Assembly (NCBI RefSeq): GCF_000689395.1
Contig: NZ_HG966617.1
Span: 3,074,721-3,138,720 of the forward strand
DNA from: Candidatus Phaeomarinobacter ectocarpi
GTDB taxonomy: Bacteria; Pseudomonadota; Alphaproteobacteria; CGMCC-115125
Length of the DNA stretch: 64,000 bases
Direction of reading: 5' to 3'
Made by a program: the position numbers and the translations under genes
The notes under the pieces: model-generated
Seen by the model: the letters and a program-made list of their open reading frames with translations, nothing else
Databases searched by the model: none
Told to the model about the DNA's origin: nothing
In this document: positions 1 through 64,000 of the stretch, one piece after another
How positions within the stretch are numbered: position 1 is the stretch's first letter
Layout of the letters: each line of letters opens with the position of its first letter

Positions 1-2
1 GG

Positions 3-155
3 GACACGTCAAAGCCGCTGAGCATCGATCTCGCCAAGGACATGCTGATGGAAGGCGACCATGACGGCTGCGCCATCATCGTGCAGCAGGCCGGTGAGTA
101 CGGCGTCGGCAAGGTCCTCACAGCCGCCCGCATCGACATGGCCCTGATGAACTAA
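3..155 (+). CDS. C-terminal fragment of an unrecognised protein
   Basis: An open frame enters from the left edge and ends at TAA 153-155, leaving 50 residues ending ARIDMALMN. Reading starts at base 3. Codon choice, rich in GCC, GGC and CTC, is like the neighbouring real genes, which supports coding. I do not recognise the family, and the start lies outside the window. No membrane segment or catalytic motif is visible in the fragment. Confidence 0.55.
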   Translation, partial: DTSKPLSIDLAKDMLMEGDHDGCAIIVQQAGEYGVGKVLTAARIDMALMN

Positions 156-228
156 TACCGTCCCAATTCTCGCCTTCTTCAAATGGAATCTCGGCATTCC
201 ACCTGGCAGCAGACATTGGTTTGGCAAG

Positions 229-459
229 ATGAAAAACGTTTACATACTTTGGCACACGCATGTCTTTGATGATGGGAGCGAAGATGACAAGCAATGCGGG
301 GTGTATTCATCGAGAGAGGCAGCAGAAGCAGCAAAGACGCGTCTACTGCTGCAGCCAGGTTTCAAAGACCACCCAGATGGCTTTATGATCGACACTCCGG
401 AGATCGACAAGGATCAATGGACCGAAGGCTTCATAACAGTGCTGCATGGCGACGAATAG
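229..459 (+). CDS. Small conserved protein, DUF7336-like
   Basis: A 76-residue soluble, acidic protein. The N-terminus MKNVYILWHTHVFDDG, a central VYSSREAAEAA stretch and the end FKDHPDGFMID..DKDQWTEGF match the pattern I remember for DUF7336, small proteins of unknown function. The ATG follows a weak purine-rich stretch (tggcaag). It is a single gene between the partial gene on its left and the convergent DUF4340 gene 14 bases away. Function is unknown; the family assignment is from memory. Confidence 0.7.
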   Translation: MKNVYILWHTHVFDDGSEDDKQCGVYSSREAAEAAKTRLLLQPGFKDHPDGFMIDTPEIDKDQWTEGFITVLHGDE

Positions 460-473
460 CCAGCTGCGCTTCT

Positions 474-1598
474 CTATTGCACTTCGTTCGCGCTTTCCAC
501 AGCTTCCAGATCGACCTCAGCACCTTCCACAGGCTTGGCTTCTGTCAGCGTCTCGAATGACCGCGTCAAATCCGCCCCGCGAGGTGTCGGCAGCGCAAAG
601 GCATAGGGCGCAAAGCCCGCCGCAAGCCGGGCTGCTTCCTGCACCACGGCCTCATCCGCATCGTCAACAGCGCGCGCATCAAGCACCGCATAGTAGCTGC
701 CGCCCTGCTTTTCAGCCTGCACGGTGACCTGCAACCCGTCATCCGTGTGATAGACCGACGACACGGGCGCTTCGAGGGTTATGTTGGCCTGCGGCAAAAC
801 ATCCGTGAACTGAAGACCGACCAGACCATTGCCGATGCCATCAATCGCATAGTCCGTCACCACCTGAAGATCATCAGGCAGATCATCCAGCTGGTAGGCC
901 GGCTTGCTGGCGCCGTCCCCGTCCGCCAGTGACACCGTGTAAGACGGGCCTTCCTGCGGCAGCACATCCACCCGCGTGACACGGCCGGACGCCAGATCAA
1001 CCACACGCGTGTCGAGCCAGGGGACCTGCTTTTGTTCAAGATTGAAGGACCCGCGGGCCACATAGGACTGATCTTCATCGGGACGCCGCACATAAATCGT
1101 GCCGGTCCCATCAATGTCAGCGGAGCCTTCCAGCTTGCCTACAATGAGGGACGCCAGTTCCTCGCCCGCATTGTCAAAGACCGAAACACGCACGCCGGTT
1201 CCCTTGTCGGCAGGGTCGGTCAGGTTGATGTGCTTGTGCCAGTCCGGCAGCGCCGTGCGCGCTTCGACCAGTTCCAGATCAGCCAGACCCACCACCGTCC
1301 GCTTCACAAGGTCGGCCCGCGCGGGATGATTGTCTTTTTCAACCAGGCGCCATGTGTCACCGGTGTCCCCGTCACGCACCACCGTCACCGCCGTCAGTCG
1401 ATTGACGATCTCGATACGCGCCGCATCGTTCACCTGTTCACTGAGATCAGGAAACATCAGCCGGGTTTCAAAGTCCGAGGTCAGCGCCCGCCGCTGCATA
1501 GAGACCGCAAAGATAGCCAGCGCCACGAGCAGCACCGTCACCACACCAAGCATGGTCAGCGTGCGTGCCTGTCCGCCGCGCAAAAGCACATCCCTCAT
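474..1598 (-). CDS. DUF4340 domain protein of a Gld-type ABC exporter operon
   Basis: 374 residues. One N-terminal membrane helix (about residues 15-33, MLGVVTVLLVALAIFAVSM) is followed by a large extracytoplasmic region with repeated beta-rich DUF4340 units (VRDGDTGDTWRLVEKDNHPARADLVKRTV). The C-terminus is acidic. It is last in a leftward operon, with ATGA overlap to the GldG-like gene. DUF4340 proteins usually follow GldG/DUF4350 permease-associated subunits. A role as an envelope accessory of the exporter is inferred from context; the substrate is unknown. Confidence 0.85.
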   Translation of the reverse strand: MRDVLLRGGQARTLTMLGVVTVLLVALAIFAVSMQRRALTSDFETRLMFPDLSEQVNDAARIEIVNRLTAVTVVRDGDTGDTWRLVEKDNHPARADLVKRTVVGLADLELVEARTALPDWHKHINLTDPADKGTGVRVSVFDNAGEELASLIVGKLEGSADIDGTGTIYVRRPDEDQSYVARGSFNLEQKQVPWLDTRVVDLASGRVTRVDVLPQEGPSYTVSLADGDGASKPAYQLDDLPDDLQVVTDYAIDGIGNGLVGLQFTDVLPQANITLEAPVSSVYHTDDGLQVTVQAEKQGGSYYAVLDARAVDDADEAVVQEAARLAAGFAPYAFALPTPRGADLTRSFETLTEAKPVEGAEVDLEAVESANEVQ

Positions 1599-3583
1599 GA
1601 CGCAGCTCCCGTGTTTGTATCAGCACTCATCACAGAGCGACCCGCCGCCTGCGCCCGCGTTGCGCGTTTACGCCGGCGTGTCCAGCTCAGCACCAGCCAG
1701 ACGGCCCCGACGAGCAGCGGCACCAGCGCCATATTGAGGAACGCAATCCGTGCACCCAGCGCATCAACGTCCCGGCGCAGGTCCCCCTGCACATCACGCA
1801 ACGCCCGGCGACCTTCGGCCAGCTCGCGTTGAAGCGACGCCATTTCAGCTTCCTGTGCATCCGTCAGCAGTGCCGCAGCACCGGCCCCTTCGGGCAACTC
1901 GGCGCGCAGGGCAGCAAGGCGCGCTTCTGTTTCATCAATGCGGGTCTGCAGGCGGGTTTCTTCTGCCAGGAACTTTTCTTCCGCATCACGGCGAATGTCT
2001 TCCACCACCGTGAACGGCCTGTCAGCCGGTTCTCGGGCCCGCAATGAAATCAGGTCGTTGGACCCCATGAGGTTCTCAACGGCATTGACCACAAAGGACG
2101 CGTTGTCCGCCGTCGGCACCGCGATGCGGTCGCCCAGGAAGTTTTGAACCTGTACCCAGAACCGGTCATCAAAGATGTCGCTGTCCGCAAAGATCACGAT
2201 GTTGGCGTCATCGATGCTTTCAACCAGATGCTTGGAGGACTTGAGCGCAGTGGGCACTTCTTCTTCATCGTCCGCCAGAGGGCGTCCATCGGGAAAGGCT
2301 GTCTTCACAGGACCGGAGATGCGCGCAGCAATCGTGAAGCGTTCACCCGCAGGCTCAAAGGCCCGCAGCAGATCATCCGGCGACGGCGCGGACTTGACCC
2401 GTTCCAGATCAAGGATCATCGCTTCAGGAGACGACTGCACAATCGGTGTAAAGATTGTCGTCGCGTCCGCTGTTGGTTCAAGAATACCCGCAGACCCCGT
2501 ATGCAGCGCATCAAGCGGGGCGGTGATCGGGTCATCGCTGGCAAAGTCTTCCGGCAAGAGGCGCTGCCACAGAACATAGTCCGTCAACTGACGCCGCTGC
2601 CGCGCACCGGCGGCAACGCGTTGTGCGCGCAGTTTGTCTGCCAGCACTTCGTTGGGGTTCATTTCAACGCCCCAGCTTTTCATCAGCTCGGGCATGTTGG
2701 AGGCTTCCGTATAGCCTTGCACCGGCTTGCCGGCGGGGCCTGCGGTAAGGCTCACTTCAGAGTGCGGATCAAGAAACGCAATCACCCTCCCGCCACGCAT
2801 GACGAACTGGTCAATGGCGTAGAGCGTCTGTGGATCCATCGGTTTGGGGTGCACCAGCGCCAGTACCTTGATCTCATTGGCAATGCGATCGAAGTCCTGC
2901 TCGAGGAAGTCCACCGTGAAGGAGTTCTTCAGCTCTTGATAGATCATGAAGGGTTCCGAGCGCCCTTCCATGGCCAGCAGCAAACCGCCCGCCCCCGTAT
3001 CAAGCGGCAGGTTGGACACAACACCCAGCAACGGCTTTTCGGGGTTGGCGAGCGAGAAGATCAGCCGCGCCAGATCATATTCCAGATAGGTCGCCCGCTC
3101 CGGTGACAGGAAGCCGATGACTTCGCGGCCATCAACCGTGTTGGTGCCGACGACACCCAGAAACACCTTGTCGCCTGTGCGCAGGGGTACGCCTGTGAGC
3201 CCGGCATCCGTTGCCTGATCTTCTTCAATCGAGAACGACTGCGGATTGATTTCTTCCACCCGCACATTGCCATTGGAGGCCGAAGAAATTTCCTGCAGCA
3301 GATCCCGCACCCGCTGGGCATGGGCCCGCAGCGCCGGGATCTCCGTCACAACGTCTTCGGAATAATAAAACCGCAGCGTGATCGGTTCGCGCAGACCGTT
3401 GACCATATTGCGCGTGCCGTCGGCCAGGGTGAACAGACTGCGGTCCGTCAGGTCCAGCCGGGCATTCTGAAAGCCCACGGTCGAGAAGGTGTTGAGGGCC
3501 ACAAACGCAATCGTGCTCAGAACCAGAATGCTGGTCGCAAACACGGCACGGCTGAAAACGGGTCTGACTTTTTTCTGGATCAT
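1595..3583 (-). CDS. GldG-family ABC transporter accessory protein
   Basis: 662 residues. A membrane helix sits near residues 13-33, then a long periplasmic region of the GldG/ABC-type uncharacterised transport type (LRFYYSEDVVTEIP, SLANPEKPLLGVVSNLPLD, VIAFLDPHSEV). There is a coiled coil around residues 540-600 (EEKFLAEETRLQTRIDETEA) and a C-terminal helix (MALVPLLVGAVWLVLSW) followed by a basic tail. It lies 5 bases downstream of the permease gene and overlaps the DUF4340 gene by 4 bases, so translation is probably coupled. In Bacteroidetes GldG works with GldA and GldF in gliding; here it is more likely a general envelope exporter part. Confidence 0.87.
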   Translation of the reverse strand: MIQKKVRPVFSRAVFATSILVLSTIAFVALNTFSTVGFQNARLDLTDRSLFTLADGTRNMVNGLREPITLRFYYSEDVVTEIPALRAHAQRVRDLLQEISSASNGNVRVEEINPQSFSIEEDQATDAGLTGVPLRTGDKVFLGVVGTNTVDGREVIGFLSPERATYLEYDLARLIFSLANPEKPLLGVVSNLPLDTGAGGLLLAMEGRSEPFMIYQELKNSFTVDFLEQDFDRIANEIKVLALVHPKPMDPQTLYAIDQFVMRGGRVIAFLDPHSEVSLTAGPAGKPVQGYTEASNMPELMKSWGVEMNPNEVLADKLRAQRVAAGARQRRQLTDYVLWQRLLPEDFASDDPITAPLDALHTGSAGILEPTADATTIFTPIVQSSPEAMILDLERVKSAPSPDDLLRAFEPAGERFTIAARISGPVKTAFPDGRPLADDEEEVPTALKSSKHLVESIDDANIVIFADSDIFDDRFWVQVQNFLGDRIAVPTADNASFVVNAVENLMGSNDLISLRAREPADRPFTVVEDIRRDAEEKFLAEETRLQTRIDETEARLAALRAELPEGAGAAALLTDAQEAEMASLQRELAEGRRALRDVQGDLRRDVDALGARIAFLNMALVPLLVGAVWLVLSWTRRRKRATRAQAAGRSVMSADTNTGAAS

Positions 3584-3588
3584 GGCCG

Positions 3589-4323
3589 TTACCCCGCCCG
3601 CTTCAGGTCAATGACAATGCCCGTCGCCACCAGCCATACAGCGATGAGGGAGGCGAAATAGACAAGGTCACGAAGGTCGATCACACCATCCATGATGGCA
3701 TCGAAGTGGGTGACAAAGCTGAACGACGCAATGGTATTAAGCACCGCCTGCGGCACCCAGCCCGCAAAGAAGTCCAGCACCAGCGGCAGGCCCGACAGCG
3801 TGAACAGGAAACACACCACCACCGACAGCACAAACGCAATCACCTGATTGGTTGTGACCGCCGACATGCACGAACCAATGGCGAGATAGCCACCGGCCAT
3901 CAGCAGGCTGCCGATATAACTTGCAAAAATCACCCCGTTGTCCGGCTCACCCAGATAGTTGACCGTGATCCAGATCGGGAACGTCAAAAACAGCGCAATG
4001 GCAGCAAAGGCCCAGGCGGCAAGATACTTGCCGACAACGCTCGCCCAGAACGGTGCAGGCAATGTCAGCAGCAGTTCCATCGTGCCGGACTTGCGCTCCT
4101 CCGCCCACATCCGCATGGAAATGGCCGGGATCAAAAACAGATAGAGCCATGGGTGGAACCCGAAGAAGCCACGCAGCGATGCTTCGCCTGCTTCGTACCA
4201 TTGGCCCAGATAGAATGTGAAAGCCCCGATCGCCAGCAGAAAAATGACGATGAAGACATACGCCAGCGGTGTCACAAAAAACGACCCCAGCTCGCGTTTG
4301 AAGATCGCATACATCTGCCTCAT
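3589..4323 (-). CDS. ABC-2 type transporter permease (GldF-like)
   Basis: 244 residues with about six membrane helices, beginning FKRELGSFFVTPLAYVFIVIFLLAIGAFTF, the usual GldF/ABC-2 permease opening. The motif MRMWAEERKSGTMELLLTLP near residue 72 is the conserved cytoplasmic coupling element of this family. The start ATG overlaps the stop of the ATPase gene (ATGA, 4 bases). It should form the membrane channel with the ATPase encoded immediately upstream. Confidence 0.9.
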   Translation of the reverse strand: MRQMYAIFKRELGSFFVTPLAYVFIVIFLLAIGAFTFYLGQWYEAGEASLRGFFGFHPWLYLFLIPAISMRMWAEERKSGTMELLLTLPAPFWASVVGKYLAAWAFAAIALFLTFPIWITVNYLGEPDNGVIFASYIGSLLMAGGYLAIGSCMSAVTTNQVIAFVLSVVVCFLFTLSGLPLVLDFFAGWVPQAVLNTIASFSFVTHFDAIMDGVIDLRDLVYFASLIAVWLVATGIVIDLKRAG

Positions 4324-5372
4324 GCGCTGATCTCCCCGCGATCGACCGTATTGTGCGCAACCGTGTCCGGCTTGCTGCCGTCCGGCGCGTCTGAATGCGT
4401 CAGCATACGGAAGACTTCATCAAGCCTGCCTTTTTCAGCGTAAAGCGCCTTTACCTGCCAGCCCTTGTCTTGTGCCAGCACGGCAACCTGTTCAGCCAAC
4501 GGTGCGCTTGTGTCATCCGTGCGCGGGGCTGCAAACACTGTGAATGTGCTCAAAGGTCCGGCGCTTTCAGAACGCTCGACACTTGATGTCCCCGGCAAAG
4601 ACCGCAGGGCAGCCTCAGCCGCCCCCGCATCATCCGGTGTCGAGAACTGCGCCGTCATCGTCACCGCATCCTGCCAGCGTGACCGGCCCATCAGCTGCGC
4701 CGGTGTGCCGTCTGCAACAATGCGTCCGCGGTCAATGATCAGCGCGCGGTCACACACCGCTTCAACTTCTTCAAGAATATGCGTCGAGATGATGATCGCC
4801 TTGTCCTGCGCCATTTCCTGGATCAGCAGCCGAACCTGATGCTTCTGGTTTGGATCCAGACCATCCGTCGGCTCGTCCATGATCAGGACGTCCGGGTCAT
4901 GCAAGATCGCCTGCGCCAGACCAACCCGGCGCTTGAAGCCCTTGGAGAGGGTTTCAATCGGCTGATCCAGAACCGGTGCCAGCGTCGTGCGCTCAACAGC
5001 AAGGCCAACAGCATTGGCAGCATCTGCACCGCGCAACCCACGGATCTCGGCAATGAACCGCAAAAAGTCGATCGGCGTCATTTCGCCATAGGCAGGCGCG
5101 CCTTCGGGCAGATAGCCCATCAGCCGCTGCGCCGACATCGGATCGGTTTCCACATCATGACCGCACACCCGCACATCCCCCGCCGTCATGGCGAGGAAGC
5201 CGGTGATCATTTTCATGCTGGTGGACTTGCCCGCACCATTGGGGCCGAGAAAACCAAGCACCTGCCCCTTGGGGACATCGAAGCTCACATTGTCGACCGC
5301 CACAAACGGCCCAAACCGCTTGGTCAGGCCGCTGATCTCGATCATCGGAGCTGAAGAATCCGAACCGCTCAT
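4320..5372 (-). CDS. ABC transporter ATP-binding protein (GldA-like)
   Basis: About 350 residues from the ATG at 5372, chosen because GGGAGAG lies just upstream (catccgggagagactATG). The frame stays open to 5735, but that part has no family resemblance. Walker A GPNGAGKST (about residue 47), a signature region LSKGFKRR instead of LSGGQ, Walker B VLIMDEPTDGLD and the H-loop STHILEE are all present. A C-terminal regulatory extension follows. It powers the leftward exporter operon that it heads. Confidence 0.93.
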   Translation of the reverse strand: MSGSDSSAPMIEISGLTKRFGPFVAVDNVSFDVPKGQVLGFLGPNGAGKSTSMKMITGFLAMTAGDVRVCGHDVETDPMSAQRLMGYLPEGAPAYGEMTPIDFLRFIAEIRGLRGADAANAVGLAVERTTLAPVLDQPIETLSKGFKRRVGLAQAILHDPDVLIMDEPTDGLDPNQKHQVRLLIQEMAQDKAIIISTHILEEVEAVCDRALIIDRGRIVADGTPAQLMGRSRWQDAVTMTAQFSTPDDAGAAEAALRSLPGTSSVERSESAGPLSTFTVFAAPRTDDTSAPLAEQVAVLAQDKGWQVKALYAEKGRLDEVFRMLTHSDAPDGSKPDTVAHNTVDRGEISA

Positions 5373-6046
5373 AGTCTCTCCCGGATGCGCGCGGATACAA
5401 TTGCCCACGCGGCCTTTTTGGTTCCTTCGTGCATAGAAATCTGCGCGACAAGGCGCAAGTGACTTTTCGGAAAGAATTATGCCCAAACCGTGACGTGCGG
5501 CCCTGCATATACAGGCAATCCGGCCACATGTCTTGAACATGAGCCCGGCTTGGACCGACAGAGAATAGAGCTGGGGAGAAAAGGCGGGCCGGGCGAAGCG
5601 CACCTTCATGTGAGAAGGGTCTTCACGCACCATCCACGAGGCTCGTAAGCCTGGGGGGATGGGGACGGGATGGTGGGAAGACGAGAAAGTCCGCCTCCAC
5701 CCGGCACCGCAAAAGGGGCCCCCGCAAGGGCCCATACGTTGGATACGCGGGTCATGCGGGGGGTCGCGGAAGCGGGCCTTGAACGGCTGCCCCGACGGGG
5801 GCTGGGGGGCTTGGGGGGTGCCGGAGAAACCGTTAACCCAAGGCCGCCTTGCGACAGAATGAATATGGGTACGGTTTGGGGCGCACCAACGGCTGAATTG
5901 GGGCCATTTTGTGAATTCGGATCACAGGATCGAGAGCCTGAAAAATCCCGAGCCTGAGCCGAAAATGGTTAACGCCGCAGCTTCTATAAGGCCCGCCGCC
6001 CCGGCGCGCGCCAAGCCCCTTGCACCCGCGCGCCATGAGGGAAACA
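5373..6046. other. 674-base gene-free gap with G-rich tracts
   Basis: This divergent gap lies between the exporter operon and the DUF2794 gene. I see no convincing gene, although the ATPase frame stays open to 5735. On the + strand it holds GGGGGG-GGGG-GGG-GGG spaced by 2-5 bases at 5653-5677, a canonical G-quadruplex pattern. Three more G5-G6 runs sit at 5797-5818. Small hairpins such as GGCCC/GGGCC occur near 5716-5731. Both promoters presumably lie here, but I cannot place them. Confidence 0.5.
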
Positions 6047-6457
6047 ATGGCGGTAATGAGCGAACCAACACACCTTACTGTTGTATCCACACAGCAGCCT
6101 CAGTCATCCCGCCAGTCTGGCCGCCAATCCGGTCACAAGTCCAACGCACCCAAATCCGTTTTCTGGGACCGTCGGGAGCTGGACGCCATCCTCAACATCT
6201 ATGGCAGGCGTGTCGCCGCCGGCGACTGGCGCGACTACGCCATGAGCGGCCTCAAGGACTGTGCGGTATTCAACGTGTATCGCCGGGCCAGCGAAATGCC
6301 CCTCTACCGCATCGAGAAACGCCCCAAACTGCGCAACAAGCAGGGTGCCTATTCCGTCATTTCTGCCTCCGGTATGATCCTCAAGCGCGGCCATGAGCTC
6401 AAACAGGTCCTCAAGGTCCTGGAGCCAAAGCAGCTGTCGCTGGTCACCGACCTCTAG
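6047..6457 (+). CDS. DUF2794 domain-containing protein
   Basis: 136 residues, a family largely restricted to alphaproteobacteria. A serine/glutamine-rich N-terminal tail of about 35 residues precedes the domain (FWDRRELDAILNIYGRRVAAGDWRDYAM..VFNVYRRASEMPLYRIEKRPKL). The ATG at 6047 was chosen because GAGGGA lies 5 bases upstream; ATGs at 6020 and 6056 are alternatives. The function of the family is unknown. It converges with the antiporter gene only 3 bases downstream. Confidence 0.87.
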   Translation: MAVMSEPTHLTVVSTQQPQSSRQSGRQSGHKSNAPKSVFWDRRELDAILNIYGRRVAAGDWRDYAMSGLKDCAVFNVYRRASEMPLYRIEKRPKLRNKQGAYSVISASGMILKRGHELKQVLKVLEPKQLSLVTDL

Positions 6458-6460
6458 CCC

Positions 6461-7702
6461 CTACCGTTTTTTCGGTCGCAACAGCACGCCCAGCGCAATC
6501 GGCGCAATCAGCGTCGTCGCAATGGCCATCAGCACCAGAGCCGACGGCATGGCGGCAACCACTCGGTCAGTTGCGCCCACGGCAAACAGCCCGTGCTCCA
6601 CGGCAATGGAGATCACCACAAGTTCCACCGCCCCGCGTGAACTCATGCCCATGCCAATGGCGGAGGCTTCCCGCGTGGTGAACCCCATAAGCCGCGCCGG
6701 CACACCAGCCCCAATGAGCTTGCCTGCAATCGCCAGAGCAACAAGGGCCGCCAGAAACATGGGCGCATGCACAACCGCCGTCAGATCCACCGCAAGCCCG
6801 ATGGAGGCAAAGAACACCGGCCCCAGAAATCCGGCTGTAATGCCGCCGGTCATGATTTTCATGCCTGCATAGGGTCGCGTACCAACGCGCGCCGGTTCAA
6901 AGAAGAGCCCGGCCATGAACACGCCGATAATCCAGTGCATGCCAAAGACTTCCGCCAGCACGCCATAGCCAAGGGCAACGGCCATGAGAATGGCGAACTC
7001 GGCGGATGCGATCTGCAGCACATGCAGACGCCGCGAAATCCGCGGATAGACATGCGCGCCCAGAAGTCCCGTCACCACAAAGAACGCCGCAGCCTTGGCG
7101 AGCATCAAAACGAACTCGAGAATGCTCGGCACTTCGCCGGTGGCAATCAGCGCCGTAATCACCGCCAGCAGGACCAGACCGATCACATCATCAAAGATTG
7201 CGGCTGCCACCATGGTCTGTCCGAGGCGCGTGGACAAAAGCCCCATTTCAGCCAGCACCCGCACGGTGGTAGGGATTGCTGTGATCGCCAGCGCCACGCC
7301 CACGAAGGCCGCCTGTACCGCCCGCATCTCCGTCTCCGGCAAAAACACCCAGGCAAGCCATGTGCCCGCTGCAAGAGGTACGACTGCGCCGCCGACAGCC
7401 ACGAGAAACGAAGTGGTGCTGTTCGCGGCGATCTGCGTCGGCTTCATGTCGATGCCTGCAGACAGCAACAAAAAGAAGATGCCCGCTTCCGCCACCAGCT
7501 GGATCAACTCTGAGTCCAGATGCACAACGCGGGAAATGTCAGCAGCAAGTCCGCCGAACGCCCCAAGCAATGCCAGCGTCAGGCCGATCAGCAGCCCGGC
7601 GAGGAGCTCCCCCACAGCAGCCGGTTGCCCCACCCGTTCAGCCCCTTCACCGAACAGGCGCGCTACCACAAAGACCACAAAGAGACCCGCAAGCGCTTCC
7701 AT
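6461..7702 (-). CDS. Cation:proton antiporter, CPA2/KefB-type membrane domain
   Basis: 413 residues with about 12 hydrophobic helices. The start is GERVGQPAAVGELLAGLLIG, and the conserved acidic motif is in AAIFDDVIGLVLLAVITALI, typical of monovalent cation/H+ antiporters. No RCK/TrkA nucleotide-binding domain follows, so it is the short form. The ATG at 7702 is preferred; a TTG at 7708 is possible. It should exchange Na+ or K+ for protons across the inner membrane. The transcript probably starts in the short gap to the terminator at 7718-7753. Confidence 0.9.
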   Translation of the reverse strand: MEALAGLFVVFVVARLFGEGAERVGQPAAVGELLAGLLIGLTLALLGAFGGLAADISRVVHLDSELIQLVAEAGIFFLLLSAGIDMKPTQIAANSTTSFLVAVGGAVVPLAAGTWLAWVFLPETEMRAVQAAFVGVALAITAIPTTVRVLAEMGLLSTRLGQTMVAAAIFDDVIGLVLLAVITALIATGEVPSILEFVLMLAKAAAFFVVTGLLGAHVYPRISRRLHVLQIASAEFAILMAVALGYGVLAEVFGMHWIIGVFMAGLFFEPARVGTRPYAGMKIMTGGITAGFLGPVFFASIGLAVDLTAVVHAPMFLAALVALAIAGKLIGAGVPARLMGFTTREASAIGMGMSSRGAVELVVISIAVEHGLFAVGATDRVVAAMPSALVLMAIATTLIAPIALGVLLRPKKR

Positions 7703-7717
7703 ACCCAATGCAGTACG

Positions 7718-7753
7718 AAAAACCCCCGGGCGCTGTAAAGCGTCCGGGGGTTT
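7718..7753 (-). terminator. Intrinsic terminator after the Bax-inhibitor gene
   Basis: A near-perfect hairpin: an AAACCCCCGG-type arm and its complement around a small loop (GTAA). Read leftward it is followed by a TTTTT run. It lies 39 bases past the stop of the gene at 7792-8547 and just before the antiporter gene. Confidence 0.85.
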
Positions 7754-7791
7754 GTATCTTTACCTGTGCCGTCAGGCGCTGTGCGCAGACG

Positions 7792-8547
7792 CTACTCGCG
7801 GTTGCCGAACAGCTGCAGCAGCATGATGAAGAGGTTGATGAAGTCGAGATACAGACGCAGCGCACCCATGATCGACTTGCGACCGGATACCGTGCCGTCA
7901 TCATTGACGTCATACATCTCTTTGATCTGCTGCGTGTCGTAGGCGGTAAGGCCGGCAAACACGAGCACACCAATCACTGAGATCGCGAACTGCAGGGCAG
8001 ACGAGCCCACAAAGATGTTCACGACGGAGGCAATGATGATGCCGATCAGGCCCATGAACAGGAACGATCCCCAGCCGGAGATGTCCTTCTTGGTAGTGTA
8101 GCCCCACAGGCTCAGCGCACCGAAGGATGCTGCCGTGATCAGGAATACCTGGAAGATGCTGCCGCCCGTATAGACCAGGAAGATCGACGACAAGGACAGG
8201 CCCATCAGCGCCGCAAAGGTCCAGAACGAAAACTGTGCAGTCCCGACACTCATCTTGTGGACGCGGAAACTCAGGAAGAAGACCATGCCCAGCGGTGCCA
8301 GCATCACAACCCACTTGAGCGGGCTGTTGAACAGCAGATTGCCGAACGCTGAAAGCATCAGGCCTTCCGGGGTCTGGACCACAGCCATCGAGTAGGCGAG
8401 ATACGCAATGACGCCTGTTATCGCCAAACCGCCGGCCATGTAGTTGTAAACGCCCAGCATGTAGCTGCGCAGGCCGGCATCAATATCGGCGCCGCGAGCT
8501 TGCGCGGGGCTACGGCCACGAAGGACTTCGCTGTCGTAGTCAGCCAT
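7792..8547 (-). CDS. Bax inhibitor-1/YccA family membrane protein
   Basis: 251 residues with seven predicted membrane helices. After a hydrophilic N-terminus (MADYDSEVLRGR) come LRSYMLGVYNYMAGGLAITG and the conserved tail FAGLTAYDTQQIKEMY, the family signature with its acidic pore residue. The start at 8547 is supported by GAGAGGA about 10 bases upstream. Members act as membrane stress or Ca2+/H+ leak proteins, and E. coli YccA modulates FtsH. The exact role here is unknown. Confidence 0.93.
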   Translation of the reverse strand: MADYDSEVLRGRSPAQARGADIDAGLRSYMLGVYNYMAGGLAITGVIAYLAYSMAVVQTPEGLMLSAFGNLLFNSPLKWVVMLAPLGMVFFLSFRVHKMSVGTAQFSFWTFAALMGLSLSSIFLVYTGGSIFQVFLITAASFGALSLWGYTTKKDISGWGSFLFMGLIGIIIASVVNIFVGSSALQFAISVIGVLVFAGLTAYDTQQIKEMYDVNDDGTVSGRKSIMGALRLYLDFINLFIMLLQLFGNRE

Positions 8548-8669
8548 GGTGTTTATGATCCTCTCAAGGTTGATCAATCGAAACGTCGATAAACGAAACT
8601 CTGGCACATAATATCGGCTGGAATTATGCCAGTTTCAAGGCGTTCTAAGGTGTCTCAAGAGGAAATTCG

Positions 8670-9104
8670 TTGAATATTCAAACACTTAAAATGGATGTGG
8701 TTACTTTGAACGCGTTTTTGCAGCGCGAATTCCCTCAATGGAACAGCGAAACCGGCTCACAGGTGATGGATGTCACCGCTGACGGGGTCATCTGCCGCCT
8801 GCCTTTCAACGATAGCCAGCTGCGGCCCGGTGGCACGGTGTCCGGCCCCACCATGATGGGTCTCGCCGACAGCGCCATGTATGCCGCGGTCCTGTCGCGC
8901 ATCGGCCCGGTGGCCCTGGCCGTCACCACCAACCTCAACATCAACTTCATGCGCAAGCCCGAGCCCCGCGCCATTGTTGCCACCCGCCGCATCCTCAAAC
9001 TCGGCAAGCGCCTCGCCATTGGCGATGTCTCCATCGTCAGCGAAGGCGATACGGATCTGGTGGCCCACGCAACCGTCACCTACTCGATCCCGCCGCAGCG
9101 TTGA
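8670..9104 (+). CDS. PaaI-family hot-dog thioesterase
   Basis: 144 residues forming a single hot-dog domain. LRPGGTVSGPTMMGLADSAMYAAVL carries the helix with the catalytic acidic residue, and VTTNLNINFMRKPEPRAIVAT matches the conserved strand region. The TTG start at 8670 is preferred because GAGGA lies 8 bases upstream; the first ATG at 8691 has no ribosome site. It should hydrolyse acyl- or aryl-CoA thioesters in the cytoplasm. Confidence 0.88.
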   Translation: MNIQTLKMDVVTLNAFLQREFPQWNSETGSQVMDVTADGVICRLPFNDSQLRPGGTVSGPTMMGLADSAMYAAVLSRIGPVALAVTTNLNINFMRKPEPRAIVATRRILKLGKRLAIGDVSIVSEGDTDLVAHATVTYSIPPQR

Positions 9105-9121
9105 ATCCAGCCTCACCATCC

Positions 9122-9210
9122 CGCGTCTTTGGACTTGATCCGGAGCCTACTCGCAAACGACCAACCGCATGGCCAACAAGAGTGGACCCCGGATCAAGTC
9201 CGGGGCTGCG
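9122..9210. repeat. Intergenic inverted repeat, copy 1
   Basis: Arms of about 30 bases (left 9122-9154, right 9179-9210) pair around a loop of about 24 bases. Shared words are GGACTTGATCCGG and CCGGATCAAGTCC, with flanks CCTACTCGC and GAGTGGACC. The same layout recurs at 15161-15251, so this looks like a dispersed intergenic repeat family. A short hairpin CACTTTT/AAAAGTG follows at 9226-9248. Confidence 0.8.
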
Positions 9211-9254
9211 GTTGAGAGTGCCTGGCACTTTTGGACTTGGAAAAAGTGAGACGC

Positions 9255-9779
9255 CTACGGCGCCCGCGAATACCGCTCTGCCCCTTCGGACATGTCACCA
9301 GTGGCAGACAGGCCAAGCCGTTTGGCGAGAGCAATTGAGCGGCCATTGATCGGTTCCACAAACGCATCAATGCGCGTCACGTCCTGGTCAGCCAACCGCC
9401 AGTCGAGCGCAGCCTCGCACCCCTCCAGCATCAGACCCTGTCCCCAATAGTCCGGATGCAGATGATAGGCGATTTCAGCCGCCGGGCGCAGCGCGTTGAA
9501 GCCGACCATGCCCGCAAAAGCCTGCGCGGACCCCAGCAACATCGCCCAGCGATTGCCCCAGCCATCCGCCTGCGACTTCAGCCAGAACGCAATCAGCCGG
9601 TCTGCATCATCAAGAGACGTCATCGGCATCATGATGGGAATGCCGAACTGATCCAGCACCCGGCCCGAGTGCCGCACTACAGCAGGCTGCGACCACAGGG
9701 CCCGCACACCGTCGCGATGATCATCGCATAGAGGCGCGAGGGTCATCCGCTCTGTTTCAAGGACCGGAACCTCAAGCAT
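9255..9779 (-). CDS. GNAT family N-acetyltransferase (RimJ/RimL-like)
   Basis: 174 residues. MLEVPVLETERMTLAPL is the usual start of the RimJ/RimL-type acetyltransferases. IAYHLHPDYWGQGLMLEGC carries the acetyl-CoA-binding loop, here altered from the usual Q/RxxGxG/A, and VEPINGRSIALAKRLGL ends the fold. The ATG at 9779 lies 2 bases after the upstream FtsX-like gene, which implies co-transcription with the YbbP/YbbA genes. The substrate is unknown. Confidence 0.87.
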   Translation of the reverse strand: MLEVPVLETERMTLAPLCDDHRDGVRALWSQPAVVRHSGRVLDQFGIPIMMPMTSLDDADRLIAFWLKSQADGWGNRWAMLLGSAQAFAGMVGFNALRPAAEIAYHLHPDYWGQGLMLEGCEAALDWRLADQDVTRIDAFVEPINGRSIALAKRLGLSATGDMSEGAERYSRAP

Positions 9780-9781
9780 GT

Positions 9782-12394
9782 CTATTCGGAACGCAGGATC
9801 GGCGCTGCCTTGCGGCTCAGGGCTGACCACGTGCCCACGAGGCCAAAGCCCATGGTGATGACCGTCGCCCCGATCACTGTGATGGCCAGCGTCACCGGCA
9901 GGAACGCCCACTCCGCCTGCATCACCTGCGTGATCACCAGATAGGCTGCCAGCGTCCCGGCACTCGCGGCAATCAGTGCCGTGCCGAAGCCAAGCAGCGC
10001 ATACTCAAGCGCATAGGCGCCCAGCACCTTGGCCCGCGTGGCACCCAGCACCTTGAGGACGACTGAGTCATACACACGATGCCGATGACCGGCCGCCATG
10101 GCGCCCGCCAGCACAAGAATGCCGGCAATGATCGTCACGACGCTCGTTGCGCGCACTGCCAGCACAAGGTCTTCCAGCAAGGCGGACACGGAACTGATGG
10201 CTTCCTTGACGCGAATACTCGTCACATTGGGGAACGCATCCGTCACCTGCCGCTGAAGCTCAAGCTCACCGGCTTCATCCATTGTCACCGTGGACAAAAT
10301 GGTCTGCGGTGCGTTGTCGAGCACGCCGGGTGAGAACACGAGAATGAAATTGATGCCGCCCGTCTGCCACGTCACTTCGCGCAGGGAGGCAATCTCGGCG
10401 GTGATCTCACGACCCAGCACATCAATGGTCAGCGTGTCGCCAATGCCAATGCCCCAGCCGTCTGCCAGATCCTTGACGAAAGACACCAGCGGCGGGCCCG
10501 CATAGTCTTCAGGCCACCACTCGCCTTCAAGAATGTCCGAGCCCGGCGGAAGGGCTGCAGAATAGGTAAAGCCGCGATCACCGCGCAGCGCCCAGCGCGA
10601 GTCCGGTGTCGCTTCCACGTCACCCGCACGCACATCATTCACCGCAACAATCGGCCCACGGATCATCGGCACACGATTGACGTCAGCAATGCCATCCGTC
10701 TGATCGAGAATGGTGTTGAACCCGTCGAGCTGACCCTTTTGCAGATCAAGGAAGAAGAACGACGGCGCCCGGTCCGGCAGCTGCGTTGAGACCTGCCGGG
10801 TGATGTTGCCATCAATCAGCGAGATCGTGACCAGCAGCGTCAGCCCGAGACCCAGCGACAGAACAACAGAGCCCGTAGGCGCGCCCGGCCGATAGAGATT
10901 GGCCAGCGCAATGCGCAACGACGGCATCTTCGGACGCCCGACGCGTTTGGCGACCCACATCATCAGGTCTGCGGTGAGCAGCAGCACACCAAAGGCTGCC
11001 GCCGTGCCCACCAGGAACCAGACAGCGAACAGCCGCTGATAATCTTCCGTCAGCGCCACGGCCAAGACCGCCAGCGTGGCAAGCGATCCAAGCGTCAGGA
11101 AAATGTAGAAGGGTCGCGGCCAGCGGCTGGCGGGCGCAACAATGTCCCGGAACAGTCCGGCAGCAGGAATGTCCCGCGCCCGCGCCAGCGGCCACACGGC
11201 AAATGCAATGGCAGTGACAATGCCGTAGATCGCAGCCAGCACCAGCGGGCCCGTATGAACCGCAAACTCCGTTGGCACCGGTAGCAATTCTGCCAGTGAC
11301 GCTTGGGCAATCATCGGCACCATGGCCCCGATCCCAAGCCCGATGGCCACACCCACCAGAGCAATCGCCATCACTTGCAGGAAATAGATCTGGAAGATCA
11401 GCCCCCCCGGCGCGCCAAGACATTTGAAGGTCGCAATCACTTCGCGCTTCTTGTCGATGTAACTCTTGATGGCGTTACCAACGCCAACACCACCAACGAT
11501 CAGCGCCGTCAGGCCAACCAGCGTCAGGAACAACGCCACCTGCCCGACCGTGCGCCGAATACCCGGTGCAGAGTTTGAGCGGTCGCGGATGCGCCAGCCG
11601 GACTCCGGCAGCGCTTCCTTGGTCTCTTCCACAAAGGCTGCGACCGCCTCATTGGTCTGTTCAGCAGCAGGTAACCGCAGCCGGTACTCGTAATCCACAA
11701 GGCTACCGATGGTCACAAGACCCGTTTCAGCCAGCGCCTCGTCGGAAATCATCACTCGTGGCCCAATGGCAAAACCACCCGCGACACGATCAGGTTCATT
11801 GTCAATCGCCGAGCGAATGACAAAGGTAAGATTGCCCACATTCAGCTCGTCGCCGGTCTCAAGACCAAGACGTTCCAGTAGCACCGGCTCAACCACCGCG
11901 CCGAAGGCCCCATCACTGCCGCGCGCCAACGCACTGTCCAGCGACTGGCCGGAGGCAAGCGTGACTTCGCCATACAGCGGATAGAAATCATCAACGGCCT
12001 TGAGCTCAACGAGTGTGCGCTCGGTGTTTTTCACCGCCCGGCCCATGGCCCGCATGTCCGCTGTCTTGGACAGGGCCCCGCCACGCTCCACTACTGCGTT
12101 CAGCCAGGCGCGTTCATCTGCGTTGGTTTCGCGATGGACGATCTCAAAGCCCACATCCCCGCCCAGAATGGTCTGGCCTTCTTCAGCCAGCCCACGCATC
12201 AGCGCTGACGACACCGAGCCGACGGACGCAATGGCCGCGACGCCAAGCGTCAGACAGGCCAGAAAAATCCGAAAGCCTTTCAGGCCACCGCGTAATTCGC
12301 GCGACGCAATCCTGAAGGGCAAAGGCAGCCTGCTGGAGCCGCCGCCACGAACGGAAGCCGCCAGGGCAGGAGATGTTTCAGCGATATCGCTCAA
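9782..12394 (-). CDS. FtsX-like ABC transporter permease (YbbP family)
   Basis: 870 residues. A cytoplasmic N-terminus leads to a helix (FRIFLACLTLGVAAIASVGS) and then the MacB-type periplasmic domain. Helices near residues 275-440 form the first FtsX domain (GNAIKSYIDKKREVIATFKCLG). A second set follows, ending in the last FtsX domain (VYDSVVLKVLGATRAKVL). This double-FtsX layout is that of YbbP, the permease partner of YbbA, found beside the TesA esterase in many proteobacteria. It overlaps the ATPase gene by 4 bases. Confidence 0.92.
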   Translation of the reverse strand: MSDIAETSPALAASVRGGGSSRLPLPFRIASRELRGGLKGFRIFLACLTLGVAAIASVGSVSSALMRGLAEEGQTILGGDVGFEIVHRETNADERAWLNAVVERGGALSKTADMRAMGRAVKNTERTLVELKAVDDFYPLYGEVTLASGQSLDSALARGSDGAFGAVVEPVLLERLGLETGDELNVGNLTFVIRSAIDNEPDRVAGGFAIGPRVMISDEALAETGLVTIGSLVDYEYRLRLPAAEQTNEAVAAFVEETKEALPESGWRIRDRSNSAPGIRRTVGQVALFLTLVGLTALIVGGVGVGNAIKSYIDKKREVIATFKCLGAPGGLIFQIYFLQVMAIALVGVAIGLGIGAMVPMIAQASLAELLPVPTEFAVHTGPLVLAAIYGIVTAIAFAVWPLARARDIPAAGLFRDIVAPASRWPRPFYIFLTLGSLATLAVLAVALTEDYQRLFAVWFLVGTAAAFGVLLLTADLMMWVAKRVGRPKMPSLRIALANLYRPGAPTGSVVLSLGLGLTLLVTISLIDGNITRQVSTQLPDRAPSFFFLDLQKGQLDGFNTILDQTDGIADVNRVPMIRGPIVAVNDVRAGDVEATPDSRWALRGDRGFTYSAALPPGSDILEGEWWPEDYAGPPLVSFVKDLADGWGIGIGDTLTIDVLGREITAEIASLREVTWQTGGINFILVFSPGVLDNAPQTILSTVTMDEAGELELQRQVTDAFPNVTSIRVKEAISSVSALLEDLVLAVRATSVVTIIAGILVLAGAMAAGHRHRVYDSVVLKVLGATRAKVLGAYALEYALLGFGTALIAASAGTLAAYLVITQVMQAEWAFLPVTLAITVIGATVITMGFGLVGTWSALSRKAAPILRSE

Positions 12395-13140
12395 GAGGCC
12401 GCTCCTACAAGGAGATCAGATTTGTTGCGCGTGCCTTTGGCCGTCTTTTCAACAAGACCGTCGCGCAGATGCACAACGTCGTCGCACAGCTCTGCCAGAT
12501 GCATGTCATGGGTAATCAGCACCAGTGTCGTATCGCGGCGCGAGTGCAGGTCAAACATCAGGTCAATAATCGCATCACCCGTCGTACCATCCAGATTACC
12601 GGTCGGCTCGTCCGCCAGCAAAATGGCCGGGTTGGGGGCCACGGCGCGGGCCAGAGCCACACGCTGCTGCTCACCACCGGACAGCTGGCCAGGGTAATGA
12701 TCCAGCCGGTGCGCCAGCCCAACAGCCTTCAATTCTTCCGCTGCCACATCAAAAGCGTCTGCCCGCCCGGCAAATTCCAACGGGATCGCGACATTTTCCA
12801 GGGCCGTCATGGTTGGAACCAGGTGGAAAGACTGGAACACAATCCCCACATTATCCCGGCGGAACAGGGCCAGTTGGTCTTCGTTCATCGTGGTTAGTTC
12901 ACGATTGGCCACCTTGATAGAGCCGGATGTGGGTTTTTCGAGCCCCGCCAGCACCATCAGGAGCGTGGATTTGCCGGATCCAGATGGTCCCACAAGGCCT
13001 GCAGCCTTGCCGGGTGATACATCCAGGCCGATACCGCGTAGAATATGCACCGGGCCCGCCGTGCTCGGCAGCGTCAGATGGACGTCACTAAGAGAGATGA
13101 TCGGATCAGATATGGACTTGCCGGCAGAAGCATCGGTCAC
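12391..13140 (-). CDS. ABC transporter ATP-binding protein (YbbA-like, LolD class)
   Basis: 249 residues: Walker A GPSGSGKST (about residue 51), signature LSGGEQQRVALARA, Walker B ILLADEPTGNLD and the H-loop LVLITHD. Class-3 MacB/LolD-type ATPases like this energise FtsX permeases. It heads the operon with the 870-residue permease and is divergent from the esterase gene, the arrangement seen for ybbA/ybbP/tesA in other bacteria. Confidence 0.93.
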   Translation of the reverse strand: MTDASAGKSISDPIISLSDVHLTLPSTAGPVHILRGIGLDVSPGKAAGLVGPSGSGKSTLLMVLAGLEKPTSGSIKVANRELTTMNEDQLALFRRDNVGIVFQSFHLVPTMTALENVAIPLEFAGRADAFDVAAEELKAVGLAHRLDHYPGQLSGGEQQRVALARAVAPNPAILLADEPTGNLDGTTGDAIIDLMFDLHSRRDTTLVLITHDMHLAELCDDVVHLRDGLVEKTAKGTRNKSDLLVGAAS

Positions 13141-13279
13141 GCGGATTTTCCAGACATTGTTTGGCGGCGCCCGTCAAAACCCCTTAACAGGCCGCGCATC
13201 CTTGGCATATGGCAGTTTGAGGCAGTTATACAACCGCCGGTCAGATAAGAGTCGTACGCGCCCTCTGGCAAGCTGGATC

Positions 13280-13945
13280 ATGGCGGCAGCGCTATTGGCG
13301 CTCCCTGGCATCCCGTATGCCGCCGCCCAGGAAGCTCAGGCGGCCCCTGCGGCAACCACCGATACAGCCGTTGAGTCCATTAAAGTCGTGGCGCTGGGCA
13401 CAAGCCTGACCGCCGGATATGGCCTGGAGCAAGGCCAGGGCTTTGTGCCTCAACTGCAGTCAGCCCTTGATAAAGCAGGCATCAGCGTCCTGATTGAAAA
13501 TGCCGGCGTCTCGGGAGATACGTCCGCCGGTGGTCTGGCGCGCCTCGACTGGTCTTTGAACGAGGATGTGGACGCTGTCATCGTGGAACTTGGCTCAAAC
13601 GACGCTCTGCGTGGCTTTGAACCCCAGCAGACCCGTGAGAACCTCACAGCCATCCTCGAAGCCCTCAAGGCCCGCGGTCTGCCTGTGCTGCTGACCGGCA
13701 TGCTGGCCCCGCCAAATCTGGGTGAGGAATATGGCGAGGAGTTCGCCTCGATCTATCCAGACCTTGCAGCGGAATACGACGTGTTGTTTTATCCCTTCTT
13801 CCTGGAAGGAGTGGCCGCCGAGGCATCGCTCAATCAGGCGGACGGCATTCATCCCAACCCGGATGGTGTGGCAGTGATTGTGGAGGCGATCACGCCCTAT
13901 GCGGTTCAGCTTGTAGAACATGCCCGCAAGGACAATTCTTCCTGA
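13280..13945 (+). CDS. tesA: TesA-like SGNH arylesterase / lysophospholipase, exported
   Basis: 221 residues from ATG 13280. The protein begins with a hydrophobic signal-like stretch (MAAALLALPGIPYAAAQ). A TTG at 13217 would add a basic n-region (RQLYNRRSDKSRTR) and may be the true start. SGNH blocks are visible: GTSLTAGYGL (block I, Ser nucleophile), GVSGDTSAGG (block II Gly), ELGSNDALRG (block III Asn) and DGIHPNPDG (block V Asp/His). It should be a periplasmic esterase acting with the divergent YbbA/YbbP transporter. Confidence 0.9.
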   Translation: MAAALLALPGIPYAAAQEAQAAPAATTDTAVESIKVVALGTSLTAGYGLEQGQGFVPQLQSALDKAGISVLIENAGVSGDTSAGGLARLDWSLNEDVDAVIVELGSNDALRGFEPQQTRENLTAILEALKARGLPVLLTGMLAPPNLGEEYGEEFASIYPDLAAEYDVLFYPFFLEGVAAEASLNQADGIHPNPDGVAVIVEAITPYAVQLVEHARKDNSS

Positions 13946-14087
13946 CCGACATCTAAGTTCCTGCGCGCTGCATCTGGGGAGAGGGCGCGCTTTCCACCAC
14001 TGCACAGTTTTTCCGTGGCCGAACGCCGTTCGCGCCACGTCATCCACATTCGCTTTATCGAAAAGATCGCACCCAAGGAAGCAACGC

Positions 14088-15134
14088 ATGGCTATGGACT
14101 ATCGCCAACTCGGCACCACGGATCTCAAAGTCTCTTCAATCTGCCTGGGCACCATGACCTGGGGCGAGCAGAACACGGAAGCCGAAGGCCACGAGCAGAT
14201 GGACTACGCGCTGGAGCGTGGCATCAATTTCTTCGACACCGCAGAAATGTACGCCGTGCCGCCCAAGCCCGAGACACAGGGCTCGACAGAAACCATCATC
14301 GGCACCTGGTTCAAGGAACGCGGCAACCGCGACAAGGTCATTCTGGCCACCAAGGTGGCAGGCCGTGCGCCCTTCCACTGGCTGCGAGACAATACCGACG
14401 AAACAGACCACACCGCTGCCCAGATCGAAGAAGCCGTCAACAAGAGCCTCAAGCGTCTGCAGACGGATTATATCGACCTCTACCAGCTGCATTGGCCGGA
14501 CCGTCCCATCAACCTGTTTGGTGGCCTGGGATACACCCATATCGACAAGCCCGGCACCCCGCTGGATGAAATCCTCGAAGCCCTCGACAAGATCGTGAAA
14601 GCCGGCAAGGTCCGCCATGTGGGTCTGTCCAACGAAACCCCATGGGGCACCATGAAGTTCCTTCAGTATGCTGAGGAACGCGGCTTGCCACGCATGCAGT
14701 CAATCCAGAATGCCTACAACCTGATCAACCGCACATTTGAACAGGGCGGCTCCGAGATTGCCCACCGCGAAAAAGTCGGCCTGCTGGCCTATTCACCGCT
14801 GGCCCAGGGCTACCTCACAGGCAAGTACCGCAATGGCGCCAACCCCAAGGGCTCGCGCAGGCAGCTCTTCAACCGCTTGCAGCGCTATGAAACACCGGCG
14901 GCCGATCGCGCCATGGAAAGCTACTTCAAGATCGCTGAAAAGCATGGCATCGACGCGTCCCAGATGGCCCTGCAATACGTGACGCTCAAGCCGTTCGTCA
15001 CCTCCAACATCATTGGTGCGACGACCATGGAGCAGCTCAAGACCGACATCGACAGTGTGGATCTCGACATGAGCGAAGAACTACTGGCCGAGATCGAAGC
15101 AGCGCATCTCGAACAGCCCAACCCCTGCCCGTAA
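14088..15134 (+). CDS. tas: Tas-like NADP(H)-dependent aldo-keto reductase
   Basis: 348 residues, close to the length of E. coli Tas (346). Matching landmarks are YRQLGTTDLKVS, LGTMTWGEQNTEAE, FFDTAEMYAVPPKPETQG with the catalytic Asp and Tyr, KVAGRAP with the Lys, and HWPDRP with the His. The end is IGATTMEQLKTDI. The ATG at 14088 follows AAGGA by 8 bases. It is a soluble reductase of unknown physiological substrate. An inverted repeat and a terminator lie downstream. Confidence 0.92.
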   Translation: MAMDYRQLGTTDLKVSSICLGTMTWGEQNTEAEGHEQMDYALERGINFFDTAEMYAVPPKPETQGSTETIIGTWFKERGNRDKVILATKVAGRAPFHWLRDNTDETDHTAAQIEEAVNKSLKRLQTDYIDLYQLHWPDRPINLFGGLGYTHIDKPGTPLDEILEALDKIVKAGKVRHVGLSNETPWGTMKFLQYAEERGLPRMQSIQNAYNLINRTFEQGGSEIAHREKVGLLAYSPLAQGYLTGKYRNGANPKGSRRQLFNRLQRYETPAADRAMESYFKIAEKHGIDASQMALQYVTLKPFVTSNIIGATTMEQLKTDIDSVDLDMSEELLAEIEAAHLEQPNPCP

Positions 15135-15160
15135 GGCTCACTGGATTGGCAAAGCTCTAT

Positions 15161-15251
15161 CCGTGTCCCCGGGCTTGACCCGGGGCCTACTCGCAGACGT
15201 TTCACACCGCAGCGTAAGCGAGTGGACCCCGGGTCAAGCCCGGGGATACGG
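15161..15251. repeat. Intergenic inverted repeat, copy 2
   Basis: Two 34-base arms (15161-15194 and 15218-15251) are almost perfect inverse complements, differing at about three positions, around a 23-base loop. Each arm contains its own palindrome CCCCGGG-CTTGA-CCCGGGG. The flank words CCTACTCGC and GAGTGGACC are shared with the copy at 9122-9210. Confidence 0.87.
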
Positions 15252-15272
15252 CAGGTGGGACACATAGAATGC

Positions 15273-15307
15273 AAAAGCGGGTGGGCAGAAATGCCCGCCC
15301 GCTTTTT
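15273..15307 (+). terminator. Intrinsic terminator
   Basis: A perfect hairpin, AGCGGGTGGGCA paired to TGCCCGCCCGCT with a GAAA loop, followed by TTTTT on the + strand. It ends the aldo-keto reductase transcript. Confidence 0.9.
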
Positions 15308-15372
15308 GTTACTCGCTTTTTGCTAAGCGGCATTGCCTTCCAACTGACACAAGACTCAGCTACGCCTGAGGC

Positions 15373-15921
15373 ATGATAAGACTGTTTGTTGCGCTTGGAC
15401 TGCCTCACGCCACCTGCATTGACCTCGCCATGATGTGCGGCGGCGGCCTGCCCGGCGCGCGCTGGGTACCGATGGAAAATTACCACATCACCCTGCGCTT
15501 CATCGGCGAAGTGGCAGAACCTCAGGCCGAAGATATTGATTCAGCCCTTGCCGCCCTGTCGTGCAAACCCTTCGACCTGCAGATCAAGGGATGCGGCGTC
15601 TTTGGTCAGGACCAGCCGCGCGCCCTGTGGGCAGGCATTGAGCCGAACGAAGCCCTGACAAACCTGCAAAAGAAGATCGAGCGCGCCTTCCAGCGCATTG
15701 GTCTTGCACCGGACAAGCGCAAGTTTGCCCCGCATATCACTCTGGCCCGCCTGCGCAACGCCGAACCCCTCAAGGTTCAGCAATTCATCCAGGATCACAG
15801 CCTCTACAAGGCCCCGCCCATCGCCATCGACAGCTTTGGGCTGTACTCAAGCGATCTGAGCCATTCAGGTTCGATCTACCACCTGGAACAAAGCTACACG
15901 CTTGCCCGCGTCAAAGCCTGA
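15373..15921 (+). CDS. thpR: RNA 2',3'-cyclic phosphodiesterase (LigT/ThpR)
   Basis: 182 residues of the 2H phosphoesterase fold. Both catalytic HxTL motifs are present: YHITLRFIGE near residue 37 and PHITLARLRN near residue 119. The opening MIRLFVALGLP and the pattern KPFDLQIKGCGVFGQDQPRALWAGI are typical of ThpR. It hydrolyses 2',3'-cyclic phosphate ends of RNA and reversibly ligates tRNA halves in vitro. It lies 40 bases ahead of the phhB gene. Confidence 0.93.
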   Translation: MIRLFVALGLPHATCIDLAMMCGGGLPGARWVPMENYHITLRFIGEVAEPQAEDIDSALAALSCKPFDLQIKGCGVFGQDQPRALWAGIEPNEALTNLQKKIERAFQRIGLAPDKRKFAPHITLARLRNAEPLKVQQFIQDHSLYKAPPIAIDSFGLYSSDLSHSGSIYHLEQSYTLARVKA

Positions 15922-15961
15922 GCCTAGGTAGAAGGCAACAACGCTCATCCAGGAGGCCACC

Positions 15962-16252
15962 ATGACCGCAAAACTCGAAGGTGACGCCCGCGCCACCGCA
16001 CTCGCCACCCTTACCGGCTGGACGCAAGTTGCCGACCGCGATGCGATCAACAAGGTCTTCAAGTTCAAGGACTTCTCGCAGGCTTTTGCCTTCATGACCC
16101 GCGTTGCCCTGAAGGCTGAGGTCATGGACCACCACCCTGAATGGTTCAATGTCTACAACAAGGTGGACGTCACCCTCACCACCCACGATGCCGACGGCCT
16201 GAGCCAGAAGGACATCGACCTGGCGACAGCCATGGAAGACTACGCGGGCTGA
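15962..16252 (+). CDS. phhB: 4a-hydroxytetrahydrobiopterin dehydratase (PCD/DCoH)
   Basis: 96 residues, full length for the family. The catalytic [23 protein letters not shown] holds the conserved His-His-Pro-Glu-Trp motif. AGGAGG sits just upstream of ATG 15962. It recycles pterin cofactor for aromatic amino acid hydroxylases. No hydroxylase gene lies in the window, so the pterin-using partner is elsewhere or the role is in molybdopterin chemistry, as proposed for some homologues. Confidence 0.94.
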
Positions 16253-16266
16253 CCGGTCACTATTTC

Positions 16267-16935
16267 TCAAGTCCCGCCACGCTCGAAAATCGCAACCGCC
16301 GCCACTAGTTTGCCGGCCGGTTCCTGCGTGACGTCCACCACGCTGAACCCAGCCTGCTTGGCCGCATCAACCGCCCGCTCCACCCGGTCCCAGCCACCCT
16401 CGGCGCCGGCAAAATTGCTCGTGGTGTCTGCGCCTGCCGATCTTTGGACAATGACAAGCCGCCCGCCAGGTTTCAGAACCCGGGCCAGCTCTACCAGACC
16501 TTCATGGGGCTTTGGCCAGAACTGAAAGCTGTTAACGGCATATGCCTTGTCAAACCCGGCGGCCTCAAACGGCAGATCTTCAGCACTCGCCTGTAGTACC
16601 TGCGCCCGCCCGCGACTGATCATCCAGTGCAGCTTGTGCCGGGCCATACGCACCGCCAAGGGTGCATGATCCGCACCGGCAACGGCCCCATCGCGACCAA
16701 CAGTCCGCGCCACCTTGCGCAACGAAACTCCCGGCCCACAGCCAATTTCCAGCACCTTATCGCCGGGTTGCAGATCCAGCGCCAGCCGCGCGGCGCCATT
16801 GTATCGGCCGTTCTTGTAGGCCATGGAGGTCAGCGCCAGCCGACCCAGAAATCCTCGTGGATTGCCGAACTGCGATGCCACCGAGCGGATCTCGGTGGCC
16901 GCATTTGGCATCACACCTGTCTTTGCCTTCGTCAC
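16267..16935 (-). CDS. Class I SAM-dependent methyltransferase
   Basis: 222 residues, with a Methyltransf_11-type core. Motif I is VLEIGCGPG near residue 62; motif II/III is FDKAYAVNSFQFWPKP and ELARVLKPGGRLVIV. The GTG start at 16935 is preceded by AGGAGGG at 7 bases. It is divergent from the MarR-type regulator and is a likely target of it. The substrate is unknown; the fold suggests a small molecule. Confidence 0.88.
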   Translation of the reverse strand: MTKAKTGVMPNAATEIRSVASQFGNPRGFLGRLALTSMAYKNGRYNGAARLALDLQPGDKVLEIGCGPGVSLRKVARTVGRDGAVAGADHAPLAVRMARHKLHWMISRGRAQVLQASAEDLPFEAAGFDKAYAVNSFQFWPKPHEGLVELARVLKPGGRLVIVQRSAGADTTSNFAGAEGGWDRVERAVDAAKQAGFSVVDVTQEPAGKLVAAVAIFERGGT

Positions 16936-16966
16936 AACGTCACCCTCCTGTCATAAATCTCAAAAC

Positions 16967-16981
16967 GACAACTAAATTGTC
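16967..16981. promoter_or_regulatory. Candidate MarR operator
   Basis: The inverted repeat GACAA-CTAAA-TTGTC sits in the AT-richer divergent gap between the methyltransferase and MarR genes, where a MarR autoregulatory site would be expected. The arms are only 5 bases, so the call is tentative. Confidence 0.35.
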
Positions 16982-17071
16982 ATATAAGAGATCAATTGCC
17001 CCCTTCAAGAGGCTGGCACGGGGGAGTAGAGTCCGCGCTTCGTTTCGCACAGCACATCCAGGGGGGCGCAC

Positions 17072-17638
17072 GTGGCCAAGGACAATGGCGGCAAGAAGAA
17101 GCCCGGCAAAGGCGCTAAGAAACTCGTCAAAGCCGTGTCGCCCGCCAAGGCAATGGGCCGCCGGGACCTATCTCTCGCTGTCATGAATTGCGTGCCTTGG
17201 CTGTATTTCCGCCTGCAGGCGGAAGGCCAGGAAATAGGTGCCGTCAACGCCCAGCGCGGCGGCACCTGGGGCATGCTGAACTCGGTCATTACCCAAGGCC
17301 CGCAGACCGTGCCGCAGCTTGCCCGCGCCCGTCCGGTGTCGCGCCAGCATATCCAGAAGCTCGCCAATGAAATGGTCGCCGAAGGCCTGATCCGCTTCGT
17401 GCCGAACCCGGCCCACCGCCGCTCTCAGCTGATTGAAGCAACGCCCAAGGGCCTCGACGCCTATGCCCGCATGAATTCAAGCCTCGGCGAACTTGCAGAT
17501 ACGCTGGGCGACGGGTTTTCAAAGGAAGAGTTGTTTGTTGCCGCCAGCGTGCTGGAACGCATGCGCGCCAAGCTGGCCGAGAACCAGGGCGGGGGCGGTG
17601 CACCCGGGGCATTGCCGGTGGCACTCGCAGCTGAATGA
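17072..17638 (+). CDS. MarR family transcriptional regulator
   Basis: 188 residues. A lysine-rich N-terminus (KDNGGKKKPGKGAKK) precedes a winged-helix core: PQTVPQLARARPVSRQHIQKLANEMVAEGLI is the recognition helix region, and NPAHRRSQLIEATPKGLDAY the wing. The GTG start at 17072 follows a G-rich ribosome site. Its stop overlaps the next start (ATGA). The divergent methyltransferase gene is the likely regulated partner. Confidence 0.85.
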   Translation: MAKDNGGKKKPGKGAKKLVKAVSPAKAMGRRDLSLAVMNCVPWLYFRLQAEGQEIGAVNAQRGGTWGMLNSVITQGPQTVPQLARARPVSRQHIQKLANEMVAEGLIRFVPNPAHRRSQLIEATPKGLDAYARMNSSLGELADTLGDGFSKEELFVAASVLERMRAKLAENQGGGGAPGALPVALAAE

Positions 17639-18111
17639 AACAACGCGTCCTCCATTCCATCGCGCACAACTACGCTGACTCACTTGCATCAGGAATCGGC
17701 TTGGTAGTTGGGGTATGCGTGTCATCTGTTTTCGATGATGTCAGGAAATCGCCTGAGGGGTGGATCACAGTGAATTTTCTTTCTGGGGAAATCAGAGGCG
17801 GTCGACCATCGGGCCAACTCCAAACAGCTGTGACACTTTATCGAAACTTCTTCCCGCAATTCTGCGCCAAGCACGGAGCGTCGGTTCACGATTTCAAGCA
17901 CTTCACCACAAGGTATGAAGCAGACCTGAACCCGAGCTCCACACACAGTGTTCTCGATGAACTGCGCTTTGAAGTCACCATTTGCGACCGGTATGGCCGA
18001 GCATCATCTGCTCAATACGCTGGTTTGCCGGGAAGCCGCAGAACCCTTTCGGACGCGAGAGGGCGTCGAAAGAAGGCGCCAATGAAGCGCCGGGCGGTGC
18101 TCTTGACCTAG
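17635..18111 (+). CDS. Hypothetical protein coupled to the MarR gene
   Basis: 158 residues, basic at the C-terminus (GRRKKAPMKRRAVLL). No family is recognised. The ATGA overlap with the MarR gene suggests translational coupling. Codon use is visibly less GC3-rich than in neighbouring genes, so it may be a recent acquisition or not a real gene. It ends immediately before the hairpin at 18112-18145. Confidence 0.45.
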   Translation: MKQRVLHSIAHNYADSLASGIGLVVGVCVSSVFDDVRKSPEGWITVNFLSGEIRGGRPSGQLQTAVTLYRNFFPQFCAKHGASVHDFKHFTTRYEADLNPSSTHSVLDELRFEVTICDRYGRASSAQYAGLPGSRRTLSDARGRRKKAPMKRRAVLLT

Positions 18112-18145
18112 AAAAAGGGCCGCTCTGATCAGGGCGGCCCTTTCT
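18112..18145 (-). terminator. Intrinsic terminator of the first VOC gene
   Basis: Hairpin AAAGGGCCGC / GCGGCCCTTT-like around TCTGATCAG. Read leftward it is followed by TTTTT; read rightward by TTTCT, so it may serve both converging genes. Confidence 0.82.
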
Positions 18146-18169
18146 ATCATTGGAAATTCGACCTGCGCA

Positions 18170-18538
18170 TTAGCCCAAGTGGAACGCGCAGATCTTGTTG
18201 CCGTCCAGGTCACGGAAATACGCGCCGTAAAATCCCTGTCCGCGATCGCCAGGCGCGCCTTCGTCGGCACTGCCAAGTTCCATCGCTTTGGCGTGGATCG
18301 CATCCACCGCCTCTTTGCTGCCCGGCGACAGGGCAAGCATGGTGCCGTTCCCCGGTGTCGCGGCTTTTCCATCATAGGGCTTGGTGACCATGATCATGGC
18401 GCCGGTCCCACCGCCATAGACACGCATATTGCCCTCTTCTTCCATGACAACCTGCGGATTGAGGTCCGCAAGCAGCGCATCGTAATAGGCAAGAGCCTTG
18501 GGCAGGTCATTGGTTCCAACAGTGGCATAAGCAAGCAT
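18170..18538 (-). CDS. VOC family protein (glyoxalase/bleomycin-resistance fold), paralogue A
   Basis: 122 residues, one VOC domain of two beta-alpha-beta-beta-beta modules. The start is MLAYATVGTNDLPKALAYYDALL and the end GFYGAYFRDLDGNKICAFHLG. It is clearly paralogous to the next gene (18690-19058), with the same length, start and end. The RDLDGNKICAF ending is typical of a VOC subgroup with putative metal binding. The substrate is unknown. Confidence 0.9.
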   Translation of the reverse strand: MLAYATVGTNDLPKALAYYDALLADLNPQVVMEEEGNMRVYGGGTGAMIMVTKPYDGKAATPGNGTMLALSPGSKEAVDAIHAKAMELGSADEGAPGDRGQGFYGAYFRDLDGNKICAFHLG

Positions 18539-18630
18539 GTTTCTCTCCCTGAGAGGCTGAATATGCGCCCACTAAATCTCAATCCACGCGTATGGGCACC
18601 TATGTTGGAGGTAGGCGCCAACCGGAAAAC

Positions 18631-18664
18631 AAAAAAGGGCCGCTCCCTACGGAGCGACCCTTTA
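18631..18664 (-). terminator. Intrinsic terminator of the second VOC gene
   Basis: Hairpin AAAGGGCCGCTCC / GGAGCGACCCTTT with a CTA loop. Leftward it is followed by a T6 run. It separates the two VOC paralogues into distinct transcripts. Confidence 0.87.
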
Positions 18665-18689
18665 ACTGTCGTCAATTCAGGCTTACGCC

Positions 18690-19058
18690 CTAACCCATGT
18701 GAAACGCGCAGATCTTGTTGCCGTCCAGGTCGCGGAAATACGCGCCATAGAAACCAGGCATCCGCTCGCCGGGGCCGCCTTCATCGGCACTGCCAAGGTC
18801 CATGGCCTTTTTGTAGAGCGCATCAACGCCTTCACGGCTGCCGCCGGGGATCGCGATCATGCAGCCATTGCCGACTGTTGCTTCGCCGCCGTCAGCAGGC
18901 TTGGTCACCATCAGCATGCCGCCCTGGCCATTGCTGTAAATCCGCATCCGCCCCGGATCTTCCATCACCATGTTGGGATTGTGATCGGCCAGCAAAGTCT
19001 CGTAGTAGGTCAGCGCTTTGGGCAGGTCGTTGGTGCCTACACAGGTATATCCAAGCAT
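18690..19058 (-). CDS. VOC family protein, paralogue B
   Basis: 122 residues starting MLGYTCVGTNDLPKALTYYETLLADHNPN and ending PGFYGAYFRDLDGNKICAFHMG. The start at 19058 is fixed by GGAGGAGA upstream. It is a tandem duplicate of the gene at 18170-18538. Each copy has its own ribosome site and its own terminator, so they can be expressed independently. Confidence 0.92.
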   Translation of the reverse strand: MLGYTCVGTNDLPKALTYYETLLADHNPNMVMEDPGRMRIYSNGQGGMLMVTKPADGGEATVGNGCMIAIPGGSREGVDALYKKAMDLGSADEGGPGERMPGFYGAYFRDLDGNKICAFHMG

Positions 19059-19146
19059 CGAAATCTCCTCCGGGAGTAATTTGTTATGGGGTGTTTGTAA
19101 GGGCAAACGCACCCCGGTGCACTTACGTTTTCGTGATCATCCGCAA

Positions 19147-19183
19147 AGAAAAAGGGCCGCCCGGCATCACCGGACGGCCCTTC
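19147..19183 (-). terminator. Intrinsic terminator of the HSD10-like SDR gene
   Basis: Hairpin AAAGGGCCG..CCGG / CCGG..CGGCCCTT with a CATCA loop, followed leftward by TTTTTCTTT. It resembles the two VOC terminators in its AAAGGGCCG lead. Confidence 0.85.
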
Positions 19184-19236
19184 TTTGAATGCGCTCTTTA
19201 GGGTCTACCGCGGAGCCATGCGGCCCCGCGCCGCGT

Positions 19237-20019
19237 TTACCGCGGCGCCATGCGAATTGCGCCGTCGAGACGAACGCTCTCACCGTTGAAGTAGCCGTTT
19301 TCGATCATGGTCTTGGCGAGATGCGCGTATTCATCCGGCGCACCAAGACGTGCGGGGAAAGGAACCTGTGCACCAAGCGCCTGACGGACCTTTTCAGGAG
19401 CACCGGCCAGGAGCGGCGTATCAAAGATACCCGGCAGGATCGTGTTGATGCGGATGCCTTCGCGGGAGAGGTCACGAGCGATCGGCAATGTCATACCAAC
19501 AACGCCGGCCTTGGATGCAGAGTAAGCCGCCTGGCCGATCTGGCCGTCCTGTGCCGCAACGGATGCCGTGTTGATCATCGCACCGCGATCACCATTTTCC
19601 AGCGGGTCCAGTGTCATCATGCCGGCAGCGGACTTGGCGATGCAGCGGAACGTGCCGACCAGGTTGATCTGGATGATCAGGTCGAACTTGTCCGTTGGGA
19701 AAGCGGTGATCTCACCGGTTTCGCGGTTGCGGCCGGCCGTCTTGATGGCGTTACCGATACCGGCACAGTTCACCAGGATGCGCTCCTGGCCGATGGCCTC
19801 GCGAGACTTGGCAAAAGCCGCGTCCACGCCTGCTTCGTCGGTCACATTGCACTGGGCGAACACGCCGCCGAGTTCTTTTGCCAGGGCTTCGCCCTTTTCA
19901 GCATTGAGATCGAAAATGCCGACCTTGACGCCGTCAGCGGCCAGCGCACGGGCTGTCGCTTCACCCAGACCGGATGCACCGCCAGTGATGACGGCTGAAA
20001 TTGAACTGTCGAGCTTCAT
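19237..20019 (-). CDS. SDR oxidoreductase, HSD10-like 3-hydroxyacyl-CoA dehydrogenase
   Basis: 260 residues. NAD-binding TGGASGLGEATA (about residue 12) is followed by NCAGIGNA, the active site Ser in NTASVAAQDG, and YSASK. The sequence ILPGIFDTPLLAG and the end YFNGESVRLDGAIRMAPR match the type II 3-hydroxyacyl-CoA dehydrogenase (HSD17B10) group that works in fatty acid and isoleucine breakdown. The start at 20019 has GGGAGG upstream. Exact substrate preference cannot be told. Confidence 0.9.
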   Translation of the reverse strand: MKLDSSISAVITGGASGLGEATARALAADGVKVGIFDLNAEKGEALAKELGGVFAQCNVTDEAGVDAAFAKSREAIGQERILVNCAGIGNAIKTAGRNRETGEITAFPTDKFDLIIQINLVGTFRCIAKSAAGMMTLDPLENGDRGAMINTASVAAQDGQIGQAAYSASKAGVVGMTLPIARDLSREGIRINTILPGIFDTPLLAGAPEKVRQALGAQVPFPARLGAPDEYAHLAKTMIENGYFNGESVRLDGAIRMAPR

Positions 20020-20280
20020 GGAACAAAGCCTCCCTTTTGAGCCTTTAAGTGTGTGGTTTTGATCGTCTTGAACTTTGATTGGGCGCGGGTGTACCACGAA
20101 GAAAGGCCCGTGTCACAAGGGGTTCCAAGCCTATTGCGTGCCCCAGAATTGCCGTTGATGTGACGTAGGGGAATTATGGCCGTGTCGCGCAGATTGCTTG
20201 CGCAGCCCGGTTGGAAGCCCCATCTTTGGCTTCAGGACACCTTGGATTTTGTACATTTTGGGCCCCACCAGCAGGATCAC

Positions 20281-20685
20281 ATGACCAGCAGTTCCGCCGA
20301 CAACGACGCCGTGACGCTCATCGAAGACCCCCGCATTCAGTTGCCGGTGGTCGCCGAGCGCAATGAACGCGTTGCCCGCAAGGGTTTCTGGCGCAAGCTC
20401 GCGCGCGTGGCCGGCAAAGTCCCCTTCGCCGAGGACGCCACTGCCGCCTATTACTGCGCCATTGATCCCGGCACCCCCATGCGGGTGCGCGCAACGCTGT
20501 TTGCGGCCATCACCTATTTCATTGTGCCAACAGACCTGATCCCGGATGTCATCGCAGCGCTTGGCTTCACCGACGACGCAACGGTTCTCACCACCGCCAT
20601 CGCCATTGTCGGCAGCCACATCAAGGACCACCACCGCATCCGTGCCCAGCGCACCTTGAAACAGGGTGAGTTCGAAGACGCATGA
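20281..20685 (+). CDS. YkvA family (DUF1232) protein
   Basis: 134 residues from ATG 20281 (AGGA 6 bases upstream). The DUF1232 core is AYYCAIDPGTPMRVRATLFAAITYFIVPTDLIPDVIAALGFTDDATVL, with a membrane-associated helix and the hallmark P-D-hydrophobic-IPD. The frame is open from 20176, but the upstream part lacks family similarity. The stop overlaps the VOC gene start (ATGA). Function is unknown. Confidence 0.87.
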   Translation: MTSSSADNDAVTLIEDPRIQLPVVAERNERVARKGFWRKLARVAGKVPFAEDATAAYYCAIDPGTPMRVRATLFAAITYFIVPTDLIPDVIAALGFTDDATVLTTAIAIVGSHIKDHHRIRAQRTLKQGEFEDA

Positions 20686-21077
20686 GCCTAGGCAATGGCC
20701 ATACGGATTTGCACTTCGGCGCGCCCATCGTGCCAGTGCGCAACGTCGCGGAAGCGATCGGGTTTTATGAAACACATCTTGGTTTCACCAAAGGCTTTGC
20801 CTCCGATGACGGAGCCTATGGCATCGTCAACAACGGGCCGGTCTGCATCCATCTGCAATGGACCGATGATGCCTCCACGCTTGCTGTGACCGCATCCAAC
20901 ATGTCCATGTATATCGGCACCAGTGACGTTGATGAGCTGTACCGGAAAGTGATGGCAACCAAGCCGGACACCCAGACCCGCGCGCCGTTCGATCAGCCTT
21001 ACGGCATGCGCGAGTTCCATATCAAGGACCCGAATGGTTTTCTGATCTTCTTTGGCCAGGACCTGTTGCAGCGCTAG
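20682..21077 (+). CDS. VOC family protein
   Basis: 131 residues, single VOC domain of the bleomycin-resistance/extradiol type: APIVPVRNVAEAIGFYETHLGF at the start and YGMREFHIKDPNGFLIFFGQDL at the end, where the acidic residue of the metal site is expected. It is coupled to the YkvA gene and converges on the EamA genes with a 4-base overlap. The substrate is unknown. Confidence 0.88.
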   Translation: MSLGNGHTDLHFGAPIVPVRNVAEAIGFYETHLGFTKGFASDDGAYGIVNNGPVCIHLQWTDDASTLAVTASNMSMYIGTSDVDELYRKVMATKPDTQTRAPFDQPYGMREFHIKDPNGFLIFFGQDLLQR

Positions 21078-22000
21078 GAAATATCCTGAGCAGCGGCCCG
21101 CCGCGCTTTCGCCTCAACTGCCTCTCGGCGCGCGATATACAGCGTGGTCGCCACAATGATGACGGCGCCGGCAATGGTCAGCCAGTCCGGCACATCCCCA
21201 AAAATCAGGAAACCGGCAATCGCGGCAAACACCAGCCGTGAATAATCAAACGGCACAATGGCGGATGCGTCTCCCTCGCGGTAACCGCGGATGAAGCAGT
21301 TATGCGCCCCCGCTGCGAACACACCCATCAACACCAGCAACCCCATCTCGTTCCACGTTGGTGTGATCCACACAAAGGCCGCCGGAATGCCCGCCACCAC
21401 AGTGCCAACGACGCCCGTGTAAAACATCAATGTCACCGGTGCGTCCTTCACAACGATCTTTACAAAGATGGTTGCCATCGCGACGCACAGCGCACCAGCA
21501 AGCGCCACCAGTGCAGCGGGATCAATTTCGACCGTCGGCCGCAGCATCACCAGCACGCCGACAAACCCGATCAGCACTGCCCCAATGCGGCGCGGACCCG
21601 CAGGCTCTTTCAAAATGAAGTAAGCCAGTGGCACCACGAACAAGGCCTTGGTGAAGTTGTACGCCAGCGCATCCGCCAGCGGCAGATGAACCAAGGCATA
21701 GAACCCGCACATCATGGCGGTTGAGCCGACGACACCACGGGCAATCTGCAGCAGCGGGTAGTGTGTCTTGATCGACGCCATGCCACCGCGAATGAGGAAC
21801 GGCACAATCACCAGCAGCGCAATGAACATGCGAAAGAACGCCAGCTGCAAACTGTCCAGCCGATCACCCAGTGTCTTTGCCAGCACCGCCATCGCCGTAA
21901 AGCATGTGGCCGACAACAACAGCCATAAAGCGCCGCGCACATTGGGAGGCAATGTCACCCAATAGGCCGCCGCCCGCTCACGCTGGGACGCGACACTCAT
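21074..22000 (-). CDS. EamA/DMT family transporter, paralogue 1
   Basis: 308 residues with ten predicted helices in two EamA repeats (GALWLLLSATCFTAMAVLAKTLG and YTGVVGTVVAGIPAAFVW onward). It is similar along its length to the neighbouring gene, sharing NPR/PNxRGAxWLL near the N-terminus and AGAHNCFxRxYRxGxA. Its start overlaps the stop of paralogue 2 (ATGA). It is a metabolite exporter or importer of unknown substrate in the inner membrane. Confidence 0.9.
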   Translation of the reverse strand: MSVASQRERAAAYWVTLPPNVRGALWLLLSATCFTAMAVLAKTLGDRLDSLQLAFFRMFIALLVIVPFLIRGGMASIKTHYPLLQIARGVVGSTAMMCGFYALVHLPLADALAYNFTKALFVVPLAYFILKEPAGPRRIGAVLIGFVGVLVMLRPTVEIDPAALVALAGALCVAMATIFVKIVVKDAPVTLMFYTGVVGTVVAGIPAAFVWITPTWNEMGLLVLMGVFAAGAHNCFIRGYREGDASAIVPFDYSRLVFAAIAGFLIFGDVPDWLTIAGAVIIVATTLYIARREAVEAKARRAAAQDIS

Positions 22001-22962
22001 GCGGACTTGCTTTCGTCAGCAGCCAGCGCCGCCTTGGCGCGCGCCACCGCTGATTCACGCTGCGCAATATAGAAACTCGTGGCGGCAATGATGACTGCAC
22101 CCACAATCGTGTAGATGTCCGGCACCGTGCCAAAGAACAAAAACCCGGCAACGCCTGCGAACAGCAACCGGGTGTAATCAATCGGGGCCATCGCCGTGGC
22201 TTCACCCACCCGGTAAGCCCGCAGAAAACAGTTATGCGCACCGGCGCCAACAATGCCCATGCCGGCCAGCATTGCCCACTCATAAGGCGTGGGGTCGATC
22301 CAGTTCAGCACCATGGGTACGACAGTCATGGCGCAGCCAAAGACACCGGAGAACAGCATCATGGTGAGCGGCCCGTCCTTGTCGGACACGAGCTTGACCA
22401 TGATCGCCGCCCCCGCAATCAGCAGGGCGCCGAACAGCGCCACGAAGGCCGCCGGTTCAAAGTCGCCGGACGGCCGCAGCATGACCAGTACTCCCAGGAA
22501 GCCGATGATTACCGCCGTGATGCGTCGCCACCCGGGCACCTCGCCCAGAAAGATGATCGCCAAGGGCACCATGAACAGCGCCTGTGCAAACTGGATCGCC
22601 TGCGCATCTGCTAGTGGCAGTTTCACAAACGCATAGACCATGCAGATCATCGCGCCACCGCCGATAATGCCGCGCAGGGTCATCAGGCGTGGATGGTTGG
22701 GAATGAAGCCACCATCCTTGATGAGCCACGGCATGATGATGGCGGTTGCAAAGAACAGACGAAAGAATGCCACCTGCATGGGGTCGAGCCGCGTCCCCAG
22801 AAATTTCGTGAGAACCGCCATGACCGTGAACAGCGACATGGACATCAACAGCCACACCGCGCCGCGCGTGTTCGGCGCAAGCGTGAACCACCACGACGTC
22901 AGGCGGTCACGGCGCGCCGAATAGGCGGTTGGTGTGTCGTGATCAGTCACGCGAGAGGTCAT
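21997..22962 (-). CDS. EamA/DMT family transporter, paralogue 2
   Basis: About 321 residues with ten helices in two EamA repeats. The ATG at 22962 was chosen because residues upstream are Cys/Trp-rich and unlike the family; the frame stays open to 23112. Shared motifs with paralogue 1 include PNTRGAVWLLMS, LPLADAQAIQF and GAGAHNCFLRAYRVGEA. The two are translationally coupled tandem duplicates and could act as a pair. Confidence 0.88.
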   Translation of the reverse strand: MTSRVTDHDTPTAYSARRDRLTSWWFTLAPNTRGAVWLLMSMSLFTVMAVLTKFLGTRLDPMQVAFFRLFFATAIIMPWLIKDGGFIPNHPRLMTLRGIIGGGAMICMVYAFVKLPLADAQAIQFAQALFMVPLAIIFLGEVPGWRRITAVIIGFLGVLVMLRPSGDFEPAAFVALFGALLIAGAAIMVKLVSDKDGPLTMMLFSGVFGCAMTVVPMVLNWIDPTPYEWAMLAGMGIVGAGAHNCFLRAYRVGEATAMAPIDYTRLLFAGVAGFLFFGTVPDIYTIVGAVIIAATSFYIAQRESAVARAKAALAADESKSA

Positions 22963-23121
22963 CCTGACGGGAATACAGCAGCCCCAGCACCACTGTGGAT
23001 ATGCCCAACCTAGGTGCCAGCAGCGGCAGCTACAAGATGACTCGGCGTCATTTAATTTGAAACCTGTTGTGCGTGTTCGGGCATTGCCAGAAAAAGGCCA
23101 ATGGCCCCACACACTTAGAAC

Positions 23122-23937
23122 CTATGGCGCAGGAACCGCCTGATCCAGCGGATCAACTGTCGGAGACGGGGCAGATCGCAATCGGTCGCCCAGATCCACC
23201 ATCAACCGCTGACGGATGGCCCTCCCGATAACCGCGTACCCTTCCTCGTTGAAGGCAAGCCCGTCCCAGCGAAACAGGCTTTCATCCATCTGGCCATCAT
23301 CCGTCGCGATGAGCGACGCGGTATCAACGAAATGCACGCCGGCATTGGCGTCCGCCAGCGCCTTGAGCTGCGTATTGGCCTGCGCAAAGGCTAGCCAGCG
23401 CGCAGACCGCATGGGCGATGGCGTGATGGAAAGAATGTAAACCTGCGGCGCATCGCGTGGCCGCAACTCGGCTGGACGCAGCAACGCAACCAGCTCCGCC
23501 ATATCCGCTTCCACCTGATCCGGTGGCTTGCCGCCCACGTCAGCCAGATCATCCGCGCCCGCCGAAATGACAACGGCAATCGGCTCATAGGGTTGAATGA
23601 TACGCGGCGCATACGCCGTCACATGGGCAACATGCGCCCCGCCGAAGCCGCGCTTGATCACCGGCAGGGGAGCCAGCGTCTGCTCCAGCGTGTCCCACTG
23701 GCGAATGGTGCCGCCACCGGCAAACACGATCTGGTTTTTTTCAGGAGGGTTTGAAATATCCAGCCGTTCAAACTCGGCTATATCACCGGCCCAATAGACC
23801 GGGTCGCTGGAGGCCAGCAATACATAGACAAGAAACGCAAAGACGATAACCACCAGCCCAGCCACAATGGCGGCGGCGCGAAGTGCTGCGCGCCGCCACC
23901 CCCGTGGATCACGATCATCGACCCTGTTCAGTGACAC
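23122..23937 (-). CDS. SGNH/GDSL-fold protein, predicted inactive, membrane-anchored
   Basis: 271 residues. An N-terminal basic stretch and helix (AAIVAGLVVIVFAFLVYVLL, residues 22-41) suggest a signal anchor. The fold follows Lipase_GDSL_2: FAGGGTIRQWDTL where relatives have GxSxxxxW, VISAGADDLADV for block III, and DGLAFNEEGY for block V. The nucleophile Ser, the block III Asn and the catalytic His are replaced by Gly, Asp and Ala, so hydrolysis is unlikely. It abuts the MDR gene with no gap. The role is unknown, perhaps binding. Confidence 0.82.
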   Translation of the reverse strand: MSLNRVDDRDPRGWRRAALRAAAIVAGLVVIVFAFLVYVLLASSDPVYWAGDIAEFERLDISNPPEKNQIVFAGGGTIRQWDTLEQTLAPLPVIKRGFGGAHVAHVTAYAPRIIQPYEPIAVVISAGADDLADVGGKPPDQVEADMAELVALLRPAELRPRDAPQVYILSITPSPMRSARWLAFAQANTQLKALADANAGVHFVDTASLIATDDGQMDESLFRWDGLAFNEEGYAVIGRAIRQRLMVDLGDRLRSAPSPTVDPLDQAVPAP

Positions 23938-24939
23938 TTATTCAGTAACAAGAACAATCTTGCCCTTCACTTTGCGTGCCGCCATGTCGTTCAGCGCGGA
24001 GGCTGCATCCGACAGGGGATAGGTCTTGGACACCAGCGGCTTGATCTTGCCGGCTTTGAACCAGGCCATCAGCTCGGCCAGGTTTTCCTTGTTGCGTTCC
24101 GGTTCGCGCGCCGTGAAGGCACCCCAGAACACACCAACAATCTGGCAGCCTTTGAGCAGCGCAAGATTGAGCGGCACCTTGGGGATCGGGCCGGAGGCAA
24201 AACCGACAACCAGAAAGCGACCTTCCCAGTTGGTCGCGCGGATGGCTGGCTCTGAATAGTCGCCACCCACCGGGTCATAAACAACGTCCGCACCCTGACC
24301 ACCCGTCAGTTCCTTGATCTTTTCCGACAGCGCCTTTTGCTGTGCGCGATCAAGCTCACCGGTCGGATAGACAAACCCGTCATCCGCACCATGGTCTTTG
24401 GCGACCTGCACCTTGTCTTCGGTAGACGCAGCCGCAATCACGCGTGCGCCCATGGCTTTGCCAAGCTCAACGGCAGCAAGGCCAACACCACCAGCCGCAC
24501 CCAGCACCAGAAGCGTTTCGCCCGGCTGGATCTTTGCACGGTCCTTGAGAGCGTGATGGGACGTGCCGTAGGTCATCAGGAAGGCAGACGCGGATGTGAA
24601 ATCCATTTCGTCAGGAAACGGAGTGCAGCGCGCAGCTTCCAGAACGATCTCTTCAGCAAAACCACCCCAGCCGCATGAGCCGATGACCCGGTCACCTTCC
24701 TTGAGCGTGGTGACGCCCGGACCAACCTTGTCAACGATGCCGGCCACTTCACCGCCCGGTGAGAACGGCAGCGGCGGCTTGAACTGATATTTGTTTTCAA
24801 TGATCAGCACGTCAGGGAAATTGACGGCAGCAGATTTGACCGCGATGCGCACCTGGCCCTCGCCTGGCTCGGGCGACGCCACATCTTCCAGCACCAGCGT
24901 TTCCGGCGGCCCATACTCCTTACACAAAACAGCCTTCAT
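23938..24939 (-). CDS. NADPH:quinone oxidoreductase-like MDR protein
   Basis: 333 residues of zinc-independent medium-chain dehydrogenase type. The GroES-like part is MKAVLCKEYGPPETL..NFPDVLIIENKYQFKPPLPFSPGGEVAG; the Rossmann motif is LVLGAAGGVGLAAVELGKAMGA near residue 143. FWGAFTAREPE is typical of the QorA2/crotonyl reductase-like group. The start at 24939 is supported by GGGAGAG. It probably reduces quinones or enoyl compounds with NADPH. Confidence 0.9.
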   Translation of the reverse strand: MKAVLCKEYGPPETLVLEDVASPEPGEGQVRIAVKSAAVNFPDVLIIENKYQFKPPLPFSPGGEVAGIVDKVGPGVTTLKEGDRVIGSCGWGGFAEEIVLEAARCTPFPDEMDFTSASAFLMTYGTSHHALKDRAKIQPGETLLVLGAAGGVGLAAVELGKAMGARVIAAASTEDKVQVAKDHGADDGFVYPTGELDRAQQKALSEKIKELTGGQGADVVYDPVGGDYSEPAIRATNWEGRFLVVGFASGPIPKVPLNLALLKGCQIVGVFWGAFTAREPERNKENLAELMAWFKAGKIKPLVSKTYPLSDAASALNDMAARKVKGKIVLVTE

Positions 24940-25071
24940 GACGCTCTCCCTTGCTTCGTTGTTGTATCGATTATGGCAATTGCACATGCGTGCAGCTTCG
25001 CCACGGGATGTACCATGGAGAGCGCGTCAAAGCCAAAAGAAGTGAGAGGATTGGCGTGTGTAGCTCAGGAC

Positions 25072-25620
25072 CTAGGAGCCGGCGCGGCGCGCAGCCGTCA
25101 GATTGCGCACCGTGATTTCAATGGCGGTTGCCCCATCGGCAACGCTCACCGCGGCATCTTCAAAATCCGGCGCTGAAAACACCGGCACAACACCATTTGA
25201 AAAGCCAATCGGCTCCAGCGGAATGCCGAACAAACCACGATCCAGCTCGCCATTGCCGTTGATATCCTGATAGGCGACCACCGCATACTTGCCCGGTGCC
25301 AGATCACTGAAAACCACCTGCGAGGTGCCTTCATCTGGAACAGTCACCTCAGCCTGCTCGTCTTCCTGCTTCAAAAAGGAAGCCGTGGAGGCATACAGAT
25401 TGACCCGAACCGTGCCAACGCCTGCGGTTGTACCGTCCACGGCAATTTCAAGCTGCCCGGGCAGTGCAGAAGCAGTCGGGGTGTCAGCGGTCGCAAGGCC
25501 TTCATTGGCCTGGACGGGTGCCGCCGGGACAATCGCCAGCGCGAACGCAAAAGGAACCGCCATCACGAGACCGGCCAGCAGTTTCGACGCGTTTTTTGTT
25601 GTTTTCTGCCAATCAGTCAC
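25072..25620 (-). CDS. Secreted DUF2141 protein
   Basis: 182 residues. A signal peptide of about 38 residues ends AAPVQANEG. The DUF2141 beta-sandwich follows: LEIAVDGTTAGVGTVRVNLYAS, SDLAPGKYAVVAYQDINGNGELDRGLFGIPLEPIGFSN. The DINGNGELD stretch resembles a calcium-binding loop. It is presumably periplasmic. Function is unknown. Confidence 0.88.
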   Translation of the reverse strand: MTDWQKTTKNASKLLAGLVMAVPFAFALAIVPAAPVQANEGLATADTPTASALPGQLEIAVDGTTAGVGTVRVNLYASTASFLKQEDEQAEVTVPDEGTSQVVFSDLAPGKYAVVAYQDINGNGELDRGLFGIPLEPIGFSNGVVPVFSAPDFEDAAVSVADGATAIEITVRNLTAARRAGS

Positions 25621-25742
25621 AAACGGCCCCAGTGCTACTCATGCCCCCACGGGGGCTGTCCTTCACAAAGTCTAACGCGCTTTGTGCCGCTAAACCGTTG
25701 CGTATATGACGCTTTTTCGCCCAATAGCAAATGCACTTCCCC

Positions 25743-25773
25743 GTGAGGCACATGTGAGGCACATGTGAGGCAC
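25743..25773. repeat. Triple 11-base tandem repeat
   Basis: GTGAGGCACAT occurs twice, plus a third truncated copy (GTGAGGCAC), in direct tandem. This creates two CACATGTG palindromes 11 bases apart. It lies in the 230-base divergent gap between the DUF2141 and TrmH-type genes. Nothing else was seen in that gap. Confidence 0.7.
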
Positions 25774-25850
25774 CAGTGATCGTGACATGCTATGCAGGGT
25801 CATATGTCCACGCATGACCTCAAGCAGACCACAGCCCGGCTGACATCACG

Positions 25851-26501
25851 ATGAACACAAACGTCACCACCACGCGCCCCAAAGGATTCTTTGCCATCGG
25901 CGCAGAACGCATTTCAAAACCTGGAAATCTGGGAAATCTGGTGCGTTCAGCCCATGCGTTCGGCGCCAGCTTCTTCTTCACGGTGGATGCCCATAAGCGC
26001 ATCAGATCCGGCCGGTCAGACACCTCCGACGCCAGCAGCAACATTCCCTATTACGGCTGGGACAGCGTCGATCAGATGCAAATGCCCGAAGGCTGCGACC
26101 TGGTAGGGATTGAGCTGATGGACGACGCGGTTGACCTGCCCAGCTTCTATCACCCCAGAAAGGCCGCCTACGTCCTGGGGCCTGAAGCAGGGTCCCTGTC
26201 GCCGGAAATGCGCGAGCAATGCACCAGCTTCATCCGCATCCCGACTGCCTTTTGCATCAATGTGGCCATGGCTGGCGCCATCGTCATGTATGACCGGGTC
26301 AAAACCCTGGGCAATTTCCCTGCCCGTCCCGTCTCATCAATGGGAATGCCCGAAGGCGCAGCGCCTCCGCTTGGCAGCTACGCTGAAAAACGCTCATCAC
26401 CGCGCGGACGCGGATCAACCGCAACATCGCCAAAGGGCGGGGGTGCTAGTCGGAGCCGCCTAGGGACAGAGCGCGCTGCACGAGTCCGAGTGCCCCGGTA
26501 A
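25851..26501 (+). CDS. TrmH/SpoU family RNA 2'-O-methyltransferase
   Basis: 216 residues. The knotted SPOUT core shows PGNLGNLVRSAHAFGASFFFTVD (motif 1), AAYVLGPEAGSLSPEM (motif 2) and IPTAFCINVAMAGAIVMYDR (motif 3, with Asn-Val-Ala replacing the usual Ser-Leu-Asn-Val). The last 45 residues are a Gly/Ser/Arg-rich tail that looks disordered and overlaps the convergent chrR-like gene by 56 bases. The RNA target cannot be told. Confidence 0.87.
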   Translation: MNTNVTTTRPKGFFAIGAERISKPGNLGNLVRSAHAFGASFFFTVDAHKRIRSGRSDTSDASSNIPYYGWDSVDQMQMPEGCDLVGIELMDDAVDLPSFYHPRKAAYVLGPEAGSLSPEMREQCTSFIRIPTAFCINVAMAGAIVMYDRVKTLGNFPARPVSSMGMPEGAAPPLGSYAEKRSSPRGRGSTATSPKGGGASRSRLGTERAARVRVPR

Positions 26502-27156
26502 GCTGCAGCGGGGCGTCGGTAATCGCCAGCGCAAAACAGGTGTCTCCGGCTTCTGCAATCGGGCGATGGGTAATTTCAGGCGAGGCGACAGACACTTCAC
26601 CCGGCCCAAAGCGGTCCCGGCCATCCGCAAATGCGCCCGTCAGCACCAAAGTCACCTCACTGCCCTTATGGGTATGCGTCGGCACGCCCTTGCCCTGCTC
26701 CAGCCGGTACAGCTTCACTTCGCCCGGCGCTGAGTCCGCACTGCCCTGGGGCGCCTCAAATCCAAGGTCCATGGCCTTGACGCCCGGTGTCACGAAGGAC
26801 CACTTGCCGCCACACGCCGCAATGCGGTCCTGAATGACCTGCGGCAGAGCGGAAAGCTCATCGTCAATTACTCGGCCCGCCTGCGCATCCGTTGGCTGCC
26901 GCTCGATCAAAGCCATCACCGCGTCAAACGCACCGTCGCGCATGGCCACAGGCTCTGCCTCATCCAGCAGCGCACCGCCGACCCGTGTCATCAGATCAAC
27001 AGTCTCCCGCGCGTCCGGGCACAAATCGAGATGGGCCGCCACCATAAGCGCTGTGGCTTCATCCAGAGAACCGGTTACGTAATCGAGCAGAATCTCTTCG
27101 CCAAACCGCCGGTCTGGAGCAGGAGCCTCTGTCTGTGTCGTCTCGATATTGGTCAT
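26446..27156 (-). CDS. chrR: ChrR-family cupin anti-sigma factor with altered zinc site
   Basis: 236 residues. The N-terminal anti-sigma domain (about 16-75) aligns with ChrR but keeps only two of the four zinc ligands: AHLDLCPDA has the His and first Cys, the last Cys is Ala, and the first His is Arg. The C-terminal cupin (about 130-225) keeps its metal set in PTHTHKGSE and ITHRP. It lies 3 bases after the sigma gene. ChrR normally holds RpoE inactive until singlet oxygen or organic peroxide appears. Confidence 0.88.
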   Translation of the reverse strand: MTNIETTQTEAPAPDRRFGEEILLDYVTGSLDEATALMVAAHLDLCPDARETVDLMTRVGGALLDEAEPVAMRDGAFDAVMALIERQPTDAQAGRVIDDELSALPQVIQDRIAACGGKWSFVTPGVKAMDLGFEAPQGSADSAPGEVKLYRLEQGKGVPTHTHKGSEVTLVLTGAFADGRDRFGPGEVSVASPEITHRPIAEAGDTCFALAITDAPLQLTGALGLVQRALSLGGSD

Positions 27157-27159
27157 CGT

Positions 27160-27768
27160 CTAAACAGTTCCCTCAAGTCCGCCTTTGAGTTTGCGGAAGG
27201 CAAGCCGCAGTCTCGATTTTACAGTTCCCAACGGAAGATCTTGATCTATGGCGATCTCGCTGTGCGACCACCCCTTGAAGAAGGCCAGCTTTATCAATTC
27301 AGCCTGCTCCTCTGGCAAGGTCTCAAGCGCCGCCCGCACTTTGATTTCTCGCTCGCCCGCCGCCACAGCCTCATCGGGCTGTTCGGCCTCTGAGGGCAAG
27401 AGCAGCGGATCATCCGGGTCATAATCAGGAAATCTGTCACGCCGCAGCACATCGATGCGCCGGTTGCGGGCAATCGTATAGAGCCACGTGGATACCGATG
27501 ATTGCTTGCGATCAAACTGCCCGGCCTTGCGCCAGAGCGTAATCATCACTTCCTGGGACAGCTCTTCTGCCAGTGGCTCGCCAGAGCCCAGTTTCATCAA
27601 ATAGCCTTTGAGGCGGGGCGCGAAATAGTCAAACAGGGTCGCAAAAGCCTGCTTGTCCTGCCGCGCCGCAACCGCCTCAATGCAGTCTGCCATGGCCTCA
27701 CGGTCATAGCCGCCGGTCTTCCCCGCGCCTGCCGATTTGGCACTTATCTGTGACGTCGCCACGTTCAC
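27160..27768 (-). CDS. rpoE: ECF sigma factor, RpoE/ChrR (ECF11) type
   Basis: About 202 residues from GTG 27768 (GATGAGGA upstream); ATG 27693 is an alternative start giving MADCIEAVAARQ. Region 2 is FATLFDYFAPRLKGYLMKLG..LSQEVMITLWRKAGQFD..STWLYTIARNRRIDVLRRD; region 4 is LETLPEEQAELIKLAFFKGWSHSEIAIDQDLPLGTVKSRLRLAFRKLK. With the adjacent ChrR-like gene it forms a sigma/anti-sigma pair, expected to control a photo-oxidative stress regulon. I found no clear ECF11 promoter upstream. Confidence 0.9.
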   Translation of the reverse strand: MNVATSQISAKSAGAGKTGGYDREAMADCIEAVAARQDKQAFATLFDYFAPRLKGYLMKLGSGEPLAEELSQEVMITLWRKAGQFDRKQSSVSTWLYTIARNRRIDVLRRDRFPDYDPDDPLLLPSEAEQPDEAVAAGEREIKVRAALETLPEEQAELIKLAFFKGWSHSEIAIDQDLPLGTVKSRLRLAFRKLKGGLEGTV

Positions 27769-28101
27769 CCGTCGTTTATCCTCATCAACCGCCTGCCCTG
27801 CATCGTGCCCGACACAGTCGGGGCCAGGACACCGGCACTTACTCAAACGTCACACAGAGCCACGAAAACGCCATGTTCCCTGCGCACAATTCATCATTCA
27901 ACGCCACTCTTGTAGCAGACGCAACGCCCCAATACTCGGCATACTCACTATCTTGGCCCGGCATACTTACCATCTTGCTACCGCAATCTCCCGATCCGTC
28001 ATCCGGGGTGTTGAGGGCAGGATTGTCGGGTGCTGGTGACATTGACCGCCGAACAGCGATAAGAAGGGGCAATTGATGGCAAATGCCCTTGGTTTACGAG
28101 C
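27769..28101. other. 333-base divergent gap with paired 19-base repeats
   Basis: The gap separates the sigma factor and IalB genes. It holds two direct 19-base repeats at 27937-27955 and 27959-27977. On the minus strand a 77-residue frame at 27839-28072 is open, but it lacks recognisable family features and is probably chance. The TAAGA at 28060-28064 with TGACAT 17 bases upstream is a poor match to an ECF11 promoter. Confidence 0.5.
27937..27977. repeat. Two direct 19-base repeats, 22-base period
   Basis: CGGCATACTCACTATCTTG and CGGCATACTTACCATCTTG match at 17 of 19 bases. Their 22-base spacing is about two helical turns, as for tandem binding sites on one DNA face. They lie upstream of both the IalB gene and the rpoE/chrR pair. 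Confidence 0.7.
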
Positions 28102-28686
28102 ATGTTTAAGAGGATGTTTCCGCGCATGACACGCCCAGCCTTTCCGATCCGTTCTGTCCGCGCCTCAGCACTGGGGGCTGCTCTGATAGGCGCCGCCTTG
28201 ATGCTGCTCCCCGCCACCGGAGCTCTTGCAGCAGAGCCCGTTCCCCTCGGCACCTTCACAGACTGGCGCGCCTACAAGGTCACCAATGGCCCCAACACCA
28301 TCTGCTATGCCCTCAGCCAGCCCAAGGACACAGCGCCCAAAAACGTCAAGCGCGGCCAGATTTACGTCATGGTCGCCAACTGGCCGGGCCGCAATGTGAA
28401 GGGCGAAGTCAGCGTTGTTGCCGGCTATCCCTACAAGAAGGGCAGCAATGTCACAGCTGATGTGGACGGCGCCAAGCACACCCTCTTTACGGAGAACGAC
28501 GCCCAGAACGAAGGCGGCGCATGGGTCCAGGACCGTGCCAGCGAGCGCAAGCTGATTTCAGCCATGAAACGCGGCAACTCCCTGCGGGTTCAGGGCACAT
28601 CAGGCCGTGGCACCCTCACAACTGACCGCTATTCCCTGTCCGGCGTGACTGCTGCCATCAAAGCCATCGACGACGGCTGCAAGTAA
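28102..28686 (+). CDS. IalB-family exported protein
   Basis: 194 residues. A signal peptide of about 43 residues ends ATGALAAEP. The core of the invasion-associated locus B family follows: [31 protein letters not shown], then [14 protein letters not shown]-like strands and a final Cys (DDGCK) that can pair with the ICYA Cys. It is periplasmic. Bartonella IalB contributes to invasion, but the family is general in alphaproteobacteria. ATG 28102 is used; 28114 and 28126 are alternatives. Confidence 0.86.
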
Positions 28687-28706
28687 GGCACCCAGATAAG
28701 GCACCC

Positions 28707-29942
28707 ATGTCCACCCAGCCGCTTGATATTGCCCGCGCCAATCCCAACGCCCCCACCATCACCGGTGGCGTGGCAACCGCACCGGCGCGTCCATCCCTGA
28801 TCGGGCAATCCAAAAAGGCATTGGTCAAGACGCTGGAACGCATTGGTCTCACAAACCGAGAAAGCCGCATGCGCGCCAGCCAGATCTACAACTGGCTTTA
28901 TGTGCGTGGCGTCACGTCCTTCGACGACATGACGAACATCTCCAAGGCTGTGCGGGCACAACTTGCTGACGCGTTCGACATCAGCCGCATGGAAATCGTC
29001 AGTGAACAGATTTCCACCGACGGCACCCGCAAATGGCTGATCCGCCTCGCAGACGGCAATGAAGTCGAGACCGTGTTCATTCCTGAGCCCGGCCGCGGCA
29101 CGCTGTGCGTTTCCTCGCAGGTCGGCTGCACCCTCACCTGCACCTTCTGCCACACGGGCACCCAGCGTCTCGTACGCAACCTGACGGCTGGCGAGATCGT
29201 CGGTCAGGTGCTGATTGCCCGTGACAGCCTGGGTGAATGGCCGGAAGTGAATACATCGCTCACTAACCAGCCCCGCACGCTGACAAACGTCGTGATGATG
29301 GGCATGGGCGAACCGCTCTATAATTTCGACAATGTGCGCGATGCGCTGGAACTCGTGTCAGACGGCGACGGCCTGTCCATCTCCAAGCGCCGCATCACCC
29401 TGTCAACGTCCGGTGTCGTGCCGGAGATTGAACGCTGCGGTGCCGAGATGGGTGTCATGCTCGCCATCTCGCTACATGCCGCCCGCGATGAGGTGCGTGA
29501 CGTTCTCGTGCCCATCAACAAGAAGTACCCGATCAAGGAACTTCTGCGCGCCTGCCGTCACTATCCGGGTCTCTCCAATGCCCGCCGCATTACGTTTGAA
29601 TATGTGATGCTGAAGGATATCAACGACAGCAACCAAGACGCCCGAGACCTGGTCAAACTTCTCAGGGGCATCCCGGCGAAGATCAACCTGATCCCGTTCA
29701 ACCCGTGGCCGGGCTCCGACTATGAATGCTCTGACTGGGACCGGATCGAAGCCTTTGCGGACATCATCAACAATGCGGGCTACGCCAGCCCCGTCCGCAC
29801 ACCCCGCGGCCGAGACATCCTCGCCGCCTGCGGTCAGCTCAAGTCCGAAAGCGAAAAAGAACGCGCATCGGTCCGCCACGCCCGCGAGCGCGCTGAAGCA
29901 GCCCAGGCCGCTGACATGACCGCTGCTGACACTCCTGCATAA
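28707..29942 (+). CDS. rlmN: 23S rRNA (adenine-2503-C2)-methyltransferase RlmN
   Basis: 411 residues. It is a radical SAM enzyme with the cluster motif C141-x3-C145-x2-C148 in [14 protein letters not shown]. The SAM motif [10 protein letters not shown] is present, as are the second catalytic Cys in ILAACGQL and HxARDEVRD. It methylates A2503 of 23S rRNA and A37 of some tRNAs. An N-terminal extension of about 30 residues and a Glu/Ala-rich tail flank the core. It lies 20 bases after the IalB gene. Confidence 0.96.
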
Positions 29943-30031
29943 GCCCTTGGCGTCCGACGCCTCCCCTCCTAAAGTCCACATATGAACTAAGGCCTTGCAA
30001 AGAGGCCGAGCGACCGGGGGGATCGTTGTCC

Positions 30032-31762
30032 ATGGCTGACCCAATCAAGCACATCACCATTGTGGGCGGCGGCACGGCAGGCTGGTTTACCGCCAACATG
30101 CTGTCGGTGTTTTTCGGCATGCAGAAGAACCATCCGGCCAATCGGATGCGCATCACCCTTATTGAAAGCCCGAACATCCCCACCGTTGGCGTCGGAGAAG
30201 CCACCGTCCCCTCCATGTCCCTGTCGCTCCAGCAAACAGGCATCTCCGAGACGGACTTCTTCAAGACCTGCAATGCATCATTCAAGCTCGGTGTGGATTT
30301 CGCCGGCTGGAACGTGGACGCCAAGGGCAAACCCTTCAGCTACATCAACCCGTTCAACACCGGCCACCGCGTCGGCGGTATTGACCCCGGCTACTATTAC
30401 GGGCGCTTTGGCGGCAGCGGCGCGAGCTTTGTGCAGACGATCTCCCCGGCACAGGATTTGGGCATGATGCGCAAGGGCCCCCGCCCGCTGGGCTCCAAGC
30501 CGTTCACCGAGCCCGTCAACTACGCCTACCATCTGGATGCGGGCCTGTTCGCCAAGATGATGCAGGGCATCAGCGTTGGCCGAGGCGTCGAACATGTGCT
30601 CGACGACATGGTGGATGTGGAGCGCGCCGAAGACGGCAGCATCGCCGCCATCAACCTGAAAGAAGCAGGCCGCCACGAGGTAGAGCTGGTGATCGACTGC
30701 ACCGGCTTCAAAGGCCTGTTGATCAACGGCGCGCTGGATGAACCCTTCATCTCCTACGACAAATATCTCGCCAATGACCGCGCCATGGCCGTGCAGATCC
30801 CCCACCCGGAGCAAACCGCAAACGGACCAAAATTCATTGAGCCCGTCACCCGCTCGACAGCACTTGGCGCCGGCTGGAGCTGGCGCGTGCCGCTCTACAA
30901 CCGCATTGGTACGGGCTATGTCTACTCATCCGCCCACCGCAGCGATGACGAAGCGCGAGACGAGTTCCTCAAGCATCTGGGCGACGCGGGCAAGGACGCA
31001 GAACCCCGTGTCATCCCCATGCGTGTGGGCCGTACCCGCAACAGCTGGGTAAAAAACTGCATCGCCATCGGCCTGTCCGGCGGCTTCATCGAGCCACTTG
31101 AGTCCACCGCCATCTACATGATCGAGATGGCCGTGCGCTGGCTCATCGCCTACTTCCCGGATAATTCGTACCCGGACAGTCTGCGCAATCGGTACAATGA
31201 TGTGGCGTCAGGCCTGTATGACGAAGTGCGTGACTTCATCTGCCTGCATTATGCCCTGGGCAACCGCACGGACAGTCAGTACTGGATCGATGCCCGCGAA
31301 GAGCTGGAGGTACCGGACTCGCTGGCAGAGAACATGGAGGTCTGGAAACACGCCATGCCGGTGATGACCGACCTCAAGTCACAGCATCTGTTTTCACCGG
31401 AAGTCTATACCGCCGTCCTGCAGGGCAAGCGCATCTACCAGATGCGCGATGACTGGAACGCCGGGCTGAGCCTCAACCTCAACCGCGACATGTGGCGCAA
31501 GCATGTAAGCGGCCAGCGCCACAAGATCAGCCAGTTCGTCAAAGCCATGCCGGACCATGTGGCCCTGCTGCGCCAGATACGAGGCGAGACCGCCCAACAG
31601 GACGCACCAAGCCCGCTGATGGGCAACATGCAGGGGCTACCCGGCCAGCAGGCGCCCCTTCCGCAAGGCTCCGTGCCGCTGCCGGGCCTTGGCACCCGCC
31701 GCACTCCGGTCATCAAGACGCCCATCGCCCCCGCTGACGCAGGCGACGGCAACCTGCTCTGA
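30032..31762 (+). CDS. Tryptophan-halogenase-family flavoprotein
   Basis: 576 residues. The FAD motif is GGGTAGW (residues 12-18). A Lys at about 85 in SFKLGVDFAGW corresponds to the catalytic Lys of PrnA, and the Glu at about 354 in GGFIEPLEST to its catalytic Glu. The halogenase signature WxWxIP appears as WSWRVP near residue 281. The last 50 residues are Pro/Gln/Gly-rich. ATG 30032 follows a GGGGGGA site; TTG 30026 is possible. It stands alone, with no flavin reductase or biosynthetic genes beside it. Confidence 0.9.
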   Translation: MADPIKHITIVGGGTAGWFTANMLSVFFGMQKNHPANRMRITLIESPNIPTVGVGEATVPSMSLSLQQTGISETDFFKTCNASFKLGVDFAGWNVDAKGKPFSYINPFNTGHRVGGIDPGYYYGRFGGSGASFVQTISPAQDLGMMRKGPRPLGSKPFTEPVNYAYHLDAGLFAKMMQGISVGRGVEHVLDDMVDVERAEDGSIAAINLKEAGRHEVELVIDCTGFKGLLINGALDEPFISYDKYLANDRAMAVQIPHPEQTANGPKFIEPVTRSTALGAGWSWRVPLYNRIGTGYVYSSAHRSDDEARDEFLKHLGDAGKDAEPRVIPMRVGRTRNSWVKNCIAIGLSGGFIEPLESTAIYMIEMAVRWLIAYFPDNSYPDSLRNRYNDVASGLYDEVRDFICLHYALGNRTDSQYWIDAREELEVPDSLAENMEVWKHAMPVMTDLKSQHLFSPEVYTAVLQGKRIYQMRDDWNAGLSLNLNRDMWRKHVSGQRHKISQFVKAMPDHVALLRQIRGETAQQDAPSPLMGNMQGLPGQQAPLPQGSVPLPGLGTRRTPVIKTPIAPADAGDGNLL

Positions 31763-31900
31763 GCCCAGAGGCGCGCGCATCTGCCCACCTTGCGCTTGCA
31801 GCCGCAATCCGTATGATCCCGCGCTTCATGTTGCGCCGCACAATTCATCCGGATTGAGCCGCGCAGCCCCCCGAACCGCCAGTCGCAGGACCATGACCCC

Positions 31901-33244
31901 ATGCCGGGCCTTCGCCCCATGACCGCACACCCGCTGCGCCAGCAGCTCAATGACGAGGTGCATTCGCGCCCGTCAGCGGATGTGCATGCGCCCATGATGG
32001 TGACGCAGATTGCGGTCATCACCGGGGAAACCGGTGTGGAGGCTGAACGCGCTTTGCTGCGTGAGTTGGCGCAGGAAATGGGGGTCGAGGCCCCTGAGAC
32101 CTTCGGCAACCACCTGGCCATCGACCTGGGGGCTGATGAAACCGCGGTGCATCTTGTGTGGGAGCGCCATACCGAGTTTTCGACTTATGCCTTCTCCAGA
32201 CGATGCCTGCACGCATCGGACGAGGAGATCGCCGACCTGAGCCTGCCCTTCTCAACACCGCCCCTGTCCGGCATTCCTGAAGGCTGGCGCGCGCGCATTC
32301 CCGGCGAAGTGCTCGTCGGCATCAATCTGCTGGCCCTGCCCGGCAACCCGTCCGACATAGAAGCGCGCTTGCCCGAAGCCTTTGGCTACAGCAAATGCGT
32401 TGGCGCCGGCATGTCCGGTGGTCGCGCCGCGGCCTGGACCGACTTTCAGCTGCACCAGGACGGCATGAGCCGCATTCTTGTGGCCAACCAGACATTGCGC
32501 CCCGGGCGCCTTGGCCGCCTTATCCAGCGCCTTTTGGACGTTGAGACCTACCGCATGATGGCCCTGCTGGCCTTTCCCCTCGCCCGCGATCTGACACCGG
32601 ACTTGGGCTCCATTGAAACCGAGCTGTCGACGCTGGCGGCAGAAACTGCCCGCATTCAAAACCTTGAGGACGAGCAACGCCTGCTGGCGCAGCTGTCCAC
32701 CCTCGCCGCCCGTGCTGAGGACCTGGCCGCCCGCAGCCACTACCGTTTCTCCGCCGCCCGCGCCTACCACCAGCTTGTGGAGCGCCGCATCAGCGAGCTG
32801 GACGAGGTAAAGCGCGAAGGCCTGCAGCAGATCGGCACCTTCATGGAACGCCGTCTTGGCCCGGCCATGCGGACCTGCACTGCCGTGGCAGACCGGCTGG
32901 AAGCTGTATCCGTCCGCATTTCCCGCGCGTCCAGCCTGCTCAACACCCGGGTGGAAGTAGCCCTGCAGGAACAAAACCAGAGCCTGTTGCGCTCCATGGA
33001 AGGCCGCGCCCGCCTGCAACTGCGTTTGCAGGAAACAGTCGAAGGCCTGTCCGCGGTCGCCATCACATATTATTTGGTCGGCCTCATTGCCTATGTGCTC
33101 AAGGCACTGGAGAAGGCAGGCCAGCCGATCAATCCGACGCTGGCAACGGGCGTACTCGCCCCCTTCGTGCTCATGGGCGCGTATATTGCCGTGCGCCAGA
33201 TCCGCAAGCGCGTCACGCGCAGCGGCGTTGGAGGCGATCTATAA
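31901..33244 (+). CDS. DUF3422 family membrane-associated protein
   Basis: 447 residues. The N-terminus LRQQLNDEVHSRP is the family hallmark. A helical middle (residues 230-390, including IQNLEDEQRLLAQLSTLAARAEDLAARSHYRFSAA) precedes two C-terminal membrane helices (ITYYLVGLIAYVLKAL, and LATGVLAPFVLMGAYIAV) and a basic tail. ATG 31919 is an alternative start. Function is unknown. Confidence 0.9.
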   Translation: MPGLRPMTAHPLRQQLNDEVHSRPSADVHAPMMVTQIAVITGETGVEAERALLRELAQEMGVEAPETFGNHLAIDLGADETAVHLVWERHTEFSTYAFSRRCLHASDEEIADLSLPFSTPPLSGIPEGWRARIPGEVLVGINLLALPGNPSDIEARLPEAFGYSKCVGAGMSGGRAAAWTDFQLHQDGMSRILVANQTLRPGRLGRLIQRLLDVETYRMMALLAFPLARDLTPDLGSIETELSTLAAETARIQNLEDEQRLLAQLSTLAARAEDLAARSHYRFSAARAYHQLVERRISELDEVKREGLQQIGTFMERRLGPAMRTCTAVADRLEAVSVRISRASSLLNTRVEVALQEQNQSLLRSMEGRARLQLRLQETVEGLSAVAITYYLVGLIAYVLKALEKAGQPINPTLATGVLAPFVLMGAYIAVRQIRKRVTRSGVGGDL

Positions 33245-33259
33245 AGGATCGCCCCCAAC
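33227..33259 (+). terminator. Hairpin across the DUF3422 stop codon
   Basis: GTTGG-A-GGCGATC pairs with GATCGCC-C-CCAAC around a 7-base loop that contains the stop codon. It has no long T run, so it is an atypical terminator for the converging DUF3422 and VOC genes. Confidence 0.5.
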
Positions 33260-33275
33260 CGCCTGTGTGGTTGGC

Positions 33276-33710
33276 TTACTTCGGAGCCGCTGCTTCCGAG
33301 TACTGGGCGGCGAACTCGGCAGATGGCGGAATGATCTTGATCACATCCACAAGATTGCCGTCCGGGTCCTGCATGATGAAGTGGCGCTGGCCAAAATCCT
33401 CGTCCCGCAATGTCAGCAGGATCGGTGCCCCCTGCACCTTCAGGGTGTCGTAGAGCGCATCCACATCATCCGTCTCAAAATTCATCAGCCGGGGAGCCGC
33501 GACACCGCGATGGCCCTCGGGCATGGTTTCATGGCCCTCAACAATGATCGCCAGATTGCCCGGTCCTGCGCCTGTGCCGTCACCGGCCGTCAGATGCACA
33601 TACCAATCTGATTCAAACGCCGTGTGGAGCCCAAAGGCGTCCCGGTAAAAGGCCGTCAGTCGGGCCACATCCTTGGTGGCGATCACAGGGTAGATGCTTG
33701 CAATGGTCAT
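33276..33710 (-). CDS. VOC family protein controlled by a divergent TetR
   Basis: 144 residues, one VOC domain: [22 protein letters not shown] at the start and [24 protein letters not shown] at the end, with metal-site candidates His and Asp. The start at 33710 has GGAGA upstream. It is divergent from a TetR gene, and two palindromes lie in the shared promoter, so it is the probable repressed target. The substrate is unknown. Confidence 0.9.
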
Positions 33711-33776
33711 GTTGGGTCTCCTGCTTGGACCCGCCCCAAGGTCGAATCTGGGGTGAGGGTCGGGGTCAATTTCAAG

Positions 33777-33827
33777 AAACAGACAGACTGTTTGTTTTAT
33801 TGATATACAAACAGGCAGACTGTTTGT
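33777..33827. promoter_or_regulatory. Double TetR operator
   Basis: ACAAACAG-GCAGA-CTGTTTGT at 33807-33827 is a perfect 8-base inverted repeat. A second, shorter copy AAACAG-ACAGA-CTGTTT is at 33777-33793. The centres are 32 bases apart, about three helical turns. They sit between the VOC gene and the TetR gene. Confidence 0.8.
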
Positions 33828-33855
33828 AAAGTGGCGCAGTTGAATTTTCTCAAAG

Positions 33856-34455
33856 ATGCACCTCCCCATGGCCAGCAACGAACAACGCACCGCAAAAACC
33901 CGCGCCGCCCTCCTCAAGGCGGCCCGCGCTGAATTTGCCGCCAACGGCTACGCAGACGCCGCAACCAACGCTATCGTTGCCCGCGCAGGCGCAACACGCG
34001 GTGCCATGTATCACCACTTCAAGGACAAGCTGGCGCTGTTTGATGCTGTGGTGGAAGCGGAGGACGCCCGTCTTGCCGCCCTGATTGATTCAGAAACCGT
34101 GGACATGCCGGACGCCTACAAGAGCCTGATGCACGGCATCGGCATCTATCTGGACAACGCCACAAGCCCCGCCACCCGCCGCATCCTCATGCTCGACGGC
34201 CCGTCTGCATTGGGCTGGAAGCGCTGGCGCGAGATCCAGTCGCACAATTCCCTGCGCACCCTGCACGAAGGTCTCGACGCCGCCCAGGCCCAAGGCACCC
34301 TCAACAAGAAACTGTCCGTACCGGTTGCAGCATCGCTCTTTGCAGCCGCCCTCGACGAAGCCGTGCACGTCATCGCCGAAGCAAAGACCCGCAAGACCGC
34401 ACGAACCGACGCCATCAATGCGGCAGATGCAATGCTGCAAGGGATGCGGGCCTAA
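33856..34455 (+). CDS. TetR/AcrR family regulator
   Basis: 199 residues. The N-terminal HTH is [52 protein letters not shown]. The ligand domain follows ([33 protein letters not shown]), resembling the TetR_C_33-like group. ATG 33868 is an alternative start. It probably represses itself and the divergent VOC gene through the double operator. It overlaps the convergent LysR gene end by 4 bases. Confidence 0.92.
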
Positions 34456-35387
34456 ACAGCATCCCCGCAGATACGCGGCATCTGTGCACGCAACGCCTCA
34501 GACATGTGATCCATGAAGGCGCGCACCCGTGCCGTCTTGCGCAGGTCCGAGTGGGTGAGTAGCCAGATGTCGTAAGCCTGCTCGCTCCTGTCGGGGAACA
34601 CCCGCGTCAGGGCGGGGTCATCAAGGGCTGACATGAAGGGAAGCCGCGCAATGCCCCCACCGGCACGCACCAGCCCGGCGATGTGCAGGGGGTCGCTGGC
34701 GGTCAGTGTGGCGCGGGATTCCGGCAGCTCCGCGCGCAGCCACGGCACATCCACCGCATTGTCGCGCCGGCCATTGTAGCCGAGCATCGGCGGCATGGTC
34801 GCCAGATAGGCGTCAACGCCCCCGGCCGCCTCCACCGCCTTGGTACCGGCAAAAAAGCCATAGCCAATCGGCCCGAACTTCTGCCCCACAAGTGTTTCCG
34901 GCGGACTGTTCGTGACGCGGACCACCACATCAGCCTCTCGCCGGTCCAGGTTGGCGGATATTGAGGTTCCAAGAACTTCAATAGTCACCTCGGGATAGGC
35001 CTCACTGAACCCAACAATCGCATCCTGAAGGAGGCTCAGACCGACCAGCGGATTGATTGACACCCGCAAGGTGCCCGTAAGCGCCAGGTCGCGGCCGGCG
35101 ATACGTCGCAATGCCACCGCCGCCGCATCATCCATCCGCGCCGCCGACACGGCCAGGTCTTCACCCGCTGCCGTCAGTTCAACGGCACCTGATGCGGGCC
35201 GGTCAAACAGGCGGACGCCCAGCTGCTGTTCCAGACGGCCCAGCCGTCGCGACAGGGTGGCGTGCCCGAGCCCAAGGGTAATGGCCGCCTTACGCAAACT
35301 GCCCGACCGCCCGACGGCCAGAACCAGTTTAAGGTCATCCCATGATGGATCGACGCGCGCATGCGTTCCGGTTTGTTTTTGGACCAT
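34452..35387 (-). CDS. LysR family transcriptional regulator
   Basis: 311 residues from ATG 35387. The HTH is WDDLKLVLAVGRSGSLRKAAITLGLGHATLSRRLGRLEQQLGVRLFDR; the effector domain is of type 2 (LTGTLRVSINPLVGLSLLQDAIVGFSEAYPEVTIEVL). The frame is open to 35429. It is divergent from the MAPEG gene and is probably its regulator, given the interrupted palindrome between them. Confidence 0.92.
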   Translation of the reverse strand: MVQKQTGTHARVDPSWDDLKLVLAVGRSGSLRKAAITLGLGHATLSRRLGRLEQQLGVRLFDRPASGAVELTAAGEDLAVSAARMDDAAAVALRRIAGRDLALTGTLRVSINPLVGLSLLQDAIVGFSEAYPEVTIEVLGTSISANLDRREADVVVRVTNSPPETLVGQKFGPIGYGFFAGTKAVEAAGGVDAYLATMPPMLGYNGRRDNAVDVPWLRAELPESRATLTASDPLHIAGLVRAGGGIARLPFMSALDDPALTRVFPDRSEQAYDIWLLTHSDLRKTARVRAFMDHMSEALRAQMPRICGDAV

Positions 35388-35398
35388 AATGGTGCTCT

Positions 35399-35421
35399 TT
35401 TTCTGTCTTATGGACTGAAAA
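35399..35421. promoter_or_regulatory. Candidate LysR binding site
   Basis: An interrupted palindrome centred at 35410: TTTTC and GAAAA outside, GTC and GAC inside, TTATG in the middle. All arms match except one T-T position on each side. It lies 12 bases upstream of the LysR start, as expected for an autoregulatory site. Confidence 0.6.
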
Positions 35422-35501
35422 CGAAACACCTACATCGGTGGTCCGGGGCGGTCCATCAAGTGACGCACCCCAAAAAGGCTCATTTCAAGGAGGTCCGGCC
35501 C

Positions 35502-35975
35502 ATGCCAGACGCAATGACCACAACCATGACACTTCCCGTCATCTCAGCTGCCCTCGCAGGCGTCATTATCATCCTTCAGCAGATTCTGATGCTTGCCACC
35601 GGCACCCGCCGCGGCAAAACCGGACAAGGTGTCGGTGTCGCCGGAGATGTCCAGCTTGAGCGGTTGGCCCGGCGCCATGGCAATCTGGCGGAGAACTCGG
35701 GCATCTTTATCGCCTCGCTGGCATTGCTTGAGCTGCTGATCGGCTCCGGCATGACCGTGCAAATCTTCGCCCTCGTCTTCCTGGTTGCACGGCTATCCCA
35801 CGCCGCAGGCTTCAGTACCCTGCGTGGCTCCCATGGCAAGATCGACGGCGAAACAGCGCCGGGTTCAGCCCTTTTTGTAGGTCTGCGGGCGGGCGGTGCC
35901 ACCCTCACAGCGCTGTCGGGCATTGCCCTTGGCGGCTTCATTCTGGTCAATGTCTGGGGCTATCTGCCTTTCTAG
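35502..35975 (+). CDS. MAPEG family membrane protein
   Basis: 157 residues with four predicted helices. The MAPEG pattern is [29 protein letters not shown], with the conserved Arg, Asn and Glu, and [21 protein letters not shown] lies upstream of ATG 35502. The family includes glutathione transferases and peroxidases; a detoxification role is inferred. It is divergent from the LysR gene. Confidence 0.9.
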
Positions 35976-36075
35976 GGCGCAGACGCAGTTCAGACCCGAC
36001 ATTTCGGCGGACCCAATGCGTTTTCAGGATGAGAGGGCACCGGTTATCCGGTTCGAAAACACGGCAAACAAAGAA

Positions 36076-36200
36076 TCTGGGGCCGGTTTTGATCAATCAA
36101 AACCGAAACCGCCCCAGACCCTTTGACAAACGCCGCCAGACGCGCAAAACCCCGCGCACGGACATCGTTTCCGATAGACTTTTATTTCCGATGCGCGGGG
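36076..36200 (+). promoter_or_regulatory. Structured leader upstream of argG
   Basis: Two hairpins precede argG. One (36076-36118) pairs TCTGGGGC with GCCCCAGA and CGGTTTTGAT with ATCAAAACCG over a CA turn, with one 5-base bulge. The other pairs CCCCGCGCA (36150-36158) with TGCGCGGGG (36192-36200); its right arm ends 11 bases before the argG ATG and includes the only G-rich stretch there. The first may be a terminator without a T run. Confidence 0.5.
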
Positions 36201-36211
36201 CAAGACCAAAA

Positions 36212-37432
36212 ATGAGCGTGACCGACGTCAAGAAGGTGGTGCTGGCCTATTCAGGCGGGCTCGACACTTCAATCATGCTGAAATGGCTGAAGGAGACCTA
36301 CGATTGTGAGGTCGTGACCTTCACCGCTGATCTGGGCCAGGGCGAAGAGCTGGAACCAGCCCGCCAGAAGGCCGAGATGGCCGGCATCAAGGACATCTAC
36401 ATCGAGGATCTGCGCGAAGACTTCGTGGCGGACTACGTCTATCCAATGATGCGGGCAAATGCCCTCTATGAAGGGCTGTATCTGCTCGGCACCTCCATCG
36501 CCCGGCCTCTGATTGCCAAACGCCAGATCGAGATCGCCCGTGAAACCGGGGCCGATGCCGTGTGCCACGGCGCAACCGGCAAAGGCAATGATCAGGTCCG
36601 TTTCGAGCTGGCATATTATGCGCTGCAGCCGGACATCAAAGTCATCGCCCCGTGGCGCGACTGGGAACTCAAGTCCCGCGAAGCACTGATCGACTTTGCT
36701 GAAAAGCACCAGATCCCCATCGCCAAGGACAAACGCGGCGAGGCACCCTTCTCTGTGGACGCCAACCTGCTGCACACATCCTCTGAAGGCAAAGCCCTGG
36801 AAGACCCGGCCGTAGAAGCACCGGAATATGTCTACCAGCGCACCATCTCGCCTGAGGCAGCACCGGACACTCCGACATACATCGAAATCGGCTTTGAAAA
36901 AGGCGATCCCGTTTCCATCAACGGCGTTGCCATGTCTCCGGCCACGATGCTCACCGAGCTGAACCGCTACGGCCACGACAACGGCATCGGCCGGCTGGAC
37001 CTGGTCGAAAACCGGTTCGTCGGCATGAAAAGCCGTGGCATCTACGAAACCCCCGGCGGCACCATCATGCTCATGGCCCATCGCGGCATCGAGCAGATCA
37101 CGCTCGACCGCGGCGCGGCCCATCTCAAAGACGAGCTGATGCCAAAATATGCGGAGCTTGTATATTTCGGCATGTGGTTCTCGCCCGAGCGCGAAATGCT
37201 GCAGGCGCTGATCGACAAAAGCCAGGAGCGGGTCAACGGCACCGTCCGGCTCAAGCTCTACAAGGGCTCGGTCGATGTCGTCGGCCGCTGGTCGGATGAT
37301 TCCCTCTACTCAATGGAACACGTCACTTTTGAAGAAGACGACGTCTACGATCAGGCAGACGCGTCCGGCTTCATCAAGATCAACGCCCTGCGCCTGCGTC
37401 TCCTCGCAGATCGCAACAACCGCTCCAAGTAG
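36212..37432 (+). CDS. argG: Argininosuccinate synthase
   Basis: 406 residues, the usual length. The ATP pyrophosphatase motif AYSGGLDTS lies at residues 12-20. Further landmarks are [38 protein letters not shown] and [25 protein letters not shown]. It joins citrulline and aspartate in arginine synthesis. ATG 36212 gives the standard N-terminus ([16 protein letters not shown]); an in-frame ATG at 36191 is less likely. ppa follows 23 bases later. Confidence 0.97.
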
Positions 37433-37455
37433 CAGCAAACACAAGGCTCACAGTT

Positions 37456-37983
37456 ATGCGTATCGAAGCCCTGTCCATCGGTGACAACCCGCCCTACGAC
37501 GTCAACGTCATTGTTGAAGTGCCCGTCGGTGGCGCACCGATCAAATATGAGTTCGACAAGCCGTCCGGCGCGCTTGTGGTGGATCGTTTCCTGAACGCCT
37601 CCATGCGCTACCCGTGCAACTACGGATTCGTGCCCCACACGCTCTCCATGGATGGGGACCCGGTAGACGTGCTCGTAGCCGGCACACCGGCCGTGGTCCC
37701 CGGTGCCGTCATGGCCTGCCGCCCGGTCGGCGTTCTCATGATGGAAGACGAAGCCGGCATGGACGAAAAGATCGTCGCCGTGCCGCCCTCACGCCTCAAC
37801 ACCTATTATGACAGTGTCCAGAACTACACGGACCTGCCCAAGATGCTGCTCGATCAGATCGAGCACTTCTTCAACCACTACAAGGCCCTTGAAAAAGACA
37901 AGTGGGTGAAGCTCAACGGCTGGGGCGATGCCAGCAAGGCCCGCGGCCTTATCGAAGACGCCATCGCCAAGGCAAAGTCGTAA
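37456..37983 (+). CDS. ppa: Inorganic pyrophosphatase, class A
   Basis: 175 residues. The soluble family I signature DGDPVDVLV with three metal-binding Asp residues is present, along with [25 protein letters not shown] and YPCNYGFVP. It hydrolyses PPi, which argininosuccinate synthase also produces, a fitting neighbour for argG. A hairpin at 38017-38044 lies downstream. Confidence 0.97.
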
Positions 37984-38016
37984 ACGGCCATAGGTGCCTT
38001 GCGTCCTAAGACAGAA

Positions 38017-38044
38017 GCGGAAACAGGCTCACACCTGTTTCCGC
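38017..38044 (+). terminator. Strong hairpin after ppa
   Basis: A perfect 11-base stem, GCGGAAACAGG with CCTGTTTCCGC, and a CTCACA loop. There is no T run behind it on either strand, so it is terminator-like rather than certain. It lies between the convergent ppa and TetR genes. Confidence 0.6.
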
Positions 38045-38097
38045 AACTGCACTATCTGCAACGCCATTGGTCTGAGCATCTGACCTGGACCAGTCGC

Positions 38098-38691
38098 CTA
38101 GTCGGCACGATGCTCTGACAATGACCCGAGCATGAGCTGCGTCAGCACAGAGACAGCTGTCTTGCGCGGCATCCGACCGGCAGCCGCATCGGCACCCAGC
38201 GCATCCGCAGCCCCTAAAAATCCCACAATCAGTGCACGTGCCTTCGAGGGCGACAGCGTCACAAATGGCTTGATGGCGTCGTGGCAGGTGCGGATGTAAA
38301 TCTCCCGCAGCTCCGCCTTCACCGCATGCATTTCGTCGCTGCCTTCCAGTGCCGCAGAGATGGCCCCAAAGGCTGGCCCGGCCTTCACGCAGCAATCGAC
38401 ATAAGACGTGGCCACGATCTCGCACACCGCATCCAACGTGCCCGGCGCTTGTGCAAGTGCATCCCGCGCGGCATTGATCTGGTCGGTGTCCATGCGCCGG
38501 TAAAGCGCGATCAGCGCACCGTCCCGGGAGCCGAAATGTTCATAGGCAATCGGCTTGGTCACGCCTGCCCGCTCGGCCAGCTTCTGCAGGGTCAGCGCAT
38601 CCGTCCCAGCCTCGCTCACAATACCCTGCGCCGTCTCCAGCAGCTGTTGCCGCCGGTCTGCCTTGGACAGCCTTTTTTGTCCCGTCGCCAC
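38098..38691 (-). CDS. TetR/AcrR family regulator
   Basis: 197 residues. The HTH is RRQQLLETAQGIVSEAGTDALTLQKLAERAGVTKPIAYEHFGSRDGALIALY. The C-terminal ligand domain contains YVDCCVKAGPAFGAISAALEGSDEM. It is divergent from the GNAT/dehydrogenase operon, and a long palindrome lies between them, so it is the likely repressor of itself and that operon. Confidence 0.92.
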   Translation of the reverse strand: MATGQKRLSKADRRQQLLETAQGIVSEAGTDALTLQKLAERAGVTKPIAYEHFGSRDGALIALYRRMDTDQINAARDALAQAPGTLDAVCEIVATSYVDCCVKAGPAFGAISAALEGSDEMHAVKAELREIYIRTCHDAIKPFVTLSPSKARALIVGFLGAADALGADAAAGRMPRKTAVSVLTQLMLGSLSEHRAD

Positions 38692-38737
38692 GTTCGTGCT
38701 CTTTCTCGCTCTTGACTCGACTGGTTCTGTATATATC

Positions 38738-38764
38738 TTACTTTTCGTAACTTACGAATAGTAA
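38738..38764. promoter_or_regulatory. 27-base palindromic TetR operator
   Basis: Centred on C38751, TTCGTAA and TTACGAA form the inner arms and TTACT and AGTAA the outer arms; only one T-T pair in each arm breaks the symmetry. It ends 17 bases before the GNAT start, overlapping the expected promoter. Confidence 0.8.
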
Positions 38765-38781
38765 TTTATTGGATCATAGTC

Positions 38782-39426
38782 ATGACCGCCCATACCCAGA
38801 CGCCTGCCCTGACGCCCGCAACGACCCGCGCCCCAACCGCTGAGATTGCCAGCCTCGTTCACATGACCGGCCCGCAGTCCTACGACTACATTTTCGGGTC
38901 ACAGAGCAAGCTCGAGAAATTCATCGCCAAGGCATGGCCCATGACCGGCACGCTGTATTCCCACGACGCGACAACGCTCGTCGAGGAAATCGGCACCATT
39001 ATCGGCATCGAACTGGGCTATCCCGGCAAAGAGTTCTACAGCCGCCGCAACGCCTCCCTGCAGGCCTCCATCAAGGCTGCCGAAGATGGCAGCCTTACCG
39101 AGCAGGACCTCTACGGCATTGGCGACCGCGCCGACAAAGCCAGCTATCTCAACGCCTGGGTGCCGGAGGATGTTTATTACCTCATGGCCCTTGCGGTGCC
39201 GGACACCCAGCGCGGGCGTGGCATTGGCAAACATCTTCTTGCCTCCGCCATCGACAAGGCCCGCGCAGATGGCTTTCGCGCCCTGCACCTTGATGTCCTG
39301 TCCGACAACCCGGCCATTGGCCTCTACACCGCCATGGGCCTTACCTGCCTTGCAGAAACAATCGCACCAGAACCCTGCCGCGACCATGGCATCCCCATGG
39401 AAATGCGCATGGGGATCACGCTCTAA
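38782..39426 (+). CDS. GNAT family N-acetyltransferase
   Basis: 214 residues. A TetR-like-operon N-terminus of unknown type (residues 1-115, YIFGSQSKLEKFIAKAWPMTGTLYSHDATTLVEE) precedes the acetyl-CoA-binding motif VPDTQRGRGIGKHLLASAIDKA near residue 146, then LHLDVLSDNPAIGLYTAMGL. It is first in a three-gene operon with two dehydrogenase-like genes. The substrate is unknown; detoxification is plausible from context. Confidence 0.87.
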   Translation: MTAHTQTPALTPATTRAPTAEIASLVHMTGPQSYDYIFGSQSKLEKFIAKAWPMTGTLYSHDATTLVEEIGTIIGIELGYPGKEFYSRRNASLQASIKAAEDGSLTEQDLYGIGDRADKASYLNAWVPEDVYYLMALAVPDTQRGRGIGKHLLASAIDKARADGFRALHLDVLSDNPAIGLYTAMGLTCLAETIAPEPCRDHGIPMEMRMGITL

Positions 39427-39450
39427 CTTACAAGTTTCAAGGAAACGCAC

Positions 39451-40440
39451 ATGTCCAAGACCATTCTCGTTGCTGGCGGCTACGGCCTCGTCGGCAGCCA
39501 CATCGCACGGCACCTGCGCCGCATCATGCCGGACGCCAAGCTCATCATTGCTGGGCGCAACCCGGACAAGGCCGCAGACATCGTCAGCGAACTCGGCAAC
39601 GCAGACGCGCTGGGTCTTGAAACAACGGACCCTGTCGCGGCGCTGCAAAGCGTCGGCAAAATGGATGCCCTGATCGCAGCCCTGCAGGACCCCCACGACA
39701 AGATGCTGACCCATGCCATCAACAATGGCATTGCCCATCTCAGCATCACCCGCTCCGTGCTGGACATGTCCGGCTTTGTAGGACATGTGGCCCACGCCAA
39801 TCTGACAGCACCCGTTGTGCCCACCGCCCACTGGCAGGCGGGCATCCTGTCGCTCGCAGCTCTCGACCTCGCATCGCAGTTCAAGACCGTTGACAGCATC
39901 GCCCTGTCTGCCCTCTTCGACATGACGGACCCCATTGGCCCCATGACCGTGGAGGATGCAGGCCACTTCTTCGGCAAGGCCCTGCTGGTCAGGGATGGCC
40001 TGTGGACGTGGGTCGATCCGGATGCGGAAGTCACCAGCATCACCATTGATGGCGAAACATTTGATGCCCGCCCCATGAGCAACCTGGACACCATGAGCCT
40101 GCGCTCGGCCACAAACGCGGCGGACATCACCTTCCATCTCGGCATCGCCAATTCACGCGGAACGCGCGCCGGTGGTGCGGCTTCCCATGACATGCAGATC
40201 ATCATGAAGGGCACGGATGCCAACGGCAGCGCCATCACCCGCACCCGCCTCGTGTCGGACCCCCGCGGCCAGGCGCAACTCACAGCAACCGGGGCAGCGC
40301 TTGCTGTCCAGCGCGCCATCGGCGGCGACGGCAAGCCCGCCCCCACAGCGACGCTCCACATGCCCGAAACAATCCTGGATGCAGCGGACTACACCGCGCG
40401 GCTGCAATCAGAATTCGGCATTCTGGTTCAGGACGCGTAG
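39451..40440 (+). CDS. Saccharopine-dehydrogenase-like NAD(P)-binding protein
   Basis: 329 residues. The Rossmann motif VAGGYGLVGSHIARHL lies at residues 7-22, followed by IIAGRNPDKAADIVSELGNADALGLETTD, as in the saccharopine dehydrogenase NADP-binding group. The C-terminal half is not recognised. AAGGAAA lies upstream of ATG 39451. It is 12 bases before the MDR gene, so both are probably co-transcribed. Confidence 0.78.
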   Translation: MSKTILVAGGYGLVGSHIARHLRRIMPDAKLIIAGRNPDKAADIVSELGNADALGLETTDPVAALQSVGKMDALIAALQDPHDKMLTHAINNGIAHLSITRSVLDMSGFVGHVAHANLTAPVVPTAHWQAGILSLAALDLASQFKTVDSIALSALFDMTDPIGPMTVEDAGHFFGKALLVRDGLWTWVDPDAEVTSITIDGETFDARPMSNLDTMSLRSATNAADITFHLGIANSRGTRAGGAASHDMQIIMKGTDANGSAITRTRLVSDPRGQAQLTATGAALAVQRAIGGDGKPAPTATLHMPETILDAADYTARLQSEFGILVQDA

Positions 40441-40452
40441 GGGACCACACCA

Positions 40453-41412
40453 ATGGCTGAGATCATGAAAGCAGCAACATGGCCCGCCACCGGCGGCGCC
40501 ATGCAGATCATCGACGCGCCAGTGCCAAAGCCCAGATCCGGCGAAGTGCTGGTGCAGGTCAAGGTGGCAGCCATCAACGAGATGGATGTTCAAACGCGCG
40601 CCGGAGGCTGGCAGAAGGAAGTGAAGACTTTCCGCAAGGCGGGTCCCGTCGTCACCGGCTTCGAGTTTGCCGGCATTGCGGCCACCAGCAACGCCCACAT
40701 CAAGGCCGGCATGCGCGTCGTCGCCTATAGTCCTGTCCTCAAGGGCCCCCGCGCGCATGCACAATTTGCCGTGGTACCGGCGCATTCTCTGGCGGAGATT
40801 CCAAACGAGATGAGTTTCGCCGACGCCGCGGCCCTGTGCGTGATGGGTCTGACGGCCATTGAGGTGGTGGATGACATCGCGAAGATCGTGCCGGGTCAAA
40901 AAGTCTGTGTGCTGGGAGCCGCCGGTGGCCTGGGCGCCTATACGGTCCAACTGGCGAAGGCACGCGGCGCTCATGTGACGGCTGTCGCGTCGGCCTCCAA
41001 CGAGGCTTTTGTCATTGCACAGGGTGCCGATGTGTTTCGCGCAAGAAGTGACACACCTGTTCTGCACAGGGATGACAGCTTCAACCTCATTCTGGACGTG
41101 CCGGCGAAATTCAGTTTTGCGGGCACCCGCAGGCACCTGGCTCCCGGCGGTGTGTTCGTCTCATCAAACCCGTTGAACGACCTCGCAGGCTTTCCCCGCG
41201 CGCTGCTGTCGCGACGCAAAGCCGGGTGGCTGCTGATGCTGAGTACAACACCGCAGAAACTGAAACGTCTTTTTGAAACGGCGACCGCAAGGGCCCTGAC
41301 GCCGGTGATTGACGCCACCTATGGGCTGCCGGAGATCGATGCAGCCTTTGACAGGTTCGCCACGCCGGGCAAGCAGGGCCGCGTCTTGGTGGATATGGAA
41401 GCAGGAAGCTAG
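40453..41412 (+). CDS. Zinc-independent MDR alcohol dehydrogenase-like protein
   Basis: 319 residues. GroES-like N-terminus (EIMKAATWPATGGAMQIIDAPVPKPRSGEVLVQVKVAAINEMDV) and Rossmann motif VLGAAGGLGAYTVQLAKARGA near residue 152. The zinc-binding Cys residues of alcohol dehydrogenases are absent, as in quinone oxidoreductases. It is the last gene of the TetR-controlled operon. Confidence 0.85.
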   Translation: MAEIMKAATWPATGGAMQIIDAPVPKPRSGEVLVQVKVAAINEMDVQTRAGGWQKEVKTFRKAGPVVTGFEFAGIAATSNAHIKAGMRVVAYSPVLKGPRAHAQFAVVPAHSLAEIPNEMSFADAAALCVMGLTAIEVVDDIAKIVPGQKVCVLGAAGGLGAYTVQLAKARGAHVTAVASASNEAFVIAQGADVFRARSDTPVLHRDDSFNLILDVPAKFSFAGTRRHLAPGGVFVSSNPLNDLAGFPRALLSRRKAGWLLMLSTTPQKLKRLFETATARALTPVIDATYGLPEIDAAFDRFATPGKQGRVLVDMEAGS

Positions 41413-41418
41413 AGCGCC

Positions 41419-42945
41419 CTAGAAGTTTGGTGCAACAGCCGCAAAAGGCACGATCCAGGATTCATCGCGCTCCAACTCAACGAGGCCGCCGAACACATGC
41501 GCACCGAGTTCCTGGACCAGGCGCCCACCGGATTGCGAGTTTGTTAGCACAACCAGCGCGGCTCGGCTGCGCGGTTCAATCACCAGCAGACTTGAGTAGC
41601 CCGGGTTGGAGCCCCACTGCCAAAGTGTCCGCTGCGTGTCGCCGTCACTCAGCCGCCGGTCCCGCACACCAATGCCAAGGCCCCAGGCCAACCCGTCCGG
41701 CGCACCGTGACCGACCGGCACGCGAGGCCGTGTCATCTCGCGCATGTCCGAGCGTTCGAGCAGGCGGGGGTCAATGATTTCCTGCGCAAACAGTGCGATC
41801 TCACCCGCCGAGCCACGAAGCGACGCCGCCGGATGCACATCACCTGCTGCTCGCAACGGCAAAGGCACGCTCATGAACATCAACGGCAACAAGGAGACAA
41901 CCGCCAAGACCACAGCTATCCGTGTCCAGAAACTGCCTGACACTTCTTCACGCCGCATCACGGTGCCCGGTCGGGCCCGCGTGAACCCCAGAAGGTGAAA
42001 CACCAGCCGCCACAACACCGCTGCAAGCGCCACACACAAAACAAAGATGAAGGCCACGAGCAACACAGCCGTGAGAAGGCCCAGACCAACCAGTTCCAGC
42101 AACACAACGATTGTGGCGATGCCAGCCAGAATGCCCGGTAGAACCAGATGTCGGCTTTCCATATGTGGCTGCTGCAGAACCAGCCGCACCACCAGGAAGG
42201 CAAGCAACGCGCCAATCACAAACACCGCAATGAACGGCACGAACACCATTGCCAGCGGCATCCACAGACCCGTGTGACCCGTTGCCACCAGTGCCATCTG
42301 CACGTCCTCAAGGGCAAAGCCTGTCGCAGCCATGCCCAGCGGCTCCAGCAACCTGACGCGGGCAACGTCAGCGAAAGGCCGCTGCTCATGCGCGGTGATC
42401 GTATAGCCAAGATATCCAAACCCCTCACCGGCGTAAGAAAACGCGCCGCCGGGAGGCGCGATGAGCCTGTGCGACGTGCGGCGAATATCATTCGATAGTC
42501 CCGACGTATGGGTCAGGACCTGTTCAAGGGTAATCTGCGGAATGCTGCCGTCAGCCCCCGGCGCGAGCCAGGGCGGCTCAAGCCCCAGACCAATGTCCTT
42601 GTCGAGCCGTAACTTGCCTGCGGCCACAAGCTGCAGGGCCACATGGGCCGCCACCGGCTTTGAGATGGAGGCCGCTTCAAAAATTGTCTCGGTGGTCACC
42701 GGCGCGCGACCGATGACATTGCGCACGCCAAACGCACGTTCATAGACCATGCGCCCATCACGAATGAACGCGACCTGGGCGCCGGGCACATTTTCTTCGT
42801 CCATCAGGCGCGGCATGAACGCATCAAGCGCCTGCGCAATCTCGCGATCTTCCCAGTCCAGCATGCCCGTGTCGGCGCGCGCCGCACCGCTCACCGCAAC
42901 AATGCCGATCAAGATCACTGCAAGATATGACCGGACCCGATGCAT
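41419..42945 (-). CDS. Serine hydrolase (class C beta-lactamase fold) with membrane insertion
   Basis: 508 residues. A signal peptide ends SGAARAD. The beta-lactamase/AmpH-type part starts at about residue 30 and includes SISK (about residue 94). The usual YxN motif reads YAG in FSYAGEGFGYLG. At about 225-365, roughly five hydrophobic segments interrupt the fold (PLAMVFVPFIAVFVIGALLA, LEL VGLGLLTAVLLVAF). The fold resumes with GLAWGLGIGV and WQWGSNPGYSS. It shares one base with the downstream start of the aldo-keto reductase stop (TGATG). Confidence 0.85.
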   Translation of the reverse strand: MHRVRSYLAVILIGIVAVSGAARADTGMLDWEDREIAQALDAFMPRLMDEENVPGAQVAFIRDGRMVYERAFGVRNVIGRAPVTTETIFEAASISKPVAAHVALQLVAAGKLRLDKDIGLGLEPPWLAPGADGSIPQITLEQVLTHTSGLSNDIRRTSHRLIAPPGGAFSYAGEGFGYLGYTITAHEQRPFADVARVRLLEPLGMAATGFALEDVQMALVATGHTGLWMPLAMVFVPFIAVFVIGALLAFLVVRLVLQQPHMESRHLVLPGILAGIATIVVLLELVGLGLLTAVLLVAFIFVLCVALAAVLWRLVFHLLGFTRARPGTVMRREEVSGSFWTRIAVVLAVVSLLPLMFMSVPLPLRAAGDVHPAASLRGSAGEIALFAQEIIDPRLLERSDMREMTRPRVPVGHGAPDGLAWGLGIGVRDRRLSDGDTQRTLWQWGSNPGYSSLLVIEPRSRAALVVLTNSQSGGRLVQELGAHVFGGLVELERDESWIVPFAAVAPNF

Positions 42946-44006
42946 CAGTGCCGTGTGTCCTTGCCGTCATCCCCGGCCATCGCCGCCAGAGCCTCCATCG
43001 AAAACTCTTCAAGTGGAATACGCGGTTTCTGAAGGGCCAACCGCAACGCATCGATGCGGTCACGCACATCCTCTTCCAATGGCCCGCGCGCTTCTGCGTC
43101 CACCAGCTGCTTCAACTCATCGCGGTTTTTGACACCCAGAATGACACTGTCCACACCTTCCATGCCAAGCGCATATCGGTGCGCCACCACCGCCGGGTCT
43201 TCACCCATCTCCTTGCACAGCGCCCGAAACGGCTCGGCCTTGGCGTAGTCGGTCACCTGCGCATTGTCGTCCGGCAGCACACGGTCAATCGCGGATGTCA
43301 GCGCCCCGGCCTGCACGGCCCGGATGCCAAGTACACCCACATCGTTGTTCTTTGCGGTCCGGATGATGTTGCGCGGTTCGGCAGGTTCTTCGTACTGACG
43401 CATGTCGCCGGGGGAGTCCATCAGATTGGCCACCGCCTGAACAACAGCAGGCTTCACGTCATGGCGCAGCGCATCCATGACTGTACGCGGCAACCCCACC
43501 CCCGTGATGCCCCAGGCACCGATCAGTCCACGCTCGACGAGGGACTCCATCGCAGGGACTACATAATCCGTATACGTCCCGAACCGCGTGGCCCATTTGT
43601 GCTGGGTCTCCGCATGTTGCGCATATTCATAATCATCCGGGCAGATATTGGAGTGCAGCACAAAGATATCCGCCTGCTCCACCTTCATGGTCTCCAACGA
43701 GCGTACAAGCCGCCGTTCAAGCTCAGACGCAATTTTGTCCGCAGGCGGCGTGCCGAGCTGGCACTTGGTCGTCACCCGCACACCCTCAGGCAACCGGCCC
43801 TCAAAGGCCTCCGCCACAACGGTTTCCGCTTCTCCGCGCCCATAGGCCGGAGCCATATCGAGAAGAGTGATGCCCGCATCAACCGCAGCACGCACCGTAG
43901 CAACGGCTTCGTCGCGGGTCGTCTCGCCCCACAATTGTCCAAGGCCGCCGCCGCCAAGGGTCAGGGTGCTGACGGGCCACAGAGTGCCCAGTTGCCGTGT
44001 CTGCAT
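42945..44006 (-). CDS. Aldo/keto reductase
   Basis: 353 residues. The TIM-barrel start RQLGTLWPVSTLTLGGGGLGQLWG is followed by DAGITLLDMAPAYGRGEAE with the catalytic Asp and Tyr, and TTKCQLG with the Lys. It lacks the usual HRxD His; ILHSNICPDDYEY is in that place (VLHSNICPDD). The start at 44006 has AGGGAGA upstream. The subclass resembles the general D-threo-aldose/pyridoxal-type group. Confidence 0.9.
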   Translation of the reverse strand: MQTRQLGTLWPVSTLTLGGGGLGQLWGETTRDEAVATVRAAVDAGITLLDMAPAYGRGEAETVVAEAFEGRLPEGVRVTTKCQLGTPPADKIASELERRLVRSLETMKVEQADIFVLHSNICPDDYEYAQHAETQHKWATRFGTYTDYVVPAMESLVERGLIGAWGITGVGLPRTVMDALRHDVKPAVVQAVANLMDSPGDMRQYEEPAEPRNIIRTAKNNDVGVLGIRAVQAGALTSAIDRVLPDDNAQVTDYAKAEPFRALCKEMGEDPAVVAHRYALGMEGVDSVILGVKNRDELKQLVDAEARGPLEEDVRDRIDALRLALQKPRIPLEEFSMEALAAMAGDDGKDTRH

Positions 44007-44037
44007 GTCCCGTCTCCCTGTTGAAAGTGGTTGAGGC

Positions 44038-44931
44038 CTAGACCGCGGGGTCCGGCAATCCAGCCTGGCGGTGAGCCGCAATCAGCGTGTTGCGCATCAG
44101 GCAGGCGACAGTCATGAGACCGACACCGCCCGGCACCGGCGTAATCGCACCTGCAATGTCTGAAGCCGCCGCAAAGTCCACGTCACCCACCAGCCGCGTC
44201 TTGCCTTCACCCTTCTCAGGTGCCGGAATACGATTGATGCCAACGTCAATGACCAGCGCACCGGGCTTCACCCAGTCGCCTTGGACAAAATTCGGTTTGC
44301 CAATGGCTGCGACCAGCACATCAGCAGCACGGGCCTCAGCCCGCAGATCCTTTGTGCGTGAGTGCGCCATGGTCACGGTGCAGTTTTCCCGCAGCAACAA
44401 CTGCGCAACCGGCTTGCCGACAAGGTTGGAGCGGCCGACTACCAGCGCCTTCAACCCGGATAAATCCTCCCGCACGCCCTTGAGCATGAGATAGGCACCA
44501 TAGGGCGTGCACGGCACCATGGCATCCAGACCACTGGCCAGCCGTCCCGCATTGAGCGGGTGCAGTCCATCGACATCCTTCACCGGATCAATCGTGTCGA
44601 TGACTGCCTGCTGGGAAATCTGATCCGGCACCGGGAACTGCACCAGAATGCCGTTCACCTCCGGGTCTGCATTGAGCGACCGGACAAGCTGCAGCAGATC
44701 ATCCTGTGACGTGGTGGCCGGGAGCTTGTGCTCAATCGACCGGATGCCGACCTCGCCGCTGACCCGGGCCTTGGACGCCACATAGACCTTGCTCGCAGGG
44801 TCCTCCCCAACCAGCACCACCGCAAGTCCGGGCGACGTGCCGGTCTTTGCCTTGAAAGCCTCTACCCCCGCAGTGACCTGCTCCTTCACCTTGGAAGCAT
44901 AGGTCTTGCCGTCAATCAACCGTGCTGGCAT
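44038..44931 (-). CDS. folD: Methylenetetrahydrofolate dehydrogenase/cyclohydrolase FolD
   Basis: 297 residues, standard length. Landmarks are [22 protein letters not shown] with the catalytic Lys, [53 protein letters not shown], and [18 protein letters not shown]. It interconverts methylene-, methenyl- and formyl-tetrahydrofolate. It lies 31 bases before the aldo-keto reductase gene and 15 bases after YggT. Confidence 0.97.
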
Positions 44932-44946
44932 GGGGCGTCAATCACT

Positions 44947-45246
44947 CTAGTAGTAGGTGGGTGCAAGAACATAAACGACGATGATTCGCTGCAGCGCGAA
45001 AATCAGGATGAGGACAATCAACGGGGAGAAGTCGATGCCGCCCATATTCGGCAGGAAATTTCGGATGGGCCGATAGATCGGCTCCGTCATCCGGTAAAAC
45101 ATATCCGCCACCTGCGCCACAAACTGGTTGCGCGTATCGATCACATTGAACGCGATCAGCCAGCTGAGGATGACGCCGACAATGACGATCCACCAGGCAA
45201 TGTTGAGAACAAGAAGCGCGACTTCGGCAATGACCTGCATCTGCAT
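44947..45246 (-). CDS. YggT family membrane protein
   Basis: 99 residues, two helix clusters. The N-terminal pair IAEVALLVLNIAWWIVIVGVILSWLI is followed by the family hallmark MTEPIYRPIRNFLPNMGGIDFSPLIVLILIF. The frame is open to 45303; the ATG at 45246 gives a family-like start. The role is unclear: homologues act in osmotic or cell-shape functions. It precedes folD. Confidence 0.9.
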   Translation of the reverse strand: MQMQVIAEVALLVLNIAWWIVIVGVILSWLIAFNVIDTRNQFVAQVADMFYRMTEPIYRPIRNFLPNMGGIDFSPLIVLILIFALQRIIVVYVLAPTYY

Positions 45247-45339
45247 ATCCAAATCGTGTTTCGGGACGGTATCAGATGTACTTGCGCCGCCTTCCATACG
45301 CAAGGACCAGCTGCCCTGTTGGGCGCAATATGGCGGCAG

Positions 45340-45618
45340 CTACCCCCGGTGGGAGCGGAATTTGACCCAGCCCATGACCATCACACACACCCAGACCAGA
45401 ATATTGTTGATGATGATCGACGGCGCCTCGAGCACCACCCCATAGGCCGCCCACAGGGCAACACCGGCCCCAAAGGCCGCAAGCCACCCCCACGAAAAAT
45501 CATCCGCATGGCGCGTTTTCACGGTCTTCCAGACCTGCGGCAGAAACGACGCCGACGTGAGGACGGCGGCAATCGCACCAATGATCTCGGCGTAGGGGAC
45601 AAGGGCAGCAAGAGACAT
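45340..45618 (-). CDS. SemiSWEET family sugar transporter
   Basis: 92 residues from ATG 45618 (GGAG upstream), three helices. The PQ-loop motif is SFLPQVWKTVKTRHADDFSWGWL. SemiSWEETs dimerise to transport mono- and disaccharides. Here the third helix is followed by a short basic end. The substrate cannot be told. Confidence 0.88.
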   Translation of the reverse strand: MSLAALVPYAEIIGAIAAVLTSASFLPQVWKTVKTRHADDFSWGWLAAFGAGVALWAAYGVVLEAPSIIINNILVWVCVMVMGWVKFRSHRG

Positions 45619-45800
45619 CAATCACAACTCCAGAAAACCGCCCGCTGGCACCCATGCCAGCGTGACGCGCATCACCCATACCTGCCAGACCGTTCGACTG
45701 AAAGCGCCCAGTGCGGAAGCATGCCCGCCACCGCCATGGACAAATGGCATTATGAATGCCAATTTATCATCGAGGCTGACGTGACAAAAAGGAACGCGAG

Positions 45801-46451
45801 ATGAAAAAGTTTGGCGCAGGGACCTGGATCTGGGGCACCGCTGTCGTTTTGTCTCTGGCCTTCTCCGCCTGGTACAATAACTGGCGTGGTCCACTGACGG
45901 CTACTGAGATCGATACCTATATGGAGCAGCTGCAGGCACGACCAGACAACAATCCCGCAGCCCTGAAGGACCTCAGAGCCTTCCTTGAAGCAGATGATGG
46001 TCGCGAGTTCATTATGCTCAACGTCATCAAGCTTCATGCAGACCCTCAGCCGCATCCCCAGACAGGCGAACCGACCGACGCGTCCAAGCTACTCACAACC
46101 TATTCCGACGCCTTCATGGGTCGTCTCTTCTTCAGCGCCGGCCATCCAATGTTTCTGTCGGACAGAGTGGGGCCCTATCTGGACACCTTCGGTGTCACGG
46201 AAAGACCTGATTGGACCTGGACGTCCATGGTGCGATATCGCTCCCGCCGGGACCTGGCAGACGCAGCCACGTTCGAGGGCTTCCCCGGCGCACACCTGTT
46301 CAAGACCGCCGCCATTGAACAGACATTCAACTTCCCGACCCAGACACGGGTTCAGTTTTTCATGAGCCCGGCATTGCTGGTGCCATTCCTTCTGCTTTTT
46401 GCAGCTTCACTGGCACACCTGGTCGTAACGCTGCGGGCGACCCGGGCCTAG
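45801..46451 (+). CDS. Membrane-anchored hypothetical protein
   Basis: 216 residues with a membrane helix near each end (about 8-25, and 186-211 SPALLVPFLLLFAASLAHLVVTLR). The middle (REFIMLNVIKLHADPQPHP..MVRYRSRRDLADAATFEGFPGAHLFKTAAIEQTF) resembles a DUF1330-type dimeric ferredoxin-like barrel, but the match is loose. It overlaps the convergent Crp/Fnr gene end by 4 bases. No function can be given. Confidence 0.75.
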   Translation: MKKFGAGTWIWGTAVVLSLAFSAWYNNWRGPLTATEIDTYMEQLQARPDNNPAALKDLRAFLEADDGREFIMLNVIKLHADPQPHPQTGEPTDASKLLTTYSDAFMGRLFFSAGHPMFLSDRVGPYLDTFGVTERPDWTWTSMVRYRSRRDLADAATFEGFPGAHLFKTAAIEQTFNFPTQTRVQFFMSPALLVPFLLLFAASLAHLVVTLRATRA

Positions 46452-47140
46452 GCGCCGGTCAACACAAAAAGCGGGTCGCTGTCTTCGACCATCGCAATGA
46501 GGCCCTGCACATCGGGCAGGTCGATGCGGCCATACCCCAGCTGCACCATCCCGTCGCGCTCAAGCCGCTTGAGCGCTTTGCCGGTTGCCACCCGCGACAC
46601 ACCCATCATGACCGCAAGGTCCTCCTGCCGGCACTCAACCGTGTCGGAGGAGGCCTTGGGATCAACAGACGTCAGCAGCAGCTGTGCGATCCGGATGGGC
46701 AGTGTCAGCCGTCTTTGGGCATCCAGGAATTCCAGAAGTTCATGATTGCGTAGCAGCGCAATCGTCAGCAGCGCGTGACCAATCTCCGGTTCCTCATTCA
46801 TCAGCCGCTTCATGAGCGCTCCCTTGATGAAAGTGACGGTCGTCTCTCCCTGGGACCACAACGTGTGGGTGTGGGGCAGCCCTGCCATGACCGTGAACTC
46901 ACCAAATGTCTCGCCCGGCCGCAAAAGCGCTGACACCAGAAACGAGCCGTCCGCCCCCGCATTGCCGGCCACAATCTGCCCGGATGTCAGGATGGAGACG
47001 CCCTGCCGCTCATCCCCGCGCTGCTGAATGATCTGGCCGTCTTTGAATTTGCGTGATGTGCCCGTCGCCAGCATCAGGTCCAGCAAGGGCTGCGGCAGCA
47101 GGTCATAGAGTGTTCTGGTCTTCGCCCGCAGCACCCGCAT
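46448..47140 (-). CDS. Crp/Fnr family transcriptional regulator
   Basis: 230 residues. The cyclic-nucleotide-binding-like domain (about 28-135) contains VSILTSGQIVAGNAGADGSFLVSALLRPGETFGE. The HTH_Crp domain follows: ECRQEDLAVMMGVSRVATGKALKRLERDGMV. There are no N-terminal Cys residues for an iron-sulfur cluster, so an FNR-type oxygen sensor is unlikely. It is divergent from the GST gene. Confidence 0.92.
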   Translation of the reverse strand: MRVLRAKTRTLYDLLPQPLLDLMLATGTSRKFKDGQIIQQRGDERQGVSILTSGQIVAGNAGADGSFLVSALLRPGETFGEFTVMAGLPHTHTLWSQGETTVTFIKGALMKRLMNEEPEIGHALLTIALLRNHELLEFLDAQRRLTLPIRIAQLLLTSVDPKASSDTVECRQEDLAVMMGVSRVATGKALKRLERDGMVQLGYGRIDLPDVQGLIAMVEDSDPLFVLTGA

Positions 47141-47264
47141 GGTGGCCCCTCAACAAATTGCCCCAAATGTAACTTGTTAGCATTCTAGATGCATTGACCC
47201 CCGTACTGTCAAAATGCGGCCAACAGAAAAACAGGCGACACAAAACAAGCGACGAGGGACGACG

Positions 47265-48332
47265 ATGATCAAGCTCTGGGGCATTTCGGTTTCCTACTAC
47301 ACCGGCAAACTTGAGGCGTATCTGCGTTACAAGGGCATTCCCTACGAGATGGACAACCCGTTTGCCCATCAGGATTACATCAAGAAAAACGCCGGTGCCG
47401 TGCAGGTCCCGATCATCGAGCGCGAGGACGGCGCCTTTCTGTCCGACAGCACGCCCATTATCCAGCACATGGAAACGGAACTCCCCGACAGGCCGGTTTT
47501 CCCGACCGACCCGGTGGTCCGCTTCATTGCCCTGCTGATTGAAGACTACGCTGACGAATGGCTGTGGCGCTCCGCCATGAACTACCGGTGGAGCAACGAG
47601 AACGACCGCGAGTTACTGAGCAGCATCCTTGCCGATGAGGTTGCCGGTCATCTCAAGGCGCCACGCTTCGTGCGCCGCCGCATGGTCAAGCGGCGGCAGC
47701 TGGCTCGCTACATCAAGGGCGATGGCGTGACCCCCGAAACCAGAAGCCACGTCGACGCAGGCTATTTCGCTGCCCTGCGCAGTATGGCGTCCATGTTGGA
47801 AACGAGGCCCTTCCTGCTCGGCAACGCGCCTTCCATCGCGGACTTTGGTTTGATGGGTCCGATGTTGCGCCACTACGGGCAGGACCCCACGCCCGCCGCC
47901 ATCATGCGCAACGACTGGCCCGCCATCGCCGAATGGGTCGCGCGCGTATGGAATGCCAGCTCACTCACCGTCGAGCCTGATCTGGTCAACATGGTGCCTG
48001 ACGATGCCGCTCCCATGTTGCAGGAAGTGGCCCAGACCCATCTGGTACAGCTGCGCGAAAACGCCCGTGCCTTCTCCGCAGGACACACGAAATTCAAGAT
48101 GACCGTGCAGGGCTGCCACTACAAGAACCTGCCTGTCACGCAGTACAGGGTCTATTGCCTTGAGCGCCTGCGCGAGGAGTTCGACAACCTGAGTGACGAG
48201 CACAAGGCGAAGGTCAAGGCACTGCTCCCCTATGAAGGCTGTGAGCTGCTCTGGGATCACACGGTCGAAGCAAAGTCCGGTCACGATGTGGACCGCAAGG
48301 CCCCCTTTGCCCACGGCATCAACATCGTCTAG
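47265..48332 (+). CDS. Glutathione S-transferase family protein, large
   Basis: 355 residues, longer than a typical GST. The thioredoxin-like N-terminus is KLWGISVSYYTGKLEAYLRYKGIPYEM, with AVQVPIIEREDGAFLSDSTPIIQHME giving the cis-Pro and the Asp-Ser of the glutathione site. The C-terminal helical domain follows, with an extra region of about 120 residues from about residue 235. ATG 47265 follows GAGGG. A second, standard-length GST gene lies downstream. Confidence 0.85.
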   Translation: MIKLWGISVSYYTGKLEAYLRYKGIPYEMDNPFAHQDYIKKNAGAVQVPIIEREDGAFLSDSTPIIQHMETELPDRPVFPTDPVVRFIALLIEDYADEWLWRSAMNYRWSNENDRELLSSILADEVAGHLKAPRFVRRRMVKRRQLARYIKGDGVTPETRSHVDAGYFAALRSMASMLETRPFLLGNAPSIADFGLMGPMLRHYGQDPTPAAIMRNDWPAIAEWVARVWNASSLTVEPDLVNMVPDDAAPMLQEVAQTHLVQLRENARAFSAGHTKFKMTVQGCHYKNLPVTQYRVYCLERLREEFDNLSDEHKAKVKALLPYEGCELLWDHTVEAKSGHDVDRKAPFAHGINIV

Positions 48333-48429
48333 CAGCGGAACTTGAAGGCGCTGGCTCCGGCAGCTTGCTTGCCACCCATAGGACCACTGGTCACTATGGC
48401 GCGAACCATAACCATTGCAGGCAGCACAC

Positions 48430-49149
48430 ATGACCGCGCCGATCACGCTTTACACGGGCCCCACGCCCAATGGCCGCAAGGTCTCCATTGCGCTGGAAGA
48501 GATGGGCCTGCCCTACACGCTTGAGTATGTGGACATTCTGGAAGGCGACCAGCACACGCCAGCCTTCCGCGCGCTCAACCCCAACAACAAGTTCCCCGTC
48601 ATCATCGACCCGGACGGGCCCGGTGGTGAGGAACTCGTGTTGTGGGAGTCCGGGGCCATCCTGTGGTACCTCGCAGAAAAGACCGGCCGGTTCCTGCCCG
48701 CCTCCGGTACGGCTCGGCACCTCGCGCATCAATGGCTGATGTTTCAGATGGCCAGCGTCGGGCCGATGTTTGGCCAGTTCGCGCATTTCTTCTTCTACGC
48801 CAAGGACAAACACCCCTACTCCATCGAGCGCTATCAGTCCGAGATGCGCCGCCTGCTGGACGTCATGGAAGAGCACCTGTCACAGCACACCTGGTTCGCA
48901 GGCGACGACTACACCATCGCCGACATGGCTGTGCTGCCCTGGGTCGAGGGCACCGTGGATGTGCCGGGCATTGAAAACGTGGATAGCCTGCGCGCCTGGG
49001 TGCATCGCCTGAAGGCGCGCCCCGCCGTCACGAAGGCCCTCGACGTCGCCCGCGAAAAGGTGCGCAAAGAAACCGTCGAAGGTGGCATGAAAGACCTCGA
49101 CGACACCCACCGCTCACAGCTTTTCGGCGAGGCGCAATACACACGCTAG
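48430..49149 (+). CDS. Glutathione S-transferase (YfcG/YghU-like)
   Basis: 239 residues. The N-terminus ITLYTGPTPNGRKVSIALEEMGLPYTLEYVDI and NPNNKFPVIIDPDG with WESGAILWYLAEKTG form the glutathione-binding domain. The C-terminal domain carries the GST N-capping motif in DYTIADMAVLPWV. This subgroup includes disulfide-bond oxidoreductases. ATG 48430 is used. Confidence 0.92.
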   Translation: MTAPITLYTGPTPNGRKVSIALEEMGLPYTLEYVDILEGDQHTPAFRALNPNNKFPVIIDPDGPGGEELVLWESGAILWYLAEKTGRFLPASGTARHLAHQWLMFQMASVGPMFGQFAHFFFYAKDKHPYSIERYQSEMRRLLDVMEEHLSQHTWFAGDDYTIADMAVLPWVEGTVDVPGIENVDSLRAWVHRLKARPAVTKALDVAREKVRKETVEGGMKDLDDTHRSQLFGEAQYTR

Positions 49150-49273
49150 GGTCAATCAGCGGTTCCGCTCTTGAAAACAAACCGACATCCCCCTAGCTAA
49201 TTGACCAGCGGTCATTAATATGCCCAAAGGCAGGTTTTGACCTGTGACACTGGGCCCAAGGGGAGTGATGGAC

Positions 49274-50314
49274 ATGTCTGACCAGATCAACAAAGACGCA
49301 CCGGTACTTGTGACCGGGGCCTCCGGTTACATCGCCCAGCAGGTGATCTTGTTGCTGCTGGACAAAGGCTACAAAGTCCGCGGCACCATCCGCTCCCTGG
49401 ACAAGGGCCCGGCACTCAAAAACCTGTTGGCAACACAGGACCCGCGCGCCGCAGACATTGAACTCTTTGCCGCCGATCTGACATCGGACGCGGGCTGGGA
49501 CGACGCTGTGGCTGGCTGCACCTATGTGCACCACATCGCGTCCCCCATTCCACCGGAACTGCCAAAAGATCCCAACGAGCTCATCGTTCCCGCGCGCGAC
49601 GGCGCCCTGCGGGCCCTCAAGGCCTCTAAGGCTGCGGGCGTCAAACGTGTGATCATGACGTCGTCGGTGGCATCCGTGGCCTACGGATATGACAATCAAC
49701 CCGACGTGCTGTCGGAAGAAGACTGGTCCAACCCGGACAACCTCAAGGACAACACGGCCTACACCCGCTCCAAGACCATCGCCGAAAAAGCCGCTTGGGA
49801 ATATCTCTCTGGCCCCGGCCAGGGCCTTGAGCTGGCGACAGTCAATCCATCCGCCGTGCTCGGCCCGGTATTGAGCGGCGACTTTTCAGCCTCTGTTGAA
49901 ATCCTCACCCAGCTCATGGGCGGTCAGCTGCCCGCCACTCCGAAGGTTGGATTTCAGATCGTCGATGTGCGCGACGTGGCAGCAACCCACGTGGCTGCGA
50001 TGGAAACACCGGGCGCCGCGGGCCACCGGTTCATCGCCGCGAGCGACTATTACTGGTTCGAGGACATCGCCAAATTGCTGCGCGAGGAATTCCCGGCCCA
50101 GAAGAAGAAGATTCCGCACCGCAAATTGCCCAGCTTCCTGCTGCGGCTGCTATCGATCTTCAACCCGGTCATGAAACAGGTGGTACCCGAACTCGACAAG
50201 AAGCGCTTTGTCTCCAACGACAAGGCCCAGTCCATCCTCGGCGTCACCTTCCGCCCCGGCAAGGAAGCCATCCTCGCCGGCGCGCAGTCGCTCATCGACC
50301 ACAAGGTGGTGTAA
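49274..50314 (+). CDS. Extended SDR, dihydroflavonol-reductase-like aldehyde reductase
   Basis: 346 residues. VTGASGYIAQQVILLLLDKGYKVRGTIRS is the extended-SDR nucleotide site. MTSSVASVAYGY, YTRSK (about residue 165) and NPSAVLGPVLSGDF follow. ATG 49274 lies 8 bases after AAGGGGAG; ATG 49268 is the alternative. The family reduces carbonyl compounds with NADPH. The substrate is unknown. Confidence 0.9.
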   Translation: MSDQINKDAPVLVTGASGYIAQQVILLLLDKGYKVRGTIRSLDKGPALKNLLATQDPRAADIELFAADLTSDAGWDDAVAGCTYVHHIASPIPPELPKDPNELIVPARDGALRALKASKAAGVKRVIMTSSVASVAYGYDNQPDVLSEEDWSNPDNLKDNTAYTRSKTIAEKAAWEYLSGPGQGLELATVNPSAVLGPVLSGDFSASVEILTQLMGGQLPATPKVGFQIVDVRDVAATHVAAMETPGAAGHRFIAASDYYWFEDIAKLLREEFPAQKKKIPHRKLPSFLLRLLSIFNPVMKQVVPELDKKRFVSNDKAQSILGVTFRPGKEAILAGAQSLIDHKVV

Positions 50315-50341
50315 CGCATTTACGCACAATGAACGTACCCG

Positions 50342-50839
50342 CTAGTCCCGGCGGGTGCGTTCCAGGCGTTTTTCGATTTCGCGCTTTTCCCAGTCCGGGC
50401 TGAACAGCGACATCACTTCAAAGACCGACAGGCCGTGCGCAGCGACGCCTACCCCCCAGCCGAGCATCGGCCAGATGAACCACGGCGTCGTGATGCCCGT
50501 GAACAGGTTGATGATAAACAGCCCGAAAATCACGACAGCATAGGTCGCTGCATGGCTGTAAAATGCCTTGAGGTCGCGCACATAGCGGATCGCCCGGCGC
50601 TCTTCTTTCGACAATTCGTTAGGGGTGTACATGGGAGCCTCCGGTGCCTCCGTTGACAGGGTGGATACATCCACCTCGAAGACCGCAGCCAGCGCCGTAA
50701 GAGTTTCCAGGCTCGCCTTGTCGCCTCGCTCGAGCCGCTGAATGGTGCGCACGCTCAATCCACTGACTTCCGCCAGCGTCTCCTGCGACCACCCCTTGTC
50801 GATCCGTAGCTTGCGAATAAGCACCTGAACCCTCTCCAT
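50342..50839 (-). CDS. XRE-type HTH regulator with 2TM domain
   Basis: 165 residues. The HTH_3 domain (residues 5-58) contains IRKLRIDKGWSQETLAEVSGLSVRTIQRLERGDKASLETLTALA. Two membrane helices follow in a 2TM domain (YSHAATYAVVIFGLFIINLF, and PWFIWPMLGWGVGVAAHGLSVF). It is a membrane-tethered regulator type found in many bacteria. It converges on the SDR gene. Confidence 0.9.
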   Translation of the reverse strand: MERVQVLIRKLRIDKGWSQETLAEVSGLSVRTIQRLERGDKASLETLTALAAVFEVDVSTLSTEAPEAPMYTPNELSKEERRAIRYVRDLKAFYSHAATYAVVIFGLFIINLFTGITTPWFIWPMLGWGVGVAAHGLSVFEVMSLFSPDWEKREIEKRLERTRRD

Positions 50840-50966
50840 CGTGCGCCCGTTGCGGTGCTGCCAATCTGTGAAGTCTCACAGACCATCACCACGTCACCAC
50901 CCCGTCACCAACCTGACAGCGACGCGTCACACACCTCAAAACCCGCAGAAAATAGGAGTTTCTGCG

Positions 50967-52163
50967 TTAGAGACCCAGCACCCGCTTGGCGATGATGTTT
51001 TTCTGGATCTCATTGGTGCCGCCATAGATCGATTGCGCGCGGCCAGCGAAATAGGCGGACACAGACGGCGGCGCATAGCTCGTCAGCGCATCCTGCGACC
51101 AGTCCGGCGACGCACAATCGGGGCTGCCGATCTGCGCTGCACGGCCACAGGCTTCCACCATCAGCTCGGTGATCCGCTGATGGGTTTCCGTCGCCAGAAT
51201 TTTCACTGTCGACGCTTCATTGCCCGGCGACCCGCCCTCGGCAACGGACGACAGAATGCGCAGCACGGTTGTTTCCAACCCGTCCACGCGCATCTCCGTG
51301 TCGGCAATCTTCAGCTTGAACACTTCGTCATCATAAAGCGCCTCATTGCCGCCCATGGGCGCCGCCTTGGCGATCTCCTTGAGATCGGACAGCATCTTCC
51401 GCTTGGCGCCGATGCGCGCGTAAGACGTGCGTTCATTGCCGAGAAGGTAGGTCGAGTATTCCCAGCCCTTGCCTTCTTCGCCGATCATGTAATCCACCGG
51501 CACGCGCACATCTTCAAACACAACCTGATTGAGATAATGCTTGCCGTCGATGCCGATGATCGGCACTAGCGTCACGCCTTTGCGGGTCATTTCACAGCAC
51601 ACAAAGCTGATGCCCTGCTGCTTGCGTTCACCCTTGGAGGTGCGCGCCAGCAGAAAAATCCAGTCCGCATGCTGAGCAGCCGACGTCCAGATCTTCGTGC
51701 CGTTGAGCACAAACTCGTCGCCATCACGCACCGCAGAAAACTGCAGGGATGCCAGGTCAGACCCCGAGCCCGGCTCACTGTAGCCCTGCGCCCAACCCAT
51801 TTCGCCCGAGCGTGTCGGGCCCAGCCATTTTTCCTTCTGGGCATCACTGCCGAAATTGAAAATCACCGGCCCCACATAGATCACGCCCATGGGCGTCACG
51901 GTTGGGGCCCCGGCGCGCTCAAGTTCTTCATCAAAGATGTACTGTTCTTCGATGGACCAGCCCGGCCCGCCGAACTCCTGCGGCCACGCTGATGCCAGCC
52001 AGCCTTTGGCGCCCAATGCCATTTCGGCCTTGCGCACTTCCGGTGTTGTCAGCGAGTGACCGCCACGCACCTTTTCCAGAATGTCCTGGGGGTAGTCATT
52101 GGCGAAGAAGCTGCGCACTTCCTGCCGAAACGGCTCAAGGTCCGCGCTGAAGCTCATATCCAT
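50967..52163 (-). CDS. Acyl-CoA dehydrogenase family protein, FadE-like
   Basis: 398 residues. The FAD site appears as YSEPGSGSDLASLQFSAVRDGDEFVLNGTKIWTSAAQHADWIFLLART. The Glu in GNERTS (about residue 247) is the candidate catalytic base. The end IYGGTNEIQKNIIAKRVLGL is typical. This subgroup (pimeloyl-CoA dehydrogenase large-subunit or steroid FadE type) often pairs with a second subunit, but no partner gene is adjacent. The ATG at 52163 has GGGAGA upstream. Confidence 0.92.
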   Translation of the reverse strand: MDMSFSADLEPFRQEVRSFFANDYPQDILEKVRGGHSLTTPEVRKAEMALGAKGWLASAWPQEFGGPGWSIEEQYIFDEELERAGAPTVTPMGVIYVGPVIFNFGSDAQKEKWLGPTRSGEMGWAQGYSEPGSGSDLASLQFSAVRDGDEFVLNGTKIWTSAAQHADWIFLLARTSKGERKQQGISFVCCEMTRKGVTLVPIIGIDGKHYLNQVVFEDVRVPVDYMIGEEGKGWEYSTYLLGNERTSYARIGAKRKMLSDLKEIAKAAPMGGNEALYDDEVFKLKIADTEMRVDGLETTVLRILSSVAEGGSPGNEASTVKILATETHQRITELMVEACGRAAQIGSPDCASPDWSQDALTSYAPPSVSAYFAGRAQSIYGGTNEIQKNIIAKRVLGL

Positions 52164-52363
52164 GGGGTCGTCTCCCGAATAGCAGGGCCCCGCTTGCTCG
52201 CGCGGCCCTCAATATCTGTTCGGGTCTACTTTACCGCATGCATCTCATAAATCACGCCACCATCTCCCGCATGGACAGGTGGATGATCATGTCCGATTTC
52301 GGCCAGCGCATTGCCGGTCTGTGCGCTAGTCTTGGACATCGCCACCAACTACCCGAGACCCCC

Positions 52364-52876
52364 ATGCACATTCTCAAACGCGAGCTGCGCTACACTTACA
52401 TTCCAAGCCCCATCGGTGACCTGCTGGTGGCCGGTGACGCAGATAGTCTGCACCTCATCAGCTTCCCTACCGGCAGCAAAACGATCCGCCACGCAGAGCA
52501 CTGGCAGCGGGATGATGATGGGTTTAGGGACGTCGCGGAACAGCTGGCCGCCTACTTCGCAGGCGACCTGACCCAATTCAACCTGCCCTTGACCCTGGAT
52601 GGCACTGACTTCCAGAACGAGATCTGGCGCAACCTTGCCACCATCCCCTACGGCCAGACCGCATCTTATGGGGAAATGGCAAAGAAGGCCGGTCGGCCAA
52701 AAGCCAGCCGTGCCGTCGGCGCCGCCAATGGCGCCAACCCATTGCCCATCGTGCTGCCCTGCCACCGTGTCATTGGCTCAACCGGTGCCCTGACAGGGTT
52801 TGGTGGTGGCATGGATGCCAAGAAGTTCTTGTTGAGTCTGGAAGGCGCCCTGCCAGCGCAGGGCGCATTGCTCTAG
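52364..52876 (+). CDS. ogt: Methylated-DNA-protein cysteine methyltransferase
   Basis: 170 residues from ATG 52364. The N-terminal Ada-like domain (about 5-80) precedes the catalytic domain: DFQNEIWRNLATIPYGQTASYGEMAKKAGRPKASRAVGAANGANPLPIVLPCHRVIG. PCHRV holds the alkyl-accepting Cys and the Arg. It removes O6-alkyl groups from guanine in a suicide reaction. Its end overlaps the convergent YqaE gene by 4 bases. Confidence 0.96.
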   Translation: MHILKRELRYTYIPSPIGDLLVAGDADSLHLISFPTGSKTIRHAEHWQRDDDGFRDVAEQLAAYFAGDLTQFNLPLTLDGTDFQNEIWRNLATIPYGQTASYGEMAKKAGRPKASRAVGAANGANPLPIVLPCHRVIGSTGALTGFGGGMDAKKFLLSLEGALPAQGALL

Positions 52877-53031
52877 CGCCGCGCGATGATCCAGATGGCG
52901 TGAACGATGCCCGGGATGTACCCAAGCAGTGTCAGCAGAATGTTGATCCAGAACTGCGCGCCGATACCCACCTGAAGAAACACACCGAGAGGTGGCAGCA
53001 GGATCGACAGGATGATGCGAATAAGGTCCAC
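52873..53031 (-). CDS. YqaE/Pmp3 family small membrane protein
   Basis: 52 residues, GTG start at 53031 with TGGAGA 8 bases upstream. VDLIRIILSILLPPLGVFLQVGI..FWINILLTLLGYIPGIVHAIWII has the Pmp3 hallmarks: the LPPLGVFL first helix, a small loop, then LTLLGYIPGIxHAxY. Such proteins sit in the inner membrane and influence membrane potential under stress. It is short and easily missed. Confidence 0.93.
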   Translation of the reverse strand: MDLIRIILSILLPPLGVFLQVGIGAQFWINILLTLLGYIPGIVHAIWIIARR

Positions 53032-53146
53032 GGGAAAATCTCCAGTCGGCTTATGTCAGGCCGCCAGGTATGTGTCGGAGTCAACCGGCAGGCGGGATGA
53101 GCCTCAATAACCCGCAGCTCCCTTGGAAGTTCCGTCGCAGCCGCAA

Positions 53147-53758
53147 CTACGATCCGTAAATCGCCGCGTTCCATATCTCAGCGGAGACCTTGCCGATTGC
53201 TGCCGGGTCGTCAGGCTCCTCGCGCGTCAGGTTGTCATTTGCCAATGCATTGTTCATCAGAATAAGGCTGCGGGCGGTCAGGTCGGGGTTTTCGACCTTG
53301 GATCGCCCAAGCATGATCTGCTGCCGGATGAAGCGGGCTGTGAGATCAATGAAATAGTCGATCACCCGCGAGCGCCATTCATCATGCACCTGTTCGCTGC
53401 TGTTGGAGGCGCGCGCAAGCGCCATCATGCCGGTGCGATGGTTTTCCATGGCTGCAAACATGGTTGTGAGGTGGGTATGCGTATCCGCCAGATAGTCGTC
53501 TGACCCCTGGCCGTTGAGCCAGTCATCCACGGTTTCGCGGATAGCCCCTTCAAGGCGGCCCAGAAACCCCAGTGCCAGCTCATCCACGCTTTTGAAGTAG
53601 TGATAGAACGACGAGCGCGTCATGCCCGTGCGCTGCATCACCGCATCCACCGTCAGGGCGTTGAAATCCATTTCCGCCAGCGCAGCCTGCGTCGCGTCAA
53701 TAATCTCTTCGCGCGCCATTTCCGGGGTACGGCGGATGCGCTGGGCTCTTTCAGACAT
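53147..53758 (-). CDS. TetR/AcrR family regulator of the monooxygenase gene
   Basis: 203 residues. The HTH is AREEIIDATQAALAEMDFNALTVDAVMQRTGMTRSSFYHYFKSVDELALGFL. The C-terminal domain is alpha-helical with an ASNSSEQVHDEWRSRVIDYF stretch. It is divergent from the flavin monooxygenase gene, with a perfect 9-base-arm palindrome between them. It likely represses both genes. Confidence 0.92.
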   Translation of the reverse strand: MSERAQRIRRTPEMAREEIIDATQAALAEMDFNALTVDAVMQRTGMTRSSFYHYFKSVDELALGFLGRLEGAIRETVDDWLNGQGSDDYLADTHTHLTTMFAAMENHRTGMMALARASNSSEQVHDEWRSRVIDYFIDLTARFIRQQIMLGRSKVENPDLTARSLILMNNALANDNLTREEPDDPAAIGKVSAEIWNAAIYGS

Positions 53759-53820
53759 GACGGACTTTCTAATGCGTGTGATGACTTCTCTTACCGCGCC
53801 TGAGTCTACGTGTGCAATTC

Positions 53821-53843
53821 CTTATTGACAACCCGTCAATAAG
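53821..53843. promoter_or_regulatory. Perfect 23-base TetR operator
   Basis: CTTATTGAC, then AACCC, then GTCAATAAG. It is a perfect 9-base inverted repeat in the gap between the TetR and monooxygenase genes. Confidence 0.85.
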
Positions 53844-53909
53844 ATACCATGTTAGCGTCAACAAGCAGAACCTAGGGCGCCGAAAAGGCGGGATCGGGAG
53901 AGGGTCGTC

Positions 53910-55454
53910 ATGAACATGCACACCAATGAGTTTGCATCTGGTGGATCAAGCGGCTGGGCCAAGGCCGGCACACAACCGCGCATCGCCATTGTGGGTGCGG
54001 GCATGTCTGGCATTGCTGCCGTCGTGAAGCTCCGCGAAGCCGGCTACACCGACCTCACCGTTTACGAAAAGTCTGACAAGGTCGGCGGCACCTGGCGTGA
54101 GAACCAGTATCCGGGCCTCTCCTGCGATGTGCCCTCCCGCTGGTACTCCTTCACGTTCAACCTCAACCCCGACTGGTCTCACCGGTTTTCCTACGGCCCC
54201 GAAATCCAGGCCTATATGGAAGAGACCGCTGAGAAGTTCGGCGTCACGAAAATCGTCAGGTTCAACACGCCCGTCACCGACCTCACCTATGAGGGCCCCC
54301 AGTGGAAACTGACCGACGGCAATGGCGACGTTGAGCACTATGACGTGGTGATTTCCGCGACAGGCGTTCTGCACAAACCGACCCTGCCAAACATCGACGG
54401 TCTGGACAGCTTTGAAGGCGATATGTTCCACACCGCCCGCTGGGACCACTCGGTGAAACTTGAAGGCCGCAAGGTCGGCATCATTGGTACCGGCTCCACA
54501 GCCGCTCAGATCATCGGCGCCATCACCCACAAGGTCGGCACCATGAATGTCTTCCAGCGCACACCGCAATGGATGATCCCGCTACCGCAAAAGGAATATG
54601 CCTCCGGCTGGAAATGGCTGATGCGCAAGTTCCCGGCGCTGCAAAAAGCCAGCTTCAACTTTTACTACAAGACCATGGTCAAGAATTTTGGTGCCGCCAC
54701 CACCGGCGATCAGGAAAAGCTGGCCGAAGTACAAAAGGCGTGCACGGAGCATCTCGAAGAAGCCATCGCAGATCCCGTGCTGCGCGCCAAGCTGACACCC
54801 AGCTACCAGGCTGCATGTAAGCGCCTGATTTTCTGCTCCGAGTTTTACCCCGCCATCAGCCGCGACAATGCCAACCTGATTACAGAAGGCATCACGCGCA
54901 TTACGCCCAAGGGCATTGAAACCGAAGACGGCAAGCTGCATGAGTTGGATGTGCTCATTCTTGCCACAGGCTTTGATGCATCGGCCTTTATCCTGCCCAC
55001 CAAAGTAACCGGCGAGAACGGTCAGGACCTTGGCGAAAGCTGGGATGGCTCGCCGCGCGCCCACCGCGCCGTCGGCATGCCGGGCTTCCCGAATTTCTGG
55101 ATGCTGGAAGGCCCGACCGGCCCCGTCGGCAATTTGTCCCTGATTACAATTTCAGAACGTCAGGTCGATTATGTCATCAGCATGCTGAACAAGATGCGCG
55201 ACGAGGGTCTTGAAGCCATTGCACCCAAGCAGGCGTCCTTCGACGCCTACAACAAGAGCATGGCCGAACGCGCTCCGCAGACAGTGTGGGCATCCGGCGG
55301 CTGTGACAGCTGGTACTTTGACAAGTCCGGCACGCCGAACCTCTATCCCTTCCCGCCGCAGCAATATCTCGAAGACATGCACAACCCGGATTTCTCCGAG
55401 TTCCGTCTGATTGCTGATGTGAAGGAAGGGGATGCGGTCACAGGCTCTGCCTAG
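53910..55454 (+). CDS. FAD-dependent monooxygenase, Baeyer-Villiger type
   Basis: 514 residues. FAD site VGAGMSGIAA (about residue 28), NADPH site GTGSTAAQ (about residue 196), and the BVMO fingerprint FxGxxxHxxxWD seen as FEGDMFHTARWD (about residue 170). This separates it from simple FMOs, though both types share the pattern. The preceding operator ties it to the TetR regulator. It should oxidise ketones or related carbonyls with oxygen and NADPH. Confidence 0.92.
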   Translation: MNMHTNEFASGGSSGWAKAGTQPRIAIVGAGMSGIAAVVKLREAGYTDLTVYEKSDKVGGTWRENQYPGLSCDVPSRWYSFTFNLNPDWSHRFSYGPEIQAYMEETAEKFGVTKIVRFNTPVTDLTYEGPQWKLTDGNGDVEHYDVVISATGVLHKPTLPNIDGLDSFEGDMFHTARWDHSVKLEGRKVGIIGTGSTAAQIIGAITHKVGTMNVFQRTPQWMIPLPQKEYASGWKWLMRKFPALQKASFNFYYKTMVKNFGAATTGDQEKLAEVQKACTEHLEEAIADPVLRAKLTPSYQAACKRLIFCSEFYPAISRDNANLITEGITRITPKGIETEDGKLHELDVLILATGFDASAFILPTKVTGENGQDLGESWDGSPRAHRAVGMPGFPNFWMLEGPTGPVGNLSLITISERQVDYVISMLNKMRDEGLEAIAPKQASFDAYNKSMAERAPQTVWASGGCDSWYFDKSGTPNLYPFPPQQYLEDMHNPDFSEFRLIADVKEGDAVTGSA

Positions 55455-55468
55455 CATCCCAATTGCGA

Positions 55469-55801
55469 CTAGACGATCGTATCCAGAAGTGTCTCGACAA
55501 CTTCGGCCTGAGCCTTAAAGGCTTGGGCCGTTGCCTTATAGGCAAACTCCGCACGCGTCAGATTGACCGTCGCGACAGCAAGGTCAGGTGACTGGGCCTG
55601 TGTTGAAGGTGCCAGCGGCGGCGTATAGCGCGGTGCCGCACCGCCCGAAGAGGGAGCTGATGTCCGGTTCGCTGCTGATGCTGTTTGTTGATAGGCATTG
55701 CTCGCGGATTGCGCCGAGCGCACCACATCGCTGGCCGCCCTACCCACACCAACGCGGGCTGACCGCAAGCCTTCTGCTGCACTGGTCAATGATCCGATCA
55801 T
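55469..55801 (-). CDS. Orphan flagellar rod-type C-terminal domain protein
   Basis: 110 residues. Residues 1-40 (SLTSAAEGLRSARVGVGRAASDVVRSA) resemble the N-terminal helix of flagellar rod proteins. A Pro/Ser/Ala-rich linker leads to the end VATVNLTRAEFAYKATAQAFKAQAEVVETLLDTIV, which looks like the flagellar basal-body rod C-terminal domain. No flagellar genes lie nearby. ATG 55801 is used. It could be a remnant or a short adaptor. Confidence 0.7.
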   Translation of the reverse strand: MIGSLTSAAEGLRSARVGVGRAASDVVRSAQSASNAYQQTASAANRTSAPSSGGAAPRYTPPLAPSTQAQSPDLAVATVNLTRAEFAYKATAQAFKAQAEVVETLLDTIV

Positions 55802-55908
55802 CACGTCGACTCTAGCGGCCAAGAATTCCCCGCGCACGTCAAAGCGCGCGGGAAACCTAATGAACCGTTAAGCGTGTACCAATCTCGAACACGACACGCG
55901 AGACACAG

Positions 55909-56676
55909 CTACATGGCGGAGATGCCGCCATCGATCTTGAGCTCGGAGCCTGTCACAAAGCGGCTTTCGTCACTGGCAAGATACAAAACCGCATACGCCA
56001 CATCATCGGGTTCGCCAATGCGTCCAAGCGGCACCTGCTTGGCAAGCTTGGTCTCAGCATCTTCAGCCCGCGCCAGCAGGCTTTCCAGAATAGGTGTGCG
56101 GATGAATGTCGGGTGCACCGAGTTGGAACGAATGTCATAGCCCCGCTTGGCGCAATGCAGCGCGACGGATTTCGAGAACAGCCACACACCCGCCTTGGCC
56201 GCATTGTAGGCGCCCATGTTGTGCCCCGCGATCAGGCCGGCAATGGAGGAGATATTGACGATGGACCCGGGCTGATGTGCCTTCATGTGACCAAGCGCAT
56301 ATTTGCAGCCCAGGAACACGCTATCGAGATCAACGGACTGGATCTTTTTCCAGTTCTCGAAGGTCTCGTCTTCAACCGGGGCCGAGCCGCCAATGCCTGC
56401 ATTGTTCACCAGGATGTTGAGCCCGCCCATGAAGGCCACGGCCTCATCGAGCGCGGTCTGCCAGCCACTTTCCGATGTCACATCAAGCTCAATGGCCTTG
56501 GCACTGCCTGGCGCATCCTTGTTGATGGCATCCGCGACGTCCTGTGCGCCTTTGAGATTGATGTCGGCAACAACAACCTTGGCACCTTCGGCAACAAGCA
56601 GCTTGCACGTCGCGGTTCCAAGCCCCGAAGCACCGCCCGTTACCATCGCCATTTTTCCGTCTACACGTCCGGCCAT
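55909..56676 (-). CDS. SDR oxidoreductase of the lipid-degradation cluster
   Basis: 255 residues. Classical SDR: GGASGLGTATCKLL (about residue 14), NNAGIGG, NISSIAGLIAGHNMGAYNAAKAG with Ser and YxxxK, and SVHPTFIRTPIL. The end SELKIDGGISAM is typical. It resembles hydroxysteroid or cyclohexanol dehydrogenases, but exact activity is not shown. It lies 47 bases downstream of the crotonase gene. Confidence 0.92.
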   Translation of the reverse strand: MAGRVDGKMAMVTGGASGLGTATCKLLVAEGAKVVVADINLKGAQDVADAINKDAPGSAKAIELDVTSESGWQTALDEAVAFMGGLNILVNNAGIGGSAPVEDETFENWKKIQSVDLDSVFLGCKYALGHMKAHQPGSIVNISSIAGLIAGHNMGAYNAAKAGVWLFSKSVALHCAKRGYDIRSNSVHPTFIRTPILESLLARAEDAETKLAKQVPLGRIGEPDDVAYAVLYLASDESRFVTGSELKIDGGISAM

Positions 56677-56723
56677 GTCAGACCCTCCTGTTTTTGATGT
56701 TGTATGTGATTGGTCGTCAGGCG

Positions 56724-57539
56724 CTATTCGCCCGTGAATTTCGGTGTGCGCTTTTCAAGAAACGCCGTGATCGCCTCGCGCTGATCCTTGCCGGTTGCAG
56801 CCAGCGCAAACTGATCCCGGTCCATATAGGTCGAGACCGGGTTGAGCGCCTTGGCTGCCATCTCGATGGACTGCTTTGACATGCGCAGTGGGACCGGCGG
56901 CACGGCCGCTGCGCGACGGGCGAGATCAAACGCCGCATCCAATGCACCACCATCCGCAACCACATCTTCAACCAGTCGCCAGTCCAGCGCATCAGGCGCC
57001 TTGAGCACTTCACCCAAAATGACAAACAGCTTCGCGCGCGCCGGGCCCATCAAATTGACCAGCCGCGGATTGGAATGCCAGCTCATGTTCATGCCGAGCG
57101 GAATCTCCGGAAGTCTGAAACCTGCGGACTGACCGGCAATACGAATGTCGCAGGACCCGACAAGGGCCACACCGCCGCCAATGCAATGACCTTCAATGGC
57201 GCAGATGGTCAGCTGTTCCAGGTCTTCCCATGCATCGCACATGTCGGGACCGACCTTGAGACCGTGACGGCGCGCCAGCAGCCCCTCTTGGCCGCCGGCC
57301 ATTTCGGGATCCTTGAGATCGGCACCGGCACTGAAAATCTTTGCGGTGCCTGTCAGCACGATCACATGGGTATCGATGTCATCGCGAAAGTCGCGTGCAA
57401 TCTGCGTCAGTTCACGCATGGCGGCCCGCGACAAGGCGTTCAGTCCATCGCCACGGTCGTAGCGTACGATGGCCACCGGACCATCGCGCTCGATGGTTGC
57501 GAAATCTCGTTTTTCGATAGCCACGTTCTGTCCGCCCAC
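56724..57539 (-). CDS. Enoyl-CoA hydratase/isomerase family protein, crotonase 1
   Basis: About 271 residues from GTG 57539; a GTG at 57524 giving MAIEKRD may be the true start. FSAGADLKD and EGHCIGGGVALVGSCDIRIA form the oxyanion and CoA sites. The second catalytic Glu is kept in FRLPEIPLGM; the first (Glu144-like) is Ala in GGGVALVG. That suggests an isomerase or other crotonase activity rather than plain hydration. It is upstream of the SDR gene. Confidence 0.88.
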   Translation of the reverse strand: MGGQNVAIEKRDFATIERDGPVAIVRYDRGDGLNALSRAAMRELTQIARDFRDDIDTHVIVLTGTAKIFSAGADLKDPEMAGGQEGLLARRHGLKVGPDMCDAWEDLEQLTICAIEGHCIGGGVALVGSCDIRIAGQSAGFRLPEIPLGMNMSWHSNPRLVNLMGPARAKLFVILGEVLKAPDALDWRLVEDVVADGGALDAAFDLARRAAAVPPVPLRMSKQSIEMAAKALNPVSTYMDRDQFALAATGKDQREAITAFLEKRTPKFTGE

Positions 57540-57626
57540 CCTGTTACTGCCATTGGTGACAATTTTGGCGACACGCTAGCCGATAGACCGCGGGCGGGAA
57601 AGGTGGGCATGAGATGACGGGCAGGC

Positions 57627-58271
57627 CTAGGCACGCAGGGCGTCCCACAGACTTGTTTCCGCGTGAGCGATGGCAGATTCTTCAATGGTGAGATGGCCGT
57701 CACCTGCCATCTTCAACATGCCAAGCGCCCCGCCCCAGACGAGAGCAACCGCAAGGGCAGGCGGCATGTTCCTGATCTCACCGGATGCCACAGCGCCTTC
57801 GACAAAACGCGCCACGCCCTGCACGAAGACGCGATCCGCTTCCTGGCTTTTCTCATCAAGCAGGGGCTTGTGATAGTGCTGATCCAGAAATGTGGCTTGC
57901 ACCGGATACCCTGCAAGCCAGCCAGTGAGCCGACGCCATATGACGCCAAACACCTCTCGGGCAGAAGAACCCTGGGGTAGGGGAGCAAACACACTCGCGT
58001 TCAGCTCGCCTCTCCACCGCTGATACAGCACGTTCAGCAATACGTCCTTGGTGTCGAAATACCGATAGATTGTGCCGGTCGCCACACCGGCAGCCTTGGC
58101 GATTTCCGGCACGGCCGTCGCCTGATACCCGCGCAGGGCAAACAGCTCCAGCGCGGCCGTCAGAATGCGCTCCTGCTTGTTGCGCGCCTCCAGAGGCACA
58201 TCGAGTGCGGGACGAACGGCTTGCTCGGCGGCGTGAGGGCTACCGACTGATACATTCGGAGAGTTGGCCAT
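57627..58271 (-). CDS. TetR/AcrR regulator with FadR-like operator
   Basis: 214 residues. The HTH is NKQERILTAALELFALRGYQATAVPEIAKAAGVATGTIYRYFDTKDVLLNVLY. A long, hydrophobic C-terminal domain follows. The ATG at 58271 sits at the edge of the palindromes. The site and the neighbouring crotonase, acyl-CoA dehydrogenase-type and SDR genes suggest it senses acyl-CoA. Confidence 0.92.
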   Translation of the reverse strand: MANSPNVSVGSPHAAEQAVRPALDVPLEARNKQERILTAALELFALRGYQATAVPEIAKAAGVATGTIYRYFDTKDVLLNVLYQRWRGELNASVFAPLPQGSSAREVFGVIWRRLTGWLAGYPVQATFLDQHYHKPLLDEKSQEADRVFVQGVARFVEGAVASGEIRNMPPALAVALVWGGALGMLKMAGDGHLTIEESAIAHAETSLWDALRA

Positions 58272-58299
58272 TCAATCAAATTGAATGAACATTCATTCT
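58270..58299. promoter_or_regulatory. FadR-like double palindrome
   Basis: GAATGAACATTCATTC at 58283-58298 is a perfect 7-base-arm palindrome. ATTCAAT-CAA-ATTGAAT at 58270-58286 overlaps it. The string TGAATGAACATTCATTCT (58282-58299) matches, from memory, 16 of 18 positions of the Bacillus FadR box TGAATGAMTANTCATTCA. Confidence 0.75.
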
Positions 58300-58359
58300 C
58301 CGTCAAATGAGTTGGGGGCTCTGGCGTAGGACCAACCGGCGTGGATGGAAATCAGCCGC

Positions 58360-59553
58360 TCAAAGCGTGGCGGTATCCGTCTCCAGTCCAAACAGAAGCC
58401 TTCCGGTCAGTTCCCAGGTCGCAGGCGCCGTCATCATGTGCTGTGTGGCCACATGCACATCCCGGAAGGCCCGTTGCAGCGGAGACGTCCGGTGGACGGA
58501 GCTACCACCGCCCAGCAGATACATCCGGTCCACCACCCTGGCAGATGCTGTCGTGGCGTGGGTCGCAGCAAGACGCAGGTCGCGGCGATGGTCCACGCCG
58601 ATGGACCCGTCCGCAGCGGCGGCATCCCATGCCGCCCCGACTGCGTTCTCCAAAAAGGCATGCGCCGCCCGCAGCTCCGCTTCACCCTGCGCAAGCTCGG
58701 ACTGCGCCTGTGGCCGATGGGCAAGTGTCTTGCGGCTTCCCTGAGGGACCTTGCCGCCACCAATTTCAATGATCTCGTCGATCGCCTGGCGGGCCAGTCC
58801 TGTCGCGACGGAGGCAATGCCCACCGCAAGCAGCCCGAACACCGGAAAGGCATAGAGTGGATTTGTGAGACCTGGGGGCCTGGTAATGTCCGCCCCGTGC
58901 CCAAGAGGCACCACCACGTCATTGGCTTCAAAGTCGCTGCTGCCGCTGCCGGCAAGTCCGGACGGGTCCCAGTTGTCATGCAGCTTCAAATCCTGAACCG
59001 GCATGGCGAACATTTGCGTCCGCGGCCGCCCGGCATCGTCCATGACCGGTGCCCCGTCTGACATCAAACGTGCGCCGCCAAAGACCCATTGCGCGTTGTG
59101 CGAGCCAGAGCCCCATGCCCAACGCCCTTTGACCGTTGCACTGTCTGTGGACATGTCCGCCGTGCCCATGGGCGCAAAGACACCTGCCGTAATGGTATTG
59201 GGATCATCGCCATAAATGCGCGTGGCCGCCGCCGGATCCAGATAGGCCGCTGTCAGGCCGGTCGTGGATCCGATCATCACACACCATGCCGCGGACCCAT
59301 CCGCCTGGGCCAGTGCATCGATCACACCGGCGATCTGCTGCGGTGTCGCTTCAAGCCCACCCAGCGCCTTGGGAACAGCCATGCGGTAGAAGCCCGCTGC
59401 CGCAAATCGGTCCGCAATGTCCTGCGGCAATTGACGCCCGGACTCGATCTCCGCAGCACGCTCGCGCAGTTCACCGGCAAACGCATGGGCGGCAGCGATG
59501 AGACCGTCCCCGCCCGTGGGGTGGTCTACCATCTGCGCTGTGTCACTGGGCAT
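58360..59553 (-). CDS. HsaA-like flavin-dependent monooxygenase (acyl-CoA dehydrogenase fold)
   Basis: 397 residues. It has the acyl-CoA dehydrogenase fold, but with the HsaA/DszC-type C-terminal domain rather than a catalytic Glu. ALGGLEATPQQIAGVIDALAQADGSAAWCVMIGS and GRWAWGSGSHNAQWVFGGA are typical of this oxygenase group (3-HSA hydroxylase, indole/dibenzothiophene monooxygenases). The end GGGSSVHRTSPLQRAFRDVHVATQHMM is diagnostic. The enzyme would need a flavin reductase from elsewhere. Confidence 0.88.
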   Translation of the reverse strand: MPSDTAQMVDHPTGGDGLIAAAHAFAGELRERAAEIESGRQLPQDIADRFAAAGFYRMAVPKALGGLEATPQQIAGVIDALAQADGSAAWCVMIGSTTGLTAAYLDPAAATRIYGDDPNTITAGVFAPMGTADMSTDSATVKGRWAWGSGSHNAQWVFGGARLMSDGAPVMDDAGRPRTQMFAMPVQDLKLHDNWDPSGLAGSGSSDFEANDVVVPLGHGADITRPPGLTNPLYAFPVFGLLAVGIASVATGLARQAIDEIIEIGGGKVPQGSRKTLAHRPQAQSELAQGEAELRAAHAFLENAVGAAWDAAAADGSIGVDHRRDLRLAATHATTASARVVDRMYLLGGGSSVHRTSPLQRAFRDVHVATQHMMTAPATWELTGRLLFGLETDTATL

Positions 59554-59600
59554 GATGATTTCCCTCTTCGATCCTGGGCATCCTACGTTGGCTCGTAGGC

Positions 59601-60404
59601 CTATGTGCCGGTAAAGGTCGGCCGCCTCTTTTCAAGAAACGCCGACACGGCCTCGCGATGGTCGTCCCGCGTGAACGAGATCATCTCATAGGCAAGCGAC
59701 GCGTCAAACACTGTAGCCGCGAGCCGCTTGAGCTCCATGTTGACCGCTGCCTTGGTGTGCTGGATGGCCTGTGGCGCACCTGCGGCCAGCTTGGTCGCAA
59801 AGGCAAGCGCTTCAGCGTGCAGCTCATCATCGCTGACCACGTAGTTGACCAGCCCGATGCGCTCAGCTTCCGCAGCGCGCACAGGATCACCGGTCATCAG
59901 ATACTCCTTGGCACGCGCATAGCCCACAAGCTGTGGCCAGATGACGGCACCACCGTCCCCGGCGACGAGGCCGACGCGCACATGGGGATCTGCAACCTGC
60001 GCCCCCTCGCCCATGAAAATGACGTCACAAAACAAGGCAATGGTTGCCCCAAGACCAACCGCCGGGCCGTTGATGGCAGCGACAATCGGCTTTTCCACAT
60101 CGAGAAGCGTCGTGACGATGCGGCGCCCTTCAGACGCACTGGGACTGGCTGCTTTGCCTTCAAGCCCTGCCTTCATCCAGGCAATGTCGCCCCCGGCGCA
60201 AAATGCATCACCGTCCGGATCGCCGGTGAGCAGAATGACGTGGGTCTGATCATCTTCCTGAGCATCGACGAATATGTCCGCCAGTTCATGATGCATCTGC
60301 TCGTCCACTGCATTGCGCAGCTTCGGATTGGACAGCATGAGCGTCAGGATCCCGGCATCGCGCGATGCCTTGATGCGTGTGTACCGGTCGAAACGGTCAG
60401 TCAT
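59601..60404 (-). CDS. Enoyl-CoA hydratase/isomerase family protein, crotonase 2
   Basis: 267 residues. FCAGGDIAWMK and GPAVGLGATIALFCDVIFMGEGAQVADPHVRVGLVAGDGG show the crotonase CoA and oxyanion sites. Both classical Glu residues are absent: Thr in the GLGATIALFCD region and His in DPHVRVGL. This DPHxxxGLxAGDGG subgroup is common near lipid catabolic genes. It therefore may catalyse something other than hydration. Confidence 0.85.
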   Translation of the reverse strand: MTDRFDRYTRIKASRDAGILTLMLSNPKLRNAVDEQMHHELADIFVDAQEDDQTHVILLTGDPDGDAFCAGGDIAWMKAGLEGKAASPSASEGRRIVTTLLDVEKPIVAAINGPAVGLGATIALFCDVIFMGEGAQVADPHVRVGLVAGDGGAVIWPQLVGYARAKEYLMTGDPVRAAEAERIGLVNYVVSDDELHAEALAFATKLAAGAPQAIQHTKAAVNMELKRLAATVFDASLAYEMISFTRDDHREAVSAFLEKRRPTFTGT

Positions 60405-60457
60405 TGGTCACCCCAGCTTGCACGTCCCGTGCGGACGTAGTGCGAAAGACGTTCAGA

Positions 60458-60525
60458 CAAAAAAGTACCGCCGCCCTGCCCATGACGTAAACCTCAATTC
60501 AGGTCTGTCAGGGCGGGACGGCGGC
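60458..60525 (-). terminator. Intrinsic terminator of the YCF48 gene
   Basis: CCGCCG and CCCTG arms pair with CGGCGG and CAGGG across a loop of about 30 bases, with a small bulge. Leftward it is followed by a T6 run. It separates the envelope set from the crotonase 2 gene. Confidence 0.75.
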
Positions 60526-60551
60526 TATGTCGCGATCTGCTGTCGGCAGTC

Positions 60552-61607
60552 TTAGGTTCCGCTGCGGAAGGCCTCAGCCGTGTCAGGATGCTTTACAACA
60601 CCAGGCTCACCAAAGATGAGAACACTGCCGTCGGGGCCATCTACAACAGCCGAGTAGCCCTTACGGTCTGGACGGTCGACAACGTCAAATGACTTGCCGC
60701 CATCTGTGCTGTAGGCAACGCCGCCATTCAGGCCGGCAAGAACGATGGTTCCATCATCCAGCTGGATGCCGCCACCGAAGGATTTCTTCGAGCCGGTTTC
60801 AACCTGCGTCCATGTTGTGCCCTGGTCGTCGGAGCGCCACACATTGCCACGCATGCCGTAAATCAGAATGTTGCCATCGTTGAGCGTCATGCCACCCCAG
60901 AACGACCCGAAATAGGGTGTCTTGATGGGTTCCCAATTCGCACCATTATCGAGGGACCGGAACACAAAGCCGGTCTCAGCCGCAATGAACATGGTCCCGT
61001 CGGGGCCTTCAAAGAGCGCATTGAGATGTGGTTCATACTCAAGACCTTCCAGCGGCGGCGGAGGATCTGGAATGACCGACTGGAGGTTCCATGTCTCGCC
61101 ACCATCTGTGGTTGAAAGGGCGGTGGAAAACGCGCCGACGGCAACGCCGTTGTCGGCGTCTGCGAACCGAACAGAGAACAGAGGCATTTCAGCCTCTGGG
61201 TCGTCATATTTCAGGTCCCAGTTTTCGCCACCGTCTTCCGTCTTGATGATGACGGCATCATGGCCGACGGCATAGCCGACTTTGTCATCTGCGAAATAGA
61301 CAGCTGTCAGCAGTGCCTGGGTGGGAACCGACGCGGCCTGCCGCCAGGTCGCGCCTTCATCATCGGAAATTACAATGTGTCCGAACTGGCCAACGGCAAC
61401 GATGCGTTCGCCAAGATCAGCGGCCGCAACAAGAAGTGTTTTGGCAGCAAGGTCGGACGGTGTGGCGTAGCCTTTGGTTTCCAGCTCGCGAATTACCGCA
61501 GCTTCTGCCGGATCAACCGTTGGCACGGCCTGGGCAGGCACGGATGCAACGCCGGCAAGAACCAGCGCGGCAACGCCGCCTTTAAGTGCTGTGCGTAGTG
61601 TGCTCAT
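60552..61607 (-). CDS. YCF48-related beta-propeller protein, exported
   Basis: 351 residues. A signal peptide (residues 1-27) ends PAQAVPT. Repeated YCF48/BNR blades follow: ISDDEGATWRQ, IKTEDGGENWDLKY, STTDGGETWNLQ, FRSLDNGANWEPI, WRSDDQGTTWTQV, YSTDGGKSFDVV. This is a six- or seven-bladed propeller. In photosynthetic organisms YCF48 assists photosystem II assembly; in heterotrophs such genes often accompany RND/MMPL, DUF1302 and DUF1329 genes of hydrophobic-compound metabolism, a likely setting here. Confidence 0.9.
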   Translation of the reverse strand: MSTLRTALKGGVAALVLAGVASVPAQAVPTVDPAEAAVIRELETKGYATPSDLAAKTLLVAAADLGERIVAVGQFGHIVISDDEGATWRQAASVPTQALLTAVYFADDKVGYAVGHDAVIIKTEDGGENWDLKYDDPEAEMPLFSVRFADADNGVAVGAFSTALSTTDGGETWNLQSVIPDPPPPLEGLEYEPHLNALFEGPDGTMFIAAETGFVFRSLDNGANWEPIKTPYFGSFWGGMTLNDGNILIYGMRGNVWRSDDQGTTWTQVETGSKKSFGGGIQLDDGTIVLAGLNGGVAYSTDGGKSFDVVDRPDRKGYSAVVDGPDGSVLIFGEPGVVKHPDTAEAFRSGT

Positions 61608-61943
61608 GGGTCTAACTCAATCCACTCATTCGCCTCTCACACAAGAGGCCTATACGTGCAGGTCCGGCATACAGATAAAAAGGTTGCCGCCGGTCTGACA
61701 CTCGATTGTGTGTCAAATTCTCTGTCTATCCTACACCCTGACACGGTTTCACCTAGCGTCAAATCGACCTCAAATCACGATGCTGAAACTATGGCTAACA
61801 GCCACAGTCAGGCGTCGGCAGGGCGATGAGACCGGGTGTCAATGCGCCGGTCCTGGTTGGGTTTGGATGGACAGTAACAAACGGGCCGGACCTCGGGTAT
61901 GAGGACCGGCCCGCCGTTGGATCGTACTTAGGCGTACAGCGAC
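61608..61943. other. 336-base gap before the YCF48 gene
   Basis: I see no gene here. It carries the terminator at 61882-61913 close to the DUF1329 stop, and presumably the promoter of the YCF48 gene. The middle is otherwise unremarkable. Confidence 0.5.
61882..61913 (-). terminator. Intrinsic terminator of the DUF1329 gene
   Basis: CGGGCCGG and CTC pair with GAG and CCGGCCCG around a small loop. Leftward it is followed by TTTGTT, a modest T tract, so termination is likely but not certain. Confidence 0.7.
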
Positions 61944-63308
61944 TTAGCGCACACCGAGCTGACGGATAGCCGAAGGCGTATACCGGTCAGGGTTGAGCTC
62001 ATCGGCGAAGTAGTTCACGCCTGGCTCTTCGTTCTGCATGGCGAGTGACAGGTAACGACCGTTACCGGTGTCGTACACCACTTCAGTACCTGAACCACAG
62101 AGCGGTACGTTGTAACGCTGGATCGTGTGCAGTTCCTGCACGCGCCACAGCTCACCACGGCCGTCATAGAGTTCCGCCTGCGACAGCTGCCATGAGTCCT
62201 CATTGAGGTGCTTCACACGACGGCTGTAGATGTGACGGTTTTCAGCACGCAGATTCGCTTCGATCGTCCACACGCGGTGGAGTTCGTAGCGGATATTGTC
62301 CTGGTTCAGGTGACGGGCCTGAATGTACTGGTCGTACGGTGCGGATTCCGCATCATACGCATTGTAGGCGATGAGTTTTTCGCTCTTGCCTTTGACAGTC
62401 CAGTCAAAACGGTCCGGCGCGCCATTGTAGCCGTCGAACGAGTCTGAAGTGGACAGGCCGTCTGAGTTCGTGCCCGGGTTGTCATATGCAATATTCGGAG
62501 CACGACGCACGCGACGTGTACCTGGTGAATACTGCCATGCCTTACGAGCATCGAGAGCACGGTTGAGGGTCTCGTGCACCAGGATCACACTACCAGCCGC
62601 ACGTGCCGGAGCAGTGGTGTTGGCGATGTAGTAGATCGAGATGTTGTCGAGTTCCTCGGCTGAGCCCTTGGACGGGTCAGACCACTGAAGGATGGCTTCA
62701 TCCTGCACTGTCTGCAGCGTGTAGTCGCCGGTTGCCGTAACAGGAGCAGCCGTAAACTGACGTGTCACCTTGAACGCACGATAGCGAAGGGTGTGGTTCC
62801 AGATCGCTTCCAGACCGGAATTGATAATCGGGAACGGTGAACCCATGATGCCTTTGCCGACACCATTGCCGCCACCAACAAGTTCAGAAACGACAGCGTT
62901 CTTCTTGTTGGCTTCGTAAACGTATTCAGGGAACGCGCATGAGCGACGTGTCTGATAGACGTTCATTTTGTAGGTGTCATACGTAGAGAGCAGCTTTTTG
63001 TAGCCCTCTGTCAGCACGCCGTCATACTGGCCCATATTGGCCGGCGTAACAGTGTACTGAACCGCGTCACCCGAGAACGGGTTCTGCAGACGGTCACCTG
63101 CATTGTACGTAACACCCGGAGGGGGTGTCGGCAGACCACCGGTCCATGCCGGGATCGCCCCGCCATTGCCGGCCTTCTCGCCACCCATCGGGTTGAGATC
63201 ATTACCCAGACGATCTGCCTGGGCCTGCGGGACTGCTGCGAGAGCGGCTGACGCGCCGAGCGCTACACCACCTGCAATAGTAGCCGCAAGAATGCCACTG
63301 GTTTTCAT
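61944..63308 (-). CDS. DUF1329 outer-envelope protein
   Basis: 454 residues from ATG 63308 (GGAGGAAG upstream). A signal peptide ends ASAALAAVP. The DUF1329 core (LolA/LolB-like fold) shows RLGNDLNPMGGEKAGN, RRVRRAPNIAYDNPGT, and DRFDWTVKGKSEKLIAYNAYDAE. DUF1329 genes usually lie beside DUF1302 genes, and the pair is linked to uptake or export of hydrophobic compounds. The protein is probably periplasmic. Its function is not established. Confidence 0.92.
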   Translation of the reverse strand: MKTSGILAATIAGGVALGASAALAAVPQAQADRLGNDLNPMGGEKAGNGGAIPAWTGGLPTPPPGVTYNAGDRLQNPFSGDAVQYTVTPANMGQYDGVLTEGYKKLLSTYDTYKMNVYQTRRSCAFPEYVYEANKKNAVVSELVGGGNGVGKGIMGSPFPIINSGLEAIWNHTLRYRAFKVTRQFTAAPVTATGDYTLQTVQDEAILQWSDPSKGSAEELDNISIYYIANTTAPARAAGSVILVHETLNRALDARKAWQYSPGTRRVRRAPNIAYDNPGTNSDGLSTSDSFDGYNGAPDRFDWTVKGKSEKLIAYNAYDAESAPYDQYIQARHLNQDNIRYELHRVWTIEANLRAENRHIYSRRVKHLNEDSWQLSQAELYDGRGELWRVQELHTIQRYNVPLCGSGTEVVYDTGNGRYLSLAMQNEEPGVNYFADELNPDRYTPSAIRQLGVR

Positions 63309-63468
63309 TGAGAATCTTCCTCCACTGAAGAGTTCGTTTGGCGGTCGTCCGGTTCGCAGCATCACCTACGCCATCTGACCAATCGTGTTCCCCACGAGTT
63401 TTTGGTGTGACGCCCGGACCGCCTCAGGATTGAGACGGTCCGGTGTCAAAGTCGTATTCAGTCTAACC

Positions 63469-64000
63469 TTAGAACGAGTAGCTCGCTGTGAGCGACACAA
63501 AGTCGTCGTCAAGGTTGTTCTGGTAGGTCTCGGAACCCATGAAGTCCGTGTAGCTCAGGCCAACGCGCCATGTGTTCTGCAGATTTGCAGTAACGCTGAG
63601 GCCGATTGAACGACGGTCTTCAACAAAGTTGCCAAGCGGTGCCGGAGTGAAACCCTCCAGATCGTGACGGTACACGAGCTGTGGTGAGAGCGTCCAAGGC
63701 GTGCCGAAGGCATTGTTGTAGTCGAGACGTGTCAGGAGGATACCACCGTATGACGTTTCAGTCGGACGGCAACCCTGACGGCTGTCGAGGTTGAGGATGC
63801 CACCAAGCGGCAGATCAGTACCTGAGCGGCACACTGCAGACAGACGGTTGAATTCAACCACCGTACCAGCAGCCTGCGTAGCAGGTGACTCATCCGGAAC
63901 ACCAGGAACGTGCACGACGCCAAATTCCGTCACCAGGATACCGATGTCGGCACCCAGGAAGTTGATGAGCGGGTTGGAGTTTGTGTACGTAGCCGTCGTA
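63469..64000 (-). CDS. DUF1302 family protein, C-terminal part
   Basis: The right window edge cuts the gene. The frame is open from base 63999 down to the stop at 63469, about 176 residues. LGADIGILVTEFGVVHVPG, TPWTLSPQLVYRHDLEGFTPAPLGNF, RRSIGLSVTANLQNTWRVGLSYTDFMGSETYQNNLDDDFVSLTASYSF shows alternating beta-strands ending in an aromatic residue, as in an outer-membrane barrel. It lies 160 bases upstream of the DUF1329 gene, the usual partner order. Confidence 0.9.
   Translation of the reverse strand, partial: TTATYTNSNPLINFLGADIGILVTEFGVVHVPGVPDESPATQAAGTVVEFNRLSAVCRSGTDLPLGGILNLDSRQGCRPTETSYGGILLTRLDYNNAFGTPWTLSPQLVYRHDLEGFTPAPLGNFVEDRRSIGLSVTANLQNTWRVGLSYTDFMGSETYQNNLDDDFVSLTASYSF

Follow-up and report, generated by a model that had tools for sequence, protein, structure and literature searches.

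The DNA analysed, referred to here as the window, is a stretch of 64,000 nucleotides from Candidatus Phaeomarinobacter ectocarpi, and all positions are given in its numbering. The gene under study lies at 23122–23937. These coordinates had been given correctly in a first-pass annotation, with no strand; the gene is on the minus strand. The same annotation had called it undisrupted, and the translated frame (23937..23122) is indeed open and encodes 271 aa. The GTG start follows immediately on the stop codon of the preceding gene. The genes and protein features used in the analysis are as follows.

23938–24939, minus strand: upstream gene for a zinc-binding-dehydrogenase-type, NAD(P)H:quinone oxidoreductase-like protein (PF00107/PF08240)
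23122–23937, minus strand: pseudo-SGNH gene, with a PF13472 match and 38 further orthologues
23815–23877, minus strand: predicted membrane helix, residues 21–41, hydropathy 2.97
23740–23808, minus strand: juxtamembrane segment, residues 44–66, with W49, F56, R58, D60 and S62-N-P-P65 invariant in 29/29 aligned clade members
23695–23724, minus strand: block I, FAGGGTIRQW (F72–W81), with Gly76 for the nucleophile Ser and Gly75 for the Ser before it
23638–23652, minus strand: block II, RGFGG (R96–G100), with Gly100 intact
23545–23559, minus strand: block III, GADDL (G127-A-D129-D130-L), with Asp129 for Asn
23395–23400, minus strand: R180-W181 pair, particular to the clade
23266–23271, minus strand: R223-W224 pair, immediately preceding the block V Asp; of the two, W224 is the one specific to the clade and R223 is less so
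23254–23265, minus strand: block V, DGLA (in D225-G-L-A228-F-N), with Asp225 kept and Ala228 for His
21997–23049, minus strand: downstream gene for an EamA-type transporter (PF00892), start assumed

The Pfam family Lipase_GDSL_2 (PF13472) matched the window protein at 2.2e-12 with 48.3 bits, thus passing the curated cut-off of 32.9; the alignment starts only at profile position 20. The same family was matched by 26/29 clade members (E<=0.01). An AlphaFold2 model of the window protein (mean pLDDT 90.1, pTM 0.82) consisted of a helix at residues 11–42 and an SGNH domain. When the model was compared with known structures, the 22 best entries were almost entirely SGNH hydrolases or design scaffolds derived from them (Z 22.0–24.5 over 188–204 residues), and the best Foldseek E-value was 7.4e-11, against a designed scaffold based on a GDSL-like protein. 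An SGNH alpha/beta/alpha fold is predicted for the window protein, in agreement with the earlier claim that the fold was retained. The predicted fold is that of the PAF-acetylhydrolase / sialate O-acetylesterase type of SGNH protein (1wab, 7pzg, 4iyj and 3p94; Z 22.4–24.5, 189–197 residues, 19–22% identity), a type also matched by sequence profile. The block II Gly and block V Asp are common to both, whereas the window protein is without the catalytic Ser, Asn and His and has, at its N-terminus, a membrane helix whose outer half is conserved. A PF13472 search of the own genome listed seven places without the pseudo-SGNH gene, so that this count is a lower bound and diverged members can be missed. 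The best of the seven is a second SGNH-type gene within the window (12809–13945, plus strand; GTSLTAGYG, GSNDA, DGIHPN), in which the catalytic residues are present.

Passages of PMC4757993 describe SGNH proteins as a family with four invariant residues. The three substitutions reported in the first-pass annotation, Ser to Gly76, Asn to Asp129 and His to Ala228, were all present in the translated frame. Each column was counted in 39 orthologues, all from whole-genome searches (29 in the alignment and 10 added, two of the latter cut by contig ends), and in 21 relatives picked by similarity, 20 with the full catalytic set and one (L016) with Ala in place of the nucleophile. Two very distant sequences with very long branches (L019 and L021), which keep all catalytic residues, were left out of the column count and of the 60-row tree. 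Three distant matches from the class were left out of trees and counts alike; one (L023) keeps the motifs, one (L025) aligns poorly with no His in its aligned block V, and one (L024) gave no alignment.

Asn at position 129 and His at position 228 were found in 0/39 orthologues, the window protein included, and in 21/21 relatives; Ser76 was found in 1/39 against 20/21, and Ser75 in 0/39 against 21/21. The changes that the first reading had proposed to look for in close relatives are therefore conserved there. The loss extends further: Tyr125, Lys172 and Trp237 (21/21 in relatives) and Phe88 (19/21) are, like Ser75, kept by none of the orthologues (n=39; n=38 at Trp237). Gly100 is present in 39/39 orthologues and 21/21 relatives and Asp225 in 38/39 and 21/21, and the framework columns G74, W81, F98, G99, G100, P119, G127, D130, R177 and N188 are invariant in the 39 orthologues. 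By these columns, what the 39 orthologues have lost is mostly the active-site set, and the fold is kept. Inside the clade, positions 76, 129 and 172 range over charged, small and polar residues; position 228 is Thr or Ser in 37/39 and Ala in the window protein. The sole orthologue with Ser76 (L057 6218–6988, plus strand; GGSD), from genome G243, is without the Asn and the His, and its Ser may be either a remnant or a secondary return. In one of the relatives, L016 (1168–1917, plus strand, in G055), Ala replaces the nucleophile (VGSADF) and Asn, Asp and His are intact; this is perhaps a separate, partial catalytic loss in another family.

Within the own genus the gene was found in three of four genomes, and searches of the own genus, own family and own order all returned these same four genomes. 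The orthologues are 98% and 65–66% identical to the window protein; the former has the same residues at the catalytic positions and the latter has G/D/T. A sequencing error or private mutation was rejected, as the same residues occur in a second species of the genus. The own-group draft G002 (81% complete) gave no match to the gene, and its best oxidoreductase matches were only 46–47% identical. A second family, f10, which includes Parvibaculum and Tepidicaulis (Tepidicaulis marinus), carries the gene in 36/40 genomes and in 26/27 of the near-complete ones, which with the three of the own genus gives the total of 39. The locus may be missing from the drafts G002, G392 and G411. Of 385 genomes sampled from the class, 17 matched at E<=0.001, own genome included, with identities of 65–100% in the own genus, 44–50% in f10 and 24–33% in the remainder.

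The 29-row alignment matched at least 24 loci among named-genome contigs (Parvibaculum, Tepidicaulis marinus, Parvibaculaceae, Rhodobiaceae, Hyphomicrobiales and Alphaproteobacteria), several of them on the same contigs as f10 genomes already counted. All 24 of these listed are without the Asn and the His, and the one with Ser76 is again the G243 contig. A single-sequence scan of the same named-genome contigs gave no match. In a sample of the phylum, 23/398 genomes matched. The reading covered the 14 best besides the own genome, down to but not including the eight weakest (E 4.5e-12 and weaker), and in all 14 the S, G, N, D and H are present. One locus (L139, G608:C9:551185-552544) has three consecutive matches, the last with an internal TGA, which may reflect tandem duplication of a catalytic SGNH gene and fragmentation of one copy. 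Plasmid records gave 48 matches, all at <60% identity and 44/48 from Agrobacterium. A phage origin was rejected, the scan of viral contigs having returned no relative.

The relationships were examined in maximum-likelihood trees. In the tree of 60 rows, from which the three catalytic columns had been removed, the 39 orthologues formed one branch with support of 100/99, recovered in 200/200 bootstrap trees. The rows nearest to this clade were catalytic-type paralogues of genomes G390 and G391 (93/81, not starred), in which S, G, N, D and H are intact and which coexist there with the pseudo-SGNH gene. The first tree, of 38 rows, was concordant, with 100/99 for the clade and 94/83 for its join with the catalytic-type paralogues. 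The catalytic-type paralogue is probably the sister of the pseudo-SGNH clade, judged from these trees, and long branches meet at that join. The own genus joined two f10 sequences at 85/80 in the 60-row tree, a placement left open by the 38-row tree. A position within f10 would also fit transfer between the two groups; vertical descent would be favoured because the gene order is common to the own genus and f10. As the origin of the clade we propose a duplication after which one copy lost its nucleophile (Ser), its oxyanion residue (Asn) and its base (His). The loss would most simply have happened once, before the Parvibaculum-type family separated from the own genus, and the copy would have been retained since.

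Compared with the 98% identical orthologue, the window gene gave a dN/dS of 0.036 (NG86) and 0.049 (YN00); the neighbouring oxidoreductase of the same species pair gave 0.038 and 0.045. For the orthologue at 65% identity, dN/dS was 0.259 (NG86) and 0.099 (YN00) for the pseudo-SGNH gene and 0.066 (NG86) for the neighbour; by NG86 the pseudo-SGNH gene therefore evolves faster than its neighbour. Four f10 pairs gave 0.040, 0.085, 0.155 and 0.25 by NG86, and the two catalytic-type paralogues gave 0.119. The gene is under purifying selection between close species, and the constraint is moderate, not extreme. With this selection and with a loss that marks a 39-member branch, the earlier suggestion of a retained pseudo-enzyme is supported.

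An anchoring helix at the N-terminus, as had been suggested, is predicted both by the hydrophobic stretch of residues 21–41 and by the model. It is preceded by six Lys/Arg and three Asp/Glu, and the 25 residues that follow it hold one Lys/Arg and six Asp/Glu. Because positive charge precedes the helix and negative charge follows it, an N-in/C-out topology with a periplasmic SGNH domain is likely. Identity between the two families is 75% in the outer half of the helix (residues 31–43), 69% in residues 44–66 and 43% in the core. Conservation in the protein peaks in the outer helix half and the juxtamembrane segment. This agrees better with a docking surface than with plain anchoring, since an anchor or a signal peptide could vary more freely. 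Among the residues that the clade keeps but that seldom occur in the first nine relatives are R58, S62, N63, R154, R180, W181 and W224 (29/29 each) and R223 (28/29). R180 and W181 were also present in 10/10 further orthologues; among relatives, R180 was found in 1/9 of the first set and 0/14 of a further set, and W181 in 2/9 and 1/14. R223 and W224 were likewise present in 10/10 further orthologues, with R223 in 0/9 and 4/14 relatives and W224 in 0/9 and 0/14. Both Arg/Trp pairs are adjacent in sequence to catalytic blocks, and for this reason they are placed, provisionally, at the cleft.

The likely start of the upstream oxidoreductase gene is at 24939, and its longest frame runs to 24987; compared with NCBIfam, the protein fell below the curated cut-offs of all models listed. 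In 19/19 loci examined, out of the 39 orthologues, this gene is the immediate upstream neighbour and has the same orientation. Directly downstream is a gene for a beta-lactamase-fold hydrolase (PF00144, one member scanned) in 11/19 loci; in 5/19 a PF01042 gene comes first and the hydrolase follows it, and in 3/19, those of the own genus only, the EamA transporter takes the downstream place. In the f10 genomes G386 and G385 the oxidoreductase and hydrolase genes adjoin each other and the pseudo-SGNH gene is missing. Since the other f10 genera and the own genus have the gene, this absence is most simply a loss, and because G386 is estimated to be 100% complete (G385 is a draft) the gene appears dispensable in one f10 genus. 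A ChrR-cupin type gene at 26446–27846 of the window (minus strand) was seen in the own genus only among the loci compared; the gene adjoining it we take to encode an ECF sigma factor.

We consider it likely that the window gene encodes a membrane-tethered SGNH pseudoenzyme whose retained role is binding or scaffolding. Without Ser, Asn and His, the SGNH mechanism of catalysis is very unlikely to operate. From residues and conservation we infer both the absence of activity and binding as the function. Binding or docking is pointed to because the fold, the Arg/Trp pairs and, even more strongly, the membrane and juxtamembrane part have been kept. The N-terminal helix, probably uncleaved, would tether the domain to the inner membrane on its periplasmic side; the emptied cleft, with R180-W181 and R223-W224 nearby, may hold a ligand, and/or the outer helix half and juxtamembrane segment may dock on a membrane partner. 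A more specific form of this reading is offered only tentatively: the emptied cleft could be a periplasmic receptor, with an Arg/Trp rim that binds an anionic ligand, acylated or glycosylated, and with the unusually conserved part in the outer membrane half relaying this to a membrane partner.

Four other explanations were weighed. The one that survives best, though unlikely, is that the protein is a repurposed catalyst with a new chemistry independent of Ser and His, for example acid/base or metal-assisted catalysis through D130, D133 and D225 together with Arg. These three Asp are kept in 29/29, 28/29 and 28/29 clade members respectively, D133 is atypical of relatives, the Thr or Ser at position 228 in nearly all orthologues is no sign of random drift, and passages of PMC10211241 on pseudoenzymes warn of migrated or alternative activities. 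However, D130 and D225 are equally conserved in the catalytic relatives (21/21 each), as framework residues would be; positions 76, 129 and 172 vary within the clade, unlike those of a new active site, and the window protein itself has Ala228.

It is decidedly unlikely that the protein is a subunit or regulator of the neighbouring oxidoreductase or of the downstream hydrolase, in spite of the constant upstream gene and of the hydrolase lying next to the pseudo-SGNH gene or one gene further on in most loci. The SGNH domain is predicted to lie outside the inner membrane, and in our judgement the oxidoreductase looks cytoplasmic. Moreover, EamA transporters replace the hydrolase in the own genus, and G386 and G385 retain the oxidoreductase and hydrolase genes as neighbours with no pseudo-SGNH gene.

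That the protein is still an esterase, using a non-canonical Ser or His (S62, S170 or H105) or acting only in complex with an active partner, is highly improbable. An alternative Ser or His elsewhere in the fold was the objection foreseen in the first-pass annotation, and conservation divides the candidates. H105 is kept in 29/29 clade members and S170 in 27/29 of the first alignment and 36/39 orthologues, but they also occur in 4/9 and 8/9, respectively, of the relatives with normal residues, which speaks against both. S62 is kept in 29/29 and is particular to the clade, and to this extent remains as a candidate; its place, however, is a loop that precedes strand 1 and comes earlier in the chain than the nucleophile position. 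The loss of Asn129, Tyr125, Lys172 and Trp237 strips away still more of the usual surround of the active site. A gene in decay, in which a once-active enzyme is becoming a pseudogene, is scarcely credible: three catalytic residues are gone and one f10 genus is without the gene, but the frames of the 39 orthologues contain no internal stop (two are cut by contig ends), dN/dS is low between close species, and a single shared loss spans two families with many residues invariant.

SGNH pseudoenzymes have been described in eukaryotes. In the OSK domain of insect Oskar, as described in passages of PMC2848206 and PMC7250577, the catalytic Ser and His of an SGNH domain are disrupted, a non-catalytic role is presumed and the closest relatives are bacterial GDSL-like sequences. 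Oskar is eukaryotic and its OSK domain is fused to a LOTUS domain, unlike the window protein. OSK (PF17182) was absent among the three Pfam families listed for the window protein at E<=1, and kinship with OSK was rejected, the weak Pfam matches (2/29 clade members against 3/16 relatives) being unspecific. Arabidopsis At1g54030, according to passages of PMC4757993, is a GDSL-family protein in which the block I Ser is replaced by Gly and which has no lipase activity and a new cellular role. This plant protein has one catalytic change, whereas in the bacterial clade five other columns are lost along with the three catalytic ones. The literature searched, which was mostly open-access, gave no report of the pseudo-SGNH clade, and 12 of the 16 inactivity passages of an SGNH superfamily review (PMC9487903), those covered here, name no such bacterial family. 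SGNH pseudoenzymes are thus already known in eukaryotes; the bacterial clade is apparently new and is well supported as a pseudoenzyme by its sequences.

Because profile searches place the proteins of this branch among the GDSL lipases, a transfer of GDSL-lipase function would probably be wrong for the whole of it. The clade would offer a clean case of an old catalytic loss with many descendants, in which exact columns separate catalysis from fold. As a bacterial counterpart to the eukaryotic SGNH pseudoenzymes, it would make the role of an emptied SGNH cleft addressable by gene removal in free-living bacteria. Two of the genomes also carry the catalytic-type paralogue, which could serve as a natural control. 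The two paralogues (L070 in G391 and L071 in G390) differ from the clade in having S, G, N, D and H intact (GSSSIRFW, GDNDF, DGLHLS), and they lie in a different genomic place, with no adjoining oxidoreductase in the stretches read, one of which ends soon after the gene. They are 35–37% identical to the pseudo-SGNH protein, and an N-terminal helix is also present in the paralogue model.
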